From Cytophagales bacterium CG12_big_fil_rev_8_21_14_0_65_40_12 (lineage in GTDB: Bacteria; Bacteroidota; Bacteroidia; Cytophagales; Cyclobacteriaceae), in NCBI GenBank assembly GCA_002786855.1, contig PCUU01000001.1, positions 16,723 to 70,335 of the forward strand: a stretch of 53,613 nt of DNA, written 5' to 3'. Below the pieces are notes generated by a model. That model was not told the origin of the DNA, made no database searches, and saw nothing but the letters and a program-made list of their open reading frames with translations. This document shows positions 1-53,613 of the stretch, in pieces. Numbering within the stretch: position 1 is the first letter of the stretch; every line of letters starts with the position of its first letter. Position numbers and translations under genes: made by a program.

Positions 1-783
1 AGGTATACCTTCAATTTGAACTTCGCTTACATCTCCCGCAGAGTTCGAAGCCGAAATTCTAGCTTTACCCAAAATGATTACACCACCCCATAGACCAGAA
101 ACTTCTGAAGAGAGGTTAGGACTTGCTAAATTACCTGCAGCAACATCTGCTGGCGTAATTTCATCAGCTACTGATGTAAAAATAATTGGTAACGCTGCAG
201 TTCCCTCTGCGTTTAATTTGCCACCTCTAGCAACCAATAAAGCAGTAGCATTAGCACCTGCACCTGCCTGACCTTTCACCACAACACCTGGCTGGATTGT
301 TAATGTGGCTCCACTAACTACAGTAATTCTACCTGCTAAAATATAGGTTTTACCTGTTTCCCAAGTTGTGTTGGCAGTAACATTGCTGCTTACAGTAACT
401 GTAGTAATTTCTTGTTCCACAGTAATAATTGCAGTAGCAGTACTTGTCTGAGCTTTTGCATCAGTAATCACAACTGTAACACCTGCAGCGCCTGCACCAG
501 AGGCTGTAAAGCTTACTTCAATAGTTCCTGTAGTTGCATTAACAGTTGGTTCAGCAGTGATGGTTGCCGTTCCGTTCACAGCAGTAGCAACAGCAGAAGC
601 ATATCCGCCTTGAGCTGTGATAGAGAAAGAAAGAGTGGCAGAACCACCGAATTCTACTGATTGAGCACCTGGAGCAGAAATTGATGGTGCCGGAGTCGTT
701 TCATCATCATCACAAGATGTGACAACGAATACCATAGCCATTACTAAAAATAAGCTAAGTAAGTGTTTAAGAGATTTTTTCAT
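1..783 (-). CDS. secreted lipoprotein, Ig-like and beta-helix-like, 3' end cut by window
   Basis: An open frame of 261 codons begins at the ATG at 783 (minus) and runs off the left edge. The N-terminus is a lipoprotein signal (MKKSLKHLLSLFLVMAMVF, then VVTSC) followed by an acidic DDDETT stretch, as in many surface-exposed Bacteroidota lipoproteins. Residues of about 30-120 are Thr/Ala/Val-rich and resemble an Ig-like or cadherin-like beta domain. After that comes a pattern (TLTIQPGVVVKG, LNAEGTAALPIIFTS, LWGGVIILGKA) that is typical of a Bacteroidota family of right-handed beta-helix-like surface proteins. Function is not known; cell-surface adhesion or structure is a guess. The plus-strand open frame at 412-660 is only its Ser/Cys-rich shadow. 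Confidence 0.85.
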   Translation of the reverse strand, partial: MKKSLKHLLSLFLVMAMVFVVTSCDDDETTPAPSISAPGAQSVEFGGSATLSFSITAQGGYASAVATAVNGTATITAEPTVNATTGTIEVSFTASGAGAAGVTVVITDAKAQTSTATAIITVEQEITTVTVSSNVTANTTWETGKTYILAGRITVVSGATLTIQPGVVVKGQAGAGANATALLVARGGKLNAEGTAALPIIFTSVADEITPADVAAGNLASPNLSSEVSGLWGGVIILGKARISASNSAGDVSEVQIEGIP

Positions 784-1020
784 TTTTTTGATTAGGTTTT
801 AATTTGGGTACAAAGCAACTGAAAGGAACCAAGAAACTGATTAATCCTCTGTTAAGAATGGTTGACATTTCGATTACCTATGGATTATTTTTGTTACCGC
901 AATGTTACCTTCTGCCGTAGTTGGCTTTAAAACCAGTGTATGTATGGTAAAAGTTAAATCCCTTAGCAGTTGATTAACTATTTGTTCATTTTGCGAGTTG
1001 AGATAAAGAAATACACTTCT

Positions 1021-1923
1021 ATGCCACACAACATTTTAATCTCTGGGGGAACTGGCCTTGTTGGCTCTCAATTGATCCCTGCATTACATTCCAAAGGACA
1101 TAAAATCAGTCTCTTGAGCCGATCGAAGGGCGATGGAAGCGAAAGTGTTTTCCAATGGAACCACAAAGAAAGCTATATCCAAAAGGGTGCTTTTGATGGC
1201 GTGGATACCTTAGTGCATTTGGCTGGGGCAGGCGTTGCCGATAAAAGATGGACAGATGACCGAAAGAAAGAAATCATAGAAAGCAGGACCTTAAGCTCTA
1301 ACCTGCTTTTTGAAACCCTGAAAAACCAACCTAATCAAGTGAAAACTTTGGTGGCAGCCTCTGCTATTGGCTACTATGGCATGGATACAGGCGACCAATT
1401 GATGACAGAGACATCGGTCTCTGGAAATGATTTCCTCGCACATGTTGTCAAAGAATGGGAAGCTTCCACTAAACAGTTCGAATCGTTGGGGATTAGAGTC
1501 GTTCAAATTAGAATTGGAGTGGTACTCGCCAAAGAAGGAGGTGCTTTGCCCAAAATACTTCAGCCGCCAGTGGCGGCTCCTTTGGCCAGCGGCCATCAGT
1601 ACATGAGTTGGATCCATATGAATGACCTAGTTGGGATTATTGTAAAGGCCATAGAAGATGAAAAAATGACCGGTGTATTCAATGCCGTGGCCCCAAAACC
1701 CGAAAACAACCGAGACTTCACTAAATTAGCAGCCAAGGCCTTTAGAAAAATCTATTTACCTATCCCTGTGCCCGGTTTTCTGCTCAAGTTGATTTTAGGT
1801 GAAATGGCACAAATTGTAATGGGCGGAAATAAGGTGAGTGCTCAAAAAATCCAAAATGCTGGTTATAATTTTCAGTTTGGTGAACTAGAAGGGGCTCTTA
1901 GCCATTTAGCAAGGAAGGCCTAA
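1021..1923 (+). CDS. TIGR01777-family NAD-dependent epimerase (SDR39U1/YfcH-like)
   Basis: A 300-residue extended short-chain dehydrogenase. The start at 1021 is chosen because it places the Rossmann motif GGTGLVGSQL at residue 8, as usual for the family; an upstream in-frame ATG at 970 would add 17 residues without similarity. Further motifs are LVHLAGAGVADKRW, the active-site region AASAIGYYG (YxxxK-like Tyr of the family) and a C-terminal DUF1731-like part (GEMAQIVMGGNKVSAQKI). The substrate is unknown; the human orthologue SDR39U1 and E. coli YfcH are equally uncharacterised. It stands alone, 131 bp before the next gene on the same strand. Confidence 0.9.
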   Translation: MPHNILISGGTGLVGSQLIPALHSKGHKISLLSRSKGDGSESVFQWNHKESYIQKGAFDGVDTLVHLAGAGVADKRWTDDRKKEIIESRTLSSNLLFETLKNQPNQVKTLVAASAIGYYGMDTGDQLMTETSVSGNDFLAHVVKEWEASTKQFESLGIRVVQIRIGVVLAKEGGALPKILQPPVAAPLASGHQYMSWIHMNDLVGIIVKAIEDEKMTGVFNAVAPKPENNRDFTKLAAKAFRKIYLPIPVPGFLLKLILGEMAQIVMGGNKVSAQKIQNAGYNFQFGELEGALSHLARKA

Positions 1924-2054
1924 GTACCGATTACCTTTGAACGATTAAATCTTAATTAAAATTTGATCCACCTTTTTTCCAAGCTTTGGCCCGAACAGCT
2001 TAACTTGTGCATTTGGAATTGGCCTTCAACTAACAGCCAATTATAAAAGAAACG

Positions 2055-2768
2055 ATGACCTCTATGACAAACGAAGACAAAATTAAACAGGCATTTCAAG
2101 ACAGAAACTGGAACGAAATCAAAACCCATGATTCTTGGGTGATTTTCAAGGTAATGGCAGAGTTTGTTGAAGGCTTTGAAAAATTGGCAAAAATTGGCCC
2201 CTGCGTTTCAATTTTTGGTTCAGCCAGAACAAAGCCTGAAAGTGAATTCTATCAAATGGCAGAAGAGATAGCCGCCAAATTAGTCCGTCATGGCTATGGC
2301 GTCATCACTGGGGGTGGCCCTGGAATTATGGAGGCAGGAAACAAAGGTGCCAAAAAGCAAAAAGGAAAATCGGTCGGGCTCAACATTGAGCTGCCACACG
2401 AGCAAGGCAGCAATATTTATATTGATCCCGATAAACTTATTTCCTTTGATTACTTCTTTGTAAGGAAAGTAATGTTTGTAAAATACTCTCAAGGCTTTGT
2501 GGTAATGCCAGGAGGATTCGGGACCTTGGACGAAATGTTTGAAGCCATCACTTTGATTCAAACCAACAAGATTGGCCGTTTCCCGATTGTGCTGGTAGGC
2601 CGTGATTTTTGGTCAGGCTTAATTGATTGGATACAAACCACCATGCTTGCCGCTGGCAATATCAATCCTAATGATTTGGACTTGATCAACATTGTGGATA
2701 CGCCTACCGAAGCCGTAAAAGTAATTGATGAGTTCTATTCAAAATATTTGCTCTCTCCGAATTTCTAA
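2055..2768 (+). CDS. LOG-family protein (TIGR00730), possible nucleotide N-ribosidase
   Basis: 237 residues. The family signature is clear: GGGPGIMEAGNKGA in the nucleotide-binding part and PGGFGTLDEMFEAIT, the PGGxGTxxE motif with the catalytic Glu. LOG proteins hydrolyse nucleoside 5'-monophosphates (cytokinin monophosphates in plants; AMP in some bacterial members). The N-terminal 35 residues (with the DSWVIFKVMAEFVEGFE stretch) are typical of the longer bacterial form. The start at 2055 has an alternative ATG nine bases later. The stop overlaps the start of the HAD phosphatase gene in a TAATG arrangement, so the two are very probably co-translated. Confidence 0.92.
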   Translation: MTSMTNEDKIKQAFQDRNWNEIKTHDSWVIFKVMAEFVEGFEKLAKIGPCVSIFGSARTKPESEFYQMAEEIAAKLVRHGYGVITGGGPGIMEAGNKGAKKQKGKSVGLNIELPHEQGSNIYIDPDKLISFDYFFVRKVMFVKYSQGFVVMPGGFGTLDEMFEAITLIQTNKIGRFPIVLVGRDFWSGLIDWIQTTMLAAGNINPNDLDLINIVDTPTEAVKVIDEFYSKYLLSPNF

Positions 2769-3439
2769 TGGTAGAACATATTATTTTCGATTGTGATGGA
2801 GTGCTGATCGATACCGAAATCGTGGCGGCAGAAGTCATGGTGGATTGGCTGCAAAGCGAAAAGGTAGAAATTACTGTTCCCGAATTCATCAGGGGGTTTA
2901 CTGGTAAAACGTTCAGTGATATCATCCAACTTCTTCAAGAAGCTAAGCGATTGCATAAAGGAACGATCAACAACTCCATTGTGCATGAGCTGGACAATAC
3001 CGTTCGCCAACGCGTAAGACCTATTGAGGGCGTTTGGCAAATGCTCGATGCGATCAAACAGCCAAAGTCTGTCGTTTCAAATAGTGCCGCAGACTATGTT
3101 GCAGAGGCATTAGCAAAGCTCGACATTACCCATCATTTTGAAAGTAGAGTTTTTTCTTCGGAGATGGTGGAAAAAGCCAAACCCAGCCCAATGGTTTATC
3201 AATTGGCTGTAGACACTTTGCAACTCCCAAAAACATCTATAATTACCATCGAAGATAGTTATACTGGCGTTATGGCAAGTATTTCTGCAGGTTTGCCCAC
3301 CATCGGCTTCTTGGGTGGCAGCCATATTTTAGATGGCCATGGCGATCGCTTGAAAGAATTAGGAGTAATTGGTTTGGCCAAAAATCATCAAGAGCTTTCA
3401 AGGATAATCTCTGAATTTACGCAAGCTTCCATTCGCTAA
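2768..3439 (+). CDS. HAD-superfamily phosphatase (beta-phosphoglucomutase/PGP-like)
   Basis: 223 residues. HAD motif I is IIFDCDGVLIDTE with the nucleophile Asp and acid Asp, motif II is SNSAAD (VVSNS), motif III is the Lys in KAKPSP, and motif IV is ITIEDSYTGV. An alpha-helical C1 cap lies between motifs I and II (about residues 18-85). This arrangement is that of small-metabolite phosphatases and beta-phosphoglucomutases; the substrate cannot be read from sequence. It overlaps the LOG gene by one base and may remove a phosphorylated product made or handled by that partner, which is inference only. Confidence 0.9.
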   Translation: MVEHIIFDCDGVLIDTEIVAAEVMVDWLQSEKVEITVPEFIRGFTGKTFSDIIQLLQEAKRLHKGTINNSIVHELDNTVRQRVRPIEGVWQMLDAIKQPKSVVSNSAADYVAEALAKLDITHHFESRVFSSEMVEKAKPSPMVYQLAVDTLQLPKTSIITIEDSYTGVMASISAGLPTIGFLGGSHILDGHGDRLKELGVIGLAKNHQELSRIISEFTQASIR

Positions 3440-3448
3440 AACACAAAT

Positions 3449-3468
3449 AATTTGCATTTATGCAAATT
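3449..3468. promoter_or_regulatory. perfect 9-bp palindrome upstream of the restriction-modification genes
   Basis: AATTTGCAT, two bases (TT), ATGCAAATT: a perfect nine-base inverted repeat. It lies 32 bp before the start of the DUF6471 gene and 10 bp after the HAD stop. No T-run follows it, so it does not look like a terminator. Its place and symmetry suggest an operator for a dimeric regulator, by analogy with controller (C) proteins of other restriction-modification systems; the DUF6471 protein is the obvious candidate. Binding is inference. Confidence 0.5.
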
Positions 3469-3500
3469 AAAGTGTAAAATCACAAAATTTCTTACGCGAA

Positions 3501-3782
3501 TTGGATTGGAACAATAAAGTCAAACGAGTACTAAAAGTCGAAATGCTGAAGCGTAATGTTTCAACAGCAGACTTAGTCGTACTGCTAAACCACCTCGGTG
3601 TAGACGAAACTAAGTCAAGCATAGACAGCAAAATTAGTCGAGGCACTTTCAGTGCAAGTTTCTTAATTCAATGTCTTATCGCAATTGGATGCAGGAAAAT
3701 CGAAATTGAAGAATTCGAACCTTTCATGTCCATAGCCGCAGAGCCCAATCCTAACTATAACCTATCTGAACATGGAAAATAA
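3501..3782 (+). CDS. DUF6471 small HTH-like protein of a restriction-modification locus
   Basis: 93 residues from a TTG start; the next in-frame ATG (3543) would cut off a conserved N-terminus (DWNNKVKRVLKVEM), so TTG is preferred. The body (STADLVVLLNHLGVDE, then SSIDSKISRGTFSASFLIQCLIAIG in two parts) matches the DUF6471 family as I recall it: a small helical, XRE-like domain often found next to DNA methyltransferases. It may be the control protein that times restriction against methylation, or a partner of the methyltransferase. The gene overlaps the methyltransferase start by 11 bp, so they form one operon. Confidence 0.75.
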   Translation: MDWNNKVKRVLKVEMLKRNVSTADLVVLLNHLGVDETKSSIDSKISRGTFSASFLIQCLIAIGCRKIEIEEFEPFMSIAAEPNPNYNLSEHGK

Positions 3783-5127
3783 TACAGTAAAATTCATCGA
3801 TTTATTCGCTGGCCTTGGGGGCATTAGGCTAGGTTTTGAACAGGCTTTTGAAAGTCAAGGCATTAAAGCGGAGTGCGTTATGACATCTGAAATAAAACCC
3901 TATGCGGTAAAAACGCTCCATCATAATTTTCCTCATGATTATCTAGCTGGTGACATTTTTACCATCAGCAACGATGTTATACCTGATTTCGATTTTCTTC
4001 TTGGAGGTTTTCCCTGCCAACCTTTTAGTGCAGGAGGCAAGCGCCAAGGTTTTTTAGACACAAGAGGTACATTGTTTTTTGAGATTGAAAGAATAATTCG
4101 GGAAAAGAGACCTTACGGATTTATCCTAGAAAATGTAGAAGGGCTTGTTAAACACGATTTAGCAAACAAAAACGACAAAATTGGTAGGACTCTACAAACC
4201 ATATTGAATACCCTTAAAAACGACCTTGGTTACAGTGTATCTTGGAAAGTTTTTGACTCAATCGAATTTGGTTTGCCTCAATCGAGAAAGAGAATATTCA
4301 TTGTTGGTACTTTGGTTGGCGAGGTTAATTTAGATGGCCATGAGCCTGAGTTTGCTACATTATCCACGGTTTTAGAAAAGGGTCTTCGAACCATTGAATC
4401 AGATTTTACAAAAAAATTATTTAGCAAATTTGAGTTAGATGACCTACTAGGAATGTCTATTAAAGATAAACGCGGAGGAGATAAAAATATACACAGCTGG
4501 GATATTGGATTGAAAGGCGAAATCTCAGAATCTCAGAATATTCTACTCAATCAAATCTTTAAACAACGAAGAAAAAAGGGTTGGGCTGATGAGATTGGTA
4601 TTGATTGGATGGATGGAATGCCTTTGACTTTGGATCAGGTTTCAAGATTTTCTGATCTAAGTAAAAAGGAACTCTTTGCGATGTTGGAAGACCTTACAAC
4701 CAAGGGATACCTGAGATTGGAGCATCCTAAAAAACTTGTCAAAGAATTTACTACAAATGGGATTCGCACATTCAGGTCTTTTGACGAGACGAAGCCAAAA
4801 GGGTATAATATCATAACAGGAAAGCTCAGTTTTGAGATAAATAAAATACTTGACCCGAAAGATATCGCTCCCACAATTGTAGCAACGGATGTTAGTCGAC
4901 TGGCTGTTCCTGACGGAAATGGGTTGAGAAGATTGACCATCCGAGAGGGATTACGGCTCTTTGGTTTTCCAGAGTGGTATGAAATCCCAACTAAAACTTA
5001 CGATGCTTTTGATTTATTGGGAAATACTGTTGCTGTACCCGTAGTCAGATTTGTGGCAGAAAAATTAGCGTTCAACTATGCTTCTCAAAAGTCTGATCAT
5101 TTTATCTTTAGTAAAATCCCTGTGTGA
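3772..5127 (+). CDS. type II DNA (cytosine-5-)-methyltransferase
   Basis: 451 residues with the ordered C5-methyltransferase motifs: motif I FIDLFAGLGG (about 8-17, SAM binding), motif IV GGFPCQPF with the catalytic Cys82, motif VI ENV (120-122), motif VIII QSRKR (170-174), and motif X GNTVAVPVV near the C-terminus. About 200 residues between motifs VIII and IX form the target-recognition region. It should protect host DNA from the endonuclease encoded convergently. If the partner is correctly placed in the NgoBV family, the shared target is probably GGNNCC. The last 31 bp overlap the end of the endonuclease gene on the other strand. Confidence 0.95.
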   Translation: MENNTVKFIDLFAGLGGIRLGFEQAFESQGIKAECVMTSEIKPYAVKTLHHNFPHDYLAGDIFTISNDVIPDFDFLLGGFPCQPFSAGGKRQGFLDTRGTLFFEIERIIREKRPYGFILENVEGLVKHDLANKNDKIGRTLQTILNTLKNDLGYSVSWKVFDSIEFGLPQSRKRIFIVGTLVGEVNLDGHEPEFATLSTVLEKGLRTIESDFTKKLFSKFELDDLLGMSIKDKRGGDKNIHSWDIGLKGEISESQNILLNQIFKQRRKKGWADEIGIDWMDGMPLTLDQVSRFSDLSKKELFAMLEDLTTKGYLRLEHPKKLVKEFTTNGIRTFRSFDETKPKGYNIITGKLSFEINKILDPKDIAPTIVATDVSRLAVPDGNGLRRLTIREGLRLFGFPEWYEIPTKTYDAFDLLGNTVAVPVVRFVAEKLAFNYASQKSDHFIFSKIPV

Positions 5128-5783
5128 GATTGATAGTTTTTGATTACCTTCTTTAACCAGTGGCCATTGCTGTGCCTGGTTTGAGGGTACTGATATCTGG
5201 TTTCATTTAATGCAGATAGAAATTGCTCCAATGAATTGAATGGCTTGAATTGTGATCTTTCTGAATACCAAGTGGATGGTCTAAGATTATAAATAACGCT
5301 CTTTTTCTCCTGAACTTTAATGGGATAGGTGCCACTTGGCCCAGCGAGTTCCCAAATCTTCTTAAGCCAAACATTCTTTATTGTAATTTCACTGCCTTCC
5401 ATCACATAAGCAAAAATCAAATAATCGGAATCAAGACGATGGGCATTGTCCAAAAGTGAGTTACAATAAGCATCAAAATTTGCCAAATCAAAGCCAGGGC
5501 CTCTCTTCCAATCAAATGTTTTCACTTCTAAAAGACCCTTTGTCCTATCGTCTACATCAAGATGGAAATCAGGAAAGGTCTGACTATTTTGATTTTCTTG
5601 GAATTCGATATTTTCAGATAACATCCAAGCCTTTAACCATTCCTGAAGTAAGTTTCCAACTGTGTCCTTAGTTTCTACGGCAATGGTTAAGTTCTTTAGT
5701 GAAAAATTAATAACTCCCTTTTCACCAATGATCTTGTATTCATCGACCAGTTTTTGGAAAAGTTTTTGGCTGGAGATCTTCAT
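5097..5783 (-). CDS. type II restriction endonuclease, NgoBV-like
   Basis: 228 residues from the ATG at 5783 (MKISSQKLFQKLV); an upstream in-frame ATG at 5861 adds 26 hydrophobic residues that look non-coding. A PD-(D/E)xK nuclease core is visible: PDFHLD (Pro71-Asp72) followed 14 residues later by EVK (Glu86, Lys88). The sequence around it (GNLLQEWL, GFDLANFDAY, YLIFAY, VWLKKIWELAG) resembles the NgoBV/NlaIV endonuclease family, which cuts GGNNCC. It is transcribed toward the methyltransferase and the genes overlap tail to tail by 31 bp, so transcription of one reads into antisense of the other. Confidence 0.82.
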   Translation of the reverse strand: MKISSQKLFQKLVDEYKIIGEKGVINFSLKNLTIAVETKDTVGNLLQEWLKAWMLSENIEFQENQNSQTFPDFHLDVDDRTKGLLEVKTFDWKRGPGFDLANFDAYCNSLLDNAHRLDSDYLIFAYVMEGSEITIKNVWLKKIWELAGPSGTYPIKVQEKKSVIYNLRPSTWYSERSQFKPFNSLEQFLSALNETRYQYPQTRHSNGHWLKKVIKNYQSHTGILLKIK

Positions 5784-5879
5784 GTTAACTTGTATAAAAT
5801 TGTTATAAGCACTAAAGTTAAAATGAAAAATGAGAACTAGGCCATTGTATCTTATGAACAATCAATAATATAACCTACT

Positions 5880-7166
5880 TCAAAACAACCCAAACTTCAA
5901 AAAGGCATTGAAATTAAAGCCCTCAAAATCTCTTGCGCCCATGATTACATTTTCTGATGTTTGGTATTTAAGATCGGCACTCGAAGTATCGCGATAAGAA
6001 AGGCCAAAACCCATTCTCATATATTTAATAACATTGATTTCGAAATTCAATGAGGGCTCAAGCACGAAGAGCGCCCTTTGATCTTCGATAACGGTAATTG
6101 TGGAGGCAACAGGGTCTAGTTTGCCATAAACAATCTCTCCAGCCCCAAACATGACCGAGGTGGTTAAATGAAACACATTATTAGGAAATAGGGTGGCCTC
6201 TAGGAGTACACCGCCATAGCCACCCGTGTACCTAAAAGTATCATTCAATTCTGTATCCAACTCTCCTCTGCTGATAAATCCCTTACCTGACAAGCCGAAG
6301 CCAAACGTTCGATTGGGATGATAAACAATATCTCCACCAATAAGTATGGCATCGCGCTCATTGATAGCAGTATAGCCCACATTGGGTGAGATATACATTC
6401 GGAATTTTTTATCGCTCGTTGGACTCTTCTCCTTGATTTTCCTTTCTTTTTCCTCTTTAGGTGCTTCATTGATCACAAGGTTAAACTTTTGCGGGATAGG
6501 CTTTAGTCTTTTAGGCTTTGGCGGATAAATAGGCACCCAAATCAACGGCCGCTTTTGGTAGGTAGCGTATTTAGCAATAAAAGCAGTGGTCCTAATTCTT
6601 TCTCTCACATAATATTGACGCAACTCCTCCTCTTTAGAAGAAACTTGATTTTTGTCCTCATTCCCCAAAACAGGCTGCGCAACAGAATTGGTAAGCTCAA
6701 TTGAGTCCCTTTTATCATTGGTTTCTTGATTAGCCGAACTGGCAACGGTTTCCTTTGCTGATACTACCGAATTATTCGATGAAGAAGGAATAGATGGGGC
6801 AGTAGGTTTAGGCGCATTTAGAGAATCGGAACGCTCTTGGATGATTCGTGCTGATCTCTTCTTTCGGATCAAAAGCTTATTGCCCATTTGTTGGCACTCC
6901 ATATTCTGACCGATGAAAAGCTTGTCCAAAACAGCAGCAATACTTTCTTGCTTGACATTGATGCTTACCCTTTTCTTAACATCGAAAACTTCGGCTGAGT
7001 AAGTAAAGGCAAAATCCTCGGTCTCGATGCTTTTTAGAATCTCTTCAATTGAAGTATTTCGAAAATTCAAAGTCACTTTTCGCGAAAGCACATCAGCTTG
7101 CTCTTGCCCAATAAGAGCAAGCGAAGAAACCATCAGGGCCAATAAAAAAAAAATCCTTAAGTGCAT
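5880..7166 (-). CDS. STN domain fused to an outer-membrane beta-barrel
   Basis: 428 residues: signal peptide (1-20, ending SSLALIGQ), an STN (secretin/TonB N-terminal) domain at about 28-102 (KVTLNFRNTSIEEILKSIE, VSINVKQESIAAVLDKLF, NKLLIRKK), a long Ser/Asn/Glu then Pro/Lys-rich linker (about 103-255), and a C-terminal beta-barrel of about 170 residues ending in Phe. The barrel is clearly paralogous to the 210-residue protein encoded just upstream (shared RDAILxGG, GGYGG, NVIKxMRxxFGLSYR). STN domains usually sit on TonB-dependent transducers and touch FecR; here there is no plug or TonB receptor barrel. It is the last gene of the fecI-fecR group on this strand. Confidence 0.85.
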   Translation of the reverse strand: MHLRIFFLLALMVSSLALIGQEQADVLSRKVTLNFRNTSIEEILKSIETEDFAFTYSAEVFDVKKRVSINVKQESIAAVLDKLFIGQNMECQQMGNKLLIRKKRSARIIQERSDSLNAPKPTAPSIPSSSNNSVVSAKETVASSANQETNDKRDSIELTNSVAQPVLGNEDKNQVSSKEEELRQYYVRERIRTTAFIAKYATYQKRPLIWVPIYPPKPKRLKPIPQKFNLVINEAPKEEKERKIKEKSPTSDKKFRMYISPNVGYTAINERDAILIGGDIVYHPNRTFGFGLSGKGFISRGELDTELNDTFRYTGGYGGVLLEATLFPNNVFHLTTSVMFGAGEIVYGKLDPVASTITVIEDQRALFVLEPSLNFEINVIKYMRMGFGLSYRDTSSADLKYQTSENVIMGARDFEGFNFNAFLKFGLF

Positions 7167-7229
7167 GCTTTGGAGCTTTGATAGCGATTCCCTTTCTACC
7201 GAAAAGTCAAAGTTTATTTAACGCAAATA

Positions 7230-7246
7230 CTCCCCTTTTGGGGGAG
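7230..7246 (-). terminator. GC-rich hairpin between the two barrel genes
   Basis: CTCCCC and GGGGAG flank a short T-rich loop, forming a six-pair GC-rich stem in the 110-bp gap between the two paralogous barrel genes. No U-run follows on the minus transcript, so it may be a weak terminator, a processing site or an mRNA-stability element that sets different levels of the two proteins. Confidence 0.4.
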
Positions 7247-7276
7247 ATTCGTAATAATGATTGATGAATATTCAAT

Positions 7277-7909
7277 TTAAAATTTTCCAAATTTAAGGCT
7301 TATCGAACCGCTCATGCCCCTGAGCGCATCTTTACCAACAATGGCATTGCCACTTGAGAAATAGCTAAGGTTCACGTCAGAGGTATACCGATAGCTCAAA
7401 CCGAAAGATAACCTCATAAATTTAATCACATTTAATTCTAATTCTGCGCCTGCTTCTGTAACAAAAAATGCCTGGCTAGCTTCCTCCGCATTAAATTCAT
7501 AATCCCTTTCCGTTTCAGCATAGGCTATGCCACCTGCTCCAATCAAAATTGGAAACGATACGTGGATTGGACTTTCAGGAAAAGCGATAAACTCCATACG
7601 AAGACCTCCATATCCGCCAGCTAATAAGTATCGGTCGTCCAATTCGGCATCGTACTTTCGCTCAGTAATGAAACCTGTACCCCCAAAGCCCAAACCAAAA
7701 CGATGATTGATCAACCAGGCGCCATGGCCTCCCATCAAAATCGCGTCTCGGTCGGCAACTTTGGTATAGCCCGTACTTAAACCACCGTAACCCCCATTGC
7801 TGCGCAGACCGTTGCTGTTGAAAATTGTTCTGAATTCTTTGTTGCCATCTTGACCAAAAGAGGCAAATCCGATAAAGAGAAATGCGATTGTAAAAATTGT
7901 TGTTTTCAT
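7277..7909 (-). CDS. outer-membrane beta-barrel protein, paralogue of the STN-barrel
   Basis: 210 residues with a signal peptide (MKTTIFTIAFLFIGFASFGQ) and a Gly/aromatic-rich body with alternating strands ending in FGKF, as expected of an eight-to-ten-strand outer-membrane barrel. It matches the C-terminal half of the next protein on the same strand in several blocks (ADRDAILMGG against NERDAILIGG; GGYGG; NVIKFMRLSFGLSYR). It lies between fecR and the STN-barrel gene and is probably part of the sigma-factor output. Function unknown; perhaps a surface sensor or a structural porin-like protein. Confidence 0.85.
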   Translation of the reverse strand: MKTTIFTIAFLFIGFASFGQDGNKEFRTIFNSNGLRSNGGYGGLSTGYTKVADRDAILMGGHGAWLINHRFGLGFGGTGFITERKYDAELDDRYLLAGGYGGLRMEFIAFPESPIHVSFPILIGAGGIAYAETERDYEFNAEEASQAFFVTEAGAELELNVIKFMRLSFGLSYRYTSDVNLSYFSSGNAIVGKDALRGMSGSISLKFGKF

Positions 7910-8023
7910 AATTTTGTTTTGACTGTTTAAAAATAATTTTGAGTTTTTGACCCTTCAATTCAGCGGCTCAAACGACCAATTTGAGCACAGCTAAAGGTCT
8001 TGTTGTTTACACAGAATGCCCTT

Positions 8024-9007
8024 TTAGCATCCGTTTCCTTTAATAATATATTCTTCGTTATTCAAAGTAATTTCTATGTCGAATAGTGTCTCAATCGTTT
8101 CAATGATGTATTCTAGTGATTCATTTTCAAAACGCGTTGTCAAAGGACAATTCATAAAAGCACTATTTTCGAATTTAAATTCAACCCCATAGGCATTGGC
8201 AATGTCTTCTATCACTTGGCTCATTTTGGTATTTTCGAAAACCAAAGTGCCCGTTTTCCAAGCTAGGTAATTCGCGTTTGTATTTTCTTTCTTCGTGAGT
8301 TTACCGCCTTCATCAATCGACACTTGATCTCCAGGGCTCAAAAGCACAACTTCTTCTTGGGTTGAAAATCTCACCTTACCCGTGATTAAAACCACATCAA
8401 TTCTTTGCCCTTCTTGCGAAGCATTCAGGTTGAAAGAGGTACCTAAAACCCTTGTTTCTGTTTCCTTGGCCTTCACAATAAAAGGTTGTTCTGGATTATG
8501 GGTCACCTCAAAAAGACCTTCTCCAATCAAGTTGACTTCTCTTTGTTTTGCCGAAAACTCGGTTGGAAAAGTAAGGCTTGAACCTTCCTTAAGCCAAACC
8601 TTCGATCCATCGGGAAGTATTGCAGCCTCATTGTTCAATGCTGCCGAAGTTATGGTCTGCAAATCCCCGACTCTATTATTCAAATATTGATTTCCGAAGA
8701 AAAGGAAAGTAGCAATAAGCACAACCGCTGCAGCAACTCTCCAAATCGTTGGAAGGATGAAGAATTGCTTTGCTTTTGGTTTAGCCAATCTCGATTTCAC
8801 CTTCAACCAATTCTTGTTCACATCAATGGCCTCAAAATCAGCCATGGCACCGGCATGCTGCCAAGCATTCTTCAACTTTTCGAAATCCTTGCTGTTTTGA
8901 ACATCAGAAGCCAGCCACAATTCAACTTGCTTAACCTGAGCTTCGTCTGCCTCATTCTTGAGGTAACTGATCAGTAAGTTGTCTTCTATGGTGCTTTTAT
9001 TTTCCAT
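8024..9007 (-). CDS. FecR-family anti-sigma factor with DUF4974 tail
   Basis: 327 residues. The cytoplasmic N-terminus (about 1-85) has the helical anti-sigma region (LLISYLKNEADEAQVKQVELWL), one membrane helix follows (about 86-107, IWRVAAAVVLIATFLFF), then the FecR periplasmic beta domain (about 115-215: AILPDGSKVWLKEGSSL, REVNLIGEGLFEV, VLGTSFNL) and a C-terminal DUF4974 domain (about 250-325). The protein should hold the ECF sigma factor encoded 55 bp upstream and release it on an envelope signal. The nearest possible transducer is the STN-barrel protein. Confidence 0.95.
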   Translation of the reverse strand: MENKSTIEDNLLISYLKNEADEAQVKQVELWLASDVQNSKDFEKLKNAWQHAGAMADFEAIDVNKNWLKVKSRLAKPKAKQFFILPTIWRVAAAVVLIATFLFFGNQYLNNRVGDLQTITSAALNNEAAILPDGSKVWLKEGSSLTFPTEFSAKQREVNLIGEGLFEVTHNPEQPFIVKAKETETRVLGTSFNLNASQEGQRIDVVLITGKVRFSTQEEVVLLSPGDQVSIDEGGKLTKKENTNANYLAWKTGTLVFENTKMSQVIEDIANAYGVEFKFENSAFMNCPLTTRFENESLEYIIETIETLFDIEITLNNEEYIIKGNGC

Positions 9008-9062
9008 TGTTCAGAATTATGACGGGCGGGCAGCAAAACACACGTATGCTTTACAGGATATT

Positions 9063-9635
9063 TTATGAAATATTTTTTAACGCAATCAAAATCAACACTT
9101 TAAGGTAAAGAAAAATGTCCTTCCTAAGTCGTTTGAGTGCATTGCTGATTTGAGTTTCTACAGTTCGTTTCGAAATATTAAGAGCGTCCGCTATTTCTTG
9201 GTTCTTCATTCCATCCAAGCGACTCATCTTAAAAATCAGTTGACACTGTTCTGGTAAATCGGCTATGGCCGCGTAAATCTTTTCTTCAAGTTCCGTTTGC
9301 TCAATCAAGTCCGTACTGTCAATATCCGAGCCTGCATTTTGATATAGAATCTGCTCGTGATGGGCGGTGCGCGTTTGTTGACTGCGAATATGGTCCAAAC
9401 AACGATTTCGAACAGATTGATAAAGTAGAGACTTTAAAGAAGTATGGATTTGTAGCGTTTCTCGGTTTTCATAAAACTTTACAAAAACCTCTTGAACAAT
9501 GTCTTGCGCAAGATCTAAGTCATTCAGAAATTTCTTGGCGAAAACTGTAAGCACTTTAAAATACTCTCGAAAAAGGCCTTCGAAAGCAGTTTCATCTCCA
9601 TTTTTGATTTGGTCAATTAATGCCTGATCTGTCAA
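9063..9635 (-). CDS. ECF RNA polymerase sigma factor, FecI/RpoE-like
   Basis: 190 residues. Region 2 is seen at about 20-90 (LFREYFKVLTVFAKKFL, AQDIVQEVFVKFYENRE), region 4 at about 125-180 (LPEQCQLIFKMSRLDGMKNQEIADALNISKRTVE in two parts), with the usual HTH. It is the Bacteroidota-specific ECF group paired with FecR. First gene of the minus-strand group fecI, fecR, barrel, STN-barrel. It probably directs polymerase to its own operon and to other envelope genes; targets cannot be read here. Confidence 0.95.
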   Translation of the reverse strand: MTDQALIDQIKNGDETAFEGLFREYFKVLTVFAKKFLNDLDLAQDIVQEVFVKFYENRETLQIHTSLKSLLYQSVRNRCLDHIRSQQTRTAHHEQILYQNAGSDIDSTDLIEQTELEEKIYAAIADLPEQCQLIFKMSRLDGMKNQEIADALNISKRTVETQISNALKRLRKDIFLYLKVLILIALKNIS

Positions 9636-9783
9636 AATCTGTTCGGTTAAAAATGCTTATTCATTAAGCACCTGAATGATTGAACCTCAGAAGTATAAAA
9701 AATGCATTTCTACTTCCAGCCGTAAAACTAGAACATTTTTTTCTGAGGATAATACCTGAATATGAAGAGTTCATTTCAATATC

Positions 9784-9960
9784 TCACTCCTTCTTTCTTC
9801 TGAAAGTAAAATAACTGGCTAATAAGCAAAATGGAGGAATGATGTAGGCAAGCTTAACATAAATGGCATTCGATTTATCGTTTGGCATTAATACTATGGT
9901 CAGCACGCTGGCGAGGCCAAGTATTATAAAAATAAATCCTAACAATTTTCTTTTGTTCAT
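9784..9960 (-). CDS. small two-helix membrane protein downstream of the exporter
   Basis: 58 residues from the ATG at 9960 (MNKRKLLGFIFIILGLASV); an earlier in-frame ATG at 9993 would add 11 residues. Two hydrophobic helices (about 6-24 and 33-50) end in a positively charged RRKKE tail. It lies 63 bp after the stop of the C39-peptidase ABC exporter on the same strand, so it may be the last gene of the peptide cluster. I recognise no family. A role in immunity to the exported peptide is possible by position only. Confidence 0.55.
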   Translation of the reverse strand: MNKRKLLGFIFIILGLASVLTIVLMPNDKSNAIYVKLAYIIPPFCLLASYFTFRRKKE

Positions 9961-10023
9961 TAGTACTCTCATTAAGGATTGATTTAATCTCATAATAACT
10001 TTTCCTTGTTTTACGCTTGTATG

Positions 10024-12198
10024 CTAAGCTTGTATAAGACCAAAGTCTTTGTAAAAATCACTATAGAAATTCTCTGATTCAAGAAGCGTATTGGGATTCC
10101 CGAAATCGGTTATTTCGCCCTCTTCTAAAATATAAATTTTGTCAGCTTGAGAAGCCGTGGTTATTCTATGAGTAACCAAAAAAATGGACATCTCATTTTT
10201 CAAGCTTTGTAGCAGGTTCAGCACGAATTTCTCTGTTTTTCGATCTAAGGCTGAAGTTGCCTCATCCAATAAAAGCACCTTTGGTTTCTTCCAAAGGGCA
10301 CGGGCCAATGCCACCAATTGCTTCTGTCCACCAGAAATATTCACCCCTTCTTCACCTAGAATCGTTGCGTAACCTTGTGGGAAATTTCTAAAGAAAGGAT
10401 CAAGGCCATAGGACTCAAAAAAGGTTTGTAATTTTTCAGGAAAAACTTCTGTCTCTCCTAGTAAAATATTGTCGAGCAAAGAACCATTGAAAATCTTGGT
10501 CTCTTGTGGTACAATTCCGATCGAATCTCTTAACGACTTAGGGTAAATATTGGCCCAAGCCTTTCCATCTACGATTATTTCTCCTGATTCGAATTCATAA
10601 AACTTTTGAAGCACTTGAATGAAAGTACTTTTACCACTACCACTTTCGCCCAGTAAACAAACCATTTCTCCCTTGTTGATTTCAAGATTGATGGACTTAA
10701 GCAATTGCTTTCTGCCTGGAAAACGAAAGGACAGATTTTTAACTTTAATTGAATGGATATCTAAAGCTTCTGGCTCCGTTTCCAAATCAACATATTCAGA
10801 CTCAATGGATGTAAACTCATACATTCTATCAAAAGCAATTTTTGCCTCCCTAATTTGAATATTTGCTCGGGCAATCGCCTCGATAGCAGGAAATAATCCA
10901 CCAGCCATCGACAAAATGGCGACTAATTCACCTACTTGAAGCACATCTTGCAAAACCAAATAAGAGGTAAAAGATAGCACAGAAACAATGGCTATTACTC
11001 CAGTAATCTGTGCCCATATTCCATATTTAGTCCCTATAAGCCCCAAGCTATATGCTTTTTCTTGAAAATGACCATAGATCACTTCTGTAGCCTTGCCAAA
11101 AACGGCCTCTTTGTTTTGGTTCTTAATAACCTCAACCCCTTGGATGGTGTCTACATAATTACTTTCGTTCATTGCATAGGCTTGCATTACTTCTTTTTGG
11201 CCCGCTGTAATAGGTTTGTTGAAACGCAAGACTACCCATACATAAATGGGCACGAAACCAAGCAGTATAAGACCTACTTGCCATGAATATGTAAAAACAA
11301 AAACCAAAGAAGTAACCCCAACTAAGAACTGGATAACGATATCTCCAAGAACAAAACTTATGGTGCGTTGAATTCGGCCAGTATCATTCATTCTTGCAAT
11401 CAACTCTCCTGTTTTGCGAGAATCAAAAAAGCGCTTTGGTAAGTGGAGCAGTGCATCGTAAAACTTTTTAATGATGCGGTTATTAAAGTCTTTAGACTGC
11501 CTTAAGAGTAATAGCGTGCGTAAATAACCAATGCCTGATCGTGCCATAAGCAGTATGGCCAAAAGTACCAATCCCAAAACCAGACGTTGCATGTCTTTTT
11601 CTGGAAGAATTACATCGATAAGTTTTTGAGAGAAAAGAGCAGTACTGATTCCTAATACTGAGATGATTATGCCTAAAAATGTAGCAATCGCCAATAAGCC
11701 TAAATCCTCTCTAGCGATATCAATCAACCATTGCTTTTGCTTACCCTTTGTAACTTGCTTGAGTTCTAGTTTATCGGTTGGCCTTACTAATAGCAATGCT
11801 TTTGATTGCCAAATTTCTTCTAGCTCAGCCTCTTTAAGTTTTAATAAGCCCCGAGCAGGATCGCTGATGATGAAATGATCATTCTCGAATGCATATAGAA
11901 TTACGTAATGTTGTAGTTTTCCCTCTAAAATTACATGTAGAATGGCGGGGTGTTCTAAATCCTTAAGGTGTTTGATCTCCGCCTCAAAGCCTTCTGCATT
12001 GAGACCAATTTCATTAGCAGCTTGGTATAAACCCAGAAGTGTTGTGCCTTCCTTTGAAGTGCCACTTACTTCCCTAAGTTTTTCTAATGAAATGTCGCTC
12101 CCAAAATATTTGATTAATGAGGCCAAACAGGCTACTCCGCAATCTGATTGATCGTGTTGTTGAATATGGTATTGCTGATATATATCCTTTTTTGACAT
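10024..12198 (-). CDS. peptidase-containing ABC transporter (C39 bacteriocin-type exporter)
   Basis: 724 residues in the usual order: C39 cysteine peptidase (about 10-140; Cys20 in QSDCGVACL, catalytic His in LQHYVILY, Asp in ISDPARG), six-helix exporter domain (about 160-450) and nucleotide-binding domain (about 480-720; Walker A GESGSGKST, Q-loop VPQE, signature NISGGQKQ, Walker B VLLLDEAT, H-loop VTHR). Such transporters cut double-glycine leaders and export the mature peptide across the inner membrane in one step. The obvious substrate is the 60-residue precursor encoded first in this cluster. No HlyD-type adaptor gene lies next to it, which is unusual for Gram-negative exporters of this class. 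Confidence 0.96.
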   Translation of the reverse strand: MSKKDIYQQYHIQQHDQSDCGVACLASLIKYFGSDISLEKLREVSGTSKEGTTLLGLYQAANEIGLNAEGFEAEIKHLKDLEHPAILHVILEGKLQHYVILYAFENDHFIISDPARGLLKLKEAELEEIWQSKALLLVRPTDKLELKQVTKGKQKQWLIDIAREDLGLLAIATFLGIIISVLGISTALFSQKLIDVILPEKDMQRLVLGLVLLAILLMARSGIGYLRTLLLLRQSKDFNNRIIKKFYDALLHLPKRFFDSRKTGELIARMNDTGRIQRTISFVLGDIVIQFLVGVTSLVFVFTYSWQVGLILLGFVPIYVWVVLRFNKPITAGQKEVMQAYAMNESNYVDTIQGVEVIKNQNKEAVFGKATEVIYGHFQEKAYSLGLIGTKYGIWAQITGVIAIVSVLSFTSYLVLQDVLQVGELVAILSMAGGLFPAIEAIARANIQIREAKIAFDRMYEFTSIESEYVDLETEPEALDIHSIKVKNLSFRFPGRKQLLKSINLEINKGEMVCLLGESGSGKSTFIQVLQKFYEFESGEIIVDGKAWANIYPKSLRDSIGIVPQETKIFNGSLLDNILLGETEVFPEKLQTFFESYGLDPFFRNFPQGYATILGEEGVNISGGQKQLVALARALWKKPKVLLLDEATSALDRKTEKFVLNLLQSLKNEMSIFLVTHRITTASQADKIYILEEGEITDFGNPNTLLESENFYSDFYKDFGLIQA

Positions 12199-12204
12199 TG
12201 ATTT

Positions 12205-12405
12205 TCAACTTGGATCTCCCTTTGACAGAAGAATTTGATAAGCTTTGATCTGGCAAAAAGCAGCGATAGAAAGTGTAGTAAAGCCCAATAAGTATAGGGC
12301 TGAAGTACCATTCTGAAAAATACTAATACCTGCCCAAACAAGTACCAACGCCATAAATTGGAGGTAAATGATAAGGGCTTTATGTCTTTTACTTTTCGCT
12401 GGCAT
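12205..12405 (-). CDS. small membrane protein between thioredoxin-like and exporter genes
   Basis: 66 residues with two predicted helices (about 11-30 LIIYLQFMALVLVWAGISIF and 34-54 ALYLLGFTTLSIAAFCQIKAY) and a basic N-terminus. It overlaps the end of the thioredoxin-like gene by 17 bp and stops 6 bp before the exporter gene, so it is translationally embedded in the operon. No family recognised. Candidate exporter accessory or immunity protein by position. Confidence 0.65.
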   Translation of the reverse strand: MPAKSKRHKALIIYLQFMALVLVWAGISIFQNGTSALYLLGFTTLSIAAFCQIKAYQILLSKGDPS

Positions 12406-12910
12406 ATACCGATAGTAATTCCTCTGGCTTTGTTACCCCAACAAATTTCTGAAGCAGTGTTCCATTTTTGTCATAGGCCAAAAATGTTGGAAATTTTACA
12501 TTGCCATACCTTTCGAGCATCACCTCAATGTCCATATAAGCGAAATGAACATTTTCAAGGCTATCTAGCCCGTAAGTTTTGGAGAATTGGGAGATAGCAC
12601 TTTTTTCATCATAGCTAATCCAAAGAACCTCAAAATCTTTAAACGAACTTCTTGCTTCGAAAATCTCTTGTGCGTCCTTTTGACAGTAATCACAAGAAGG
12701 ATGAAAAAGTGCAACAATTGTATTCATTTCAATTAGATCAGGTGCCGATAATCGAAGGAAAGACAAATTTCGTCTGTCTAATAGTGAATCAAGAGGCTCG
12801 TGGTTCCTTGATATTTTTTTTAAAATAGAATTACCAGCGAGTAACCCGCAACATACAATGAAGATAACTATAACAAATCCTTGAATTACGTTTCTTTTCA
12901 TTAACGACAC
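12389..12910 (-). CDS. membrane-anchored thioredoxin-fold protein
   Basis: 173 residues; an ATG three codons in (12901, MKRNV) may be the true start. An N-terminal helix (about 8-30) would anchor it in the inner membrane with a periplasmic thioredoxin-like domain: MNTIVALFHPSCDYCQKDAQEI holds a CxxC motif (CDYC), and the cis-Pro loop is seen in NVKFPTFLAYDKNG. It belongs to the TlpA/redoxin-like group. The gene sits inside the double-glycine peptide cluster, whose precursor has four cysteines, so disulfide formation or reduction on that peptide is a reasonable inference. Confidence 0.85.
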   Translation of the reverse strand: MSLMKRNVIQGFVIVIFIVCCGLLAGNSILKKISRNHEPLDSLLDRRNLSFLRLSAPDLIEMNTIVALFHPSCDYCQKDAQEIFEARSSFKDFEVLWISYDEKSAISQFSKTYGLDSLENVHFAYMDIEVMLERYGNVKFPTFLAYDKNGTLLQKFVGVTKPEELLSVYASEK

Positions 12911-12912
12911 TT

Positions 12913-13551
12913 TTATAGTGAAACACCCAAGAAACCGTAAACAGCGATTAAGGTGATGAAGCCAGGAAAAATCACTCCTAAAACAATCCTTCTCGCATTA
13001 TGATCATCGATATGGAGCCTGCTGGTTGATAAATAAAGCAATGCTATAATAAACAGTATTAGATTAATATTGATAAATCCTAGACTGGTTTGAAAAAACC
13101 CTACATCAGTAGATATTAAGTCACCCAATGCGAATTCCGGGAAAGAATTTATTTCATCTCTTGATCTGTTGGGAATAAACAGGAAATATAATGACTGAAT
13201 TAGCCTTGAGCATGAAAATGCAAGACTTGACAACATGCATATTTGGAAAATCTTATTGAAGCTCATGGATTTTTCTCTATCTAAGAAAGCAAGGACACCT
13301 AATTTGAATAGGATCACAATTGCTAGTGACCTAAGAATGAGAAATACAGGTGAAAGTAGGTAAGAAATAAAATTTGAGTTTCTTACTCCTTCCATATAAG
13401 AATTAAAGTCAGGCCCTCTAAAATATTCATAGTGTACGCTTTCCGACCAAATGACTTCTTTACTGAACGCGAGAATTGCAATTTGGACAAAGGCTACAAA
13501 TAAGAATATTGCCAAGGAGCTTTCCTTCAATGAGAAATAACTATTTTTCAT
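12913..13551 (-). CDS. multi-pass membrane protein of the peptide cluster
   Basis: 212 residues with about five hydrophobic helices (about 12-30, 60-88, 100-125, 150-175, 190-210). The sequence does not match MauE/DoxX motifs, though such proteins often accompany thioredoxin-like genes in similar clusters. A Yip1-like permease fold is possible but unproven. It starts inside the end of the CarboxypepD_reg gene (11-bp overlap) and stops 2 bp before the thioredoxin-like gene, showing tight coupling in the operon. Confidence 0.75.
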   Translation of the reverse strand: MKNSYFSLKESSLAIFLFVAFVQIAILAFSKEVIWSESVHYEYFRGPDFNSYMEGVRNSNFISYLLSPVFLILRSLAIVILFKLGVLAFLDREKSMSFNKIFQICMLSSLAFSCSRLIQSLYFLFIPNRSRDEINSFPEFALGDLISTDVGFFQTSLGFININLILFIIALLYLSTSRLHIDDHNARRIVLGVIFPGFITLIAVYGFLGVSL

Positions 13552-14860
13552 TGCCCTGCTTTTTAAATTGCAAATTGATTGATTGATCCGCTTCTAATAA
13601 TTTTAAAGCATTCTTATCAATTCTTGGTAGATCTAGTATGCTAAAGTTATTCCAAAAGTCCTCGTTGTAATCGAACTCTATTGAGTAAAGGTCTTTACTT
13701 ACCAACTTATCTCTTCTCTTGACTCTATCGAAGTCCCTCTTGGAAATGTAAGTTTCATTAAAAACCACATAATACTCCGTAAACTGTTGGCCAGTACCAT
13801 CCTTTTTTACAGCAGAAGAAGATTCAGGAAGCACACACTGAATAAAATAAGGATAATAAACTCCTTCAAACTCTCTATATTTTATAATCGTTTTGGACAA
13901 ATATTGGCCATTTCTATTCCAGGCAGTATTTAGTTCTTCAGTTCTCTCTGGGTTATCCTTTCCTATATTTCCGAACATATCTGGTAAAACATATTGAAAT
14001 TCTTCTATTGCATAGTTCTCTGCATTTACCATTAGTGTACCAGAATAGTGCATAATTTCCTTTTTCTCAGGATTGGTTTTAAACGAGATTGAATAAAAAT
14101 TCACTGAATCTTTAAGCACCAATTCTTCGAATTGGAAGTCGTAAAAAGCTAAGAATGGATCCTTATCAAATGAATGAAAAACATTATTTCTTTTATATCT
14201 TCTTAAAAAGTCTTGTTTTATTGCGATTAATATTCCATTTCTCTTACCATAGCCGGCTATTCTTGCTAAAAGAGATCGCTCAATAAAGCTGTCACTTTTT
14301 CTCAACTCCAAAACTTTTACCCTCTGCCTATCAATCGAACTATCAAAACCAAAGTCTTGTAGTTCTGCTGCAGCTTCAATCAATCTTACAATTTGATCAT
14401 CGAAGAAAGTCATTTCTCGATAAAAAAAATCTTGATAATATTGTTGTTTCGGGTAATTGAGATTTAAACGACTAAAGGCTTCAAAAAGAATAGTCGTTAA
14501 ACTGTCTCGATACTCGATCAACTCAAAATCTGGTAAAAAATTGGTCTGTCGTTTAAGAAAATAATTTGATGACGTAGAGTCAGTTTGAGAAATATTTATC
14601 AAACATGACTGAAAACCAGTAAATGAAATCTTCAGGGTATCTGTTAAATGGCGCTCTGGAATTTTTATTTCAAAATAACCGTCTGCGTTGGTGACTGTAC
14701 CATAAGTAGAAGCCACAATGTGAATAGAAGCAAAAGGAAGGGTTGTACTGTCAGAATTATCGTAAACAATACCTGAAATTGTTTTAACCGAACTATTACC
14801 CTGCGACAATAGTTCGGTTAAACAAAACACAAAAAATACCAAAATAAATAGTATCCTCAT
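13541..14860 (-). CDS. secreted CarboxypepD_reg-like beta-rich protein of the peptide cluster
   Basis: 439 residues: signal peptide (1-19), an N-terminal carboxypeptidase-regulatory-like Ig fold (about 26-95; ISGIVYDNSDSTTLPFASI, TNADGYFEIKIPE) and a long C-terminal region without recognised motifs that resembles the part following this domain in DUF5686-type proteins. In Bacteroidota such proteins face the periplasm or outer membrane. Its start codon directly abuts the stop of the double-glycine precursor (TAAATG), so it is translated with the peptide. It could help the peptide cross the outer membrane or protect the producer; both are inference. Confidence 0.85.
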   Translation of the reverse strand: MRILFILVFFVFCLTELLSQGNSSVKTISGIVYDNSDSTTLPFASIHIVASTYGTVTNADGYFEIKIPERHLTDTLKISFTGFQSCLINISQTDSTSSNYFLKRQTNFLPDFELIEYRDSLTTILFEAFSRLNLNYPKQQYYQDFFYREMTFFDDQIVRLIEAAAELQDFGFDSSIDRQRVKVLELRKSDSFIERSLLARIAGYGKRNGILIAIKQDFLRRYKRNNVFHSFDKDPFLAFYDFQFEELVLKDSVNFYSISFKTNPEKKEIMHYSGTLMVNAENYAIEEFQYVLPDMFGNIGKDNPERTEELNTAWNRNGQYLSKTIIKYREFEGVYYPYFIQCVLPESSSAVKKDGTGQQFTEYYVVFNETYISKRDFDRVKRRDKLVSKDLYSIEFDYNEDFWNNFSILDLPRIDKNALKLLEADQSINLQFKKQGNEK

Positions 14861-15043
14861 TTAGGCCAAAGTAATTGGGCACAGCTCAAAAATATGATCC
14901 CGGAAATCGTTCCAGAGGTCGTTATCTTCATAATTGTTCCAAATGAGCTCTAATGAAGAATTGCAATAGCACTCCAAGTCACATACTGTACCTGCCTGCC
15001 CACCATTAACCTTTTCCATTTTCTCTAAACTTAAACTTTTCAT
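14861..15043 (-). CDS. double-glycine leader peptide precursor, four-cysteine acidic core
   Basis: 60 residues. The leader MKSLSLEKMEKVNGG ends in Gly14-Gly15 with the hydrophobic spacing (Leu4, Leu6, Met9, Val12) recognised by C39 peptidases. The 45-residue core has Cys21, Cys25, Cys27 and Cys55, about nine acidic residues against a single Arg, and three Trp/Tyr pairs. It heads the operon that contains the matching C39 exporter. Possible roles are a bacteriocin, a signalling peptide or a surface-bound peptide; Bacteroidota carry many such double-glycine peptides of unknown function. Acidity argues against a classic cationic pore-former. Confidence 0.88.
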   Translation of the reverse strand: MKSLSLEKMEKVNGGQAGTVCDLECYCNSSLELIWNNYEDNDLWNDFRDHIFELCPITLA

Positions 15044-15074
15044 TTTTGTAAAATTTTAATGTTAAACTTAAACT

Positions 15075-15082
15075 CAAAGCTA
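15075..15082 (-). promoter_or_regulatory. -7 promoter box of the peptide operon
   Basis: On the minus strand the eight bases TAGCTTTG match the Bacteroidota -7 consensus TAnnTTTG exactly, 31 bp before the precursor ATG, which would give a 5' leader of about 25 nt. No convincing -33 TTTG is seen. Confidence 0.5.
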
Positions 15083-15116
15083 ATCTCAAATGCTAGCGCG
15101 AGTTGAGAGTAACTTC

Positions 15117-15443
15117 TTACTGACAAGTATAAATGCCCTCAGTGAAATAAAATTGCACTGGATAATTTTTTACAAAAAAACTTCCATTAGCCTTAATTTT
15201 TGCCATAGCATCTTCTTTCAGAGATGAAAAACCCATATTCCATGCCACTGGGTATTCATATAGGTAAGAAGACAGCGCAGCCTAGTACACAATTGGTGCA
15301 CCCATCTGCTTCATTAAATCTATAAGATTATGGAGCTGTCTTTTGCTAATGCCTAAACGTGAAGCCAATTCAATAGGAGAGCCAGTAGCCCTTCTTTTGA
15401 TTAATTCATGGATTCTCTGAATCCTTTCTGCTTGTTTTAACAT
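15117..15443 (-). pseudogene. HTH regulator gene interrupted by an in-frame amber codon
   Basis: The minus strand from the ATG at 15443 reads an HTH domain (KQAERIQRIHELIKRR, SPIELASRLGISKRQLHNLI) for 53 codons, meets TAG at 15284-15282 and then stays open for another 54 codons to TAA at 15117 in the same frame. The part after the stop (SSYLYEYPVAWNMGF) looks like the usual continuation of small HTH proteins found near Bacteroidota double-glycine clusters (Tyr-rich wing followed by Gly-Phe). One base change would restore a 108-residue protein. It may be a recent pseudogene, a sequencing error, a 53-residue HTH-only protein, or a readthrough case. Confidence 0.75.
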
Positions 15444-15487
15444 AGTTATTTAACTTAAAAACATATGAATTGAATTGATCTGTTTTT

Positions 15488-15495
15488 CAAACATA
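15488..15495 (-). promoter_or_regulatory. -7 promoter box of the HTH gene
   Basis: TATGTTTG on the minus strand is a perfect TAnnTTTG box 44 bp before the HTH ATG. It gives the broken regulator gene its own transcription start apart from the peptide operon promoter. Confidence 0.45.
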
Positions 15496-15578
15496 TAAGT
15501 CTTAATCTCTTCTCTCGATTGTCATAGTTATAAAATCCTGTCTTAAGATCAAATCGAAAGTTGAGATAAATTATTATT

Positions 15579-15607
15579 CATGTCGTAATAAAATGATGAA
15601 CGACATG
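15579..15607. promoter_or_regulatory. 8-bp inverted repeat, possible operator
   Basis: CATGTCGT, 13 bases, ACGACATG: perfect eight-base arms. A related GACAT appears again near 15653. Located between divergent transcription units, it could bind a dimeric regulator. There is no T-run, so it is not a terminator. Confidence 0.35.
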
Positions 15608-15787
15608 TATTCAGTGCTAAATAACATGTTTGGTATATCGAATGACATTTGACAACCTAAATTTATACAGCACGCTTGCTACAACTTACGGGATTGCAAG
15701 TCCTGTTATAACTTTGCCCGCCCATCGTGGTAATTTAATAGAGTCTGGTATTTTATGGGTTACATGTTGTGAATTCGAAAACATTCA

Positions 15788-15815
15788 TTTACTTTGCAAC
15801 TCAAAGTACTTTTAA
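15788..15815 (+). promoter_or_regulatory. operator-like palindrome, copy 1
   Basis: TTTACTTTG, five bases (CAACT), CAAAGTACTTTTAA. The core ACTTTG-N5-CAAAGT is a perfect inverted repeat that includes a seven-of-eight match to the Bacteroidota -7 box (TTACTTTG). It ends 2 bp before the ATG of the membrane-protein gene. The same 28-bp pattern recurs before creD. Likely operator of the winged-helix regulator encoded between the two copies. Confidence 0.7.
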
Positions 15816-15816
15816 T

Positions 15817-16437
15817 ATGGCAAAGGATTACTTGAAAGACCTCTCCGAAATTCGCTCCATTATGGAGAAGTCTTCTCGGTTTATTTCATTGAGCGGACTT
15901 ACGGGCGTTTTAGCAGGAATATATGCATTGATAGGCGCATTTGTTGCGAATAAGTTGATCTACAATAGCGATGACGTAATTTATCATGAGCTCTTAAGTC
16001 AAAGGCAGGTATCGGAAAACTTGACTTGGCTTATTCTTGATTTGGTCGTGGTATTTCTATTGGCAGTGGGTACAGGTGTGTATTTTACTACCAAAAAAGC
16101 CAAAAAGCACGGGGTAAAAACTTGGGACGAAAGCGCTAAAAGAGTCATTATTAATCTGATGATTCCTTTAGTCATTGGAGGCATATTCGTGATGATTCTT
16201 TATAGCCGAGGTCTTATTTCATTAATGGCGCCTTCGACTTTAATTTTCTATGGTTTGGCTTTGGTAAATACCAGTAAGTATACTTTTCGCGATATCCGTT
16301 ATCTTGGGCTTATTCAGGCGGGATTGGGTTTAATCGCCTGCACAACTCCAGGCTACGGATTAATCATTTGGGCTTTGGGCTTTGGAGTAATGCACATTGT
16401 ATATGGTGCTGTGATGTACTTTAAATACGAGCGTTGA
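15817..16437 (+). CDS. six-helix membrane protein paired with a winged-helix regulator
   Basis: 206 residues from the ATG at 15817 (MAKDYLKDLSEIRSIMEKSSRF). About six hydrophobic segments are seen (about 22-42, 70-92, 110-133, 138-158, 165-180, 182-200). The N-terminal DLSEIRSIMEKSSRFISLSG stretch is typical of a Bacteroidota membrane family encoded beside small winged-helix regulators. Function unknown. The stop overlaps the TTG start of the regulator gene by 3 bp (TTGA), so they are co-translated. Confidence 0.8.
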   Translation: MAKDYLKDLSEIRSIMEKSSRFISLSGLTGVLAGIYALIGAFVANKLIYNSDDVIYHELLSQRQVSENLTWLILDLVVVFLLAVGTGVYFTTKKAKKHGVKTWDESAKRVIINLMIPLVIGGIFVMILYSRGLISLMAPSTLIFYGLALVNTSKYTFRDIRYLGLIQAGLGLIACTTPGYGLIIWALGFGVMHIVYGAVMYFKYER

Positions 16438-16742
16438 AAGTAGACATACATACATTAAATAAAGCCTTTGAAAATAGGGTTAGGTTAGGCATCATGAGCG
16501 CATTGATTGCAGGAGAAGACATGGACTTTAATCGATTAAAAGAGATTTTGGACGTAACAGACGGCAACTTGGCAAGCCATTTAAAGGCATTGGAGAAAGA
16601 GGAATACATAGCCGTAGAAAAATCATTTGTTGGCAGAAAGCCCAACACGAAATACGTGGCTACTAAGGAAGGCAAGCTGGCCTTTATGGCCCATATCGAT
16701 GCGCTGGAAGCCTTAATTAAAGAGCAAGCAGGTAGGAGCTAA
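16434..16742 (+). CDS. winged-helix transcriptional regulator
   Basis: 102 residues from a TTG start that overlaps the preceding stop. The fold is a compact wHTH of the ArsR/MarR/PadR type: NKAFENRVRLGIMSALIAGE, FNRLKEILDVTDGNLASHLKALE (recognition helix), then the wing EKSFVGRKPNTKYVATKEG. No metal-binding Cys or ligand domain is visible. It lies between two copies of the same palindrome (15788 and 16757), strongly suggesting autoregulation and control of creD. In similar Bacteroidota loci the trio membrane protein, regulator and CreD occurs together, as I recall. Confidence 0.88.
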   Translation: MKVDIHTLNKAFENRVRLGIMSALIAGEDMDFNRLKEILDVTDGNLASHLKALEKEEYIAVEKSFVGRKPNTKYVATKEGKLAFMAHIDALEALIKEQAGRS

Positions 16743-16756
16743 TATTTTTTTAGTCT

Positions 16757-16784
16757 TTTACTTTGAAATACAAAGTACTTTTAA
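16757..16784 (+). promoter_or_regulatory. operator-like palindrome, copy 2
   Basis: TTTACTTTG, five bases (AAATA), CAAAGTACTTTTAA: identical to copy 1 outside the five-base centre. It starts 14 bp after the regulator stop and ends 10 bp before the creD ATG. Conservation of both arms and the 3' tail but not of the centre is what an operator under selection looks like. Confidence 0.7.
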
Positions 16785-16794
16785 AACTGAAACC

Positions 16795-18141
16795 ATGGAA
16801 CAGAAAGAAGAATCACTATTTGAAAAGGTCAATACCACCATCAAAAACTCTGTAACTATTAAGTTACTCTCTATTGGCACCCTCATTGCCATTTTGCTCA
16901 TCCCTAATTCAATGATCAAATCATTGATTACGGAAAGACAAATGAGTCAGTTCGAAGCCATCGAAGAAGTCTCTGAAAAGTGGGGATCCCCTCTTGAAAT
17001 CGCAGGCCCAATCCTAACCATTCCTTTCAACCGAATGAATGCAGACAAGGATGGAAGTTATACCACTAAACACTTCGCGCACTTTTTACCGACTGCGCTT
17101 AATATTAATGGCAACCTAAATCCTGAAATCAGAAAGAGGGGCATTTATGAAGTGATTGTTTACAATACTCAACTCAAGCTTGAAGGCAACTTTGACGAAA
17201 TCGACTTTGACGATTTCCATATCAACGAGTCGCAAATTCTATGGGAAGAAGCCTTCGTTTCGATCGGAATTCCAGATATGTCAGGGATTCAATCTGCCAT
17301 TCCCTTAAAATTCAATAATGATACATACAAAACTGAGCCAGGAATTCCTGTCTCCGACTTAGTGTCATCTGGTGTAAATGCCAAAGTGAACCTCACAAAA
17401 CCAGAAAAAGCCATTCCATTTAGCGTAAGCCTTAATATTAACGGAACAAAGTCGTTGAGCTTCCTTCCATTAGGTAAAAACACCAACGTACAAATCAACT
17501 CCAATTGGCCTCATCCAAGTTTCGATGGTCAATTCCTTCCTGATGATTATGAAATCAATAAAGAAGGGTTTACCGCCAAATGGTCGGTATTTGACCTCAA
17601 CAGAAACTATCCTCAACATTGGGAAGGCCAAAACCATAAAATCAAAACCTCAAACTTCGGTGTAAACCTCTATCAGCCCGTAGACAACTACCAAAGGAAT
17701 ACGAGATCAGCCAAATATGCCGTGTTGATCCTTTTCCTAACCTTTATTACTTTCTTCTTTGTTGAAATCCTCAATAAAAAAAGGATTCATCCTGTTCAAT
17801 ACATTCTCGTGGGGTTAGCACTAACTGTTTTCTACACGCTACTTCTGTCACTTTCAGAGCAGGTGGGTTTCAACTTAGCTTACCTTATTGCCTCCGCCAT
17901 TATTGTGGGCATGATTTCGATGTATGCCAAATCCATTTTGGCAAGTTCAAAGTTGGCGTTCATATTGTTCGCCTTCTTTTCTCTTATTTATAGCTTCATT
18001 TTCGTCATCCTGCAATTGGAAGATTTTGCACTGCTTGTTGGCAGTTTTGGCTTAGTGTTAGTATTGGGCATCTGCATGTACCTGTCGCGAAAAGTGGATT
18101 GGTACGGATTAAAACCTAAACAAACTATAACTCATGCGTGA
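16795..18141 (+). CDS. creD: CreD-family inner-membrane protein
   Basis: 448 residues. An N-terminal helix (about 20-42) is followed by a large periplasmic domain (about 45-300) with family motifs (LITERQMSQFEAIEEVSEKWG, GPILTIPF) and a cluster of about six C-terminal helices (about 303-435; SAKYAVLILFLTFITFFFVE, QYILVGLALTVFYTLLLSLSE in two parts). CreD is linked in gamma-proteobacteria to the CreBC regulon and envelope integrity; its molecular job is unknown. Here it is preceded by the operator shared with the upstream regulator operon. It overlaps the next gene by 8 bp. Confidence 0.93.
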   Translation: MEQKEESLFEKVNTTIKNSVTIKLLSIGTLIAILLIPNSMIKSLITERQMSQFEAIEEVSEKWGSPLEIAGPILTIPFNRMNADKDGSYTTKHFAHFLPTALNINGNLNPEIRKRGIYEVIVYNTQLKLEGNFDEIDFDDFHINESQILWEEAFVSIGIPDMSGIQSAIPLKFNNDTYKTEPGIPVSDLVSSGVNAKVNLTKPEKAIPFSVSLNINGTKSLSFLPLGKNTNVQINSNWPHPSFDGQFLPDDYEINKEGFTAKWSVFDLNRNYPQHWEGQNHKIKTSNFGVNLYQPVDNYQRNTRSAKYAVLILFLTFITFFFVEILNKKRIHPVQYILVGLALTVFYTLLLSLSEQVGFNLAYLIASAIIVGMISMYAKSILASSKLAFILFAFFSLIYSFIFVILQLEDFALLVGSFGLVLVLGICMYLSRKVDWYGLKPKQTITHA

Positions 18142-19129
18142 TCGCAAACTGAAATTCATATTGAAAACAGGGCTCTTACTTTTAAGAGTTTACTGTTTCT
18201 TTCGTCAGCCCAAAAACAAGGAGCGAATGTTAGCAGCACTACTGATTATTCCCGCTTTGCTCTTGTTGGCTCCAACCTACACTTTCGAGCTGACACTGTT
18301 TCAGTCCTTTCTGTTTCAAGCCATGCTAGTATATGGCCTACTGAGTATTGTTTGGATTGTCCGCCACCATTATCGGTTGGCGGGCACCAACTTTATGATT
18401 TACCTATTGCTATTGATCAAAGTGAACAGCCCAATTGGTGTTGGCTACCAAATCAATCAAGGTCAAGAGCAATTAAAAGTACTTCAGTTCAATGTTTTGA
18501 CTTCCAACGAAGCTTATAAAGCTACAATTGATCGCGTTTTACAATTAGCCCCCGATTTCGTTTCATTCCAAGAAGTTAGTTATCAATGGGCCAACGAGTT
18601 AGAATCTGGTCTTTCGGAAGCTTATCCTTATTCGAAAGTAGTAAGAAGCCCAGATGAGAGCCAAGGCATTGCTGTTTTTAGTAAATACCCCTTAATTGAT
18701 ACGCAAGTAATTATTTGGGGGGGAACAGCCAACATTAGTGGTAAGGTAAAAATGGCTCACGAAGACATCAACTTCTTGGCACTTCATACCCGATCCCCTA
18801 CAACTAAGCTGAAATGGAATGCTAGGAATGAGCACCTTGTTTCCGCCAAAGAATTCATTCAAGATCAGCAGGGCGAATTTCTGGTTTTGGGCGATTTCAA
18901 TACCGTGCCCTGGGACAAGCGTTTACTTAACTTTAAATCGAGTACCGCGCTGACCGACAGCCGCAAAAAACTCACGCCTACTTATCCAACATGGAATCCA
19001 TTTATTGCTCAAATTCCAATCGACTATATCTTTCATTCTAAGGGAATAGGCTGCCAGTCCTTAGACTCCGTGGATATTACTTCCGATCACAAAGCGATTA
19101 TGGGAATTTACGAATTGAAGGGGATTTGA
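18134..19129 (+). CDS. membrane-anchored endonuclease/exonuclease/phosphatase family protein
   Basis: 331 residues. Two or three N-terminal hydrophobic helices (about 33-50, 55-75, 86-100) precede a periplasmic or cytoplasmic EEP domain (about 112-328): LKVLQFNVLT, DFVSFQEVS (metal-binding Glu), LALHTRSP, FLVLGDFNT (Asn/Asp), and SDHKAIMGIYE (catalytic His). This family includes phosphodiesterases of nucleic acids and phospholipids; the membrane anchor points to an envelope substrate, but this is inference. It overlaps creD by 8 bp and probably shares its operator. Confidence 0.85.
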   Translation: MRDRKLKFILKTGLLLLRVYCFFRQPKNKERMLAALLIIPALLLLAPTYTFELTLFQSFLFQAMLVYGLLSIVWIVRHHYRLAGTNFMIYLLLLIKVNSPIGVGYQINQGQEQLKVLQFNVLTSNEAYKATIDRVLQLAPDFVSFQEVSYQWANELESGLSEAYPYSKVVRSPDESQGIAVFSKYPLIDTQVIIWGGTANISGKVKMAHEDINFLALHTRSPTTKLKWNARNEHLVSAKEFIQDQQGEFLVLGDFNTVPWDKRLLNFKSSTALTDSRKKLTPTYPTWNPFIAQIPIDYIFHSKGIGCQSLDSVDITSDHKAIMGIYELKGI

Positions 19130-19475
19130 TTGTGGTTGACGCTAGACCCTTTGTACCTCAGGGAAAGAAAACGGTGATTTGAGCTAATCATAGAATTTGT
19201 TTATGCAAAAGCATAGACTAAATTTTACGCACACCGCTTTTCATCCTGAGTGGCAACGAAGGAACTATAGATAGACTCACGAATCGGAAAATTCAGATCC
19301 TTCGTGCCTCAGGAAAGGAAAACGGGCAGTTTTATTTCAATCAAATTTTGGTGTTAGAGTAAATGTTTTCCCGTTAAACCATACTTTGTAATTAAAGTGC
19401 ACGGCTTTAATTCTATGCACACCGCTTTTCATCCTGAGGCACGAAGGATCTAAAGTTTTTTGACTAATTTCAATT
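19130..19475. repeat. intergenic stretch with palindromic repeat arms (partial copy and pair 1)
   Basis: Holds a lone right arm (19144-19180, AGACCCTTTGTACCTCAGG then GAAAGAAAACGG), a left/right pair at 19229-19333 and the left arm (19417-19453) of the pair that encloses the GIY-YIG gene. Left arms read GCACACCGCTTTTCATCC then TGAG...CGAAGGA; right arms are an imperfect reverse complement. No protein-coding potential was seen outside them. Confidence 0.75.
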
Positions 19476-19881
19476 ATGTCGAATTGGTCGTTTTATGTGT
19501 ACATCACCACTAACGAAAGTAAATCTGTTCTTTACACTGGAAGAACAGACAACCTACCACAACGAATAACTGAGCATTGGTTAAAACGAGGTTCGGAAGA
19601 TACTTTCGCTGGAAAGTATAACTGTTTCAACTTGATTTATTTTGAGCACTCTAAATATGTAAATAACTCCATTGCCAGAGAAAAGGAAATCAAAGGGTGG
19701 CTAAGAAGCAAGAAAGAGCGTTTGATTTCGGAGTTTAATCCCGAATGGAAATTCCTAAATAATGAGATCATGGAATGGCCGCCAGTTGATCCATTCCATA
19801 GAGGAGATTTTTTATAACTAGGTTTATTAGTGAAAGTAGGTTTAGACCCTTCGTTCCTCAGGGAAGGAAAACGGGCAGTTT
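19417..19881 (+). mobile_element. GIY-YIG gene framed by inverted repeat arms, candidate small mobile element
   Basis: The left arm (from 19417: CACCGCTTTTCATCCTGAGG, then CACGAAGGATCT) and the right arm (19844-19881: AGACCCTTCGTTCCTCAGGG, then AAGGAAAACGGGCAG) are imperfect reverse complements sharing TTTTC..TCC.TGAGG.ACGAAGG.TCT. The only gene between them is the GIY-YIG protein at 19476-19817. The neighbouring pairs of the same arms carry no gene. This looks like one full element beside gene-less relatives. No target-site duplication was identified. Confidence 0.5.
19476..19817 (+). CDS. small GIY-YIG nuclease-domain protein (COG2827-like)
   Basis: 113 residues. The GIY-YIG core is FYVYITTNESKSVLYTGRTD (VYI...YTG), followed by the conserved Arg of ...LPQRITEHW, and the family helix AREKEIKGWLRSKKERLI with a conserved Glu and Lys. 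The length fits the single-domain bacterial group. Members in Bacteroidota are often present in many copies; their biological role is unclear. It lies inside the inverted arms of a palindromic repeat family, with no partner gene. It may act on those repeats, as RAYT transposases do on REP sequences, but this is inference. Confidence 0.88.
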   Translation: MSNWSFYVYITTNESKSVLYTGRTDNLPQRITEHWLKRGSEDTFAGKYNCFNLIYFEHSKYVNNSIAREKEIKGWLRSKKERLISEFNPEWKFLNNEIMEWPPVDPFHRGDFL

Positions 19882-20545
19882 ACTTCTACATAAGGACTAG
19901 CCGTAAAGTAAACTTAGGCCTCACTTTACTCTCACTGTAAAAGTTAGATGAATGATAGTTGTATGCACACTGCTTTTCATCCTGAGCTCCGAAGGATCGG
20001 AGCGAAGGAACTAAATACTTACAGAACTTAGGTTAGATCCTTCGTGCCTCAGGAAAAGAAAAGGGGCAGTTTACTTCCACAAAAGTATCAGCTGTGAAGT
20101 AAACAAAAGTCTCTCCTTATAGTAATTAAACTGCATCCATAAAACTTAAGCTCCATTGTAATTTTACGCACTCTGCTTTTCATCCTGAGTGGCATCGAAG
20201 GAACTGAAATTATGCTCGGCTTAAATTAGACCCTTCCTGCGTCAGGGAAGGAAAACGGTCATTAACGCTTTAAACTTGACAACTGCGCATTTATTTATGC
20301 GGAGTCAACTGTATGCACACCGCTTTTCATCCTGAGTGTAGCGAAGGAACTAGAAGTTGTATAGCAGTCGAGAAATTATATCCTTCCTCCGCAGCCTTGG
20401 AGTCTAGAAGGAAAAGAGACTTTTAGTGTTTAAAAAAACCCATCCATTTTAACCTTCAACTCCAAACATTAATAATCACCCCTAGGTTGTAATTGCATTG
20501 CTAAATCCTGACCTTTGCCAATTGTCTGTTTTTGGCAGCTCATCC
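19818..20545. repeat. 728-bp gap with three further palindromic repeat pairs
   Basis: After the right arm of the GIY-YIG unit come left/right pairs at 19965-20072, 20168-20264 and 20315-20424 (the last right arm is degenerate). Spacers of the first two copies also share a second stem, TTTACTTC...GAAGTAAA or TTTACTT...AAGTAAA. Loop length between arms varies from about 20 to 60 bp. Nothing protein-coding was seen. The uvrA promoter must lie in the last 120 bp. Confidence 0.8.
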
Positions 20546-23407
20546 ATGGAAAAACTCAAGGAAAACGTAAAAATCGATCGTGCCCCAATTGACCTTTCTG
20601 GTCATGAAAACATAGAAATTTTCGGTGCGAGAGAACACAATCTTAAAAACATCGATGCAGTAATTCCAAGGAATAAATTGGTGGTCATCACTGGTATATC
20701 TGGCTCAGGAAAATCCTCCTTGGCTTTCGATACGATTTATGCCGAAGGCCAGCGCAGGTACATGGAAAGCTTCTCCGCTTATGCTCGATCCTTTATTGGA
20801 GACATGGAGCGTCCTGATGTTGATAAAATCAATGGCCTCAGTCCAGTAATTTCCATCGAGCAAAAGACTACTTCTAAAAACCCAAGATCAACTGTCGGTA
20901 CGCTCACCGAGATTTACGATTTTCTAAGGCTCTTTTTTGCCCGAGCGGGCGAAGCCTATTCTTACAACACAGGCAAGAAAATGATCCGCCAATCAGAAGA
21001 TCAAATCATCGATCATCTGATTACCAATTTCGATGGCAAAAAGCTTATTCTGCTTGCGCCAATCATCAAAGGTAGAAAAGGGCATTATCGCGAACTCTTT
21101 GTTCAAATCCGAAAAATGGGATTCACCAAGGTTCGGATTGATGGCGTGGTAATGGACATGGTGCCGAAAATGCAGGTGGATCGCTATAAAACTCATGACA
21201 TTGATATCGTTATCGATCGGATTGTTGCCAGTGCTGAAGATCGATATCGTATCGCGCAAAGCGTAAAAACAGCCATGACACATGGCAAGGGTGTTATTAT
21301 GGTGAGAGAGGAAGATGGAAATATTCACCATTTCTCTAAATTCTTAATGGATCCTGAAACTGGTTTGTCATACGATGAGCCAGCTCCAAACTCCTTCTCC
21401 TTCAATTCACCTTATGGTGCTTGTCCAACCTGCAATGGACTAGGGCAAATCGAAGAAATAAGCAAAGACTCTATCATTCCAGATTTAGACTTAAGCATCA
21501 GCCGAGGAGGTATTGCGCCCTTAGGTGAATACCGTGACATCTGGATTTTCAAGAAAATCGAAGCCATTCTTAAAAGATACAATGTTGGTTTAAGTACACC
21601 CATCAAAAAAATTCCTGAAGAAGTCCTCAAAACGCTGCTCTATGGTGACGATGTCGCAGTAGCAGTCACTTCTAAAAAATACCCAGGTACCGAATGGAAT
21701 ACCAAGTTCGAGGGCATCATCCACTTTCTAGAAAAGCAAAGAGAAGAAGGGACTGAAAAAACCAGGCGCTGGATTGAAGATTATATGTCGGTGAAAACTT
21801 GTCCCGAATGTGATGGCGCAAGGTTAAAGAAAGAATCGCTGCATTTTAAAATAGCAGAAACCAATATTTCTGAGCTTGCCCGAATGGATATTGACGCTCT
21901 TTGGGACTGGTTCGAAAACCTAGAGGAAAGGCTTACCGAGAAGCAAAATCTCATCGCGACAGAAGTGCTGAAGGAAATCAGGAAGCGAATCGGCTTCTTG
22001 CTCGATGTGGGTTTGAATTACTTAATGCTTGATCGACCTCTTAGAACACTTTCTGGTGGTGAAGCACAAAGAATCCGTTTGGCCACCCAAATAGGCACTC
22101 AATTGGTGGGTGTACTTTACATTATGGACGAACCGAGTATAGGTTTGCACCAAAGAGACAATGTAAAACTGATCAAAGCGCTTAAAGATTTAAGAGATAT
22201 CGGCAATACGGTCATAGTGGTTGAACACGACAAAGATATGATGATGGCCTCTGATTATATCATCGATATTGGCCCAGGAGCGGGTCGCCATGGTGGACAT
22301 GTGGTAGCAGCCGGAGATCCCCATTCATTCTTAGAACAAGGAAGTACCACGGCAGACTATTTAAAAGGCATCAAGAAAATAGCAGTTCCTAAAGAAAGAA
22401 GGCAAGGCAATGGCGAAAAGTTAGTGCTCAAAGGTGCGAAGGGTAATAACCTGAAAAACGTGAACCTCACCATCGAATTAGGCAAAATGACCTGTGTAAC
22501 GGGCGTTTCGGGCAGTGGAAAATCTACCTTAATTCACGACACGCTCTTTCCTATTTTGAACCAATACTTTTTCCGATCAAGGAAAGAGCCAATGGCTTAT
22601 GATTCTTTCGATGGCCTAAAGAAAATTGATAAGGTAATTGAAGTTGATCAATCGCCTATCGGCAGAACACCAAGGTCGAATCCGGCTACTTATACTGGGG
22701 TTTTCAGCGATATCAGGACTTTATTTACTGAGCTGCCAGAATCGAAAATCCGAGGTTATAAAGCAGGGCGTTTCTCTTTCAATGTGAAAGGCGGCCGTTG
22801 CGAAACTTGCGAAGGTGCGGGAATGAAATTGATCGAAATGGACTTCCTGCCTAACGTTCATGTGCCTTGCGAAACTTGTAAAGGCAAACGATATAACCGC
22901 GAAACACTCGAAGTACGATTCAAAGGAAAGTCCATCTCCGATGTGTTGGACATGACAGTGGAACAAGCCGTTGAATTCTTTGAAAATCAACCTAAGATTT
23001 TAAGAAAAATTCAGACTTTGAATGATGTTGGTTTGGGCTATATTTCATTAGGCCAGCATGCCACCACCCTTTCTGGTGGAGAAGCACAACGCGTAAAACT
23101 GGCCACAGAACTTTCTAAAAAAGACACAGGTCAAACCCTTTATATTCTGGATGAACCCACCACTGGCCTTCATTTTCAGGATATTCAGCATTTGTTAGAT
23201 GTATTGAACCGCCTGGTTGACAAAGGAAATACCGTGTTGATCATTGAGCATAATATGGATGTGATTAAAGTCGCTGACTATATCATCGATCTTGGTCCAG
23301 AAGGCGGAGATAAAGGCGGAATGATCATCGCTGAAGGCACACCAGAAAAAGTAGCCAAAAGCATCAAAGGTTTTACCGCTCAGTTTTTGAAGGAAGAACT
23401 GGCTTAG
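20546..23407 (+). CDS. uvrA: excinuclease ABC subunit A
   Basis: 953 residues from the ATG at 20546 (MEKLKENVKID); a TTG 48 bp upstream is less likely because the added residues are not family-like. Two ABC modules are seen: Walker A ITGISGSGKSSLAFDT and VTGVSGSGKSTLIHDT; signatures LSGGEAQRIRLATQIG and LSGGEAQRVKLATELS; zinc-binding CPTCNGLG/CPECDGARL and CETCEGAGMK/CETCKGKRYN. UvrA dimers with UvrB scan DNA for bulky damage and start nucleotide excision repair. Monocistronic, with repeat-filled gaps on both sides. Confidence 0.98.
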   Translation: MEKLKENVKIDRAPIDLSGHENIEIFGAREHNLKNIDAVIPRNKLVVITGISGSGKSSLAFDTIYAEGQRRYMESFSAYARSFIGDMERPDVDKINGLSPVISIEQKTTSKNPRSTVGTLTEIYDFLRLFFARAGEAYSYNTGKKMIRQSEDQIIDHLITNFDGKKLILLAPIIKGRKGHYRELFVQIRKMGFTKVRIDGVVMDMVPKMQVDRYKTHDIDIVIDRIVASAEDRYRIAQSVKTAMTHGKGVIMVREEDGNIHHFSKFLMDPETGLSYDEPAPNSFSFNSPYGACPTCNGLGQIEEISKDSIIPDLDLSISRGGIAPLGEYRDIWIFKKIEAILKRYNVGLSTPIKKIPEEVLKTLLYGDDVAVAVTSKKYPGTEWNTKFEGIIHFLEKQREEGTEKTRRWIEDYMSVKTCPECDGARLKKESLHFKIAETNISELARMDIDALWDWFENLEERLTEKQNLIATEVLKEIRKRIGFLLDVGLNYLMLDRPLRTLSGGEAQRIRLATQIGTQLVGVLYIMDEPSIGLHQRDNVKLIKALKDLRDIGNTVIVVEHDKDMMMASDYIIDIGPGAGRHGGHVVAAGDPHSFLEQGSTTADYLKGIKKIAVPKERRQGNGEKLVLKGAKGNNLKNVNLTIELGKMTCVTGVSGSGKSTLIHDTLFPILNQYFFRSRKEPMAYDSFDGLKKIDKVIEVDQSPIGRTPRSNPATYTGVFSDIRTLFTELPESKIRGYKAGRFSFNVKGGRCETCEGAGMKLIEMDFLPNVHVPCETCKGKRYNRETLEVRFKGKSISDVLDMTVEQAVEFFENQPKILRKIQTLNDVGLGYISLGQHATTLSGGEAQRVKLATELSKKDTGQTLYILDEPTTGLHFQDIQHLLDVLNRLVDKGNTVLIIEHNMDVIKVADYIIDLGPEGGDKGGMIIAEGTPEKVAKSIKGFTAQFLKEELA

Positions 23408-23724
23408 TTATCAGTTTATCAGGAAATCGGTTGATCAGTTGTCAGGAAATCAGGTAATTAGTTGATTGGTAAATTAGATAAGAATATGATCATTATTTAG
23501 TTCGGTAATGCACAAAATTGAAGTCACCCTGAGCCCGTCTCAGGGTCCGTCTGTTTGAAAAGAAGATAGCAGATTACCCAAGGGGTGCTGAGAGAAGCTC
23601 AACATGACGCTCAGAAGGAGAGTTGTCGTCAGACCCTGATCAACCGATCTCTTAGTCAACTGATTCCCAAACCCGCCTTGCATCTTAACCCACAATAGCG
23701 GAAGTTTGTAGCAGAATAAAATGC
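23408..23724. other. 317-bp uvrA-rluD gap with nested inverted repeats
   Basis: Contains degenerate ATCAG/ATTAG-rich short repeats just after uvrA, an outer 13-bp inverted repeat and an inner REP-like pair (given separately). No open frame with protein character was seen, and no U-tract terminator for uvrA. Confidence 0.6.
23426..23648. repeat. nested inverted repeat: 13-bp outer arms around a REP-like pair
   Basis: Outer arms ATCGGTTGATCAG (23426-23438) and CTGATCAACCGAT (23636-23648) are perfect reverse complements 197 bp apart. Inside lie GTCACCCTGAGCCCGTCTCA (from 23523) and, in reverse orientation, GGGGTGCTGAGAGAAGCTCA (from 23582); both follow GTCA...TGAGC...TCTCAG when read the same way. 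This is a second palindromic family, different from the 19-20 kb one. Confidence 0.6.
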
Positions 23725-24753
23725 ATGAAAAACTACGCTGAGGATCCAGACGAACAAGACGAACTTTTTGAACACCATCGCATCGTCTGCGACAAAGGTC
23801 AAGAACCCTACAGAATCGATAAATTTTTAATGGACAGGTTGCCCAATGTTACGCGTAACAAAGTGCAATCAGGGATTAAAGATGGTTTTGTAATGGTGAA
23901 TGGGGTATCTGTAAAACCTAATTACAAAGTGCATCCTGATGATGTAATTGTAGTGGCCATGCCCGAACCTCCACGCGATACCGAGGTGGTTCCAGAAAAT
24001 ATTCCTTTGAATATTGTCTTCGAAGACGATCATCTTTTGGTCGTGAATAAACCCGCAGGAATGGTGGTTCACCCCGCCTACAACAACTGGTCGGGTACTT
24101 TAGTCAATGCGCTGACTTACCATTTTCAACATTTGCCGAGTATGGCCAATAATGAAGGTCGCCCGGGTTTAGTACATAGAATCGATAAAGACACTTCTGG
24201 TTTACTAGTGGTGGCCAAGGATGAAAAAAGCATGGCTGGTTTAGCCCGTCAGTTTTTTGATCACTCTATCGAAAGAACTTATTACGCTTTGGTTTGGGGA
24301 GAACCCGAAGAAGACATGGGCACGATCAACGTAAACCTAGGCCGAAGCGAAAAAGACCGCAGGATTACTGTGGCGATTGAAGACGGTAGCCGTGGTCGAC
24401 ATGCCATTACTCATTATAAAGTGCTAAAAAGATTAAGGTATGTTTCCTTGATTCAGTGTAATCTAGAAACTGGTCGAACGCACCAGATCAGGGCACATTT
24501 GAAGTATATCGGTCACCCGCTTTTTAATGATGCCACTTATGGTGGTGATAAAGTAGTAAAAGGAACTAAGTTTTCGAAGTACAAATCCTTTGTGGATAAC
24601 TGCTTCAAAATTATTCCTAGACAAGCATTGCATGCTAAATCGCTGGGCTTTGTGCATCCCATTTCAGGGATGTTGGAACAATTCAATACTGAATTACCAG
24701 ATGACTTTAAGGAAGTGATAGAAAAGTGGGAACATTACGTTCAGCATAATTAA
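23725..24753 (+). CDS. rluD: RluD-type 23S rRNA pseudouridine synthase
   Basis: 342 residues. An S4 RNA-binding domain (about 26-85: EPYRIDKFLMDRLPNVTRNK, VNGVSVKPNYKV) precedes the RluA-family catalytic domain (about 95-320) with the active-site motif GLVHRIDKDTSGLLVVAK, in which the first Asp is catalytic, and ETGRTHQIRAHL. RluD makes pseudouridines in helix 69 of 23S rRNA (1911, 1915, 1917 in E. coli). The N-terminal 20 acidic residues are an ordinary extension. Other RluA-family specificities cannot be excluded, but S4 plus length favours RluD. Confidence 0.93.
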   Translation: MKNYAEDPDEQDELFEHHRIVCDKGQEPYRIDKFLMDRLPNVTRNKVQSGIKDGFVMVNGVSVKPNYKVHPDDVIVVAMPEPPRDTEVVPENIPLNIVFEDDHLLVVNKPAGMVVHPAYNNWSGTLVNALTYHFQHLPSMANNEGRPGLVHRIDKDTSGLLVVAKDEKSMAGLARQFFDHSIERTYYALVWGEPEEDMGTINVNLGRSEKDRRITVAIEDGSRGRHAITHYKVLKRLRYVSLIQCNLETGRTHQIRAHLKYIGHPLFNDATYGGDKVVKGTKFSKYKSFVDNCFKIIPRQALHAKSLGFVHPISGMLEQFNTELPDDFKEVIEKWEHYVQHN

Positions 24754-24784
24754 GTACGTTAGCTAAGTCATTCAACTTATAAAA

Positions 24785-24888
24785 GTGAAAAGATTTCTCC
24801 GCTAAGCTGCGAAATGACTTAATATATAATGTTTTGCTATTATCACCAGTATTCTACTTTTAGGTCATCTCGCAGAGATCTTTTTCAG
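24785..24888. repeat. pair of inverted REP-like arms
   Basis: The left arm (24785-24822) reads GTGAAAAGATTTCTCC, GCTAAGCTGCGAAATGACTT; the right arm (24858-24888) read on the minus strand is CTGAAAAAGATCTCTGCGAG then ATGACCTAA. Both share AAAGAT.TCT...TGCGA.ATGAC.TAA, with the left arm about nine bases longer. This is a third intergenic palindromic family, lying between the convergent ends of rluD and the TPM operon. Confidence 0.55.
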
Positions 24889-24900
24889 TAGATAAAAGAC

Positions 24901-24934
24901 AAAAAAAGGCAGTCCCGAATTAATCGAGACTGCC
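24901..24934 (-). terminator. rho-independent terminator of the LemA/TPM operon
   Basis: On the minus strand GGCAGTCTCGATTAATTCGG and then GACTGCC form a seven-pair GC-rich stem with extra pairs inside the loop (TCG/CGA type), followed directly by seven T (24907-24901). It lies 32 bp after the stop of the last TPM gene. Confidence 0.85.
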
Positions 24935-24966
24935 AAATATCTTTCTGGGAGATGAATTAGACTGAT

Positions 24967-25761
24967 TTACCAGCTTCCGCCAGAGCCACCGCCACCAAAG
25001 CTTCCACCACCGAAACCTCCGAAGCCACCGCCTCCTCCTCCACCGAAGCCGCCACCTCCGCCTTTGAAGTTATCCCAATTGTTGTGTCGACCACCTCCGC
25101 CACCACTGCCCATCATCAACCAAACCCACCAAGGAATACTACGAGAGCCAACACTTCCTCTTCTTCTTTTACCCACGAGCGCAGGAATAATAAAGAAGAA
25201 CAGTATGAACAATAATCCAAATGGAAAACCATTGCCTCCGTCTCCACGATTCTTTCCACCCGCTACTTCATCAGAAGAATATTCGCCAGAGGCCAATTGA
25301 AAAATTACCGTTGTGGCATCATCCAATCCTTTATAGAAGTTGCCCTCTTTGAATCTCGGATTCATATAATCTTCACGAATGGTATATGTGGCAGCATCTG
25401 TAATCGATCCTTCCATACCATAACCCGTTACAATGGCGGCTTTTCTGTCATTTATAGAAACAACAATAAAAACACCATTCTCTTTATCGGCTCGGCCAAT
25501 ACCCCAACTCTGTCCGGTTTGTTGCGCAAAATCAACGACTTCATATCCATTTAAACTTTCTACAATAAGAATAGAAACTTGGGTCGAAGTAGAATCTTCG
25601 TAGGCCAACATCTTTTGCTCAAGTGCATTCAGCTCGGCTTTAGATAATGTGTTACCAGTGTAGTCATTTACTAAGCGAGGTGGATTCGGTTTAGCAGGAA
25701 TCCCCTGAGCAAATGCCAAGGCTTGGCTAAAAATTAAGGCAAGAGTTAATAAATATCGCAT
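24967..25761 (-). CDS. TPM-domain protein with Gly-rich C-terminus (YgcG-like)
   Basis: 264 residues from the ATG at 25761 (MRYLLTLALIFSQALAFAQG, a signal peptide); an in-frame ATG at 25809 lies inside the upstream gene. The TPM domain spans about 28-150 (LVNDYTGNTLSKAELNALEQ, STQVSILIVESLNGYEV, WGIGRADKENGVFIVVS, RKAAIVTGYGMEGSITD). A membrane helix follows (about 178-196), then a tail made almost only of Gly with Phe, Ser and Asn. TPM/YgcG proteins accompany LemA; in plants TLP18.3 helps photosystem II repair, but the bacterial role is unclear. Last gene of the operon. Confidence 0.9.
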   Translation of the reverse strand: MRYLLTLALIFSQALAFAQGIPAKPNPPRLVNDYTGNTLSKAELNALEQKMLAYEDSTSTQVSILIVESLNGYEVVDFAQQTGQSWGIGRADKENGVFIVVSINDRKAAIVTGYGMEGSITDAATYTIREDYMNPRFKEGNFYKGLDDATTVIFQLASGEYSSDEVAGGKNRGDGGNGFPFGLLFILFFFIIPALVGKRRRGSVGSRSIPWWVWLMMGSGGGGGRHNNWDNFKGGGGGFGGGGGGGFGGFGGGSFGGGGSGGSW

Positions 25762-25762
25762 G

Positions 25763-26203
25763 CTAGTTTTTTCCAAATGAGATGTCATCAGAGAGTTCGT
25801 TTTTATCATCGCTTTGATAAGGGAAATGCTCCTTTAGCTTTTGGCCTGAGCAAAGAATTCCTTCAATCAAACCTTCAGTAAGGTTACCTTTTTTGAACTG
25901 CTCTAACATTTTTTCTTTCGTACTATCCCAAAAGTCGTCTCCTACCTTTTGGTTAATACCGGCATCACCAATGATGGCAAATCGATGGTCTTTCACTGCC
26001 ATATAAATCAGTACCCCGTTGCGCGCTGTGGTTTTATGCATTTCGAGCTGCGCAAACATTTGAGCAGCTCGATCTAATACATTTTTAGAGGCACAATGAT
26101 TTTCAAGATGTACCCTAATTTCTCCACTGGTATTCAACTCAGCCTCTTGAACGGCCGCTTTGATCCTTTTCTTTTCTTCGCTATTGAATAAATCCGCAGC
26201 CAT
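25763..26203 (-). CDS. TPM-domain protein, short cytoplasmic-looking form
   Basis: 146 residues without signal peptide or membrane helix. The TPM fold is seen in FNSEEKKRIKAAVQEAELNT, SGEIRVHLENHC, ARNGVLIYMAVKDHRFAIIG, DAGINQKVGDDFW. It overlaps the LemA stop by one base and ends 1 bp before the start of the Gly-rich TPM gene, so the three are one tight operon. The protein could work as a cytoplasmic or shed partner of the membrane TPM protein; substrate unknown. Confidence 0.9.
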   Translation of the reverse strand: MAADLFNSEEKKRIKAAVQEAELNTSGEIRVHLENHCASKNVLDRAAQMFAQLEMHKTTARNGVLIYMAVKDHRFAIIGDAGINQKVGDDFWDSTKEKMLEQFKKGNLTEGLIEGILCSGQKLKEHFPYQSDDKNELSDDISFGKN

Positions 26204-26796
26204 TATTTAAAGCTCACTTCTGGAACAACATCAGCACCTTCGGCCGCTTTAAAAAAGCCTTTAGCCTCAAAGCCAAACATACTGGCAATCAAATTCTTTG
26301 GGAAGATTTTGATGAAGGTGTTATAGCTTTGAACCGCAGTGTTGAAATTTCTTCTTTCAACAGCAATTCTATTTTCTGTGCCTTCCAATTGTACTTGCAA
26401 TTGACTGAACTGAGTGCTTGCCTTCAAATCAGGGTAGCGTTCAACACTTACAAGGAGTCTGCCTAAAGAAGAACTTACACCTTGTTGCGCTTGATCGAAC
26501 TTTGCAATGGCGTCTGGCGATAGATTATCCGCACTAATAGAAACAGAAGTCGCTTTAGCCCGTGCCTCAATGACAGCCGTCAGGGTTTCTTGTTCAAAAT
26601 CCGCGTATCCTTTTACAGTATTGACCAAATTAGGAATCAAATCCGATCTTCTTTGGTATTGATTTTCAACTTGTGCCCAAGCTCCGTCAATGGCCACTTC
26701 TTGTTGAACCATTCCGTTATAAGCGCCTTTAAAAGTAGAATAACCGATAATTACCACTAGAGCAACTACGATTAAAACAATCCATTTTGTTTTCAT
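26203..26796 (-). CDS. lemA: LemA-family membrane protein
   Basis: 197 residues with an N-terminal helix (about 4-22, KWIVLIVVALVVIIGYSTF) and the LemA helical hairpin (about 30-185): NGMVQQEVAIDGAWAQVENQ, YQRRSDLIPNLVNTVKGYAD, ERYPDLKASTQFSQLQVQLE, and VERRNFNTAVQSYNTFI. LemA proteins are N-out, envelope-associated, of unclear function. It leads the LemA-TPM-TPM operon, an arrangement seen widely in Bacteroidota. Confidence 0.95.
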   Translation of the reverse strand: MKTKWIVLIVVALVVIIGYSTFKGAYNGMVQQEVAIDGAWAQVENQYQRRSDLIPNLVNTVKGYADFEQETLTAVIEARAKATSVSISADNLSPDAIAKFDQAQQGVSSSLGRLLVSVERYPDLKASTQFSQLQVQLEGTENRIAVERRNFNTAVQSYNTFIKIFPKNLIASMFGFEAKGFFKAAEGADVVPEVSFK

Positions 26797-26928
26797 GTGT
26801 TAATTTGTTTGATGCAACATACGTTACCGGACTTGCAAGATATATGCTAAGATTGTTTTCGGACGATATGGCAGATAAGCGTTAAATAAATGGAACTGAG
26901 ATGTAAGAAGTAGCGATTTCGAAACCTT

Positions 26929-27062
26929 GAGATTTCTTCTTCCTACTTCGTTCACTTCGGATTCATCGCAATGACCTTCGAATTGGCGGGTTTGGGTATC
27001 TGTCATTGCGAGCCTGCGCAAAGTTCATTCTTTAGTTTCTGAATCAAGCGAAGCAATCTCTC
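26929..27062. repeat. inverted pair of TCATTGCGA...GAAGCAATCTC arms
   Basis: The right arm (27001-27062) starts TGTCATTGCGAG and ends GAAGCAATCTC; the left arm (26929-26976) is its inverted, diverged relative, with TCGCAATGAC (26966-26975) perfectly complementary to GTCATTGCGA (27002-27011). Sequences of the TCATTGCGAG / GAAGCAATCTC type are common intergenic repeats in Bacteroidota, as I recall. Confidence 0.65.
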
Positions 27063-27126
27063 TAATTGTTCAAACCAATTCCAATGAAAATAATAAGTCA
27101 AAAACTTAAAAGGTAATACAGTTAGT

Positions 27127-27134
27127 TATCTTTG
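27127..27134 (+). promoter_or_regulatory. -7 promoter box of the decarboxylase gene
   Basis: TATCTTTG matches TAnnTTTG exactly, 17 bp before the ATG, so the transcript would start about 10 nt upstream of translation. No clear -33 TTTG is present. Confidence 0.5.
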
Positions 27135-27151
27135 AAAACATTGATTTTGAA

Positions 27152-28573
27152 ATGAACAACGACTCTTTTAGAAAGCACGCCCACGAGTTGGTAGATTGGA
27201 TGGCGGACTACCTTCAAAATGTTGAAAACTACCACGTTTTACCCGATGTAAAACCAGGGGATATCAAAGCGCAAATCCCTGATCTTCCCCCCACTGAATC
27301 AGAAGCCTTTGATCAGATCTTTGGTGATTTTAGGGAGAAGATTATGCCGGGCATTACGCATTGGGAAAGCCCGAACTTCATGGCTTATTTCCCAGGCAAC
27401 AAAAGCATGCCTTCCATTTTGGGCGAAATGCTTACTGCGACTTTAGGTGCGCAATGTATGATTTGGCTCACTTCACCAGCTGCAGCTGAATTGGAAGAGC
27501 AAATGATGGAATGGCTGAAAGAGATGCTTGATTTGCCAAAGCATTTTGTAGGAGTTATTCAAGATACGGCCTCTACGGCCACCCTTTGCGCCATTCTTAC
27601 GGCAAGAGAGAAAGCTACCAATTTCAAAGTAAATGAAGAAGGTTTCTCCGGTAGCGAGCAATTTGTAGTTTATGCCTCAAATCAAATACATTCGTCAATC
27701 GACAAGGCGGTGAAGATCGCAGGAATTGGATCGAAGAATTTAAGAAAAGTGAATGTGGACAGTGCTTTTGCGATGGACTCAAAACACTTAGAGCAACTTA
27801 TTATAGAAGATTTGGCGGCTGGCAAAACTCCACTTTGTATAGTTTCCGCCATTGGTACAACAAGCACAACGGCCATTGATCCAGTGGCAGCCATCAGCCA
27901 AATCTGTTTAAAGTATAAAATCTGGCATCATGTAGATGCTGCTTATGCAGGAACCGCCTTGGTATTGCCCGAAATGCGCTGGATGGCCGAGGGCCTTGAG
28001 CATGCGGATTCCTTCGTTTTCAATCCCCACAAATGGATGTTTACCAACTTTGATTGCACGGCTTATTATGTGAAAGATCCGATTTCATTAGTCAATACCT
28101 TCACGATAACGCCTGATTACTTGAAAACTTCAGTGGATGGAGAAGTCAAAAACTACCGCGATTGGGGAGTGCCTTTAGGTAGAAGATTTAGGGCCTTAAA
28201 ACTTTGGTTTGTGATCAGAGAAATGGGTGTGGAAGGCATTCAAAATAGAATCAGAAAGCATATTGCAATTGGCCAATGGTTGAAAGCTGAAATCGAAAAT
28301 CATCCTGAATTTGAGTTACTGGCTCCGGTGCCGATGAATACCGTTTGTTTCCGATTTAACCCAAAAACGGCAAATCTGAATTTGGATGAGCTGAATGAAG
28401 CCATCATGAATGCAGTGAACAAAACAGGCAAACTTTTCTTCACTCAAACTAAATTGAACAATCAATTCTCGCTAAGACTAGCCTTCGGAAACACGAACCT
28501 TGAACCACATCATGTCGAAAATGCTTGGTCGCTGATTCAAGAAAAGGCAAAAGAATGCTTGGCAAACAATTGA
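27152..28573 (+). CDS. PLP-dependent aromatic-L-amino-acid decarboxylase
   Basis: 473 residues of group II decarboxylase type. The PLP Lys is Lys294 in FNPHKWMFTNFD, the cofactor-binding Asp is Asp262 in HVDAAYAG, and the N-terminal family motifs MPGITHWESPNFMAYFP and STATLCAILTARE are present. Length and the absence of extra domains match DOPA/tryptophan decarboxylases, which convert L-DOPA, tyrosine, tryptophan or 5-HTP to the amine plus CO2 in the cytoplasm. Which substrate is preferred cannot be told. Monocistronic or joined with the small lipoprotein gene 22 bp downstream. Confidence 0.92.
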   Translation: MNNDSFRKHAHELVDWMADYLQNVENYHVLPDVKPGDIKAQIPDLPPTESEAFDQIFGDFREKIMPGITHWESPNFMAYFPGNKSMPSILGEMLTATLGAQCMIWLTSPAAAELEEQMMEWLKEMLDLPKHFVGVIQDTASTATLCAILTAREKATNFKVNEEGFSGSEQFVVYASNQIHSSIDKAVKIAGIGSKNLRKVNVDSAFAMDSKHLEQLIIEDLAAGKTPLCIVSAIGTTSTTAIDPVAAISQICLKYKIWHHVDAAYAGTALVLPEMRWMAEGLEHADSFVFNPHKWMFTNFDCTAYYVKDPISLVNTFTITPDYLKTSVDGEVKNYRDWGVPLGRRFRALKLWFVIREMGVEGIQNRIRKHIAIGQWLKAEIENHPEFELLAPVPMNTVCFRFNPKTANLNLDELNEAIMNAVNKTGKLFFTQTKLNNQFSLRLAFGNTNLEPHHVENAWSLIQEKAKECLANN

Positions 28574-28595
28574 TCTAAAAAAGAGTCATTAAGGA

Positions 28596-29144
28596 ATGAA
28601 AATCAGAACAGTTCTTGGGGTTTTGGTATTGGTGCTCGCAGCCTGTAATCCAGATAAACAGACGCAGGTCGATCAATCCGAAGTCACCTTTAAAACGACT
28701 GACAGCTCAAAGCTCTATTTCAAAAATGTTCGTCAAACTTATTACGACAAAGAGGAGATGGAGGCCGCCAAATTGGAGGTTTTCAGAATTAAGAAAAGAG
28801 AGAAAAGTGATGACCACCCTGTAATCAACCTTTCTATCGTTAACAATTGGCGATATGACGAAGCCTATATTCTGCTTGAACCCAATGGATATATTCAACA
28901 AGATACACTTAAGCTCAGATGGAAGAGTGAAGAAGGCTTGCACAGTGGCAGTGCAGAATATTCAAAAGGAAATAAGACTGAAATCGTGAAGTTCGCGGAT
29001 GCTATTTATCAGCAGATTCAGAATAAGAGCCAATTCGAAATCGAAATTGACGGAACTTGGCAGCCAATCTTTGACAATACATTAGCCAAAGAAGCTTTTA
29101 GAATCACAATGTTCGACTACTACAAGCTAGTGCAGAGACTCTAA
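28596..29144 (+). CDS. hypothetical lipoprotein
   Basis: 182 residues. A lipobox is clear: MKIRTVLGVLVLVLAAC with Cys17. The mature part is a mixed alpha/beta chain with many Lys, Gln and Tyr and no recognised domain (YILLEPNGYIQQDTLKLRW, HSGSAEYSKGNKTEIVKFAD). It follows the decarboxylase by 22 bp and probably shares its transcript. It ends tail to tail with the small membrane-protein gene on the other strand (stops adjacent). Confidence 0.8.
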   Translation: MKIRTVLGVLVLVLAACNPDKQTQVDQSEVTFKTTDSSKLYFKNVRQTYYDKEEMEAAKLEVFRIKKREKSDDHPVINLSIVNNWRYDEAYILLEPNGYIQQDTLKLRWKSEEGLHSGSAEYSKGNKTEIVKFADAIYQQIQNKSQFEIEIDGTWQPIFDNTLAKEAFRITMFDYYKLVQRL

Positions 29145-29279
29145 TCAATGATCTTCCTTCTTCTTTTTTCCCTTAAAAAGAGCATCATGCTGGCTAATTG
29201 CAGCAACGAATCCAATAAGTATAACAACAATCCAAACGAAAGTATTTGCGCCAGAGGCAATTGGTGGGTCGAATAACAT
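29145..29279 (-). CDS. 44-residue single-pass membrane protein
   Basis: Minus-strand frame from the ATG at 29279: MLFDPPIASGANTF, a hydrophobic helix (about 15-30, VWIVVILIGFVAAISQ) and a strongly basic tail (FKGKKKKEDH). A perfect TAnnTTTG box lies 25 bp upstream, which supports a real gene despite its size. The stop abuts the stop of the convergent lipoprotein gene. No family recognised. Confidence 0.55.
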   Translation of the reverse strand: MLFDPPIASGANTFVWIVVILIGFVAAISQHDALFKGKKKKEDH

Positions 29280-29303
29280 TATCTTCTTTTTTTAAATGCA
29301 GGG

Positions 29304-29311
29304 CAAAGATA
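29304..29311 (-). promoter_or_regulatory. -7 promoter box of the 44-residue membrane protein
   Basis: Minus strand TATCTTTG, an exact TAnnTTTG match, 24 bp before the ATG at 29279. Confidence 0.45.
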
Positions 29312-29468
29312 AATCAAAAAGCCTGTGTTAAGAAACTGTTCACGAATTTTTAACAACATAGACACATTAGGCGGAATTGCTTTATAAAAATGTAATATAA
29401 ACTTAACTGTTTAAAGGGGGCTTACTATGCTGGTTCGTTCTAGTTTTACGTCAAGAATTTCAGCCAAA

Positions 29469-29672
29469 ATGAAAAACTTCCTAAGGGACGAAAGAAAGCG
29501 CAAAAAGATAACTCAAGAGCAGCTCGCCAGTTTAGCTGGAGTTTCGCGCCAGAGTATCAACGCCATTGAGCGTGGAAAATACACCCCCTCCACAAGTTTA
29601 GCACTCAAAATATCTGAAATCTTCAACACCACTGTCAATCGACTTTTTGAATTAGAACCTACAGACTATTAA
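29469..29672 (+). CDS. XRE-family HTH regulator
   Basis: 67 residues from the ATG at 29469 (MKNFLRDERKRKKITQEQLA); this matches the usual compact length, though an upstream in-frame ATG at 29427 would add 14 residues. The HTH is ITQEQLASLAGVSRQSINAI with ERGKYTPSTSLALKIS, and NTTVNRLFEL closes the domain. This is the YozG/Cro-C1 small-regulator type. It lies 128 bp before the patatin gene; control of that gene is possible but unsupported. Confidence 0.93.
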   Translation: MKNFLRDERKRKKITQEQLASLAGVSRQSINAIERGKYTPSTSLALKISEIFNTTVNRLFELEPTDY

Positions 29673-29800
29673 GGTCTTTATCAATTTTTTAGCTAATTTA
29701 TCAAGGAATATTGATGACTTATCTGGAAAATATCAGTTGATCCTTTTTGACCTAATTCGCATCAATAGAGTTTCTGTTTAAATTCTTAAAGTCGATTTCT

Positions 29801-30832
29801 ATGGGCAAAAAAATTAAAATACTTTCAATTGATGGAGGTGGCATTAGAGGCATAATACCTGGTACTATTCTTAATTATCTCGAAACCGCCCTTCAAAAAG
29901 AATCAGAGAATTCAAACGCAAGACTAGCCGATTATTTCGATTTGATTGCTGGCACTAGTACAGGAGGTATTCTCACCTGTACTTACCTTACCGCAGATGA
30001 TCAAGGCAAGTCCAAATATTCTGCTGAATTTGCGGTTGACCTTTATATGAAAAATGGAGCTCAAATCTTCGAAAGAACTTTCTGGCGCAAGATTAAAACG
30101 ATTTTCGGATTATTTGGAGCAAAATATTCTGCGACAGCCATTCAAGACTTACTCTACCAATATTTTGGTGAGGCTTGGATTTCGGAATTAAGAAGGCCCT
30201 GCATCATTACATCCTATGACATAAGAAATCGAGCCACTGTGTTTTTTAATAAACTTGATGGGATTAACAACCCCGTGAAAAACTATAAAGTACGAGAGGT
30301 TACTCGCGCTACTTCTGCAGCACCTACTTATTTTGCCCCTGCTTTGATAAAATCAGAGATTGAAGCGCCATTGGCCCTTGTAGACGGTGGTACGTTTGCC
30401 AATAATCCAGCACTTTGTGCTTATGCTGAAGCCAGGACTATTGATTTTTCCAAAGTTGACAGCCCTGGCGAGGAAGCATTTCCTACCGCAAAAGAAATTC
30501 TCATGATATCTTTGGGCACAGGCACTGAACTTACCCCATATACTTATCCACAAGCAAAGCGCTGGGGAGCTGTTCAATGGATTCAACCAGTCATTGACGT
30601 CATGATGTCTGGTAACTCTGAAACCGTTGACTATCAGTTACGACAAATTTTCAACGCTGCAGAGAGTAGTGCTTTCTACCATAGAATTCAACCCGGTCTG
30701 CAAGATGCAAAATCTGCAATGGATGACGTAAGTCCAGAAAATCTGATTGCTTTGAAAGAAGCAGGGTTAAAATATATTAGCGATAATCAAAAAGAGCTCA
30801 ATACCATCATCCAACAAATTTTGAAAGAGTAA
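29801..30832 (+). CDS. patatin-like phospholipase
   Basis: 343 residues with the Ser-Asp dyad: oxyanion loop DGGGIRG (11-17), nucleophile Ser53 in GTSTGG, and Asp195 in VDGGTFANNPA. The fold is that of cytoplasmic bacterial patatins (CapV, FabD-lysophospholipase-like) that cleave acyl esters of membrane lipids. No nucleotidyltransferase (CD-NTase), HORMA or Cap2/Cap3 gene flanks it, so it cannot be called a CBASS effector. No signal peptide. Its role may be lipid turnover. Confidence 0.92.
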   Translation: MGKKIKILSIDGGGIRGIIPGTILNYLETALQKESENSNARLADYFDLIAGTSTGGILTCTYLTADDQGKSKYSAEFAVDLYMKNGAQIFERTFWRKIKTIFGLFGAKYSATAIQDLLYQYFGEAWISELRRPCIITSYDIRNRATVFFNKLDGINNPVKNYKVREVTRATSAAPTYFAPALIKSEIEAPLALVDGGTFANNPALCAYAEARTIDFSKVDSPGEEAFPTAKEILMISLGTGTELTPYTYPQAKRWGAVQWIQPVIDVMMSGNSETVDYQLRQIFNAAESSAFYHRIQPGLQDAKSAMDDVSPENLIALKEAGLKYISDNQKELNTIIQQILKE

Positions 30833-31009
30833 CTTGAAACCAACTTTGGCTGTAGTGATACCTCTCTAAAAGTTGATTTCCCATAGCAGCACGAACTAAT
30901 GAGTTCATCTGTATTATGAATGAGTACTTTTGGAAAGATGAAGCATTGATAAATCTATTGTAAGATCATCATGTGCTTGTTTATTATTGAGTTTAGGTGA
31001 GTAGATTGA

Positions 31010-32083
31010 TTAGAACGAGATACTCTCATCCATTTTCTCAGAATACTCTGCAATTCTGAGCCGTTCTACAAACTCCCCAATTTCGCCATCCATTACGGTG
31101 GGTAGATTATGCTGAGAATAGCCAATTCTATGATCTGTTACTCTACCTTGCGGGTAGTTATAAGTTCTAATTTTATCGGACCTGTCTGCGCTTCCCACTA
31201 GTGATTTACGCTTACTGGCATGCTCAGCGTCTTGCTTACTTTTTTCTACCTCATACATGCGAGAGCGTAACACGCTGAGTGCCTTATCAAAATTCTTGTG
31301 TTGCGATCGCCCATCTTGGCATTCTACCACAATCCCTGTCGGGATATGCGTTAAGCGAACGGCCGATTCCGTTTTATTTACGTGCTGACCACCAGCGCCC
31401 GAAGAGCGGTAAGTGTCTTTTCGGACATCCTTCATGTCCAAATTCACATCAATGTCATCCACTTCGGGCAAAACCGCTACCGATGCCGCAGAGGTATGCA
31501 CCCTGCCCTGCGATTCTGTCACTGGCACTCTTTGAACGCGGTGAACACCCGATTCGAACTTTAAGGCACCATACACATCCTCTCCAGATACGCTGAAAAC
31601 TATTTCTTTAAAGCCTCCTGAGGAAGCTTCGCTCATATTGATCAATTCCTTTTTCCAGCCTTTTGCGTCAATGTATCGATCATACATTCTATAAAGGTCT
31701 CCTGCAAAAATCGCTGCCTCATCTCCTCCTGCACCTGCTCTGATCTCCATAATGATGTCTTTGGAATCGTCAGGATCTTTGGGAATAAGCATGATTTTCA
31801 ACTCTTCGTCCAGCTGTTCTTTGCGTTCACCCAACTCCAAAAGCTCCATTTTAGCCATCTCTCTAAACTCTTCATCCTTTTCGGTTTGAAGAATGTGTTT
31901 GGATGATTCTATGTTTTGAACAACGGTGACGTACTCGTTGTAAACATTGACAATTTTCTCTAGGTCTTTGTATTCCTTGTTCAGCTTAGAGTACTCTTTC
32001 ATGTCAGCCATGGCATCTGGCTGAAGCAAGAGCTGACCCACTTCTTCGAATCTTGACTTAACCGCCTCTAGCTTTTCAATCAT
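31010..32083 (-). CDS. prfA: peptide chain release factor 1
   Basis: 357 residues. The catalytic GGQ lies in [19 protein letters not shown] and the stop-codon-reading PxT motif in [10 protein letters not shown], which marks RF1 (UAA/UAG) rather than RF2 (SPF). [14 protein letters not shown] and the C-terminal [12 protein letters not shown] are family blocks. The protein releases the nascent chain at UAA and UAG codons; this bears on the amber-interrupted regulator gene at 15117-15443, because RF1 should terminate there. Confidence 0.98.
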
Positions 32084-32102
32084 ATTTGTATGAATTAATG
32101 CG

Positions 32103-32110
32103 CAAAATTA
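32103..32110 (-). promoter_or_regulatory. -7 promoter box of prfA
   Basis: Minus strand TAATTTTG, an exact TAnnTTTG match, 19 bp before the prfA ATG. Confidence 0.5.
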
Positions 32111-32166
32111 ACAAACAATTGACAAGGCTGTTAATTTTACCCTGAGTCACTAGAGAAATTATTTCT

Positions 32167-32643
32167 ATGAGAAAGCTAAACATCGTGTTTTTGTTATTGG
32201 TCAGCCTTGCATGTTCCGATCAAAAAATTGATACCACCAAGGCCAGAGAAGGCCTTAAAAGTCAGGAAATCCAGGTAGTATCTGATGCCGACATCCTCGA
32301 AAAGGCTATGGAAATTGGCAAACGAGATTTAATGATTGAAAGCATCTCTGCGGGCGAGAATGGAACTTTTAGCATTCATCTAAGCCAAGCCTCCAAATAC
32401 AATCCGAACGAAGTTTTTTTCCCCTTCGAGCAGGAAAATCAACTTGAAGGAAAATCTAAAGAGGTGTTTGATGCCTATGCTTACAACCACGAAAATGACA
32501 TCTCCTCTAGTCCGAATGTACAGTTTGGCGAAGAAAAGCAATTTATCATTTACACCGCCCCCGTTGTGTTTGACGGAAGTGAAGTAGGTGTTTTTTTGGT
32601 ACAAATCCCACGAAAAGACATTGTATTGACTTTTGCGGACTAA
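32167..32643 (+). CDS. hypothetical lipoprotein
   Basis: 158 residues with lipobox SLAC (MRKLNIVFLLLVSLAC, Cys16). The mature part (KAREGLKSQEIQVVSDADIL, then a beta-rich half with FIIYTAPVVFDGSEVGVFL) shows no domain I can name with confidence; the C-terminal half weakly suggests a small sensory fold. Divergent from prfA; its last four bases overlap the end of tag on the other strand. Confidence 0.75.
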   Translation: MRKLNIVFLLLVSLACSDQKIDTTKAREGLKSQEIQVVSDADILEKAMEIGKRDLMIESISAGENGTFSIHLSQASKYNPNEVFFPFEQENQLEGKSKEVFDAYAYNHENDISSSPNVQFGEEKQFIIYTAPVVFDGSEVGVFLVQIPRKDIVLTFAD

Positions 32644-33218
32644 ATCAGTTGCTTGTACCTAAAACAATCTGTGGTATGGTCCATCACCAAACCACAAGCT
32701 TGCATATGCGCATACATGATGGTGCTGCCCACGAATTTAAAGCCCCTTTTCTTTAAATCTTTGCTCAAAGCATCCGACTCGGGTGTGGTGGCAGGCACTT
32801 GCTTCATGTTTTCCCTGTGATTAATGATTGGCTTTCCTCCGACAAAGGACCAAATGTATTTATCGAATGAACCAAACTCCTGTTGGACTTCTATGAATTT
32901 CTGCGCATTGATTACGGTACCAGCAACCTTTAGCCTATTGCGGATAACCTTTGGGTTTTGAAGAATGGTTTCAACCTCATCTGGGGTGAACTGAGCTACC
33001 GCCTCAACATTAAAATCGGCAAAAAGCTCACGATAGCCTTCTCTCTTCTTCAATACCGTTGACCAACTTAAGCCCGCTTGAGCACCTTCCAAAATCAAAA
33101 ATTCAAAATGCGTTTTATCATCATGAACAGGTACACCCCATTCTTCGTCATGGTATTTTACATACTCATCAAAAGTATTCTCGCACCAAGTGCAGCGTTT
33201 CAAAGTATTTGAGTTCAT
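32640..33218 (-). CDS. tag: DNA-3-methyladenine glycosylase I
   Basis: 192 residues. The family start is seen in RCTWCENTFDEYVKYHDEEW, with the Zn ligands Cys (CTWC region) at the N-terminus and His/Cys near the C-terminus (YAHMQACGLVMDHTTDCFR), and LEGAQAGLSWSTVLKKR, the helix-hairpin-helix-like core. It removes 3-methyladenine from DNA in base-excision repair. 41 bp downstream of the SDR gene on the same strand. Confidence 0.96.
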   Translation of the reverse strand: MNSNTLKRCTWCENTFDEYVKYHDEEWGVPVHDDKTHFEFLILEGAQAGLSWSTVLKKREGYRELFADFNVEAVAQFTPDEVETILQNPKVIRNRLKVAGTVINAQKFIEVQQEFGSFDKYIWSFVGGKPIINHRENMKQVPATTPESDALSKDLKKRGFKFVGSTIMYAHMQACGLVMDHTTDCFRYKQLI

Positions 33219-33259
33219 TAATTTTTAATTAATCAGAATATAAAATGTTTTTGAAAATT

Positions 33260-34018
33260 CTAATGCACATAACTCCCTGCATTCACGTCAATAGTACAGC
33301 CTGTAGCATGGTCCATTTTTCCAGAAGCCATTAAAACGACCAATGGCGCAAGGTCTTCAGGTCGAGTTAATTCATTGAGTGCAATATCATTCAAGGCGTA
33401 ATCTTCTCCGTACTGGTCCATAAAATCTTGAGCCATATCTGTTCTCACGAAACCAGGCGCAATATTAAAGGCCTTAATATTCTGCTTTCCATAAGCCCGA
33501 GCGATTGATCTCGTCAGGGCAACTACTCCACCCTTTGACGCTGCATAGGCTACATAATCGGCTGTATCTCCCCTAAAAGCAGCCCTAGAAGAAATATTTA
33601 TAATCCGTCCTTCACCATTTTCTATAAAATGCTCAATTCCCTTTTTGCAGAGTAAACCTGTTGCTCTAAGGTTAACGGCCATCGTAAAATCCCAATCGGC
33701 TGTCCACTGCTCGTCATCTCCCAACATTTCAGAAGAAAGCGCGACTCCAGCATTATTAACAAGTACATCGATTTTACCTATTTCAGACTTTACTTGTTCA
33801 AACAACTTTAAGGTCTCTTCAGTAATTGAAAGGTTCGCTTTGAAAATTCGACAATGGTCATTCATCGCATCAAGCAAAGATTCTGCTTCTCTATCATTGC
33901 TATTATAATGAGCCGCTACAGTCGCGCCAGCCTCTGAAAGACCGATGGCAAGTGCTCTTCCTATGCCTCTTGAGGCGCCTGTTACCAAAATCACTTTCCC
34001 TTTCAAAGAAATCTCCAT
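33260..34018 (-). CDS. short-chain dehydrogenase/reductase (FabG-like)
   Basis: 252 residues, classical SDR: cofactor motif GASRGIGRA (residues about 14-22), NNAGVAL, catalytic Ser in NISSRAAF, YxxxK in YAASKGG and the PGFVRTDM loop. Absence of an acidic residue after beta-2 (AAHYNSNDREA) points to NADPH. It could be a 3-oxoacyl-ACP reductase or a sugar/alcohol oxidoreductase; context (tag downstream) does not help. Confidence 0.92.
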   Translation of the reverse strand: MEISLKGKVILVTGASRGIGRALAIGLSEAGATVAAHYNSNDREAESLLDAMNDHCRIFKANLSITEETLKLFEQVKSEIGKIDVLVNNAGVALSSEMLGDDEQWTADWDFTMAVNLRATGLLCKKGIEHFIENGEGRIINISSRAAFRGDTADYVAYAASKGGVVALTRSIARAYGKQNIKAFNIAPGFVRTDMAQDFMDQYGEDYALNDIALNELTRPEDLAPLVVLMASGKMDHATGCTIDVNAGSYVH

Positions 34019-34117
34019 TGTATTTGAATTTAAGTGGTTTAAATTAAGTCAAATTGCTTACACCTAACAATTCATTCTACAACCTTTTCGATTAAGACTT
34101 AAAATTCAGAAGACCCC

Positions 34118-35203
34118 ATGAAAATCAAACTCTCTCTTATTTGCGCTGCTCTTTTCTGTGCTGGCCTTATTTCTGCCCAAGAAGTTTCTTTCGAAGAATA
34201 TAATCCACCTTCGACACTCAAAGTGCCAGAGCACCCAGTAAAGAGGGCGAAGTTTCCATTCATTGATATTCATAGCCATCAATGGAGAATGGGCCAGCAA
34301 GACTTAAATAAGCTAGCTGCTGAAATGGATCAATTGAACATGGGGCTAATGGTAAACCTTAGCGGTGGATCTGGAAAAACAATTGTTGATGCGAATGAGA
34401 ACATCAAGGCGAATCAACCCAATCGATTTGTGGTGTTCGCCAATGTTGATTTCAATAATGTTGGAGAAAAAGATTGGGAAAAACGAGCGGCAGAGCAATT
34501 GGAAAGAGATTTCAACGCAGGTGCAAAAGGGCTTAAAATATTCAAAAGCCTCGGTTTTTCGGTAAAGGACATCAGCGGAAATAGAGTCGCTGTAGACGAT
34601 CCTAGACTAGATCTAATTTGGGCAAAGTGTGGTGAGCTTGGTATTCCAGTGCTAATTCACACTGCTGATCCAAAACAATTTTGGGAGCCTTTTGATGCCA
34701 ATAATGAACGTTGGTTAGAATTAAAAACTCACCCAAATAGAAAAAGAGAAAATGATAATCCTGTGCCATGGGAAACCCTTATCCAAGAACAACATAATGT
34801 TTTCAAAAAGCATAAGAACACTAGTTTTATCGCTGCACACATGGCTTGGTACGCGAATGACCTCGCTCATTTGGGAGAGTTGTTAGACGAAATGCCCAAC
34901 ATGATGGTAGAAATAGGAGCCGTAATTGCAGAACTGGGAAGACAACCAAAATTTGCCAATGCCTTTCTCACCAAGTATCAAGACCGTGTACTATTTGGCA
35001 AGGATTCTTATCAACCAGACGAATATCCAACTTACTTTCGGGTGTTAGAAACACAAGACGAGTACTTTCCTTATTACAAAAAATACCATGCTTTTTGGAG
35101 TATGTATGGTTTGGGCTTGTCAGATGAGGTGCTCAAAAAAATCTACTATAAAAACGCTTTAAGAATTGTACCGGGGCTTGATGCATCCATTTTTCCTAAA
35201 TGA
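34118..35203 (+). CDS. secreted amidohydrolase-family (Amidohydro_2) TIM-barrel protein
   Basis: 361 residues. Signal peptide MKIKLSLICAALFCAGLISA, then the metal-binding HxH-type start FIDIHSHQWRM (about 49-54), KGLKIFKSLGF, GIPVLIHTADPKQFW, SFIAAHMAWYANDL and the Asp in VLFGKDSYQPD. This is the Amidohydro_2 group (aminocarboxymuconate-semialdehyde decarboxylase-like hydrolases and lyases). Periplasmic location is expected. The substrate is unknown. It lies just before the triple-repeat/LytS-LytTR cluster on the same strand, but with 12 to 99 bp of spacing and no shared theme. Confidence 0.88.
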   Translation: MKIKLSLICAALFCAGLISAQEVSFEEYNPPSTLKVPEHPVKRAKFPFIDIHSHQWRMGQQDLNKLAAEMDQLNMGLMVNLSGGSGKTIVDANENIKANQPNRFVVFANVDFNNVGEKDWEKRAAEQLERDFNAGAKGLKIFKSLGFSVKDISGNRVAVDDPRLDLIWAKCGELGIPVLIHTADPKQFWEPFDANNERWLELKTHPNRKRENDNPVPWETLIQEQHNVFKKHKNTSFIAAHMAWYANDLAHLGELLDEMPNMMVEIGAVIAELGRQPKFANAFLTKYQDRVLFGKDSYQPDEYPTYFRVLETQDEYFPYYKKYHAFWSMYGLGLSDEVLKKIYYKNALRIVPGLDASIFPK

Positions 35204-35290
35204 TTAAAAGCTTAGTTGCCGTTTCTCCCGATTCAGTTGAACAAAATGCGGATACAGTCAGAAATTATATTTTGCAGCGTTGGTATGCGC

Positions 35291-35298
35291 TATGTTTG
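35291..35298 (+). promoter_or_regulatory. -7 promoter box of the first triple-repeat gene
   Basis: TATGTTTG is an exact TAnnTTTG match, with TTTG at 35271-35274 as a possible -33. It ends 4 bp before the ATG at 35303, so the transcript would be nearly leaderless. Confidence 0.5.
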
Positions 35299-35302
35299 TT
35301 TT

Positions 35303-36604
35303 ATGAACCGCACCGAACATAGCATCCATAGAAGATTACGACAAGGCCTGCTTGCCTTGGGCGTAATTGTTGGTATGCTGATAATCATCAACAAAACAAA
35401 AGCACAAACCAATCTTGCCCTTTACGGAACAGTAACCACCATCAATGGCGATACTTATAAAGGATACCTTAGATGGGGTGATGACGAAACCTTTTGGACG
35501 GACCTAATTAATGCCCAAAAAAGCTCAAACGACTTTCTTAAGCTTCTTTCCGAAAAGGAAATAAAAGAGATTTCTAATAAAGACGGTGGAGATTCTTGGC
35601 TAGGGATTGATTTAGGAGTATTGAGCATCTGGGAAGATAAATTCAGCCGAACAAACCACCAATTTGATGCCCAATTCGGGGATATTAAATTCATCAAACC
35701 TTCGGGCAGAAGCAAAGGCTTAGCTACCATGAAAAACAATGTAACCATAGAACTTTTAGGTCCAGGTTATGAAGATATTGGTGGCAGCGTAAGCGTATTC
35801 GATGATGAATTGGGTAAAGTGAAAATCAATTGGGATAGGATTGAAAAAGTAGAATTTTTACAGAGCACATCAAGCCAGCCTAACGGTTTTGGAGAACCGA
35901 TCTTGGCAAAGGTGAATGCTGGCAGACGAGGTACATTTACCGGTACCATACAATGGGATCAAGGGGTTTCCAAAAACACACACAACGAACGTTTTTTAGA
36001 TGATGTGCTCAATGGTAAGGACAGAAATGGCGACAAGGAAATACCGTTTCGTTCTATCGCAAAAATCACCAAAAACAGGAATGGTGTAGACGTTATGCTT
36101 AAATCAGGTCGAGAATTCTACCTCACGGGTTCGAACGATGTGAATGATGAAAACTCTGGAATCTTAATTAATGACCCAGAAATTGGTCAAATCGTAATTC
36201 CATGGAGAGATTTTGAATCACTTGAAACGATTGAGGAGTTAAAGACTGGTTTAAAATATTCCGATTTCAAAAGTCCAAAAGGGCTTCGGGGCAAAGTGAT
36301 CACGGTAAATGGTGAAGAACATTCAGGCTTGATCGCTTATGACTTAGACGAAGCCTGGGAATTTGAAATTTTGGACGGCCAAGATGATCGTGTTACCTAC
36401 AAAATCCCTTTCAAAAACATCAAAAACATCATTCCAAAAAATTATGCTTATTCAATGGTCATTCTTCGCAATGGAATGAATGTACTTTTAGGCGAATCAC
36501 GTGACGTTTCTGAAGAGAACGATGGTGTGTTGGTTTTTACCTCAAAAGATGCGAAACCTGTTTATATTCGTTGGTCAAAAATTGACGAAATTATCTTTGA
36601 CTGA
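35303..36604 (+). CDS. secreted protein of three beta-rich repeats, paralogue 1
   Basis: 433 residues from the ATG at 35303; an open extension to 35216 crosses the promoter box and is rejected. An atypical signal sequence (basic RRLRQG, then LLALGVIVGMLIIINKTKAQ) precedes three related repeats of about 110-140 residues. Each opens with G.V.T.NG....G.I.WD (LYGTVTTINGDTYKGYLRW; TFTGTIQWDQG; LRGKVITVNGEEHSGLIAYD), continues with D..IPF..I..I and V.L..G..F.L.GS.DV..EN.GI, and closes with V.I.W..... VEF. Function unknown. The gene sits 11 bp before a LytS-type kinase and has a paralogue just after the response regulator (38542). Confidence 0.85.
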   Translation: MNRTEHSIHRRLRQGLLALGVIVGMLIIINKTKAQTNLALYGTVTTINGDTYKGYLRWGDDETFWTDLINAQKSSNDFLKLLSEKEIKEISNKDGGDSWLGIDLGVLSIWEDKFSRTNHQFDAQFGDIKFIKPSGRSKGLATMKNNVTIELLGPGYEDIGGSVSVFDDELGKVKINWDRIEKVEFLQSTSSQPNGFGEPILAKVNAGRRGTFTGTIQWDQGVSKNTHNERFLDDVLNGKDRNGDKEIPFRSIAKITKNRNGVDVMLKSGREFYLTGSNDVNDENSGILINDPEIGQIVIPWRDFESLETIEELKTGLKYSDFKSPKGLRGKVITVNGEEHSGLIAYDLDEAWEFEILDGQDDRVTYKIPFKNIKNIIPKNYAYSMVILRNGMNVLLGESRDVSEENDGVLVFTSKDAKPVYIRWSKIDEIIFD

Positions 36605-36615
36605 GCATCAATACC

Positions 36616-37635
36616 TTGAAAATCAATCGTAATCATACCATAGGGATTACCTTATTTTTGGTGCTAAACGGCATTGGCTTTATTCTGCTTTCTAATTCAA
36701 ACGCTCCTAGAAGCTACTACCTTACCTTAGGTTGGATCGACTTAATGTTGATTCTCATTTTCGTTTTCAACCGACTTTTAACAAATCTTTTGGACCATAA
36801 ATTGCCATGGCTAGTTTTTGGCAACAAAAGGTTCTATACCCAACTTGGTCTGGGCATCCTTATTTCATTGGTAGTCATCAACCTTAGCTATCTTATTTTC
36901 AAGTTTGCTTTGACGCAAGATCCGCCAGACGCCACTCAACTGGCTTCTATCAATGCTTTGGGTATTCTGATATTAATGCCGATCATTTCGATCAATTTTG
37001 GAATTCAGTTTTTAAAAAACTGGAAGGACGCTCAGCTGGCCTCGGAAAACTTTCAAAAAGAATCCATCAAGGCAGAGCTAACCGCACTGAAAAACCACCT
37101 TGACCCACACTTTCTCTTCAATAATCTAAATATCCTTTCTTCTCTCATATCCAAGGATCAAAAACAGTCTCAAGCATATCTTGAAAAATTTGCAGAGGTG
37201 TATAGAATTATTCTTCAAAGCAGCTCCGAAGAATTGGTTGAGCTAAAACAAGAACTTAGTTTTATCAGTGCTTACATGTATTTATTGAGCATTCGGTTTG
37301 AAGAGACTATCCAGTTGGAGTTGAACATCGACAAAAACGATGAACGACTTTACATTCCTCCACTCACCTTGCAAATGCTCATTGAAAACGCCATCAAACA
37401 TAATATTGTCACGGAAACCAAACCTCTGAAAATTTCTATTGAAAGCAGATCGGGAGTTTTGGTAGTCAAAAATAATCTTCAAGAAAAGAAAGTAGAAATT
37501 AGGGACAGCAATAAATCGGGACTCGAGAACATAAAAAAAAGATATTCGCATTTCACGGATCAAAAAGTTGAGGTAAACAAAAATGCGGAATCTTTTATTG
37601 TTAAAGTTCCTCTCATTAATATTTCAGAAATTTAG
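36616..37635 (+). CDS. LytS/YehU-type sensor histidine kinase
   Basis: 339 residues from a TTG start, there being no ATG before residue 44. Four hydrophobic helices (about 9-26, 38-55, 75-98, 113-132) are followed by the His_kinase domain with the phospho-acceptor in ALKNHLDPHFLFNNLNILSS and the N-box LQMLIENAIKHNI; the G-box is short (SGLENIKKRYSHF). No periplasmic sensor domain is seen, so the membrane part probably senses. It should phosphorylate the LytTR regulator encoded 20 bp downstream. Flanked by two paralogous triple-repeat genes, likely its targets or its input. Confidence 0.93.
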   Translation: MKINRNHTIGITLFLVLNGIGFILLSNSNAPRSYYLTLGWIDLMLILIFVFNRLLTNLLDHKLPWLVFGNKRFYTQLGLGILISLVVINLSYLIFKFALTQDPPDATQLASINALGILILMPIISINFGIQFLKNWKDAQLASENFQKESIKAELTALKNHLDPHFLFNNLNILSSLISKDQKQSQAYLEKFAEVYRIILQSSSEELVELKQELSFISAYMYLLSIRFEETIQLELNIDKNDERLYIPPLTLQMLIENAIKHNIVTETKPLKISIESRSGVLVVKNNLQEKKVEIRDSNKSGLENIKKRYSHFTDQKVEVNKNAESFIVKVPLINISEI

Positions 37636-37655
37636 GCAGATCAAAACTCGAGGTT

Positions 37656-38417
37656 ATGAAGGCATTAATTATTGAAGATGAAAAACTCGCTTCCGAACGA
37701 TTAATTGAGCTTATCAAAACTATAAAACCAGATGTTCAAATTGTGGGTACCTTACGATCTGTTGAGGCTGGACTCGATTGGTTTCAAAAAAATGAACCGC
37801 CCGATTTAATCATTAGCGATATTCAATTGTTAGATGGCTCAAGCTTTGAGATTTTTGATAAAGTCAGGCCTAAATGTAAATTTATTTTTACAACAGCATA
37901 CGATCAATACGCCATAAAGGCATTTGAGGTAAATAGTGTGGATTACTTGCTGAAACCCATTCAGGAAGAAAAACTCTCAAATGCATTTCAAAAATTGGGT
38001 GAAAAAACAGATTCCTCCACTTCGCAACCATTCGATTTAGAAAGTATCAAAGCCCTCATCAATCAACAAAATAAAGAGTACAAATCTCGATTTTTAACGA
38101 AAGTGGGTCAAAGAATAAAAGCCATTCCTACCGATAAAATTGCCTACTTCTATACCCACGATAAGCTTACTTTCATCGTTACTTTCGAAAAACAAAAATT
38201 CATTATTGACAATACACTTGAAGAGGTAGACCAGATGTTAGATCCCAAGCAATTCTTCAGGGTGAATCGAAAATTCTTAGTTCACTTTGATGCCGTGAGC
38301 GATATTCATCCCTACTTCAAAGGAAGAGTAAAACTTGGCCTTCAGCCTGAAATAGATGAAGATATCGTTGTCAGTTCAGAGAAAACCCCTCTTTTCAAAA
38401 TGTGGTTAGACAATTAA
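37656..38417 (+). CDS. LytTR-family response regulator
   Basis: 253 residues. Receiver domain (about 1-120) with acidic pair EDE near the start, phospho-acceptor Asp in LIISDIQLLDG, and the Lys in LLKPI; LytTR DNA-binding domain (about 150-250): RFLTKVGQRIKAIPTDKIAY, FFRVNRKFLVHFDAVSDI, and DIVVSSEKTPLFKMWL. Cognate of the kinase just upstream. LytTR proteins bind paired short repeats; the region upstream of 38542 is the first place to look for a site. Confidence 0.95.
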   Translation: MKALIIEDEKLASERLIELIKTIKPDVQIVGTLRSVEAGLDWFQKNEPPDLIISDIQLLDGSSFEIFDKVRPKCKFIFTTAYDQYAIKAFEVNSVDYLLKPIQEEKLSNAFQKLGEKTDSSTSQPFDLESIKALINQQNKEYKSRFLTKVGQRIKAIPTDKIAYFYTHDKLTFIVTFEKQKFIIDNTLEEVDQMLDPKQFFRVNRKFLVHFDAVSDIHPYFKGRVKLGLQPEIDEDIVVSSEKTPLFKMWLDN

Positions 38418-38541
38418 GCCTGAACTAGTTCAACCCTTTCCTCTCCCGATTCAGTCTAAGAATAGCTAGCTAGAGCCAGATTCCATTTTTACTAAGTTCG
38501 TCATCCATCATATTTGACTTATCAATCAAAACTCAAATACA

Positions 38542-39777
38542 ATGGTCAAACAACTCATTACTAAATCAGCACTTATTCTGGCCTTCATGGCCTTTACAAG
38601 CCCAAACATTAAAGCACAAGATGAAGGCTTTATTTATGGAAAAATCACCACCATTGATGGCAACAGCTACATCGGTCAAATGCGATGGGGAGATCGAGGC
38701 GAGGGATTCTGGACCGATCACTTTAATGGCAATAAGGATGAAAACGAGAATTATCGCTACCTCTCTCGAGAAGACAGAAATGAAATGAGAGAAAGACGCG
38801 AACGAAACAGCCGCGGCTGGAACTACTTCAATATAAGTTGGGGACGCGATGATTGGGAAACCACCCATGAGTTCAGGACAGAATTTGGCAACATTTCGAA
38901 AATAGATATTAGCAGACGATCTGAAGTTGATCTCACTTTAAGAAATGGTGACAAAATCAGGGTGAAAGATGGCTCTGATGATTTCGGAACTACCATTACC
39001 ATAATGGACGAAGAACTCGGCAGCACTAAGCTGAACTGGAGTCGTATAGAATCTGTCGAATTCATGAATACCCCCAGCAAAATTTCCAATAGAATCGGAG
39101 ACCCACTGTATGGAACCGTAAGCTATTATGGAGGTAAAATCACCGGTTGGATCCAATGGGATCACGATGAAAGATATTCTACCAACGTACTGGATGGTGA
39201 TACCCGTGATGGTGATATGAAAATTGAATTCGGTAACATTAAGTCCATCGAAAAAGATGGTTCTGGTAGCAATGTCGTAACCACTTCAGGAAGAGAAATC
39301 TTTTTAAGAGGCTCAAATGATGTGAACAGCGAAAATAACGGCATAATCGTAAGCACCGAGTTTGGTAGAGTCGATATTTCATGGAGAGAGTTCAGAAGTG
39401 TAGAGTTCACAAAAGCACCAAATTCTGGAAAAGCATATTCCGCCTTTACCGTCAACAAATTAAGTGGAACTGTTGAAACCGTTAATGGTGAAAAATTAAC
39501 AGGTAAAATCATTTTCGACCTTGACGAGGAATACAATTTCGAAATGATTCAAGGTGAAGATGACGACATTGAGTATTTCATTCCATTGAGCAATATCAAG
39601 TCTTTCGCTCCAAAGAATTACGACAATGCCTCAATCGTATTGAAAAATGGAACTGAGCTTCTGCTCGGCAATGGTCGCGATGTTAGCGAAGAAAATGAAG
39701 GGGTATTAGTGTTCTCTGGTGCTGGTGACCCTGTTTATATCAGCTACGAAAAAATCAAAAATATCACTTTCAATTAA
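38542..39777 (+). CDS. secreted protein of three beta-rich repeats, paralogue 2
   Basis: 411 residues with a normal signal peptide (1-25, ending PNIKAQ). The three repeats begin FIYGKITTIDGNSYIGQMRW, LYGTVSYYGGKITGWIQWD and LSGTVETVNGEKLTGKIIFD. Repeats 2 and 3 carry G.E..L.GS.DV..EN.GI; repeat 1 has a longer insert rich in Arg and Trp. Similar order, length and motifs as the 35303 protein show duplication of the whole gene after the repeat was formed. Probably periplasmic or surface-exposed; function unknown. Position right after the LytTR gene suggests regulation by it. Confidence 0.85.
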   Translation: MVKQLITKSALILAFMAFTSPNIKAQDEGFIYGKITTIDGNSYIGQMRWGDRGEGFWTDHFNGNKDENENYRYLSREDRNEMRERRERNSRGWNYFNISWGRDDWETTHEFRTEFGNISKIDISRRSEVDLTLRNGDKIRVKDGSDDFGTTITIMDEELGSTKLNWSRIESVEFMNTPSKISNRIGDPLYGTVSYYGGKITGWIQWDHDERYSTNVLDGDTRDGDMKIEFGNIKSIEKDGSGSNVVTTSGREIFLRGSNDVNSENNGIIVSTEFGRVDISWREFRSVEFTKAPNSGKAYSAFTVNKLSGTVETVNGEKLTGKIIFDLDEEYNFEMIQGEDDDIEYFIPLSNIKSFAPKNYDNASIVLKNGTELLLGNGRDVSEENEGVLVFSGAGDPVYISYEKIKNITFN

Positions 39778-39812
39778 GCCCATTGGTCAAATAAAGGAAA
39801 TGGTCAGATTTC

Positions 39813-39843
39813 AAAAAGGTCACGTAAATCGTGGCCTTTTTTT
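39813..39843. terminator. rho-independent terminator shared by convergent genes
   Basis: GGTCACG, TAAAT, CGTGGCC forms a seven-pair stem (one T-G pair), followed on plus by seven T (39837-39843) and flanked on minus by five T. It lies 41 bp after the triple-repeat gene and ends just before the stop of the oxidase-subunit gene, serving at least the plus strand. Confidence 0.85.
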
Positions 39844-39846
39844 ATG

Positions 39847-40473
39847 TTAAAAACTAAACAACAAATAGAAAAACAGGAGAATCCAGAGTGCATCAATAAA
39901 ATGCCAAAAGTCGACCAAAATCTTAAACCTGACTTTTTGGTAGGGGTTTGTCACGTACAATAATCGCTGAACAAGGTCCAAAGACACTTTATGGCACTTT
40001 AATAACAGCCTTAGTAAGTAAATCAAAACAACTCCAACATGCAGCACATGCAAACCAGAAATAACATAGAGATATGCACCCGATCGATCTCCAGAAAATA
40101 AGATATTGCTCTTTTGTAGTTCTCGCCAACCCAAAAACTGCATGGCCGCGAAAGCAAGGCCTAATAGAAAAGTTACCCCCAACCAGTTTTTAAGTGCTTC
40201 GATCTCATCATTTTCGTAGGCAGGAATAATCTTTGAAGCTGTATAACTGGATATCAGCATAATGATGGTGCTGACCACAAACGACTTTGGAAAGTCAATT
40301 TTCAAAAAATCAAAGGCTGGAGGTCTACTTGCCGTAAAGGCTACAATCATAAAAAGAAAAATTATGCTACTGCCAATTAGGCTGATGTACAACATTAGCT
40401 GGTGAGGATGCATTTGCTCCATTTTTCGGAACGCCTCCTTTTTTAAATCGAATTTTACTTTTTCTTTTTTCAC
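39847..40473 (-). CDS. cytochrome c oxidase subunit III-like membrane protein
   Basis: 208 residues with five hydrophobic helices. Family features are MHPHQLMLYISLIGSSIIFLF, GLAFAAMQFLGWREL, SGLHVLHVGVVLIY (the SGLH..HV motif of subunit III) and VDFWHFIDALWILLFF. The heme-copper oxidase subunit III type in Bacteroidota is often encoded away from the main cluster; no subunits I or II are near. It may be a second, orphan subunit III for a caa3-type oxidase or alternative complex. Confidence 0.9.
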   Translation of the reverse strand: MKKEKVKFDLKKEAFRKMEQMHPHQLMLYISLIGSSIIFLFMIVAFTASRPPAFDFLKIDFPKSFVVSTIIMLISSYTASKIIPAYENDEIEALKNWLGVTFLLGLAFAAMQFLGWRELQKSNILFSGDRSGAYLYVISGLHVLHVGVVLIYLLRLLLKCHKVSLDLVQRLLYVTNPYQKVRFKILVDFWHFIDALWILLFFYLLFSF

Positions 40474-40575
40474 AATGGATGTGTAACAATAAATCTATGT
40501 AAAGAGTTGGGATTGTGACCAGCTAAATTTTAAACAATCCGAAATAGTTTGTCCCCGATTGGCGGTAGAATTATT

Positions 40576-40583
40576 TACATTTG
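40576..40583 (+). promoter_or_regulatory. -7 promoter box that decides the mfd start
   Basis: TACATTTG matches TAnnTTTG exactly. It lies inside the longest open reading of mfd (which extends to 40559), so transcription probably begins near 40590 and translation at the TTG at 40604. Confidence 0.5.
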
Positions 40584-40603
40584 CACCTCTTTTTATAAAA
40601 CCC

Positions 40604-43600
40604 TTGAGAGTAAAAGATTTCATAAAGATTTACAGGGAAGACCCGATTCTTCAAACCATTGCAGAACGGATAAAACCTAACGAAGGCACCAACATTCAAC
40701 TCAGGGGTTTGGTAGGTAGTCTGGACGCTGTAATTGCCGCGGCCATCTATCAAGAAAATAAGCAAACCTGCTTATTCGTAATGCACGATAAAGAAGAGGC
40801 TGCCTACTTCCACAACGATCTGCAGAATTTAGTAGGAGATAAAGAAGTGCTCCTTTTTCCGACTTCCTATAAAAGGCCTTATCAGTTTGATGAAACCGAG
40901 AACGCCAATATTTTAATGAGGGCAGAAATACTCAATAGAATTAACAACAAAGCTTCGACAGGAGAATTGATTGTCACTTATCCTGAAGCCCTTACTGAAA
41001 AGGTAATCAACAAAAAGTCCTTGGCCACCAATACTTTTACTACCAAAGTAGGCGAGGAAATTGACGTTGAGTTTCTTACCGTACTATTAATGACTTACGA
41101 TTTCGAGAAAACCGATTTCGTTTATGAAGCCGGGCAATTTTCTGTGCGTGGTGGAATTGTAGATGTGTATTCTTACGCCCATGATTTACCTTATCGCTTA
41201 GAATTATTCGGAAAAGAGGTAGAGAGCATCAGAACCTTCGATCCTGTTTCTCAGCTGAGCGAAGAAAGCGTCAAGCAAATCAATATTATCCCGAATATTC
41301 AAACTAGACTACTTCAAGAAGTACGTCAGTCCTTTTTAGATTTTATTCCAAACAACACGAAACTTTGGTTTAAAGACTTTCACCAGACTTTAGATATTAT
41401 TGAAAAGTATTTCGAAAAAGCATCTGACAGCTTTGATGAAGTACTTTCTGTTACCGATGCTCAAATCGTGCTTAGTCCCGATCAGCTTTTCGAAACAAAG
41501 AAATCCTTCCAAAAGGGAATTGTGGACTTTGCTAAAATTGAGTTTGGAAATAGATTTGGAAAGAAAATTGACTTTGAATTTCGATTCGAAGCAGAGCCTC
41601 AACAATCTTTCAACAAGAACTTTGATTTGATTGTAGAGAATCTCGGTCAGTGGCAAAGGCAAAGCACCACGCTGTTGGTTTCCGCAGAATCATTGAATCA
41701 AATCAATCGACTCGAAACCATTTTCACTGAACTTAACCCAACCATTCAGGTACTTCCCTTGAACATTGGCCTGAGACAGGGTTTCATAGATAAAACTTCG
41801 AAAATACTTTGTTATACGGATCATCAACTTTTTGATCGATTCCACAAGTACAAAACTAAAACCAAGCACAGCAAGTCGAAGGCGCTAACGCTTAAAGAAC
41901 TTCGATCGCTTCAGGCTGGAGATTACGTAACCCACATTGATCATGGCGTTGGCCGATTTGCGGGTATGGAAAAAGTGGAAGTGAACGGTAACAGCCAAGA
42001 ATCGATACGTTTGGTGTATCGCGATGACGATTTGCTTTATATCAGCATTCACTCGCTCCACAAAATTTCTAAATATTCGGGCAAGGAAGGCACTCCGCCC
42101 ACTATGAGCAAACTAGGCTCACAGGAATGGGAGAACAAGAAAACCAAGGTTAAGAAGAAGGTAAAAGACATTGCGAAAGACTTGATTAGTCTTTATGCCA
42201 AAAGAAAAGGAGCCGATGGTTTCGCCTTTGCCAAAGATGGATTTATGCAAGCTGAACTGGAGTCTTCCTTCATTTATGAAGATACCCCCGATCAAGCTAA
42301 GGCAACTGATGATGTTAAGGCAGACATGGAATTACCGAATCCAATGGATCGATTGGTTTGTGGTGATGTTGGTTTTGGAAAAACCGAGGTTGCCATCAGA
42401 GCAGCTTTTAAAGCTTGCGCCAATGGAAAGCAAGTGGCGGTTTTAGTGCCGACCACCATTCTTGCCATGCAGCACTTTCGAACTTTTGCTGAAAGACTCG
42501 CCAATTTCCCTGTGAATGTGGAGTATATCAACCGTTTTAAGTCTAGCAAAGAGATCAAAGAAACGCTCCAAAGAGTCAAGGAAGGTAGAACCGAAATCTT
42601 AGTAGGTACGCACAGAATTGTGAATAAAGATGTCGAATTCAAAGACCTCGGCCTATTGATCATTGATGAGGAGCAAAAATTTGGGGTAAAAGTAAAAGAT
42701 AGGCTGAAAGAGTTTAAGGTGAATGTAGACGTGCTTACACTTACTGCAACCCCAATTCCGAGGACCCTACATTTCTCGCTTATGGGTGCAAGAGATTTGA
42801 GCGTTATCGCCACACCTCCACCGAATCGCCAACCCGTCACCACAGAGATCCATACATTTGATGAAGTCCTAATCCGAGACGCGGTTAGCTTCGAATTAAG
42901 GCGAGGAGGACAAGTTTTCTTTGTTCATAACCGAATTAAGGATATTGAGCAAATTGGTAACATCATTCTAAAACTAGTTCCTGATGCACGGATCGGTATT
43001 GCGCACGGCCAAATGGAGGGCAGTATTCTAGAAAAACGAATGGTAAAATTTATTGAAGGCGAATACGATGTATTGATCTCGACCAATATCATCGAATCAG
43101 GCCTTGATATCCCGAATGCCAATACCATCATTATCAACCATGCGCATATGTTTGGCCTTTCGGATTTACACCAAATGCGAGGAAGGGTAGGGCGATCAAA
43201 CAGAAAGGCTTTCTGTTATTTATTGACCCCGCCAACTATTGGCTTAAGCTCTGATTCGAGAAAAAGATTAAGTGCGCTAGAAGAATTTTCTGACTTAGGG
43301 GATGGATTTAAAGTAGCTATGCGCGATTTGGATATTCGTGGTGCTGGAAATTTACTAGGTGCTGAGCAGACCGGGTTTATTTCAGACCTAGGCTTCGATA
43401 TGTACCATAAAATACTTGATGAAGCAGTTCAAGAATTAAAAGAAACCGAATTCAAAGACCTTTTCTATCGTGATTTGGTAAAAGAAGCAGCTGAGGCGGT
43501 AAAAGTCGACACTACAATCGAAACGGATTTAGAGATTCTGATTCCTGATACTTACGTTTCGAACATTTCGGAAAGACTAGGGCTCTATTCGAAAATCGAT

Positions 43601-43951
43601 AATATCAAAAATGAAGAAGGGCTTACAAAATTCATCAATAACCTAAAAGACAGATTCGGCCCCTTGCCTGATCCTGTAAAAGACTTAACCGAAACGGTTC
43701 GTTTAAGATGGCTGGCCGAAAAATTAGGTTTTGAGAAAATCAGCATTAAAAACGAAAGTCTGAAATGCTATTTCTTGCCCTCAGACAATGAGCGTTATTT
43801 TCAATCTCCAGCCTTTGGAAAGGTGCTTGCCTATGTTCAAATGCACCCTAGAAAATGCCAAATGAAAGAATACAAAACCCGCCTAATCCTTCGAATAGAC
43901 GAGGTTTTGACTATTCATGATGCAATAGAGATTCTAAAAGAAATGAGTTAG
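40604..43951 (+). CDS. mfd: transcription-repair coupling factor
   Basis: 1115 residues from TTG at 40604 (reading LRVKDFIKIYREDP), chosen because the -7 box lies upstream of it; 15 more in-frame codons reach 40559 but look like promoter. Order: UvrB-like N-terminal module, RNA-polymerase-interacting CarD-like domain (about 440-510: LQAGDYVTHIDHGVGRFAGM), helicase with Walker A GDVGFGKTEVAIRAAF, motif II DEEQKFGVK, TATPIPRTL and QMRGRVGRSNRKAF, and a C-terminal TRCF domain. It removes stalled polymerase and recruits UvrA. The other strand carries no real gene here. Confidence 0.97.
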   Translation: MRVKDFIKIYREDPILQTIAERIKPNEGTNIQLRGLVGSLDAVIAAAIYQENKQTCLFVMHDKEEAAYFHNDLQNLVGDKEVLLFPTSYKRPYQFDETENANILMRAEILNRINNKASTGELIVTYPEALTEKVINKKSLATNTFTTKVGEEIDVEFLTVLLMTYDFEKTDFVYEAGQFSVRGGIVDVYSYAHDLPYRLELFGKEVESIRTFDPVSQLSEESVKQINIIPNIQTRLLQEVRQSFLDFIPNNTKLWFKDFHQTLDIIEKYFEKASDSFDEVLSVTDAQIVLSPDQLFETKKSFQKGIVDFAKIEFGNRFGKKIDFEFRFEAEPQQSFNKNFDLIVENLGQWQRQSTTLLVSAESLNQINRLETIFTELNPTIQVLPLNIGLRQGFIDKTSKILCYTDHQLFDRFHKYKTKTKHSKSKALTLKELRSLQAGDYVTHIDHGVGRFAGMEKVEVNGNSQESIRLVYRDDDLLYISIHSLHKISKYSGKEGTPPTMSKLGSQEWENKKTKVKKKVKDIAKDLISLYAKRKGADGFAFAKDGFMQAELESSFIYEDTPDQAKATDDVKADMELPNPMDRLVCGDVGFGKTEVAIRAAFKACANGKQVAVLVPTTILAMQHFRTFAERLANFPVNVEYINRFKSSKEIKETLQRVKEGRTEILVGTHRIVNKDVEFKDLGLLIIDEEQKFGVKVKDRLKEFKVNVDVLTLTATPIPRTLHFSLMGARDLSVIATPPPNRQPVTTEIHTFDEVLIRDAVSFELRRGGQVFFVHNRIKDIEQIGNIILKLVPDARIGIAHGQMEGSILEKRMVKFIEGEYDVLISTNIIESGLDIPNANTIIINHAHMFGLSDLHQMRGRVGRSNRKAFCYLLTPPTIGLSSDSRKRLSALEEFSDLGDGFKVAMRDLDIRGAGNLLGAEQTGFISDLGFDMYHKILDEAVQELKETEFKDLFYRDLVKEAAEAVKVDTTIETDLEILIPDTYVSNISERLGLYSKIDNIKNEEGLTKFINNLKDRFGPLPDPVKDLTETVRLRWLAEKLGFEKISIKNESLKCYFLPSDNERYFQSPAFGKVLAYVQMHPRKCQMKEYKTRLILRIDEVLTIHDAIEILKEMS

Positions 43952-43966
43952 GTACTGAACTTTTAA

Positions 43967-44689
43967 CTAAAAACTCATTAAATCCTTGAATTTAAGCGTT
44001 TGCCTTCTAGAAACATCTATTTCTTCTCCGCCTTTCATATAGATTCTCAAACTACCGCTGAACCAAGGTTCGATTCTTTCAATCCATTTAAGGTTAATTA
44101 TTTGTTGTCTGTTGGCCCTAAAGAAGGTTTTTTCGTCCAATCGAGTTTCCAAATAATTGAGTGTTCTCGTAATCATAGGCTTTGATTTATCGAAATATAC
44201 AGTGGTATAATTTCCACTCACTTCGAAAAGGCGGATGTCTGATAATTGAACGAACCAGCACTTTTCACCATCCTTTACGAAAACTTGATCGTGCATCGTC
44301 AGCTTATCTCCAGAATTGTCTTTCTCTGTTTCTTTCTTTTCAACTTTTTCAATCACCTTTGCAATTGCGCCAGCTAATCGGTCCTTCTGAACTGGTTTCA
44401 CTAAGTAATCAAGCGCATTATATTCAAAAGCTTTTAAGGCATATTCATCATAGGCGGTTGAAAAAATAACCTCTGGAACAATTTCAAGTTGCTCCAGTAA
44501 ATCAAAGCCCGTTTTTCCAGGCATTTGGATATCCAGGAATATCAAGTCAGGTTTCAGCTCGGTGATTTTTTCAATGGCTTCTTCAACGCTTGCGGCTTCA
44601 CCTACGACTTGAACATTATCAAATTCAGCAAGCAACCTCTTGAGCTCATTTCTTGCTAATCTTGAATCATCGATTACTAAAGTTTTCAT
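43967..44689 (-). CDS. LytTR-family response regulator
   Basis: 240 residues. The receiver has DDSRLARNEL at the start, the phospho-acceptor Asp in LIFLDIQMPGKTGFDLLEQL and KPVQKDRL; LytTR domain at about 135-238 (DQVFVKDGEKCWFVQLSDIR, RTLNYLETRLDEKTFFRANR, EIDVSRRQTLKFKDLM). It is encoded 11 bp after its kinase partner. Its end is only 15 bp from the end of mfd, convergent. Confidence 0.95.
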   Translation of the reverse strand: MKTLVIDDSRLARNELKRLLAEFDNVQVVGEAASVEEAIEKITELKPDLIFLDIQMPGKTGFDLLEQLEIVPEVIFSTAYDEYALKAFEYNALDYLVKPVQKDRLAGAIAKVIEKVEKKETEKDNSGDKLTMHDQVFVKDGEKCWFVQLSDIRLFEVSGNYTTVYFDKSKPMITRTLNYLETRLDEKTFFRANRQQIINLKWIERIEPWFSGSLRIYMKGGEEIDVSRRQTLKFKDLMSF

Positions 44690-44700
44690 ATCTACATCTG

Positions 44701-45846
44701 TTAATTGCTGAAAATTGGAATTCTAACGGTGGCACAAACCATCTTTTCGTTCATGTTTTCTACCACCAATGAGGCCTGAGCCCCATAAAGTAGTCTAAGG
44801 CGTTCCTTCGCATTGGTGATGCCAATGCCTCTTCGCTTTGGGGTAGAGGACGTTTTGATCTGTCCCGTATTCTTAACATAAACGGTTAAGAAATCTGTAG
44901 AAAGTTTGGATTCTACGATGATCTCTCCGCCATTTGGTAAATTATTAATGCTGTGCTTTATGGCGTTTTCCACCAAAGTCTGGATCATCATGGGTGGAAC
45001 AAGTACCTCTTTTGTTTTCTTATCCATTAATAAATGATACGTCAACCTTTCTTCGAGCTGTATCGACTCAAGGTTGAGATAATCAGCCACCACTTCCATC
45101 TCCTTCACCAAACTGACTTTTTCATAAGGATCAAATTGAATAGAAAAACGGAGCAAATCGGATAGGTGGGTAATGGAATTCCTGGCTTTCTCGGCATCTT
45201 CAATGACTAAAGAACGAATATTATTCAAGCTATTGAAAATAAAATGGGGGTTGATCTGCGATTTCAAAGCACTTAATTCTGCATCCTTTACGGTTGCTTG
45301 AAGTTTCCATTTTTCGATCTCCACCTCTCGGTTCTTTTGAAGAAACTGGTAGGCAAAATAAATGGCAGACCAACATAGAAAATACATTGCATAACTGGCT
45401 ATAAAGCTCAATCCCAAAAGCACCAAAGCGCTTGTTTTGAACATCTCTTTGTTGGCCTGTCTTAATTTTTCTAGGGTGGCCTCATCGATGCCTTCTAACT
45501 GTGGTACTCCAGAAAACTTTTGAACAATAGACGGATCTATTCTGGCCAAAATAACAACCGTGAGCATGCCAGCCATAAAACCAAATACAGCCAAAATGCT
45601 TCCCTGAATTATGCTGCTTCCGACTACCCGTGGAATTAGCTTAGCTATGGTGAAGTCTTTCCAACGCTTCTTCTTGACGTACTGTCGATAAATATGGCTA
45701 ATTAAAATACCGAAAAGTACACTTGCCAATGTAGCTATAATAGAAACCCAAAATGGAAGCACAAAGGCCAATGCAAAAAGGCTAGTTGCATGTAAACCAC
45801 CCCATCCACCAAATTGCAGCATCCAATAGAGCTGGTTCTTTTTCAT
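44701..45846 (-). CDS. LytS/YehU-type sensor histidine kinase
   Basis: 381 residues. Helices at about 12-30, 33-52, 70-95 and 135-170 form a membrane module without a clear periplasmic domain; the His_kinase part has ALKSQINPHFIFNSLNNIRS with the acceptor His, MIQTLVENAIKHSINNLPNG (N-box) and RGIGITNAKERLRLLYG (G-box). Signals to the LytTR regulator downstream. This pair is paralogous to that at 36616-38417 but is not flanked by triple-repeat genes. Confidence 0.94.
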   Translation of the reverse strand: MKKNQLYWMLQFGGWGGLHATSLFALAFVLPFWVSIIATLASVLFGILISHIYRQYVKKKRWKDFTIAKLIPRVVGSSIIQGSILAVFGFMAGMLTVVILARIDPSIVQKFSGVPQLEGIDEATLEKLRQANKEMFKTSALVLLGLSFIASYAMYFLCWSAIYFAYQFLQKNREVEIEKWKLQATVKDAELSALKSQINPHFIFNSLNNIRSLVIEDAEKARNSITHLSDLLRFSIQFDPYEKVSLVKEMEVVADYLNLESIQLEERLTYHLLMDKKTKEVLVPPMMIQTLVENAIKHSINNLPNGGEIIVESKLSTDFLTVYVKNTGQIKTSSTPKRRGIGITNAKERLRLLYGAQASLVVENMNEKMVCATVRIPIFSN

Positions 45847-46156
45847 AAATTAAAAGAAGTTGATTTTGAAATCATGAATTTAAATAATTGACTGAATGGT
45901 TGATTGAAAGGATTAACACCCAAATCGGTAGGATATGAATTCAGTCGATCTTTCATTTTAAATTTAGGTTAAAAATGTGTTTCCGATTTCTACGGACATC
46001 AACATCATTAACCTTTTAGGCTAGCTTTGGGAAATAATGTAGGCCTTAGAGACGTTTGCATTCATAATGTGCAGGTTACAACTTTGTTAAACAACAAGGA
46101 TAACTGTATATTAGCTGCCTTAATTCACCTAATAGCGTTGATTAATTATTGCTAAC
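45847..46156. other. 310-bp divergent gap upstream of gldJ-like gene
   Basis: No open frame or strong hairpin was seen. A perfect TAnnTTTG box (TAGCTTTG, 46022-46029) lies 127 bp before the gldJ-like ATG and could be its promoter; chance matches of this box in a gap of this size are not rare, so support is weak. Confidence 0.4.
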
Positions 46157-47614
46157 ATGAGAAAAATAGCTGGATTTTTGAAGATTACAGTCTTTATTCT
46201 GTTATCTACTTCCGTTTTATCTTCTTGCTTTTTGATAAAAAAGAAAGGTGGAGAAGTGAGTACAACAACTGGCATGGCCTATGGTAATTCCAAAGACACT
46301 TTAAGTTTTACTCCATTCGACACCAAAAATTTACCCAACCCTCCTGGAATGGTGTATGTTCAGGGTGGTAGAACTGTCCTTGGCTCGTTCGAAGAAGATT
46401 TGTTTGGGTCGAGGGACAATGTTGAAAGAACCGTAACGGTAAATTCTTTCTACATGGATGAAACTGAAATTACCAATAAAGACTGGAAAGAATATGTCTA
46501 TGGACAATTCAACCCACTGGTTGTTGGAATTGGCAGAGACCTAACAATCTCGGATGACCCAAATAATGCCTTCGTGCCAGCTACAAAATCCCATAATGGC
46601 CTTGAATTAAAAGACTTGGTACCCAACGATAGTGTTTGGCAAAGTGATTTTTCCTTCAATGATGTATACAGCGAAAATTACTACAGCAATCCTGGCTATA
46701 ATAATTATCCTGTTGTTGGGGTAACTTGGAGACAAGTAGTGGACTACTGCAAATGGAGAACCGATGCGGTAAATTATACCATCATCAGTGAACTAGATTT
46801 TGAAGACCTTCCTGACGAATATAAATTACAATTCTATAATCCTGACGGTTCATTGCAGGCTGTTAGCGGTGGAGGCGCAAACTCAACTGCTGGTGGAGAT
46901 CCTCAATTGTCACTTCAAGAACTAGATGATTTGCAACAAGATCAAATCAACTTTATCAATAGCAACAAAAAAATGTTCATTGAAAGGGGTTTGTACCTAC
47001 CAGAATTTAGACTGCCAAACGAGGCTGAATGGGAGTATGCTGCCAAAGCAACCATCGGTACTCAATATTTAGATGAAAACGAGGAGTATGGAAGAATTTA
47101 TCCATGGGATGGTAGAGGAGTGAGAAACCCTTATGGCAAAAGACGTGGAGAGTTACTTGCCAACTTCAAACGAGGTAGAGGTGATTATGCCGGTATCGCT
47201 GGAAATATCAACAATGATGGTGATGTTATTCCAAGAGAAGTTGGAGGATATGAACCAAATGACTTTGGCTTATATAATATGGCCGGCAATGTAAGCGAAT
47301 GGGTAAATGACACGTATAGACCTCTTTCTTTTCAAGATTTTGACGACTTAAACCCTGTTCGAAAGGATGGAACTGGAGATGCGCAAGAACTTTATGGCTT
47401 TGGAGAAAACAGAAATGATTTTAGATCATTGATCAACGACAGGGCCAAGGTTTTCAAAGGTGGTTCGTGGAAAGATGTCGCTTATTGGATGTCTCCAGGT
47501 ACCCGAAGATTCCTTGACCAAGATCGCGCTACAAATACAATTGGGTTTAGATGTGCCATGATCTCTATCGGTTTTGAACAACAAAAAGGAGGGGGAATTT
47601 TCGGAGGAAAATAA
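46157..47614 (+). CDS. gldJ: GldJ-like gliding motility lipoprotein (SUMF1/FGE fold)
   Basis: 485 residues. Lipobox LSSC (MRKIAGFLKITVFILLSTSV, then LSSC). The formylglycine-generating-enzyme-like domain shows PPGMVYVQGGRTVLGSF, SFYMDETEITNKDWKEYV, YNNYPVVGVTWRQVVDYCKW, FRLPNEAEWEYAAKA, LYNMAGNVSEWVNDTYRP, VFKGGSWKDVAYWMSP and TNTIGFRCAM. In Bacteroidota this set marks GldJ or GldK; the WRQ..DYCKWRTD block and lack of gldL, gldM and gldN next door favour GldJ. GldJ is needed for gliding and stabilises type IX secretion components in Flavobacterium. The enzyme copper-site cysteines are absent, so it is structural. Confidence 0.8.
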   Translation: MRKIAGFLKITVFILLSTSVLSSCFLIKKKGGEVSTTTGMAYGNSKDTLSFTPFDTKNLPNPPGMVYVQGGRTVLGSFEEDLFGSRDNVERTVTVNSFYMDETEITNKDWKEYVYGQFNPLVVGIGRDLTISDDPNNAFVPATKSHNGLELKDLVPNDSVWQSDFSFNDVYSENYYSNPGYNNYPVVGVTWRQVVDYCKWRTDAVNYTIISELDFEDLPDEYKLQFYNPDGSLQAVSGGGANSTAGGDPQLSLQELDDLQQDQINFINSNKKMFIERGLYLPEFRLPNEAEWEYAAKATIGTQYLDENEEYGRIYPWDGRGVRNPYGKRRGELLANFKRGRGDYAGIAGNINNDGDVIPREVGGYEPNDFGLYNMAGNVSEWVNDTYRPLSFQDFDDLNPVRKDGTGDAQELYGFGENRNDFRSLINDRAKVFKGGSWKDVAYWMSPGTRRFLDQDRATNTIGFRCAMISIGFEQQKGGGIFGGK

Positions 47615-47636
47615 CTACTCCAAAAAATATTGATTT

Positions 47637-47663
47637 AGGCTCGACTTCGGTTGAGCCTTTTTT
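47637..47663 (+). terminator. rho-independent terminator of the gldJ-like gene
   Basis: AGGCTCGAC, TTCG, GTTGAGCCT then TTTTT: a nine-pair stem with a TTCG tetraloop and one G-T pair, followed by a T-run. It ends at the stop codon of comF on the opposite strand. Confidence 0.9.
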
Positions 47664-48405
47664 ATTGAGTGGCGGCTATCACGGCCACACTAAATTCCGA
47701 AACGCCCACATTTATCAGTTGATTTCCGCAAGCAATAATAGTGGCCCCGGTAGTCAATACATCATCAACAAGTAGCACCCGCCTACCTATAACTAAATTG
47801 GGCTCAGCTACTTCAAAAATGGACGCCACATTTTCTTGCCGCTCAATTCTACTCTTCTTGGTTTGGGTTTCGCTCGCTACGTTCCTCACCAATGCATTGA
47901 CTACTTCCATCTTTAACACCTCTGCTAGGCCTTTCGCAAAGGCTTCGCTTTGATTGTATCCTCTTTTCTTAAATTTTGACGGGTGCAGCGGAACAGGGAC
48001 AATGATGTCGAATTCATTTTGAAAACCTGCTAACAGTAAATCATGACCAAACCAGCGACCCAGCATTATACCTATTTCTTCTTTGTGGTTATATTTAAGT
48101 TCATGCAGCAGTTTCTGAACAATTCCCTTTTTGTGGAAGTGCACATACGCCAATAAATGGCTGTAACGAACAGATCCTGCCAATTTCTGCTCAATATGTG
48201 GAACTTCAATTTTGTAGTTACGGGTTTTGGGTAAATTGTATTGACAAGTCGGACATATGTGAGGCACCCCATTTGGCAAGGCACTTTCGCAGCCCAAACA
48301 AATGTTAGGGAAAAAAAGAGCAACAAAATCGCTCAAGTAGGTCCTCAATTGGTTTTGCTTTAGCAAATCGAAGGTATATTTGATTAAAATATAAGGTAAT
48401 GACAA
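47662..48405 (-). CDS. comF: ComF-family phosphoribosyltransferase-like protein
   Basis: 247 residues. A zinc ribbon near the N-terminus (CLGC...CPTC, about 37-55) precedes a type I PRTase fold: IIVPVPLHPSKFKKRGYNQS, ETQTKKSRIERQENV, and the PRPP loop VLLVDDVLTTGATI. ComF takes part in DNA uptake during natural transformation in other phyla. The start at 48405 overlaps the start of the divergent gene at 48399 by 7 bp; a start further in is possible but the zinc ribbon needs most of this N-terminus. Confidence 0.93.
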   Translation of the reverse strand: MSLPYILIKYTFDLLKQNQLRTYLSDFVALFFPNICLGCESALPNGVPHICPTCQYNLPKTRNYKIEVPHIEQKLAGSVRYSHLLAYVHFHKKGIVQKLLHELKYNHKEEIGIMLGRWFGHDLLLAGFQNEFDIIVPVPLHPSKFKKRGYNQSEAFAKGLAEVLKMEVVNALVRNVASETQTKKSRIERQENVASIFEVAEPNLVIGRRVLLVDDVLTTGATIIACGNQLINVGVSEFSVAVIAATQ

Positions 48406-48740
48406 TCGTAGAAGAATTCAATGAATACCGCTCCAGAATGAACGCAAAAATACTGGATGAGAACAATATCGTATTAAAAAGATTATTTAACCTTGACACA
48501 AACACCTACGCAGAGGGTGCGCTTGACACTAAAGTGAAAGAACTCATTGGTCTTTCAAGCTCAATGGTTTTACGTTGTGACGACTGTATTAAATATCATT
48601 TGGGAAAATGCCATGACGAGGGAGTTACTACAAAAGAGATATTTGAAGTTTTTTCAATCGCCACAATTATCGGTGGAACTATAGTAATACCTCATTTAAG
48701 GCGTGCTGTTGAATATTGGGAAGCCCTGAATAATGTATAA
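48399..48740 (+). CDS. carboxymuconolactone decarboxylase/AhpD-like protein
   Basis: 113 residues. The family helix with the redox pair is seen in ALDTKVKELIGLSSSMVLRC, DDCIKYHLGKCHDEG: Cys-x-x-Cys followed by His, as in AhpD-type alkylhydroperoxidases. It may act as a small thiol peroxidase or reductase partner. It is followed by, and overlaps by 8 bp, the gene at 48733, so they are likely co-translated. Confidence 0.9.
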   Translation: MTIVEEFNEYRSRMNAKILDENNIVLKRLFNLDTNTYAEGALDTKVKELIGLSSSMVLRCDDCIKYHLGKCHDEGVTTKEIFEVFSIATIIGGTIVIPHLRRAVEYWEALNNV

Positions 48741-49092
48741 AAAAGACCTTGATCTTCAAATTAACTGGGTAAAGGTGCTTGCCCATATTGAAAAGCTGAT
48801 TGGCAAAAGACCTAAAGACATCAATGGCGTTCTATTCCTAATTGGTGTTCAGGAATTGGGCTCGGGCAAAAAGAATTTTAGCAAAGAAGAAAAACAAGAC
48901 CTTATGCACATAGCAATCTGCAAAGTGCTTAGTCTTTCTGGCTTTTATGAATTAGAGGGCGTTGACGAACAAGGTTGGCCACATTGGAAAAGCATCAAAC
49001 CATTGCCCCACTTTGATTTATTGGATCAGGAAAAATTGCTTAAAATGCACATCGTTGAATATTTCGAAAAGGAACTAGAGCTAGAGTTATAA
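48733..49092 (+). CDS. conserved-looking hypothetical protein
   Basis: 119 residues, all-helical, acidic, cytoplasmic; no signal or membrane segment. Blocks such as RPKDINGVLFLIGVQELGSG, NFSKEEKQDLMHIAICKVLS and GWPHWKSIKPLPHFDLLDQE look conserved and resemble a Bacteroidota-only family I remember only as hypothetical. Overlap with the AhpD-like gene by 8 bp suggests a functional link. Confidence 0.8.
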   Translation: MYKKDLDLQINWVKVLAHIEKLIGKRPKDINGVLFLIGVQELGSGKKNFSKEEKQDLMHIAICKVLSLSGFYELEGVDEQGWPHWKSIKPLPHFDLLDQEKLLKMHIVEYFEKELELEL

Positions 49093-49167
49093 AATCGCCA
49101 TTTGCACGAATAATCCATGATTTGCTCTTGCCAAATTCCATCAGATAAAAATGATATTAGATATTAA

Positions 49168-49932
49168 TTGATGAAAATAATTAGCTACAACGTAAACGGA
49201 ATTAGAGCAGCAATGAACAAAGGCTTTGTCGACTGGTTGAAGTCCGAAAACCCCGATATTCTTTGTTTGCAAGAGCTGAAGGCACTTCCAGAACAAATTG
49301 AAACTGCTATATTCGAGGACTTAGGGTATCAACTCTTTTGGGAACCAGCCGAAAAAAAAGGATATAGCGGAGTAGCGATTTTCTCTAAAATCAATCCACT
49401 CCACGTGGAACATGGCTGCGGAAACCCACTTTACGATTTGGAAGGAAGGGTAGTTCGGGCTGACTACGAAGATTTCTCTGTCATGAGCGTGTACATGCCT
49501 AGTGGTACTAGCGGTGATATTCGTCAAGATTTTAAATACGAATGGCTAGACTTCTTTCTGCCATATGTTGCTGATCTAAAGAAAACTCATCCCCAGCTTA
49601 TGATCTCAGGCGACTATAACATCGCACACAAGCCTATCGATATTCACAACCCAATATCAAATAAAAACTCTTCTGGGTTCTTACCAGAAGAAAGAGCTTG
49701 GCTGAGCAAATATATCGAATCTGGCTTTATTGACACCTTTAGGGAATTCAATACTCAACCCCACGAATATTCTTGGTGGAGTTACAGGGCCAATTCAAGG
49801 GCCAATAACAAAGGTTGGAGAATAGATTATCATATGGCAACAAGCGAAATGAAGGGGCGTCTTATAGGTGCATCCATTCTAAATCAAGCCGTTCATTCAG
49901 ATCATTGCCCCATTCTAGTAGAGATTCGATAA
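49168..49932 (+). CDS. xth: exodeoxyribonuclease III
   Basis: 254 residues; the second ATG at 49171 (MKIISYNVNGIRAAMNKGF) is equally good. EEP-fold motifs are ILCLQELKA (metal Glu), VMSVYMPSG, LMISGDYNIAHKPID (Asp/Asn), WRIDYHMAT and SDHCPILVEI (catalytic His). This is the XthA/ExoIII apurinic endonuclease type used in base-excision repair. Alone, 75 bp after the preceding gene. Confidence 0.96.
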   Translation: MMKIISYNVNGIRAAMNKGFVDWLKSENPDILCLQELKALPEQIETAIFEDLGYQLFWEPAEKKGYSGVAIFSKINPLHVEHGCGNPLYDLEGRVVRADYEDFSVMSVYMPSGTSGDIRQDFKYEWLDFFLPYVADLKKTHPQLMISGDYNIAHKPIDIHNPISNKNSSGFLPEERAWLSKYIESGFIDTFREFNTQPHEYSWWSYRANSRANNKGWRIDYHMATSEMKGRLIGASILNQAVHSDHCPILVEIR

Positions 49933-50022
49933 TTTAAATTGTATATTTCTCCATCAGTCAATTCTTAAGCAATCAAAAAAGCCTTTTACACGTATTAAGG
50001 CTTAACGAATGAAAAAGAAAGC

Positions 50023-53000
50023 ATGGGTTCAAATCAGGCAATAAAAGAGCAACTACAAGCGTACAAAAGAAAATTCTACACAAACAGATTGCTAAAGGGA
50101 GCCATCTTATTTGTGTCTTTTCTTTTTAGCCTATTTCTGCTTGTCAATGTTTTCGAATTCTCTATTGGCCTAAACGGTGGCGCTAGGGCAATTATCTTTT
50201 ATTCCTTTATTTCTGCCATAGCCATAGCATTTATCTTCTTTATTGCAAAAAACATCTTCTTATTAAGGAATGCCAACCAGAACATATCCAACGAGGACGC
50301 TGCCATTCAAATCGGCAACTTCTTTCCAGAAATTTCCGACAAGCTGCTCAATATTATTCAGCTCGAAAAGCTAAATGACCAGCAAAATGAGCTCGTCATT
50401 GCGAGTATCCAACAGAAAAGTTTAGAGGTCAAAAAGATCTCCTTTTCGGAGGCCATTGACTTTAACCAAAACAGAAAATACCTTAAATATGCCCTAATAC
50501 CCTTTTTTATAATCATTGCCTTATTGATTTTCACCCCGAAAGTAATCACCGAAAGCTCAACTAAAATCCTGAATTATAATACTGAGTACTTACCGGCAGC
50601 TCCTTTTTCCATACAAATAGAGAATAACGAACTCGTGGCTTTTAAGGGAGAAAACTTTACCGTGACATTTTCTATTGATGGCAAATCCATTCCACAAAAT
50701 TTATATCTATGGACCAATGGGCGAAAGGTAAAAACCAATAAAATCAGCGTGAACTCCTTCGAATACGTGTTTAACCGGATCCAGTCGTCAACAGACTTTT
50801 CAGTCGAGGCGGAAAGTATTAGCTCTCCTATCTACCAGATTGAAGTGGTTGAACGGCCTAACATGGATCTATTTCATTTAGAACTCGATTTTCCGAAGTA
50901 TCTTAAAAGAGGTGCGGAAAAGTTGGAAAACTCAGGTAACATTTCGGTTCCAGAAGGCACAAATGTTACATGGAAATTCAATACGACAAAAACGGATGAG
51001 ATCTCTATAAATTTTTCTGATTTAGGACAGAAAGTTACTGCCGTCAAACAAAGCAAAAACTTGTACTCCTATGAGCAAGCAATTACCAAGTCAACAAAGT
51101 ATTCTATACAACTTCTGAATGAATACAGCAGCAACCGTGATTCTTTGATTTTTGGAATTGAGGCCGTTAAAGATCGTTATCCTGAAATCACATTGGACCA
51201 ATATCAGGACACTGTTTTGTTCAAGAGCATTGTTTTAGGGGGTAATATCAACGATGACCACGGGTTCTCGAAGCTCTCATTATTTTTTAAATATCAGAAT
51301 GATAACAGCTTTGATGAGCTGCCTATTGAAGTAGACAAAAGCCAAAATAGCCAAAGTTATTACAGGGTGTTTTCATTAGATTCCGCCAAAATCAAGGCCG
51401 GATCAGAAATCAATTACTATTTGCAAGTTGCTGATAATGATGGTATTAATGGTGCAAAATCCGTTAAGACTGGAACCTATACATTCAAAATACCTTCTCA
51501 AGAAGAAATTGAGGAAGAAATTGATAAGTCGAGTCAAAAAGTTCAAAACGAAATCGACAAAACACTGAAAGACGCAAAAGAGCTCAACGAAAAGATCAAG
51601 GAAGTAGATGAAAGACTCAAGACCAAAAAGGAATTGGACTGGCAGGATGAAAAGATGATGCAGGATATTCTTGACCAAAAAGAAAAACTTGCCGAAAAAT
51701 TAAATGAGTTGAAGAAGGAAAACGAGCTCAACAACCTTAAAAAGGAGCAATTCTCCCCCCAATCGGATAAAATTCAAGAGAAAATGCAACAGCTAAAAGA
51801 GCTGATGGACAATATTCTCGATGAAGAAACCAAAAGGCTATATGATGAGCTTAGAGAAATGCTCGAAGAAAAGTCAGAGATCAATGAGTTCCGTGAGAAA
51901 ATCGAAGAAATGAAGAACAAGGGCGGTGATCTAGAAAAAGAGCTTGAAAGGACCCTTGAACTCTTCAAAAAACTCCAATTCGACATGAAACTGGATCAAA
52001 ATATCAAGGAATTAGAACAAGCGATTGAAGACCAAGAACAACTCCTTGAAGAAACAGAGAACAATAAAAATAGCACTGATTCTCTTAGCGACCGTCAAGA
52101 ACAAGAGAAAAAAGACCTGGAGAAGCTGCAACAAAAAATGGAAGAACTGAAAGAACTCAACGAGGACCGAAAAACGCCAGACGAGCTGCCAACCGACCTA
52201 GATGAACAATTCGAAGAAATCAAGGAAGAACAGCAGACCGCTAAAGAAGCGCTAGAAAAAGAAGAAGAGCAATCTGAGCAAAGATCAAAAGCCTCAAAGT
52301 CTCAGAAAAAGGCTACTCAGAAAATGAAAGAAATGAAAGAAAGCTTAGCGTCAGCTCAGGGAAGCATGGAAGGAGAACAGATGGAGGAAGATCTCGAATT
52401 CTTAAAAGAATTGGTAGACAATCTCGTTACCTTGTCCTTCAACCAAGAGGATTTGATGAATGATTTCAGAGAAGTTAGAGAAAGTGATCCTCGGTATGTC
52501 GAACTGTCTCAAGAACAGCTGAAACTAAAAGATGACTCTAAAATTATTCAAGATAGTCTCATCGCCTTATCTCAAAGAGTATTTCAAATCTCCTCATTCG
52601 TGATGCGTGAGCTTAGCGAAATGAACAGACAAATCGATGGTTCATTAGATGCCCTAAAAGAGAGAAAATTACAGCAAGCCACTGGTAAACAACAATTTAC
52701 GATGACTGCCATTAATAACCTTGCTTTATTACTAGACGATATCGTTCAACAAATGCAGAATCAAATGGCCGGAAGCTCTGGTAAAGGGAAAAACTCTAAA
52801 AATCAGCCCCAATTAGGCGGTTTGAGTGAGCTTCAGAAAAAGCTCAGCGAACAAATTCAAGAATTAAAGCAAAGTGGTAAATCAGGACGAGAACTATCTG
52901 AACAACTTGCTAAATTAGCAGGAGAACAGGAGAGGTTAAGAAATGCCCTTGAAAACTTCGAACCTGGACTTGATAATGGTGATGGGCTTGGGGATAAAAT

Positions 53001-53322
53001 TGATAAGCTTGTTGAGCAAATGGAAAAGAATGAAGAGGATTTAATCAACAAAAACGTCACAGACGAAACCATTGAAAGACAACAAGAAATTCTCACAAGA
53101 TTACTAGAGGCAGAAACTGCGATCAACGAACGCGGCCAGGATGATGAACGCAAAGGAGAAACAGCCTATGATTATGACATTTCAATTCCAGAATCATTAA
53201 ATGAATATTTGAAAGCTAAAGAAAAAGAAATAGAATTACTAAGAACAATACCAGCTAGATTGAATCCATATTATAAAGAGGAGACATCGAAATACTTCAA
53301 AAAAATTAAGCAGCAGAATTAA
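50023..53322 (+). CDS. very large DUF4175-family membrane and coiled-coil protein
   Basis: 1099 residues. Three hydrophobic helices (about 26-48, 57-80, 152-172) anchor it; a periplasmic beta-rich part (about 185-490) includes PNMDLFHLELDFPKYLKRG and KDRYPEITLDQYQDTVLFKS; from about 490 to 830 it is an almost pure Glu/Lys/Gln coiled coil, then a helical Gln/Leu-rich tail (GKQQFTMTAINNLALLLDDI). This matches the DUF4175 family of Bacteroidota as I recall it. Function unknown; the size suggests an envelope-spanning or scaffold role. The next gene starts 9 bp downstream. Confidence 0.9.
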   Translation: MGSNQAIKEQLQAYKRKFYTNRLLKGAILFVSFLFSLFLLVNVFEFSIGLNGGARAIIFYSFISAIAIAFIFFIAKNIFLLRNANQNISNEDAAIQIGNFFPEISDKLLNIIQLEKLNDQQNELVIASIQQKSLEVKKISFSEAIDFNQNRKYLKYALIPFFIIIALLIFTPKVITESSTKILNYNTEYLPAAPFSIQIENNELVAFKGENFTVTFSIDGKSIPQNLYLWTNGRKVKTNKISVNSFEYVFNRIQSSTDFSVEAESISSPIYQIEVVERPNMDLFHLELDFPKYLKRGAEKLENSGNISVPEGTNVTWKFNTTKTDEISINFSDLGQKVTAVKQSKNLYSYEQAITKSTKYSIQLLNEYSSNRDSLIFGIEAVKDRYPEITLDQYQDTVLFKSIVLGGNINDDHGFSKLSLFFKYQNDNSFDELPIEVDKSQNSQSYYRVFSLDSAKIKAGSEINYYLQVADNDGINGAKSVKTGTYTFKIPSQEEIEEEIDKSSQKVQNEIDKTLKDAKELNEKIKEVDERLKTKKELDWQDEKMMQDILDQKEKLAEKLNELKKENELNNLKKEQFSPQSDKIQEKMQQLKELMDNILDEETKRLYDELREMLEEKSEINEFREKIEEMKNKGGDLEKELERTLELFKKLQFDMKLDQNIKELEQAIEDQEQLLEETENNKNSTDSLSDRQEQEKKDLEKLQQKMEELKELNEDRKTPDELPTDLDEQFEEIKEEQQTAKEALEKEEEQSEQRSKASKSQKKATQKMKEMKESLASAQGSMEGEQMEEDLEFLKELVDNLVTLSFNQEDLMNDFREVRESDPRYVELSQEQLKLKDDSKIIQDSLIALSQRVFQISSFVMRELSEMNRQIDGSLDALKERKLQQATGKQQFTMTAINNLALLLDDIVQQMQNQMAGSSGKGKNSKNQPQLGGLSELQKKLSEQIQELKQSGKSGRELSEQLAKLAGEQERLRNALENFEPGLDNGDGLGDKIDKLVEQMEKNEEDLINKNVTDETIERQQEILTRLLEAETAINERGQDDERKGETAYDYDISIPESLNEYLKAKEKEIELLRTIPARLNPYYKEETSKYFKKIKQQN

Positions 53323-53331
53323 GCAAGATCA

Positions 53332-53613
53332 ATGAATACAATTAGCATTGAAATTCCTTCTCTTATAGAGAACATCAGAATCGTAGAAAGCTTTATCGAC
53401 AACGCTAAAGATAAATATCAGCTAGACGATGACGTCTACGGTAATATTATGATTGCCGTTGTTGAGTCCGTTAATAATGCCATCATACACGGTAATTGTT
53501 TAGCCAAAGATAAATCCGTTGAGCTTAGTATGACTCTAGCCGATACGTCTGTGGTCTTTTCAATCAAAGATCAGGGCAAAGGGTTTGATATCAATACTTT
53601 ACCAGATCCAACT
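53332..53613 (+). CDS. RsbW/SpoIIAB-like ATP-binding protein, 3' end cut by window
   Basis: 94 codons from the ATG at 53332 to the window edge. The GHKL N-box is MIAVVESVNNAIIHGN and the G1-box is IKDQGKGFDI, as in HATPase_c_2 serine kinases that act as anti-sigma factors. It begins 9 bp after the DUF4175 gene. Its targets (anti-anti-sigma or others) lie outside the window. Confidence 0.92.
   Translation, partial: MNTISIEIPSLIENIRIVESFIDNAKDKYQLDDDVYGNIMIAVVESVNNAIIHGNCLAKDKSVELSMTLADTSVVFSIKDQGKGFDINTLPDPT

What the first reader, a model, noticed from the sequence alone, without database searches (positions are those of the whole stretch)
9784..15443. A complete double-glycine peptide production cluster with unusual partners
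Seen: on one strand, an HTH gene (broken), a 60-residue GG-leader precursor, a CarboxypepD_reg protein starting at the precursor stop, a five-helix membrane protein, a thioredoxin-like protein, a small two-helix protein and a C39-peptidase ABC exporter, all overlapping or within a few bases. Known: C39 exporters cut and export GG peptides. Inference: this is a dedicated maturation and export system for one acidic four-cysteine peptide, possibly a signalling or surface peptide rather than a classic bacteriocin.
Basis: partly seen in the sequence, partly recalled or inferred. Interest (0 to 1): 0.78.

Follow-up and report, generated by a model that had tools for sequence, protein, structure and literature searches.

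The report
Swappable peptide-toxin cassette with LolA-like partner
This is a mobile set of genes with which a Bacteroidota bacterium probably makes, cuts and exports a small cysteine-containing antibacterial peptide; the machinery resembles that of the known bacteroidetocins, but the peptide belongs to a different group that travels with an extra periplasmic protein, probably for self-protection or carriage.

Summary
In detail: on the minus strand lie a regulator gene with an in-frame stop, a GG-leader precursor, a CarboxypepD_reg protein (CarbD), a multi-helix membrane protein, a CxxC thioredoxin, a small protein and a C39 exporter. They sit in a 6.0-kb insertion (9755-15777); none of 12 congener loci inspected has the exporter or CarbD there, and one carries only small membrane-type ORFs. 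Membrane protein, thioredoxin and C39 exporter are the known partners of bacteroidetocins (Coyne 2019), so they are not unusual. CarbD is the extra part. It occurs in 7 of 56 well-covered exporter loci and goes with a hydrophilic peptide type with an early YC motif (12 of 14 CarbD-linked cores, 0 of 76 others). On the exporter tree it is clustered but not one clade (5 changes). One pair of loci with 92% identical exporter DNA has core, CarbD, membrane gene and most of the thioredoxin replaced as a block. CarbD is predicted to be a SusC-NTE-like domain plus a LolA/LolB-like half-barrel. Most likely this is a bacteriocin cassette in which CarbD protects against the peptide or carries it in the periplasm. 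Signalling is not excluded. New variant of a known kind; no activity has been tested.

The parts
9755..15777 (.). Inserted cassette, 6,023 bp, between the ECF sigma gene (9063-9635) and the gene listed at 15769-16437 (its listed GTG start lies just inside the insert)
   Evidence: Flanks 9601-9754 and 15778-15887 align 10 bp apart in congener G391 (L164); sigma and CreD-like neighbours lie together, with no exporter or CarbD match between them, in 12 of 12 congener loci fetched; lowest GC of the 6-kb windows taken at 250-base steps, 35.7% against a mean of 39.4%
15117..15443 (-). Small HTH regulator gene interrupted by one in-frame TAG (ORF 15282-15443; frame goes on to 15117)
   Evidence: HTH_11 7.7e-05, below Pfam's cut-off; 47% identical over 53 residues to an intact 109-aa paralogue beside another GG-peptide locus on contig C80; the piece after the stop matches the same paralogue in register, 13 of 22
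15075..15082 (-). Possible Bacteroidota -7 element TAGCTTTG upstream of the precursor (weak)
   Evidence: TAnnTTTG consensus recalled; 48 matches in the window, 60 expected by chance, so not evidence by itself
14999..15043 (-). 15-residue GG leader
   Evidence: rank 1 of 986 by leader profile
14861..14998 (-). 45-residue acidic core with four Cys, plus stop codon; member of the YC...C group
   Evidence: alignment of 14 CarbD-linked precursors; properties
13541..14860 (-). CarbD: signal peptide (by eye), SusC-NTE/CarboxypepD_reg-like domain (about 24-109), LolA/LolB-like half-barrel (about 117-395)
12913..13551 (-). Multi-helix membrane protein (TM5), relative of the five-TM protein of bacteroidetocin loci
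   Evidence: AF2 pLDDT 90.5, all-helical; family found in 55 of 56 well-covered exporter loci; family profile matches the TM protein of a locus with bacteroidetocin gene order, hhalign prob 98.4
12389..12910 (-). Thioredoxin-like protein, membrane anchor by eye, CxxC at residues 73-76
   Evidence: Thioredoxin_2; C73, C76 and P141 invariant in the 5 aligned sequences, window included; family found in 54 of 56 well-covered loci
12205..12405 (-). 66-aa protein, two helices by eye, immunity candidate
   Evidence: ORF; phmmer found only itself among the ORFs of the loci used
10024..12198 (-). C39 peptidase ABC exporter, with Q14, C20, H97 and D113 present
   Evidence: Pfam and NCBIfam (best NCBIfam model below its cut-off); those residues invariant in the 6 aligned sequences, window included, others 46-54% identical; that these are the catalytic residues is recalled
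9784..9993 (-). 69-aa protein, two helices by eye, immunity candidate; homologue at the same site in congener G241 without the rest
   Evidence: 66% identical in L162 3298-3501; dN/dS about 0.26

Best explanation
A mobile bacteriocin-type cassette. Shown by sequence: a GG precursor, a C39 exporter with conserved peptidase residues, a CxxC thioredoxin, the bacteroidetocin-type membrane protein and CarbD, inserted as one block at a variable site. Inferred: the C39 domain cuts after GG and the pump moves the 45-residue acidic core into the periplasm; the thioredoxin makes or corrects its disulfides; TM5 is needed as in bacteroidetocins (role unknown). CarbD, a secreted NTE plus LolA-like protein, is the partner of the YC peptide group. 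I hold it most likely to bind the peptide in the periplasm and so protect the producer (about 0.45), or else to hand it to an outer-membrane exit (about 0.3). The released peptide probably acts against related Bacteroidota. The step across the outer membrane, the target and the activity are not shown.
For: Same genes in 5 further genomes among 17 CarbD loci fetched with about 20 kb (one lacks Trx, one is rearranged), and in more found later. In bacteroidetocin B, deleting the TM or the oxidoreductase gene attenuated the toxin and the four genes sufficed in E. coli; profiles match the parts of an unnamed TM-peptide-Trx-ABC locus. CarbD goes with a peptide type: YC within 12 residues of the leader in 12 of 14 CarbD-linked cores against 0 of 76 others. 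CarbD is not one clade on the exporter tree: 5 changes, 4 forced, among 63 exporters of known status; L113 and L136 sit far from the Cytophagia members, beside exporters without CarbD. L088 against L097: exporter side 92% identical, leader 91% over 46 nt, everything between replaced. Variable insertion site. Intact CarbD genes kept without an exporter nearby in three genomes of another genus, dN/dS 0.14 and 0.09 for two pairs, dS of the third saturated. No HlyD-type adaptor near the exporter in 56 of 56 loci.
Against: No activity, expression or target data. Bacteroidetocin producers inhibit themselves and no immunity protein was found, so an immunity gene need not exist. CarbD-like proteins are a large family with many members away from any exporter (211 of 390 family genomes at E 1e-30), so the exporter-free copies may do something else. 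The CarbD label is clustered on the exporter tree (5 changes against 12.8 on shuffling), so part of its link with YC cores may be common descent; L088/L097 is the one clean contrast. Bacteroidetocins A and B are basic; this core is strongly acidic. The HTH gene carries a stop codon, so the cassette may be unregulated or decaying.
Confidence: 0.66

Rival explanations
1. CarbD is an outer-membrane delivery carrier: it takes the oxidised peptide from the exporter across the periplasm, LolA-like, and docks by its NTE domain to an outer-membrane transporter for exit.
For: NTE plus LolA/LolB-like fold; no HlyD-type adaptor near any of 56 exporters; a CarboxypepD_reg-bearing TonB-dependent transporter is required to secrete PopC outward in Myxococcus (PMC6434023, passages read).
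Against: 49 of 56 well-covered exporter loci have no CarbD above 100 bits; the NTE of Oar was dispensable for PopC secretion; CarbD persists without a nearby exporter in three genomes.
Confidence: 0.3
2. The product is a signalling or surface peptide.
For: Acidic hydrophilic core, unlike hydrophobic class II-like peptides; small HTH gene beside it; upstream of four other CarbD loci lie two LuxR-type response regulators (L088, L205, the latter divergent), a LuxR-type domain ORF (L043) and a LytTR ORF (L136), which would also fit regulated toxin production.
Against: I saw no receptor gene in the shared gene order; the cassette is exchanged and present in one of the congeners compared, with small membrane-type ORFs alone at the site in another, which fits toxin and immunity better.
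Confidence: 0.16
3. The cassette is decaying and makes nothing; only remnants are under selection.
For: HTH gene has an in-frame stop; degraded relatives exist (L208, L213).
Against: Precursor, CarbD, TM5, Trx and exporter are all open, with conserved residues.
Confidence: 0.12

Closest known systems
Bacteroidetocins (Coyne et al. 2019, PMC6671954; section 7 and passages read)
   Same: 15-residue GG leader, core of similar size with at least two Cys, five-TM protein, thiol oxidoreductase and C39 ABC exporter in one short operon
   Different: CarbD, an HTH gene and two small proteins added; precursor lies upstream of CarbD rather than between TM and Trx; core strongly acidic with a YC...C pattern; sits in an insertion absent from congeners
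Hydrophobic class II-like GG peptides of Bacteroidota with the same TM5-Trx-C39 machinery (loci)
   Same: leader, TM5, Trx; the 80 exporters kept are 47-55% identical to the window's
   Different: hydrophobic cores (median GRAVY 1.05 against -0.17), no YC motif, CarbD absent from 49 of 56; 12 of 56 carry an extra ABC ATPase
LolA/LolB fold proteins and SusC NTE domains
   Same: predicted folds of the two CarbD domains
   Different: the two are fused here; sequence identity to the listed LolA-type structures only 6-14%; no lipoprotein role shown

Membership tests
Bacteroidetocin-type locus | five-TM protein gene | tested here: met
   TM5 12913-13551; the TM5 family profile matches the TM protein of L238, which has the bacteroidetocin gene order. 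L238 has no name, so identity with a published bacteroidetocin is not shown
Bacteroidetocin-type locus | thiol oxidoreductase gene | tested here: met
   CxxC thioredoxin
Bacteroidetocin-type locus | C39 ABC exporter | tested here: met
Bacteroidetocin peptide | GG leader of 15-16 residues and small core with at least two Cys | tested here: met
   15-residue leader, 45-residue core, four Cys
Bacteroidetocin peptide | core sequence similar to bacteroidetocins A-D | tested here: inconclusive
   published sequences were not at hand; against the L238 peptide BLASTP E 4e-05 for a single comparison, best in the leader
Bacteroidetocin peptide | kills Bacteroidota through BamA | not testable with these tools
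   no bench data; BamA target from PMC8546649 (passages read)
C39 peptidase-containing ABC exporters | N-terminal C39 peptidase with conserved residues, TM and ATPase domains | tested here: met
LolA superfamily (CarbD C-terminal domain) | half-barrel fold | tested here: inconclusive
Type I secretion with HlyD-type adaptor | adaptor gene beside the exporter | tested here: not met
   no match near 56 of 56 related exporters by phmmer with two HlyD-domain proteins of the same genome; no HlyD domain in the cassette proteins scanned

The most novel reading that the evidence does not exclude
Bacteroidota carry a distinct class of acidic YC peptides whose partner is a LolA-like periplasmic protein with a SusC-type NTE domain; core, partner and membrane genes are exchanged as one block by recombination between a conserved leader and the conserved Trx-exporter end, so producers can change weapon while keeping the exporter.
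Probability: 0.37. Interest if true: 0.72.

Novelty: new variant of a known kind. Interest (0 to 1): 0.5.

Why it matters
How Bacteroidota release such peptides through the outer membrane and cope with their own toxin is open: the bacteroidetocin study found no immunity protein and leaves outer-membrane release open. A LolA-like partner that travels with one peptide class gives a concrete gene to test for both. The exchange between two loci with nearly identical exporters also offers a natural experiment on which genes belong to the peptide and which to the pump.

Full report
What is there. The minus strand of 9784-15443 carries, in order of transcription, an HTH gene with one in-frame TAG, a 60-aa GG precursor, CarbD, a membrane protein (TM5), a thioredoxin-like protein, a 66-aa protein, a C39 ABC exporter and a 69-aa protein (two-helix nature of the small proteins by eye). 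Domains of CarbD, thioredoxin and exporter are confirmed by Pfam; NCBIfam's best exporter model scores below its cut-off. The leader stands out from chance: rank 1 of 986 M-started 15-mers in the window, 39.3 bits against 15.0. The exporter keeps Q14, C20, H97 and D113 and the thioredoxin its CxxC and P141. The core has 45 residues, four Cys, calculated pI 4.05.

It is an inserted cassette. In 12 of 12 congener loci fetched, the ECF sigma gene on one side and the genes 15769, 16434 and CreD-like on the other lie close together with no exporter or CarbD match in between. In G391 the flanks that end at window 9754 and begin at 15778 are 10 bp apart. In G241 the same site holds about 0.8 kb with three small membrane-type ORFs, the first 66% identical to the window's 69-aa protein. 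In a sample of 148 family genomes only the window's own matched that protein; G241 would have matched, so presumably it was not drawn. The insert is the GC-poorest of the 6-kb windows taken at 250-base steps. Host: the search groups the window with G199, whose contig length equals that of Cognataquiflexum nitidum, so the host is probably of the Cyclobacteriaceae (inference).

Relatives. The CarbD search over 390 genomes of the order led me to fetch 17 CarbD loci with about 20 kb each; 5 have the exporter and its partners beside CarbD (L038-L040, L042, L043). L038 lacks the thioredoxin gene; in L042 CarbD is frameshifted and lies behind the exporter. A named scan with an exporter alignment kept the best 80 of 397 loci, by their titles mainly Flavobacteriia and Cytophagia, with some Bacteroidales and four Balneolaceae. 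Of 56 with at least 3.2 kb upstream, 55 have TM5, 54 Trx and 7 CarbD above 100 bits. None of the 56 shows a HlyD-type adaptor nearby (the two query proteins carry HlyD domains).

Known machinery. Coyne et al. 2019 (PMC6671954; section 7 and passages read) describe bacteroidetocins as four genes: a protein with five transmembrane regions, a small GG peptide, a thiol oxidoreductase and a C39 ABC exporter. Deleting the membrane or oxidoreductase gene attenuates the toxin, neither gives immunity, the four genes suffice in E. coli, and producers inhibit themselves. One unnamed Bacteroidales locus with this gene order (L238) matches my TM5 and Trx profiles and the window exporter. BamA is the bacteroidetocin target (PMC8546649, passages read).

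The extra part. CarbD is modelled as a SusC-NTE-like domain and a LolA/LolB-like half-barrel behind an apparent signal peptide (moderate confidence). It goes with a peptide type: 12 of 14 CarbD-linked cores carry YC within 12 residues of the leader, 0 of 76 cores in 49 other loci do; median GRAVY -0.17 against 1.05, p 3e-08 without correction for relatedness. The two exceptions are L059 and L215. On a tree of 63 exporters of known status the CarbD label needs 5 changes, 4 of them forced, and no bootstrap tree has one origin; but it is clustered (12.8 on shuffling), so descent explains part of the link (an earlier count of 8 took loci with cut-off upstream sides for CarbD-free). L088 and L097 make an exchange visible: 92% nucleotide identity from the last 150 nt of the Trx gene onward, 91% over 46 nt of leader, and in between core, CarbD, two TM5 genes and most of Trx replaced by another core, a 50-aa ORF, TM5 and Trx.

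CarbD without exporter. In another genus, three genomes (G310, G578, G587) keep an intact CarbD between a TrkA-like and a patatin-like gene with no exporter in the stretch examined, where a fourth (G322) has an exporter cassette (gene names by eye). dN/dS is 0.14 and 0.09 for two pairs; for the third, dS is saturated. dS of CarbD between G310 and G578 is 0.45 against 2.25 for the TrkA-like neighbour, as if CarbD had been exchanged more recently. This favours self-protection over a pure export role, but family members far from any exporter are common, so it is not proof.

Reading. A bacteriocin-type cassette with known cutting, oxidation and pumping machinery, a distinct peptide class and a periplasmic partner that goes with it. 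Antibacterial action, CarbD's role and the route through the outer membrane are inferences. LuxR- or LytTR-type regulators upstream of four other CarbD loci leave room for regulated or signalling use.

Noticed in passing
L098 597-1919: A UDP-glycosyltransferase-type ORF (PF00201, 3e-16) lies between the thioredoxin gene and the C39 exporter of a Flammeovirgaceae MAG; possibly a glycosylated GG peptide.
   Followed up: partly
own genome, L054 6851-11057 and L055 155-5495: Two further C39 exporter loci with GG-like peptides and HlyD-domain proteins in the same genome; the one on C80 has an intact relative of the HTH gene.
   Followed up: partly
L075 5395-6592; L086 4970-5916: Runs of five and four GG precursors in one locus.
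   Followed up: no
window 5880-9635: ECF sigma, FecR and envelope protein genes directly downstream on the same strand; the sigma gene is kept in congeners without the cassette, so probably unrelated to it.
   Followed up: partly
L246 11666-15155: A distant CarbD relative next to ECF sigma and FecR genes in a Phocaeicola record filed as plasmid, with no exporter.
   Followed up: partly
L077, L088, L113, L136: CarbD loci often hold a second TM5 copy (4 of 7 against 1 of 49 others).
   Followed up: partly
L088 3859-4509; L205 8182-8808; L043 11534-11794; L136 160-396: LuxR-type response regulators or LuxR/LytTR DNA-binding ORFs upstream of CarbD cassettes.
   Followed up: partly
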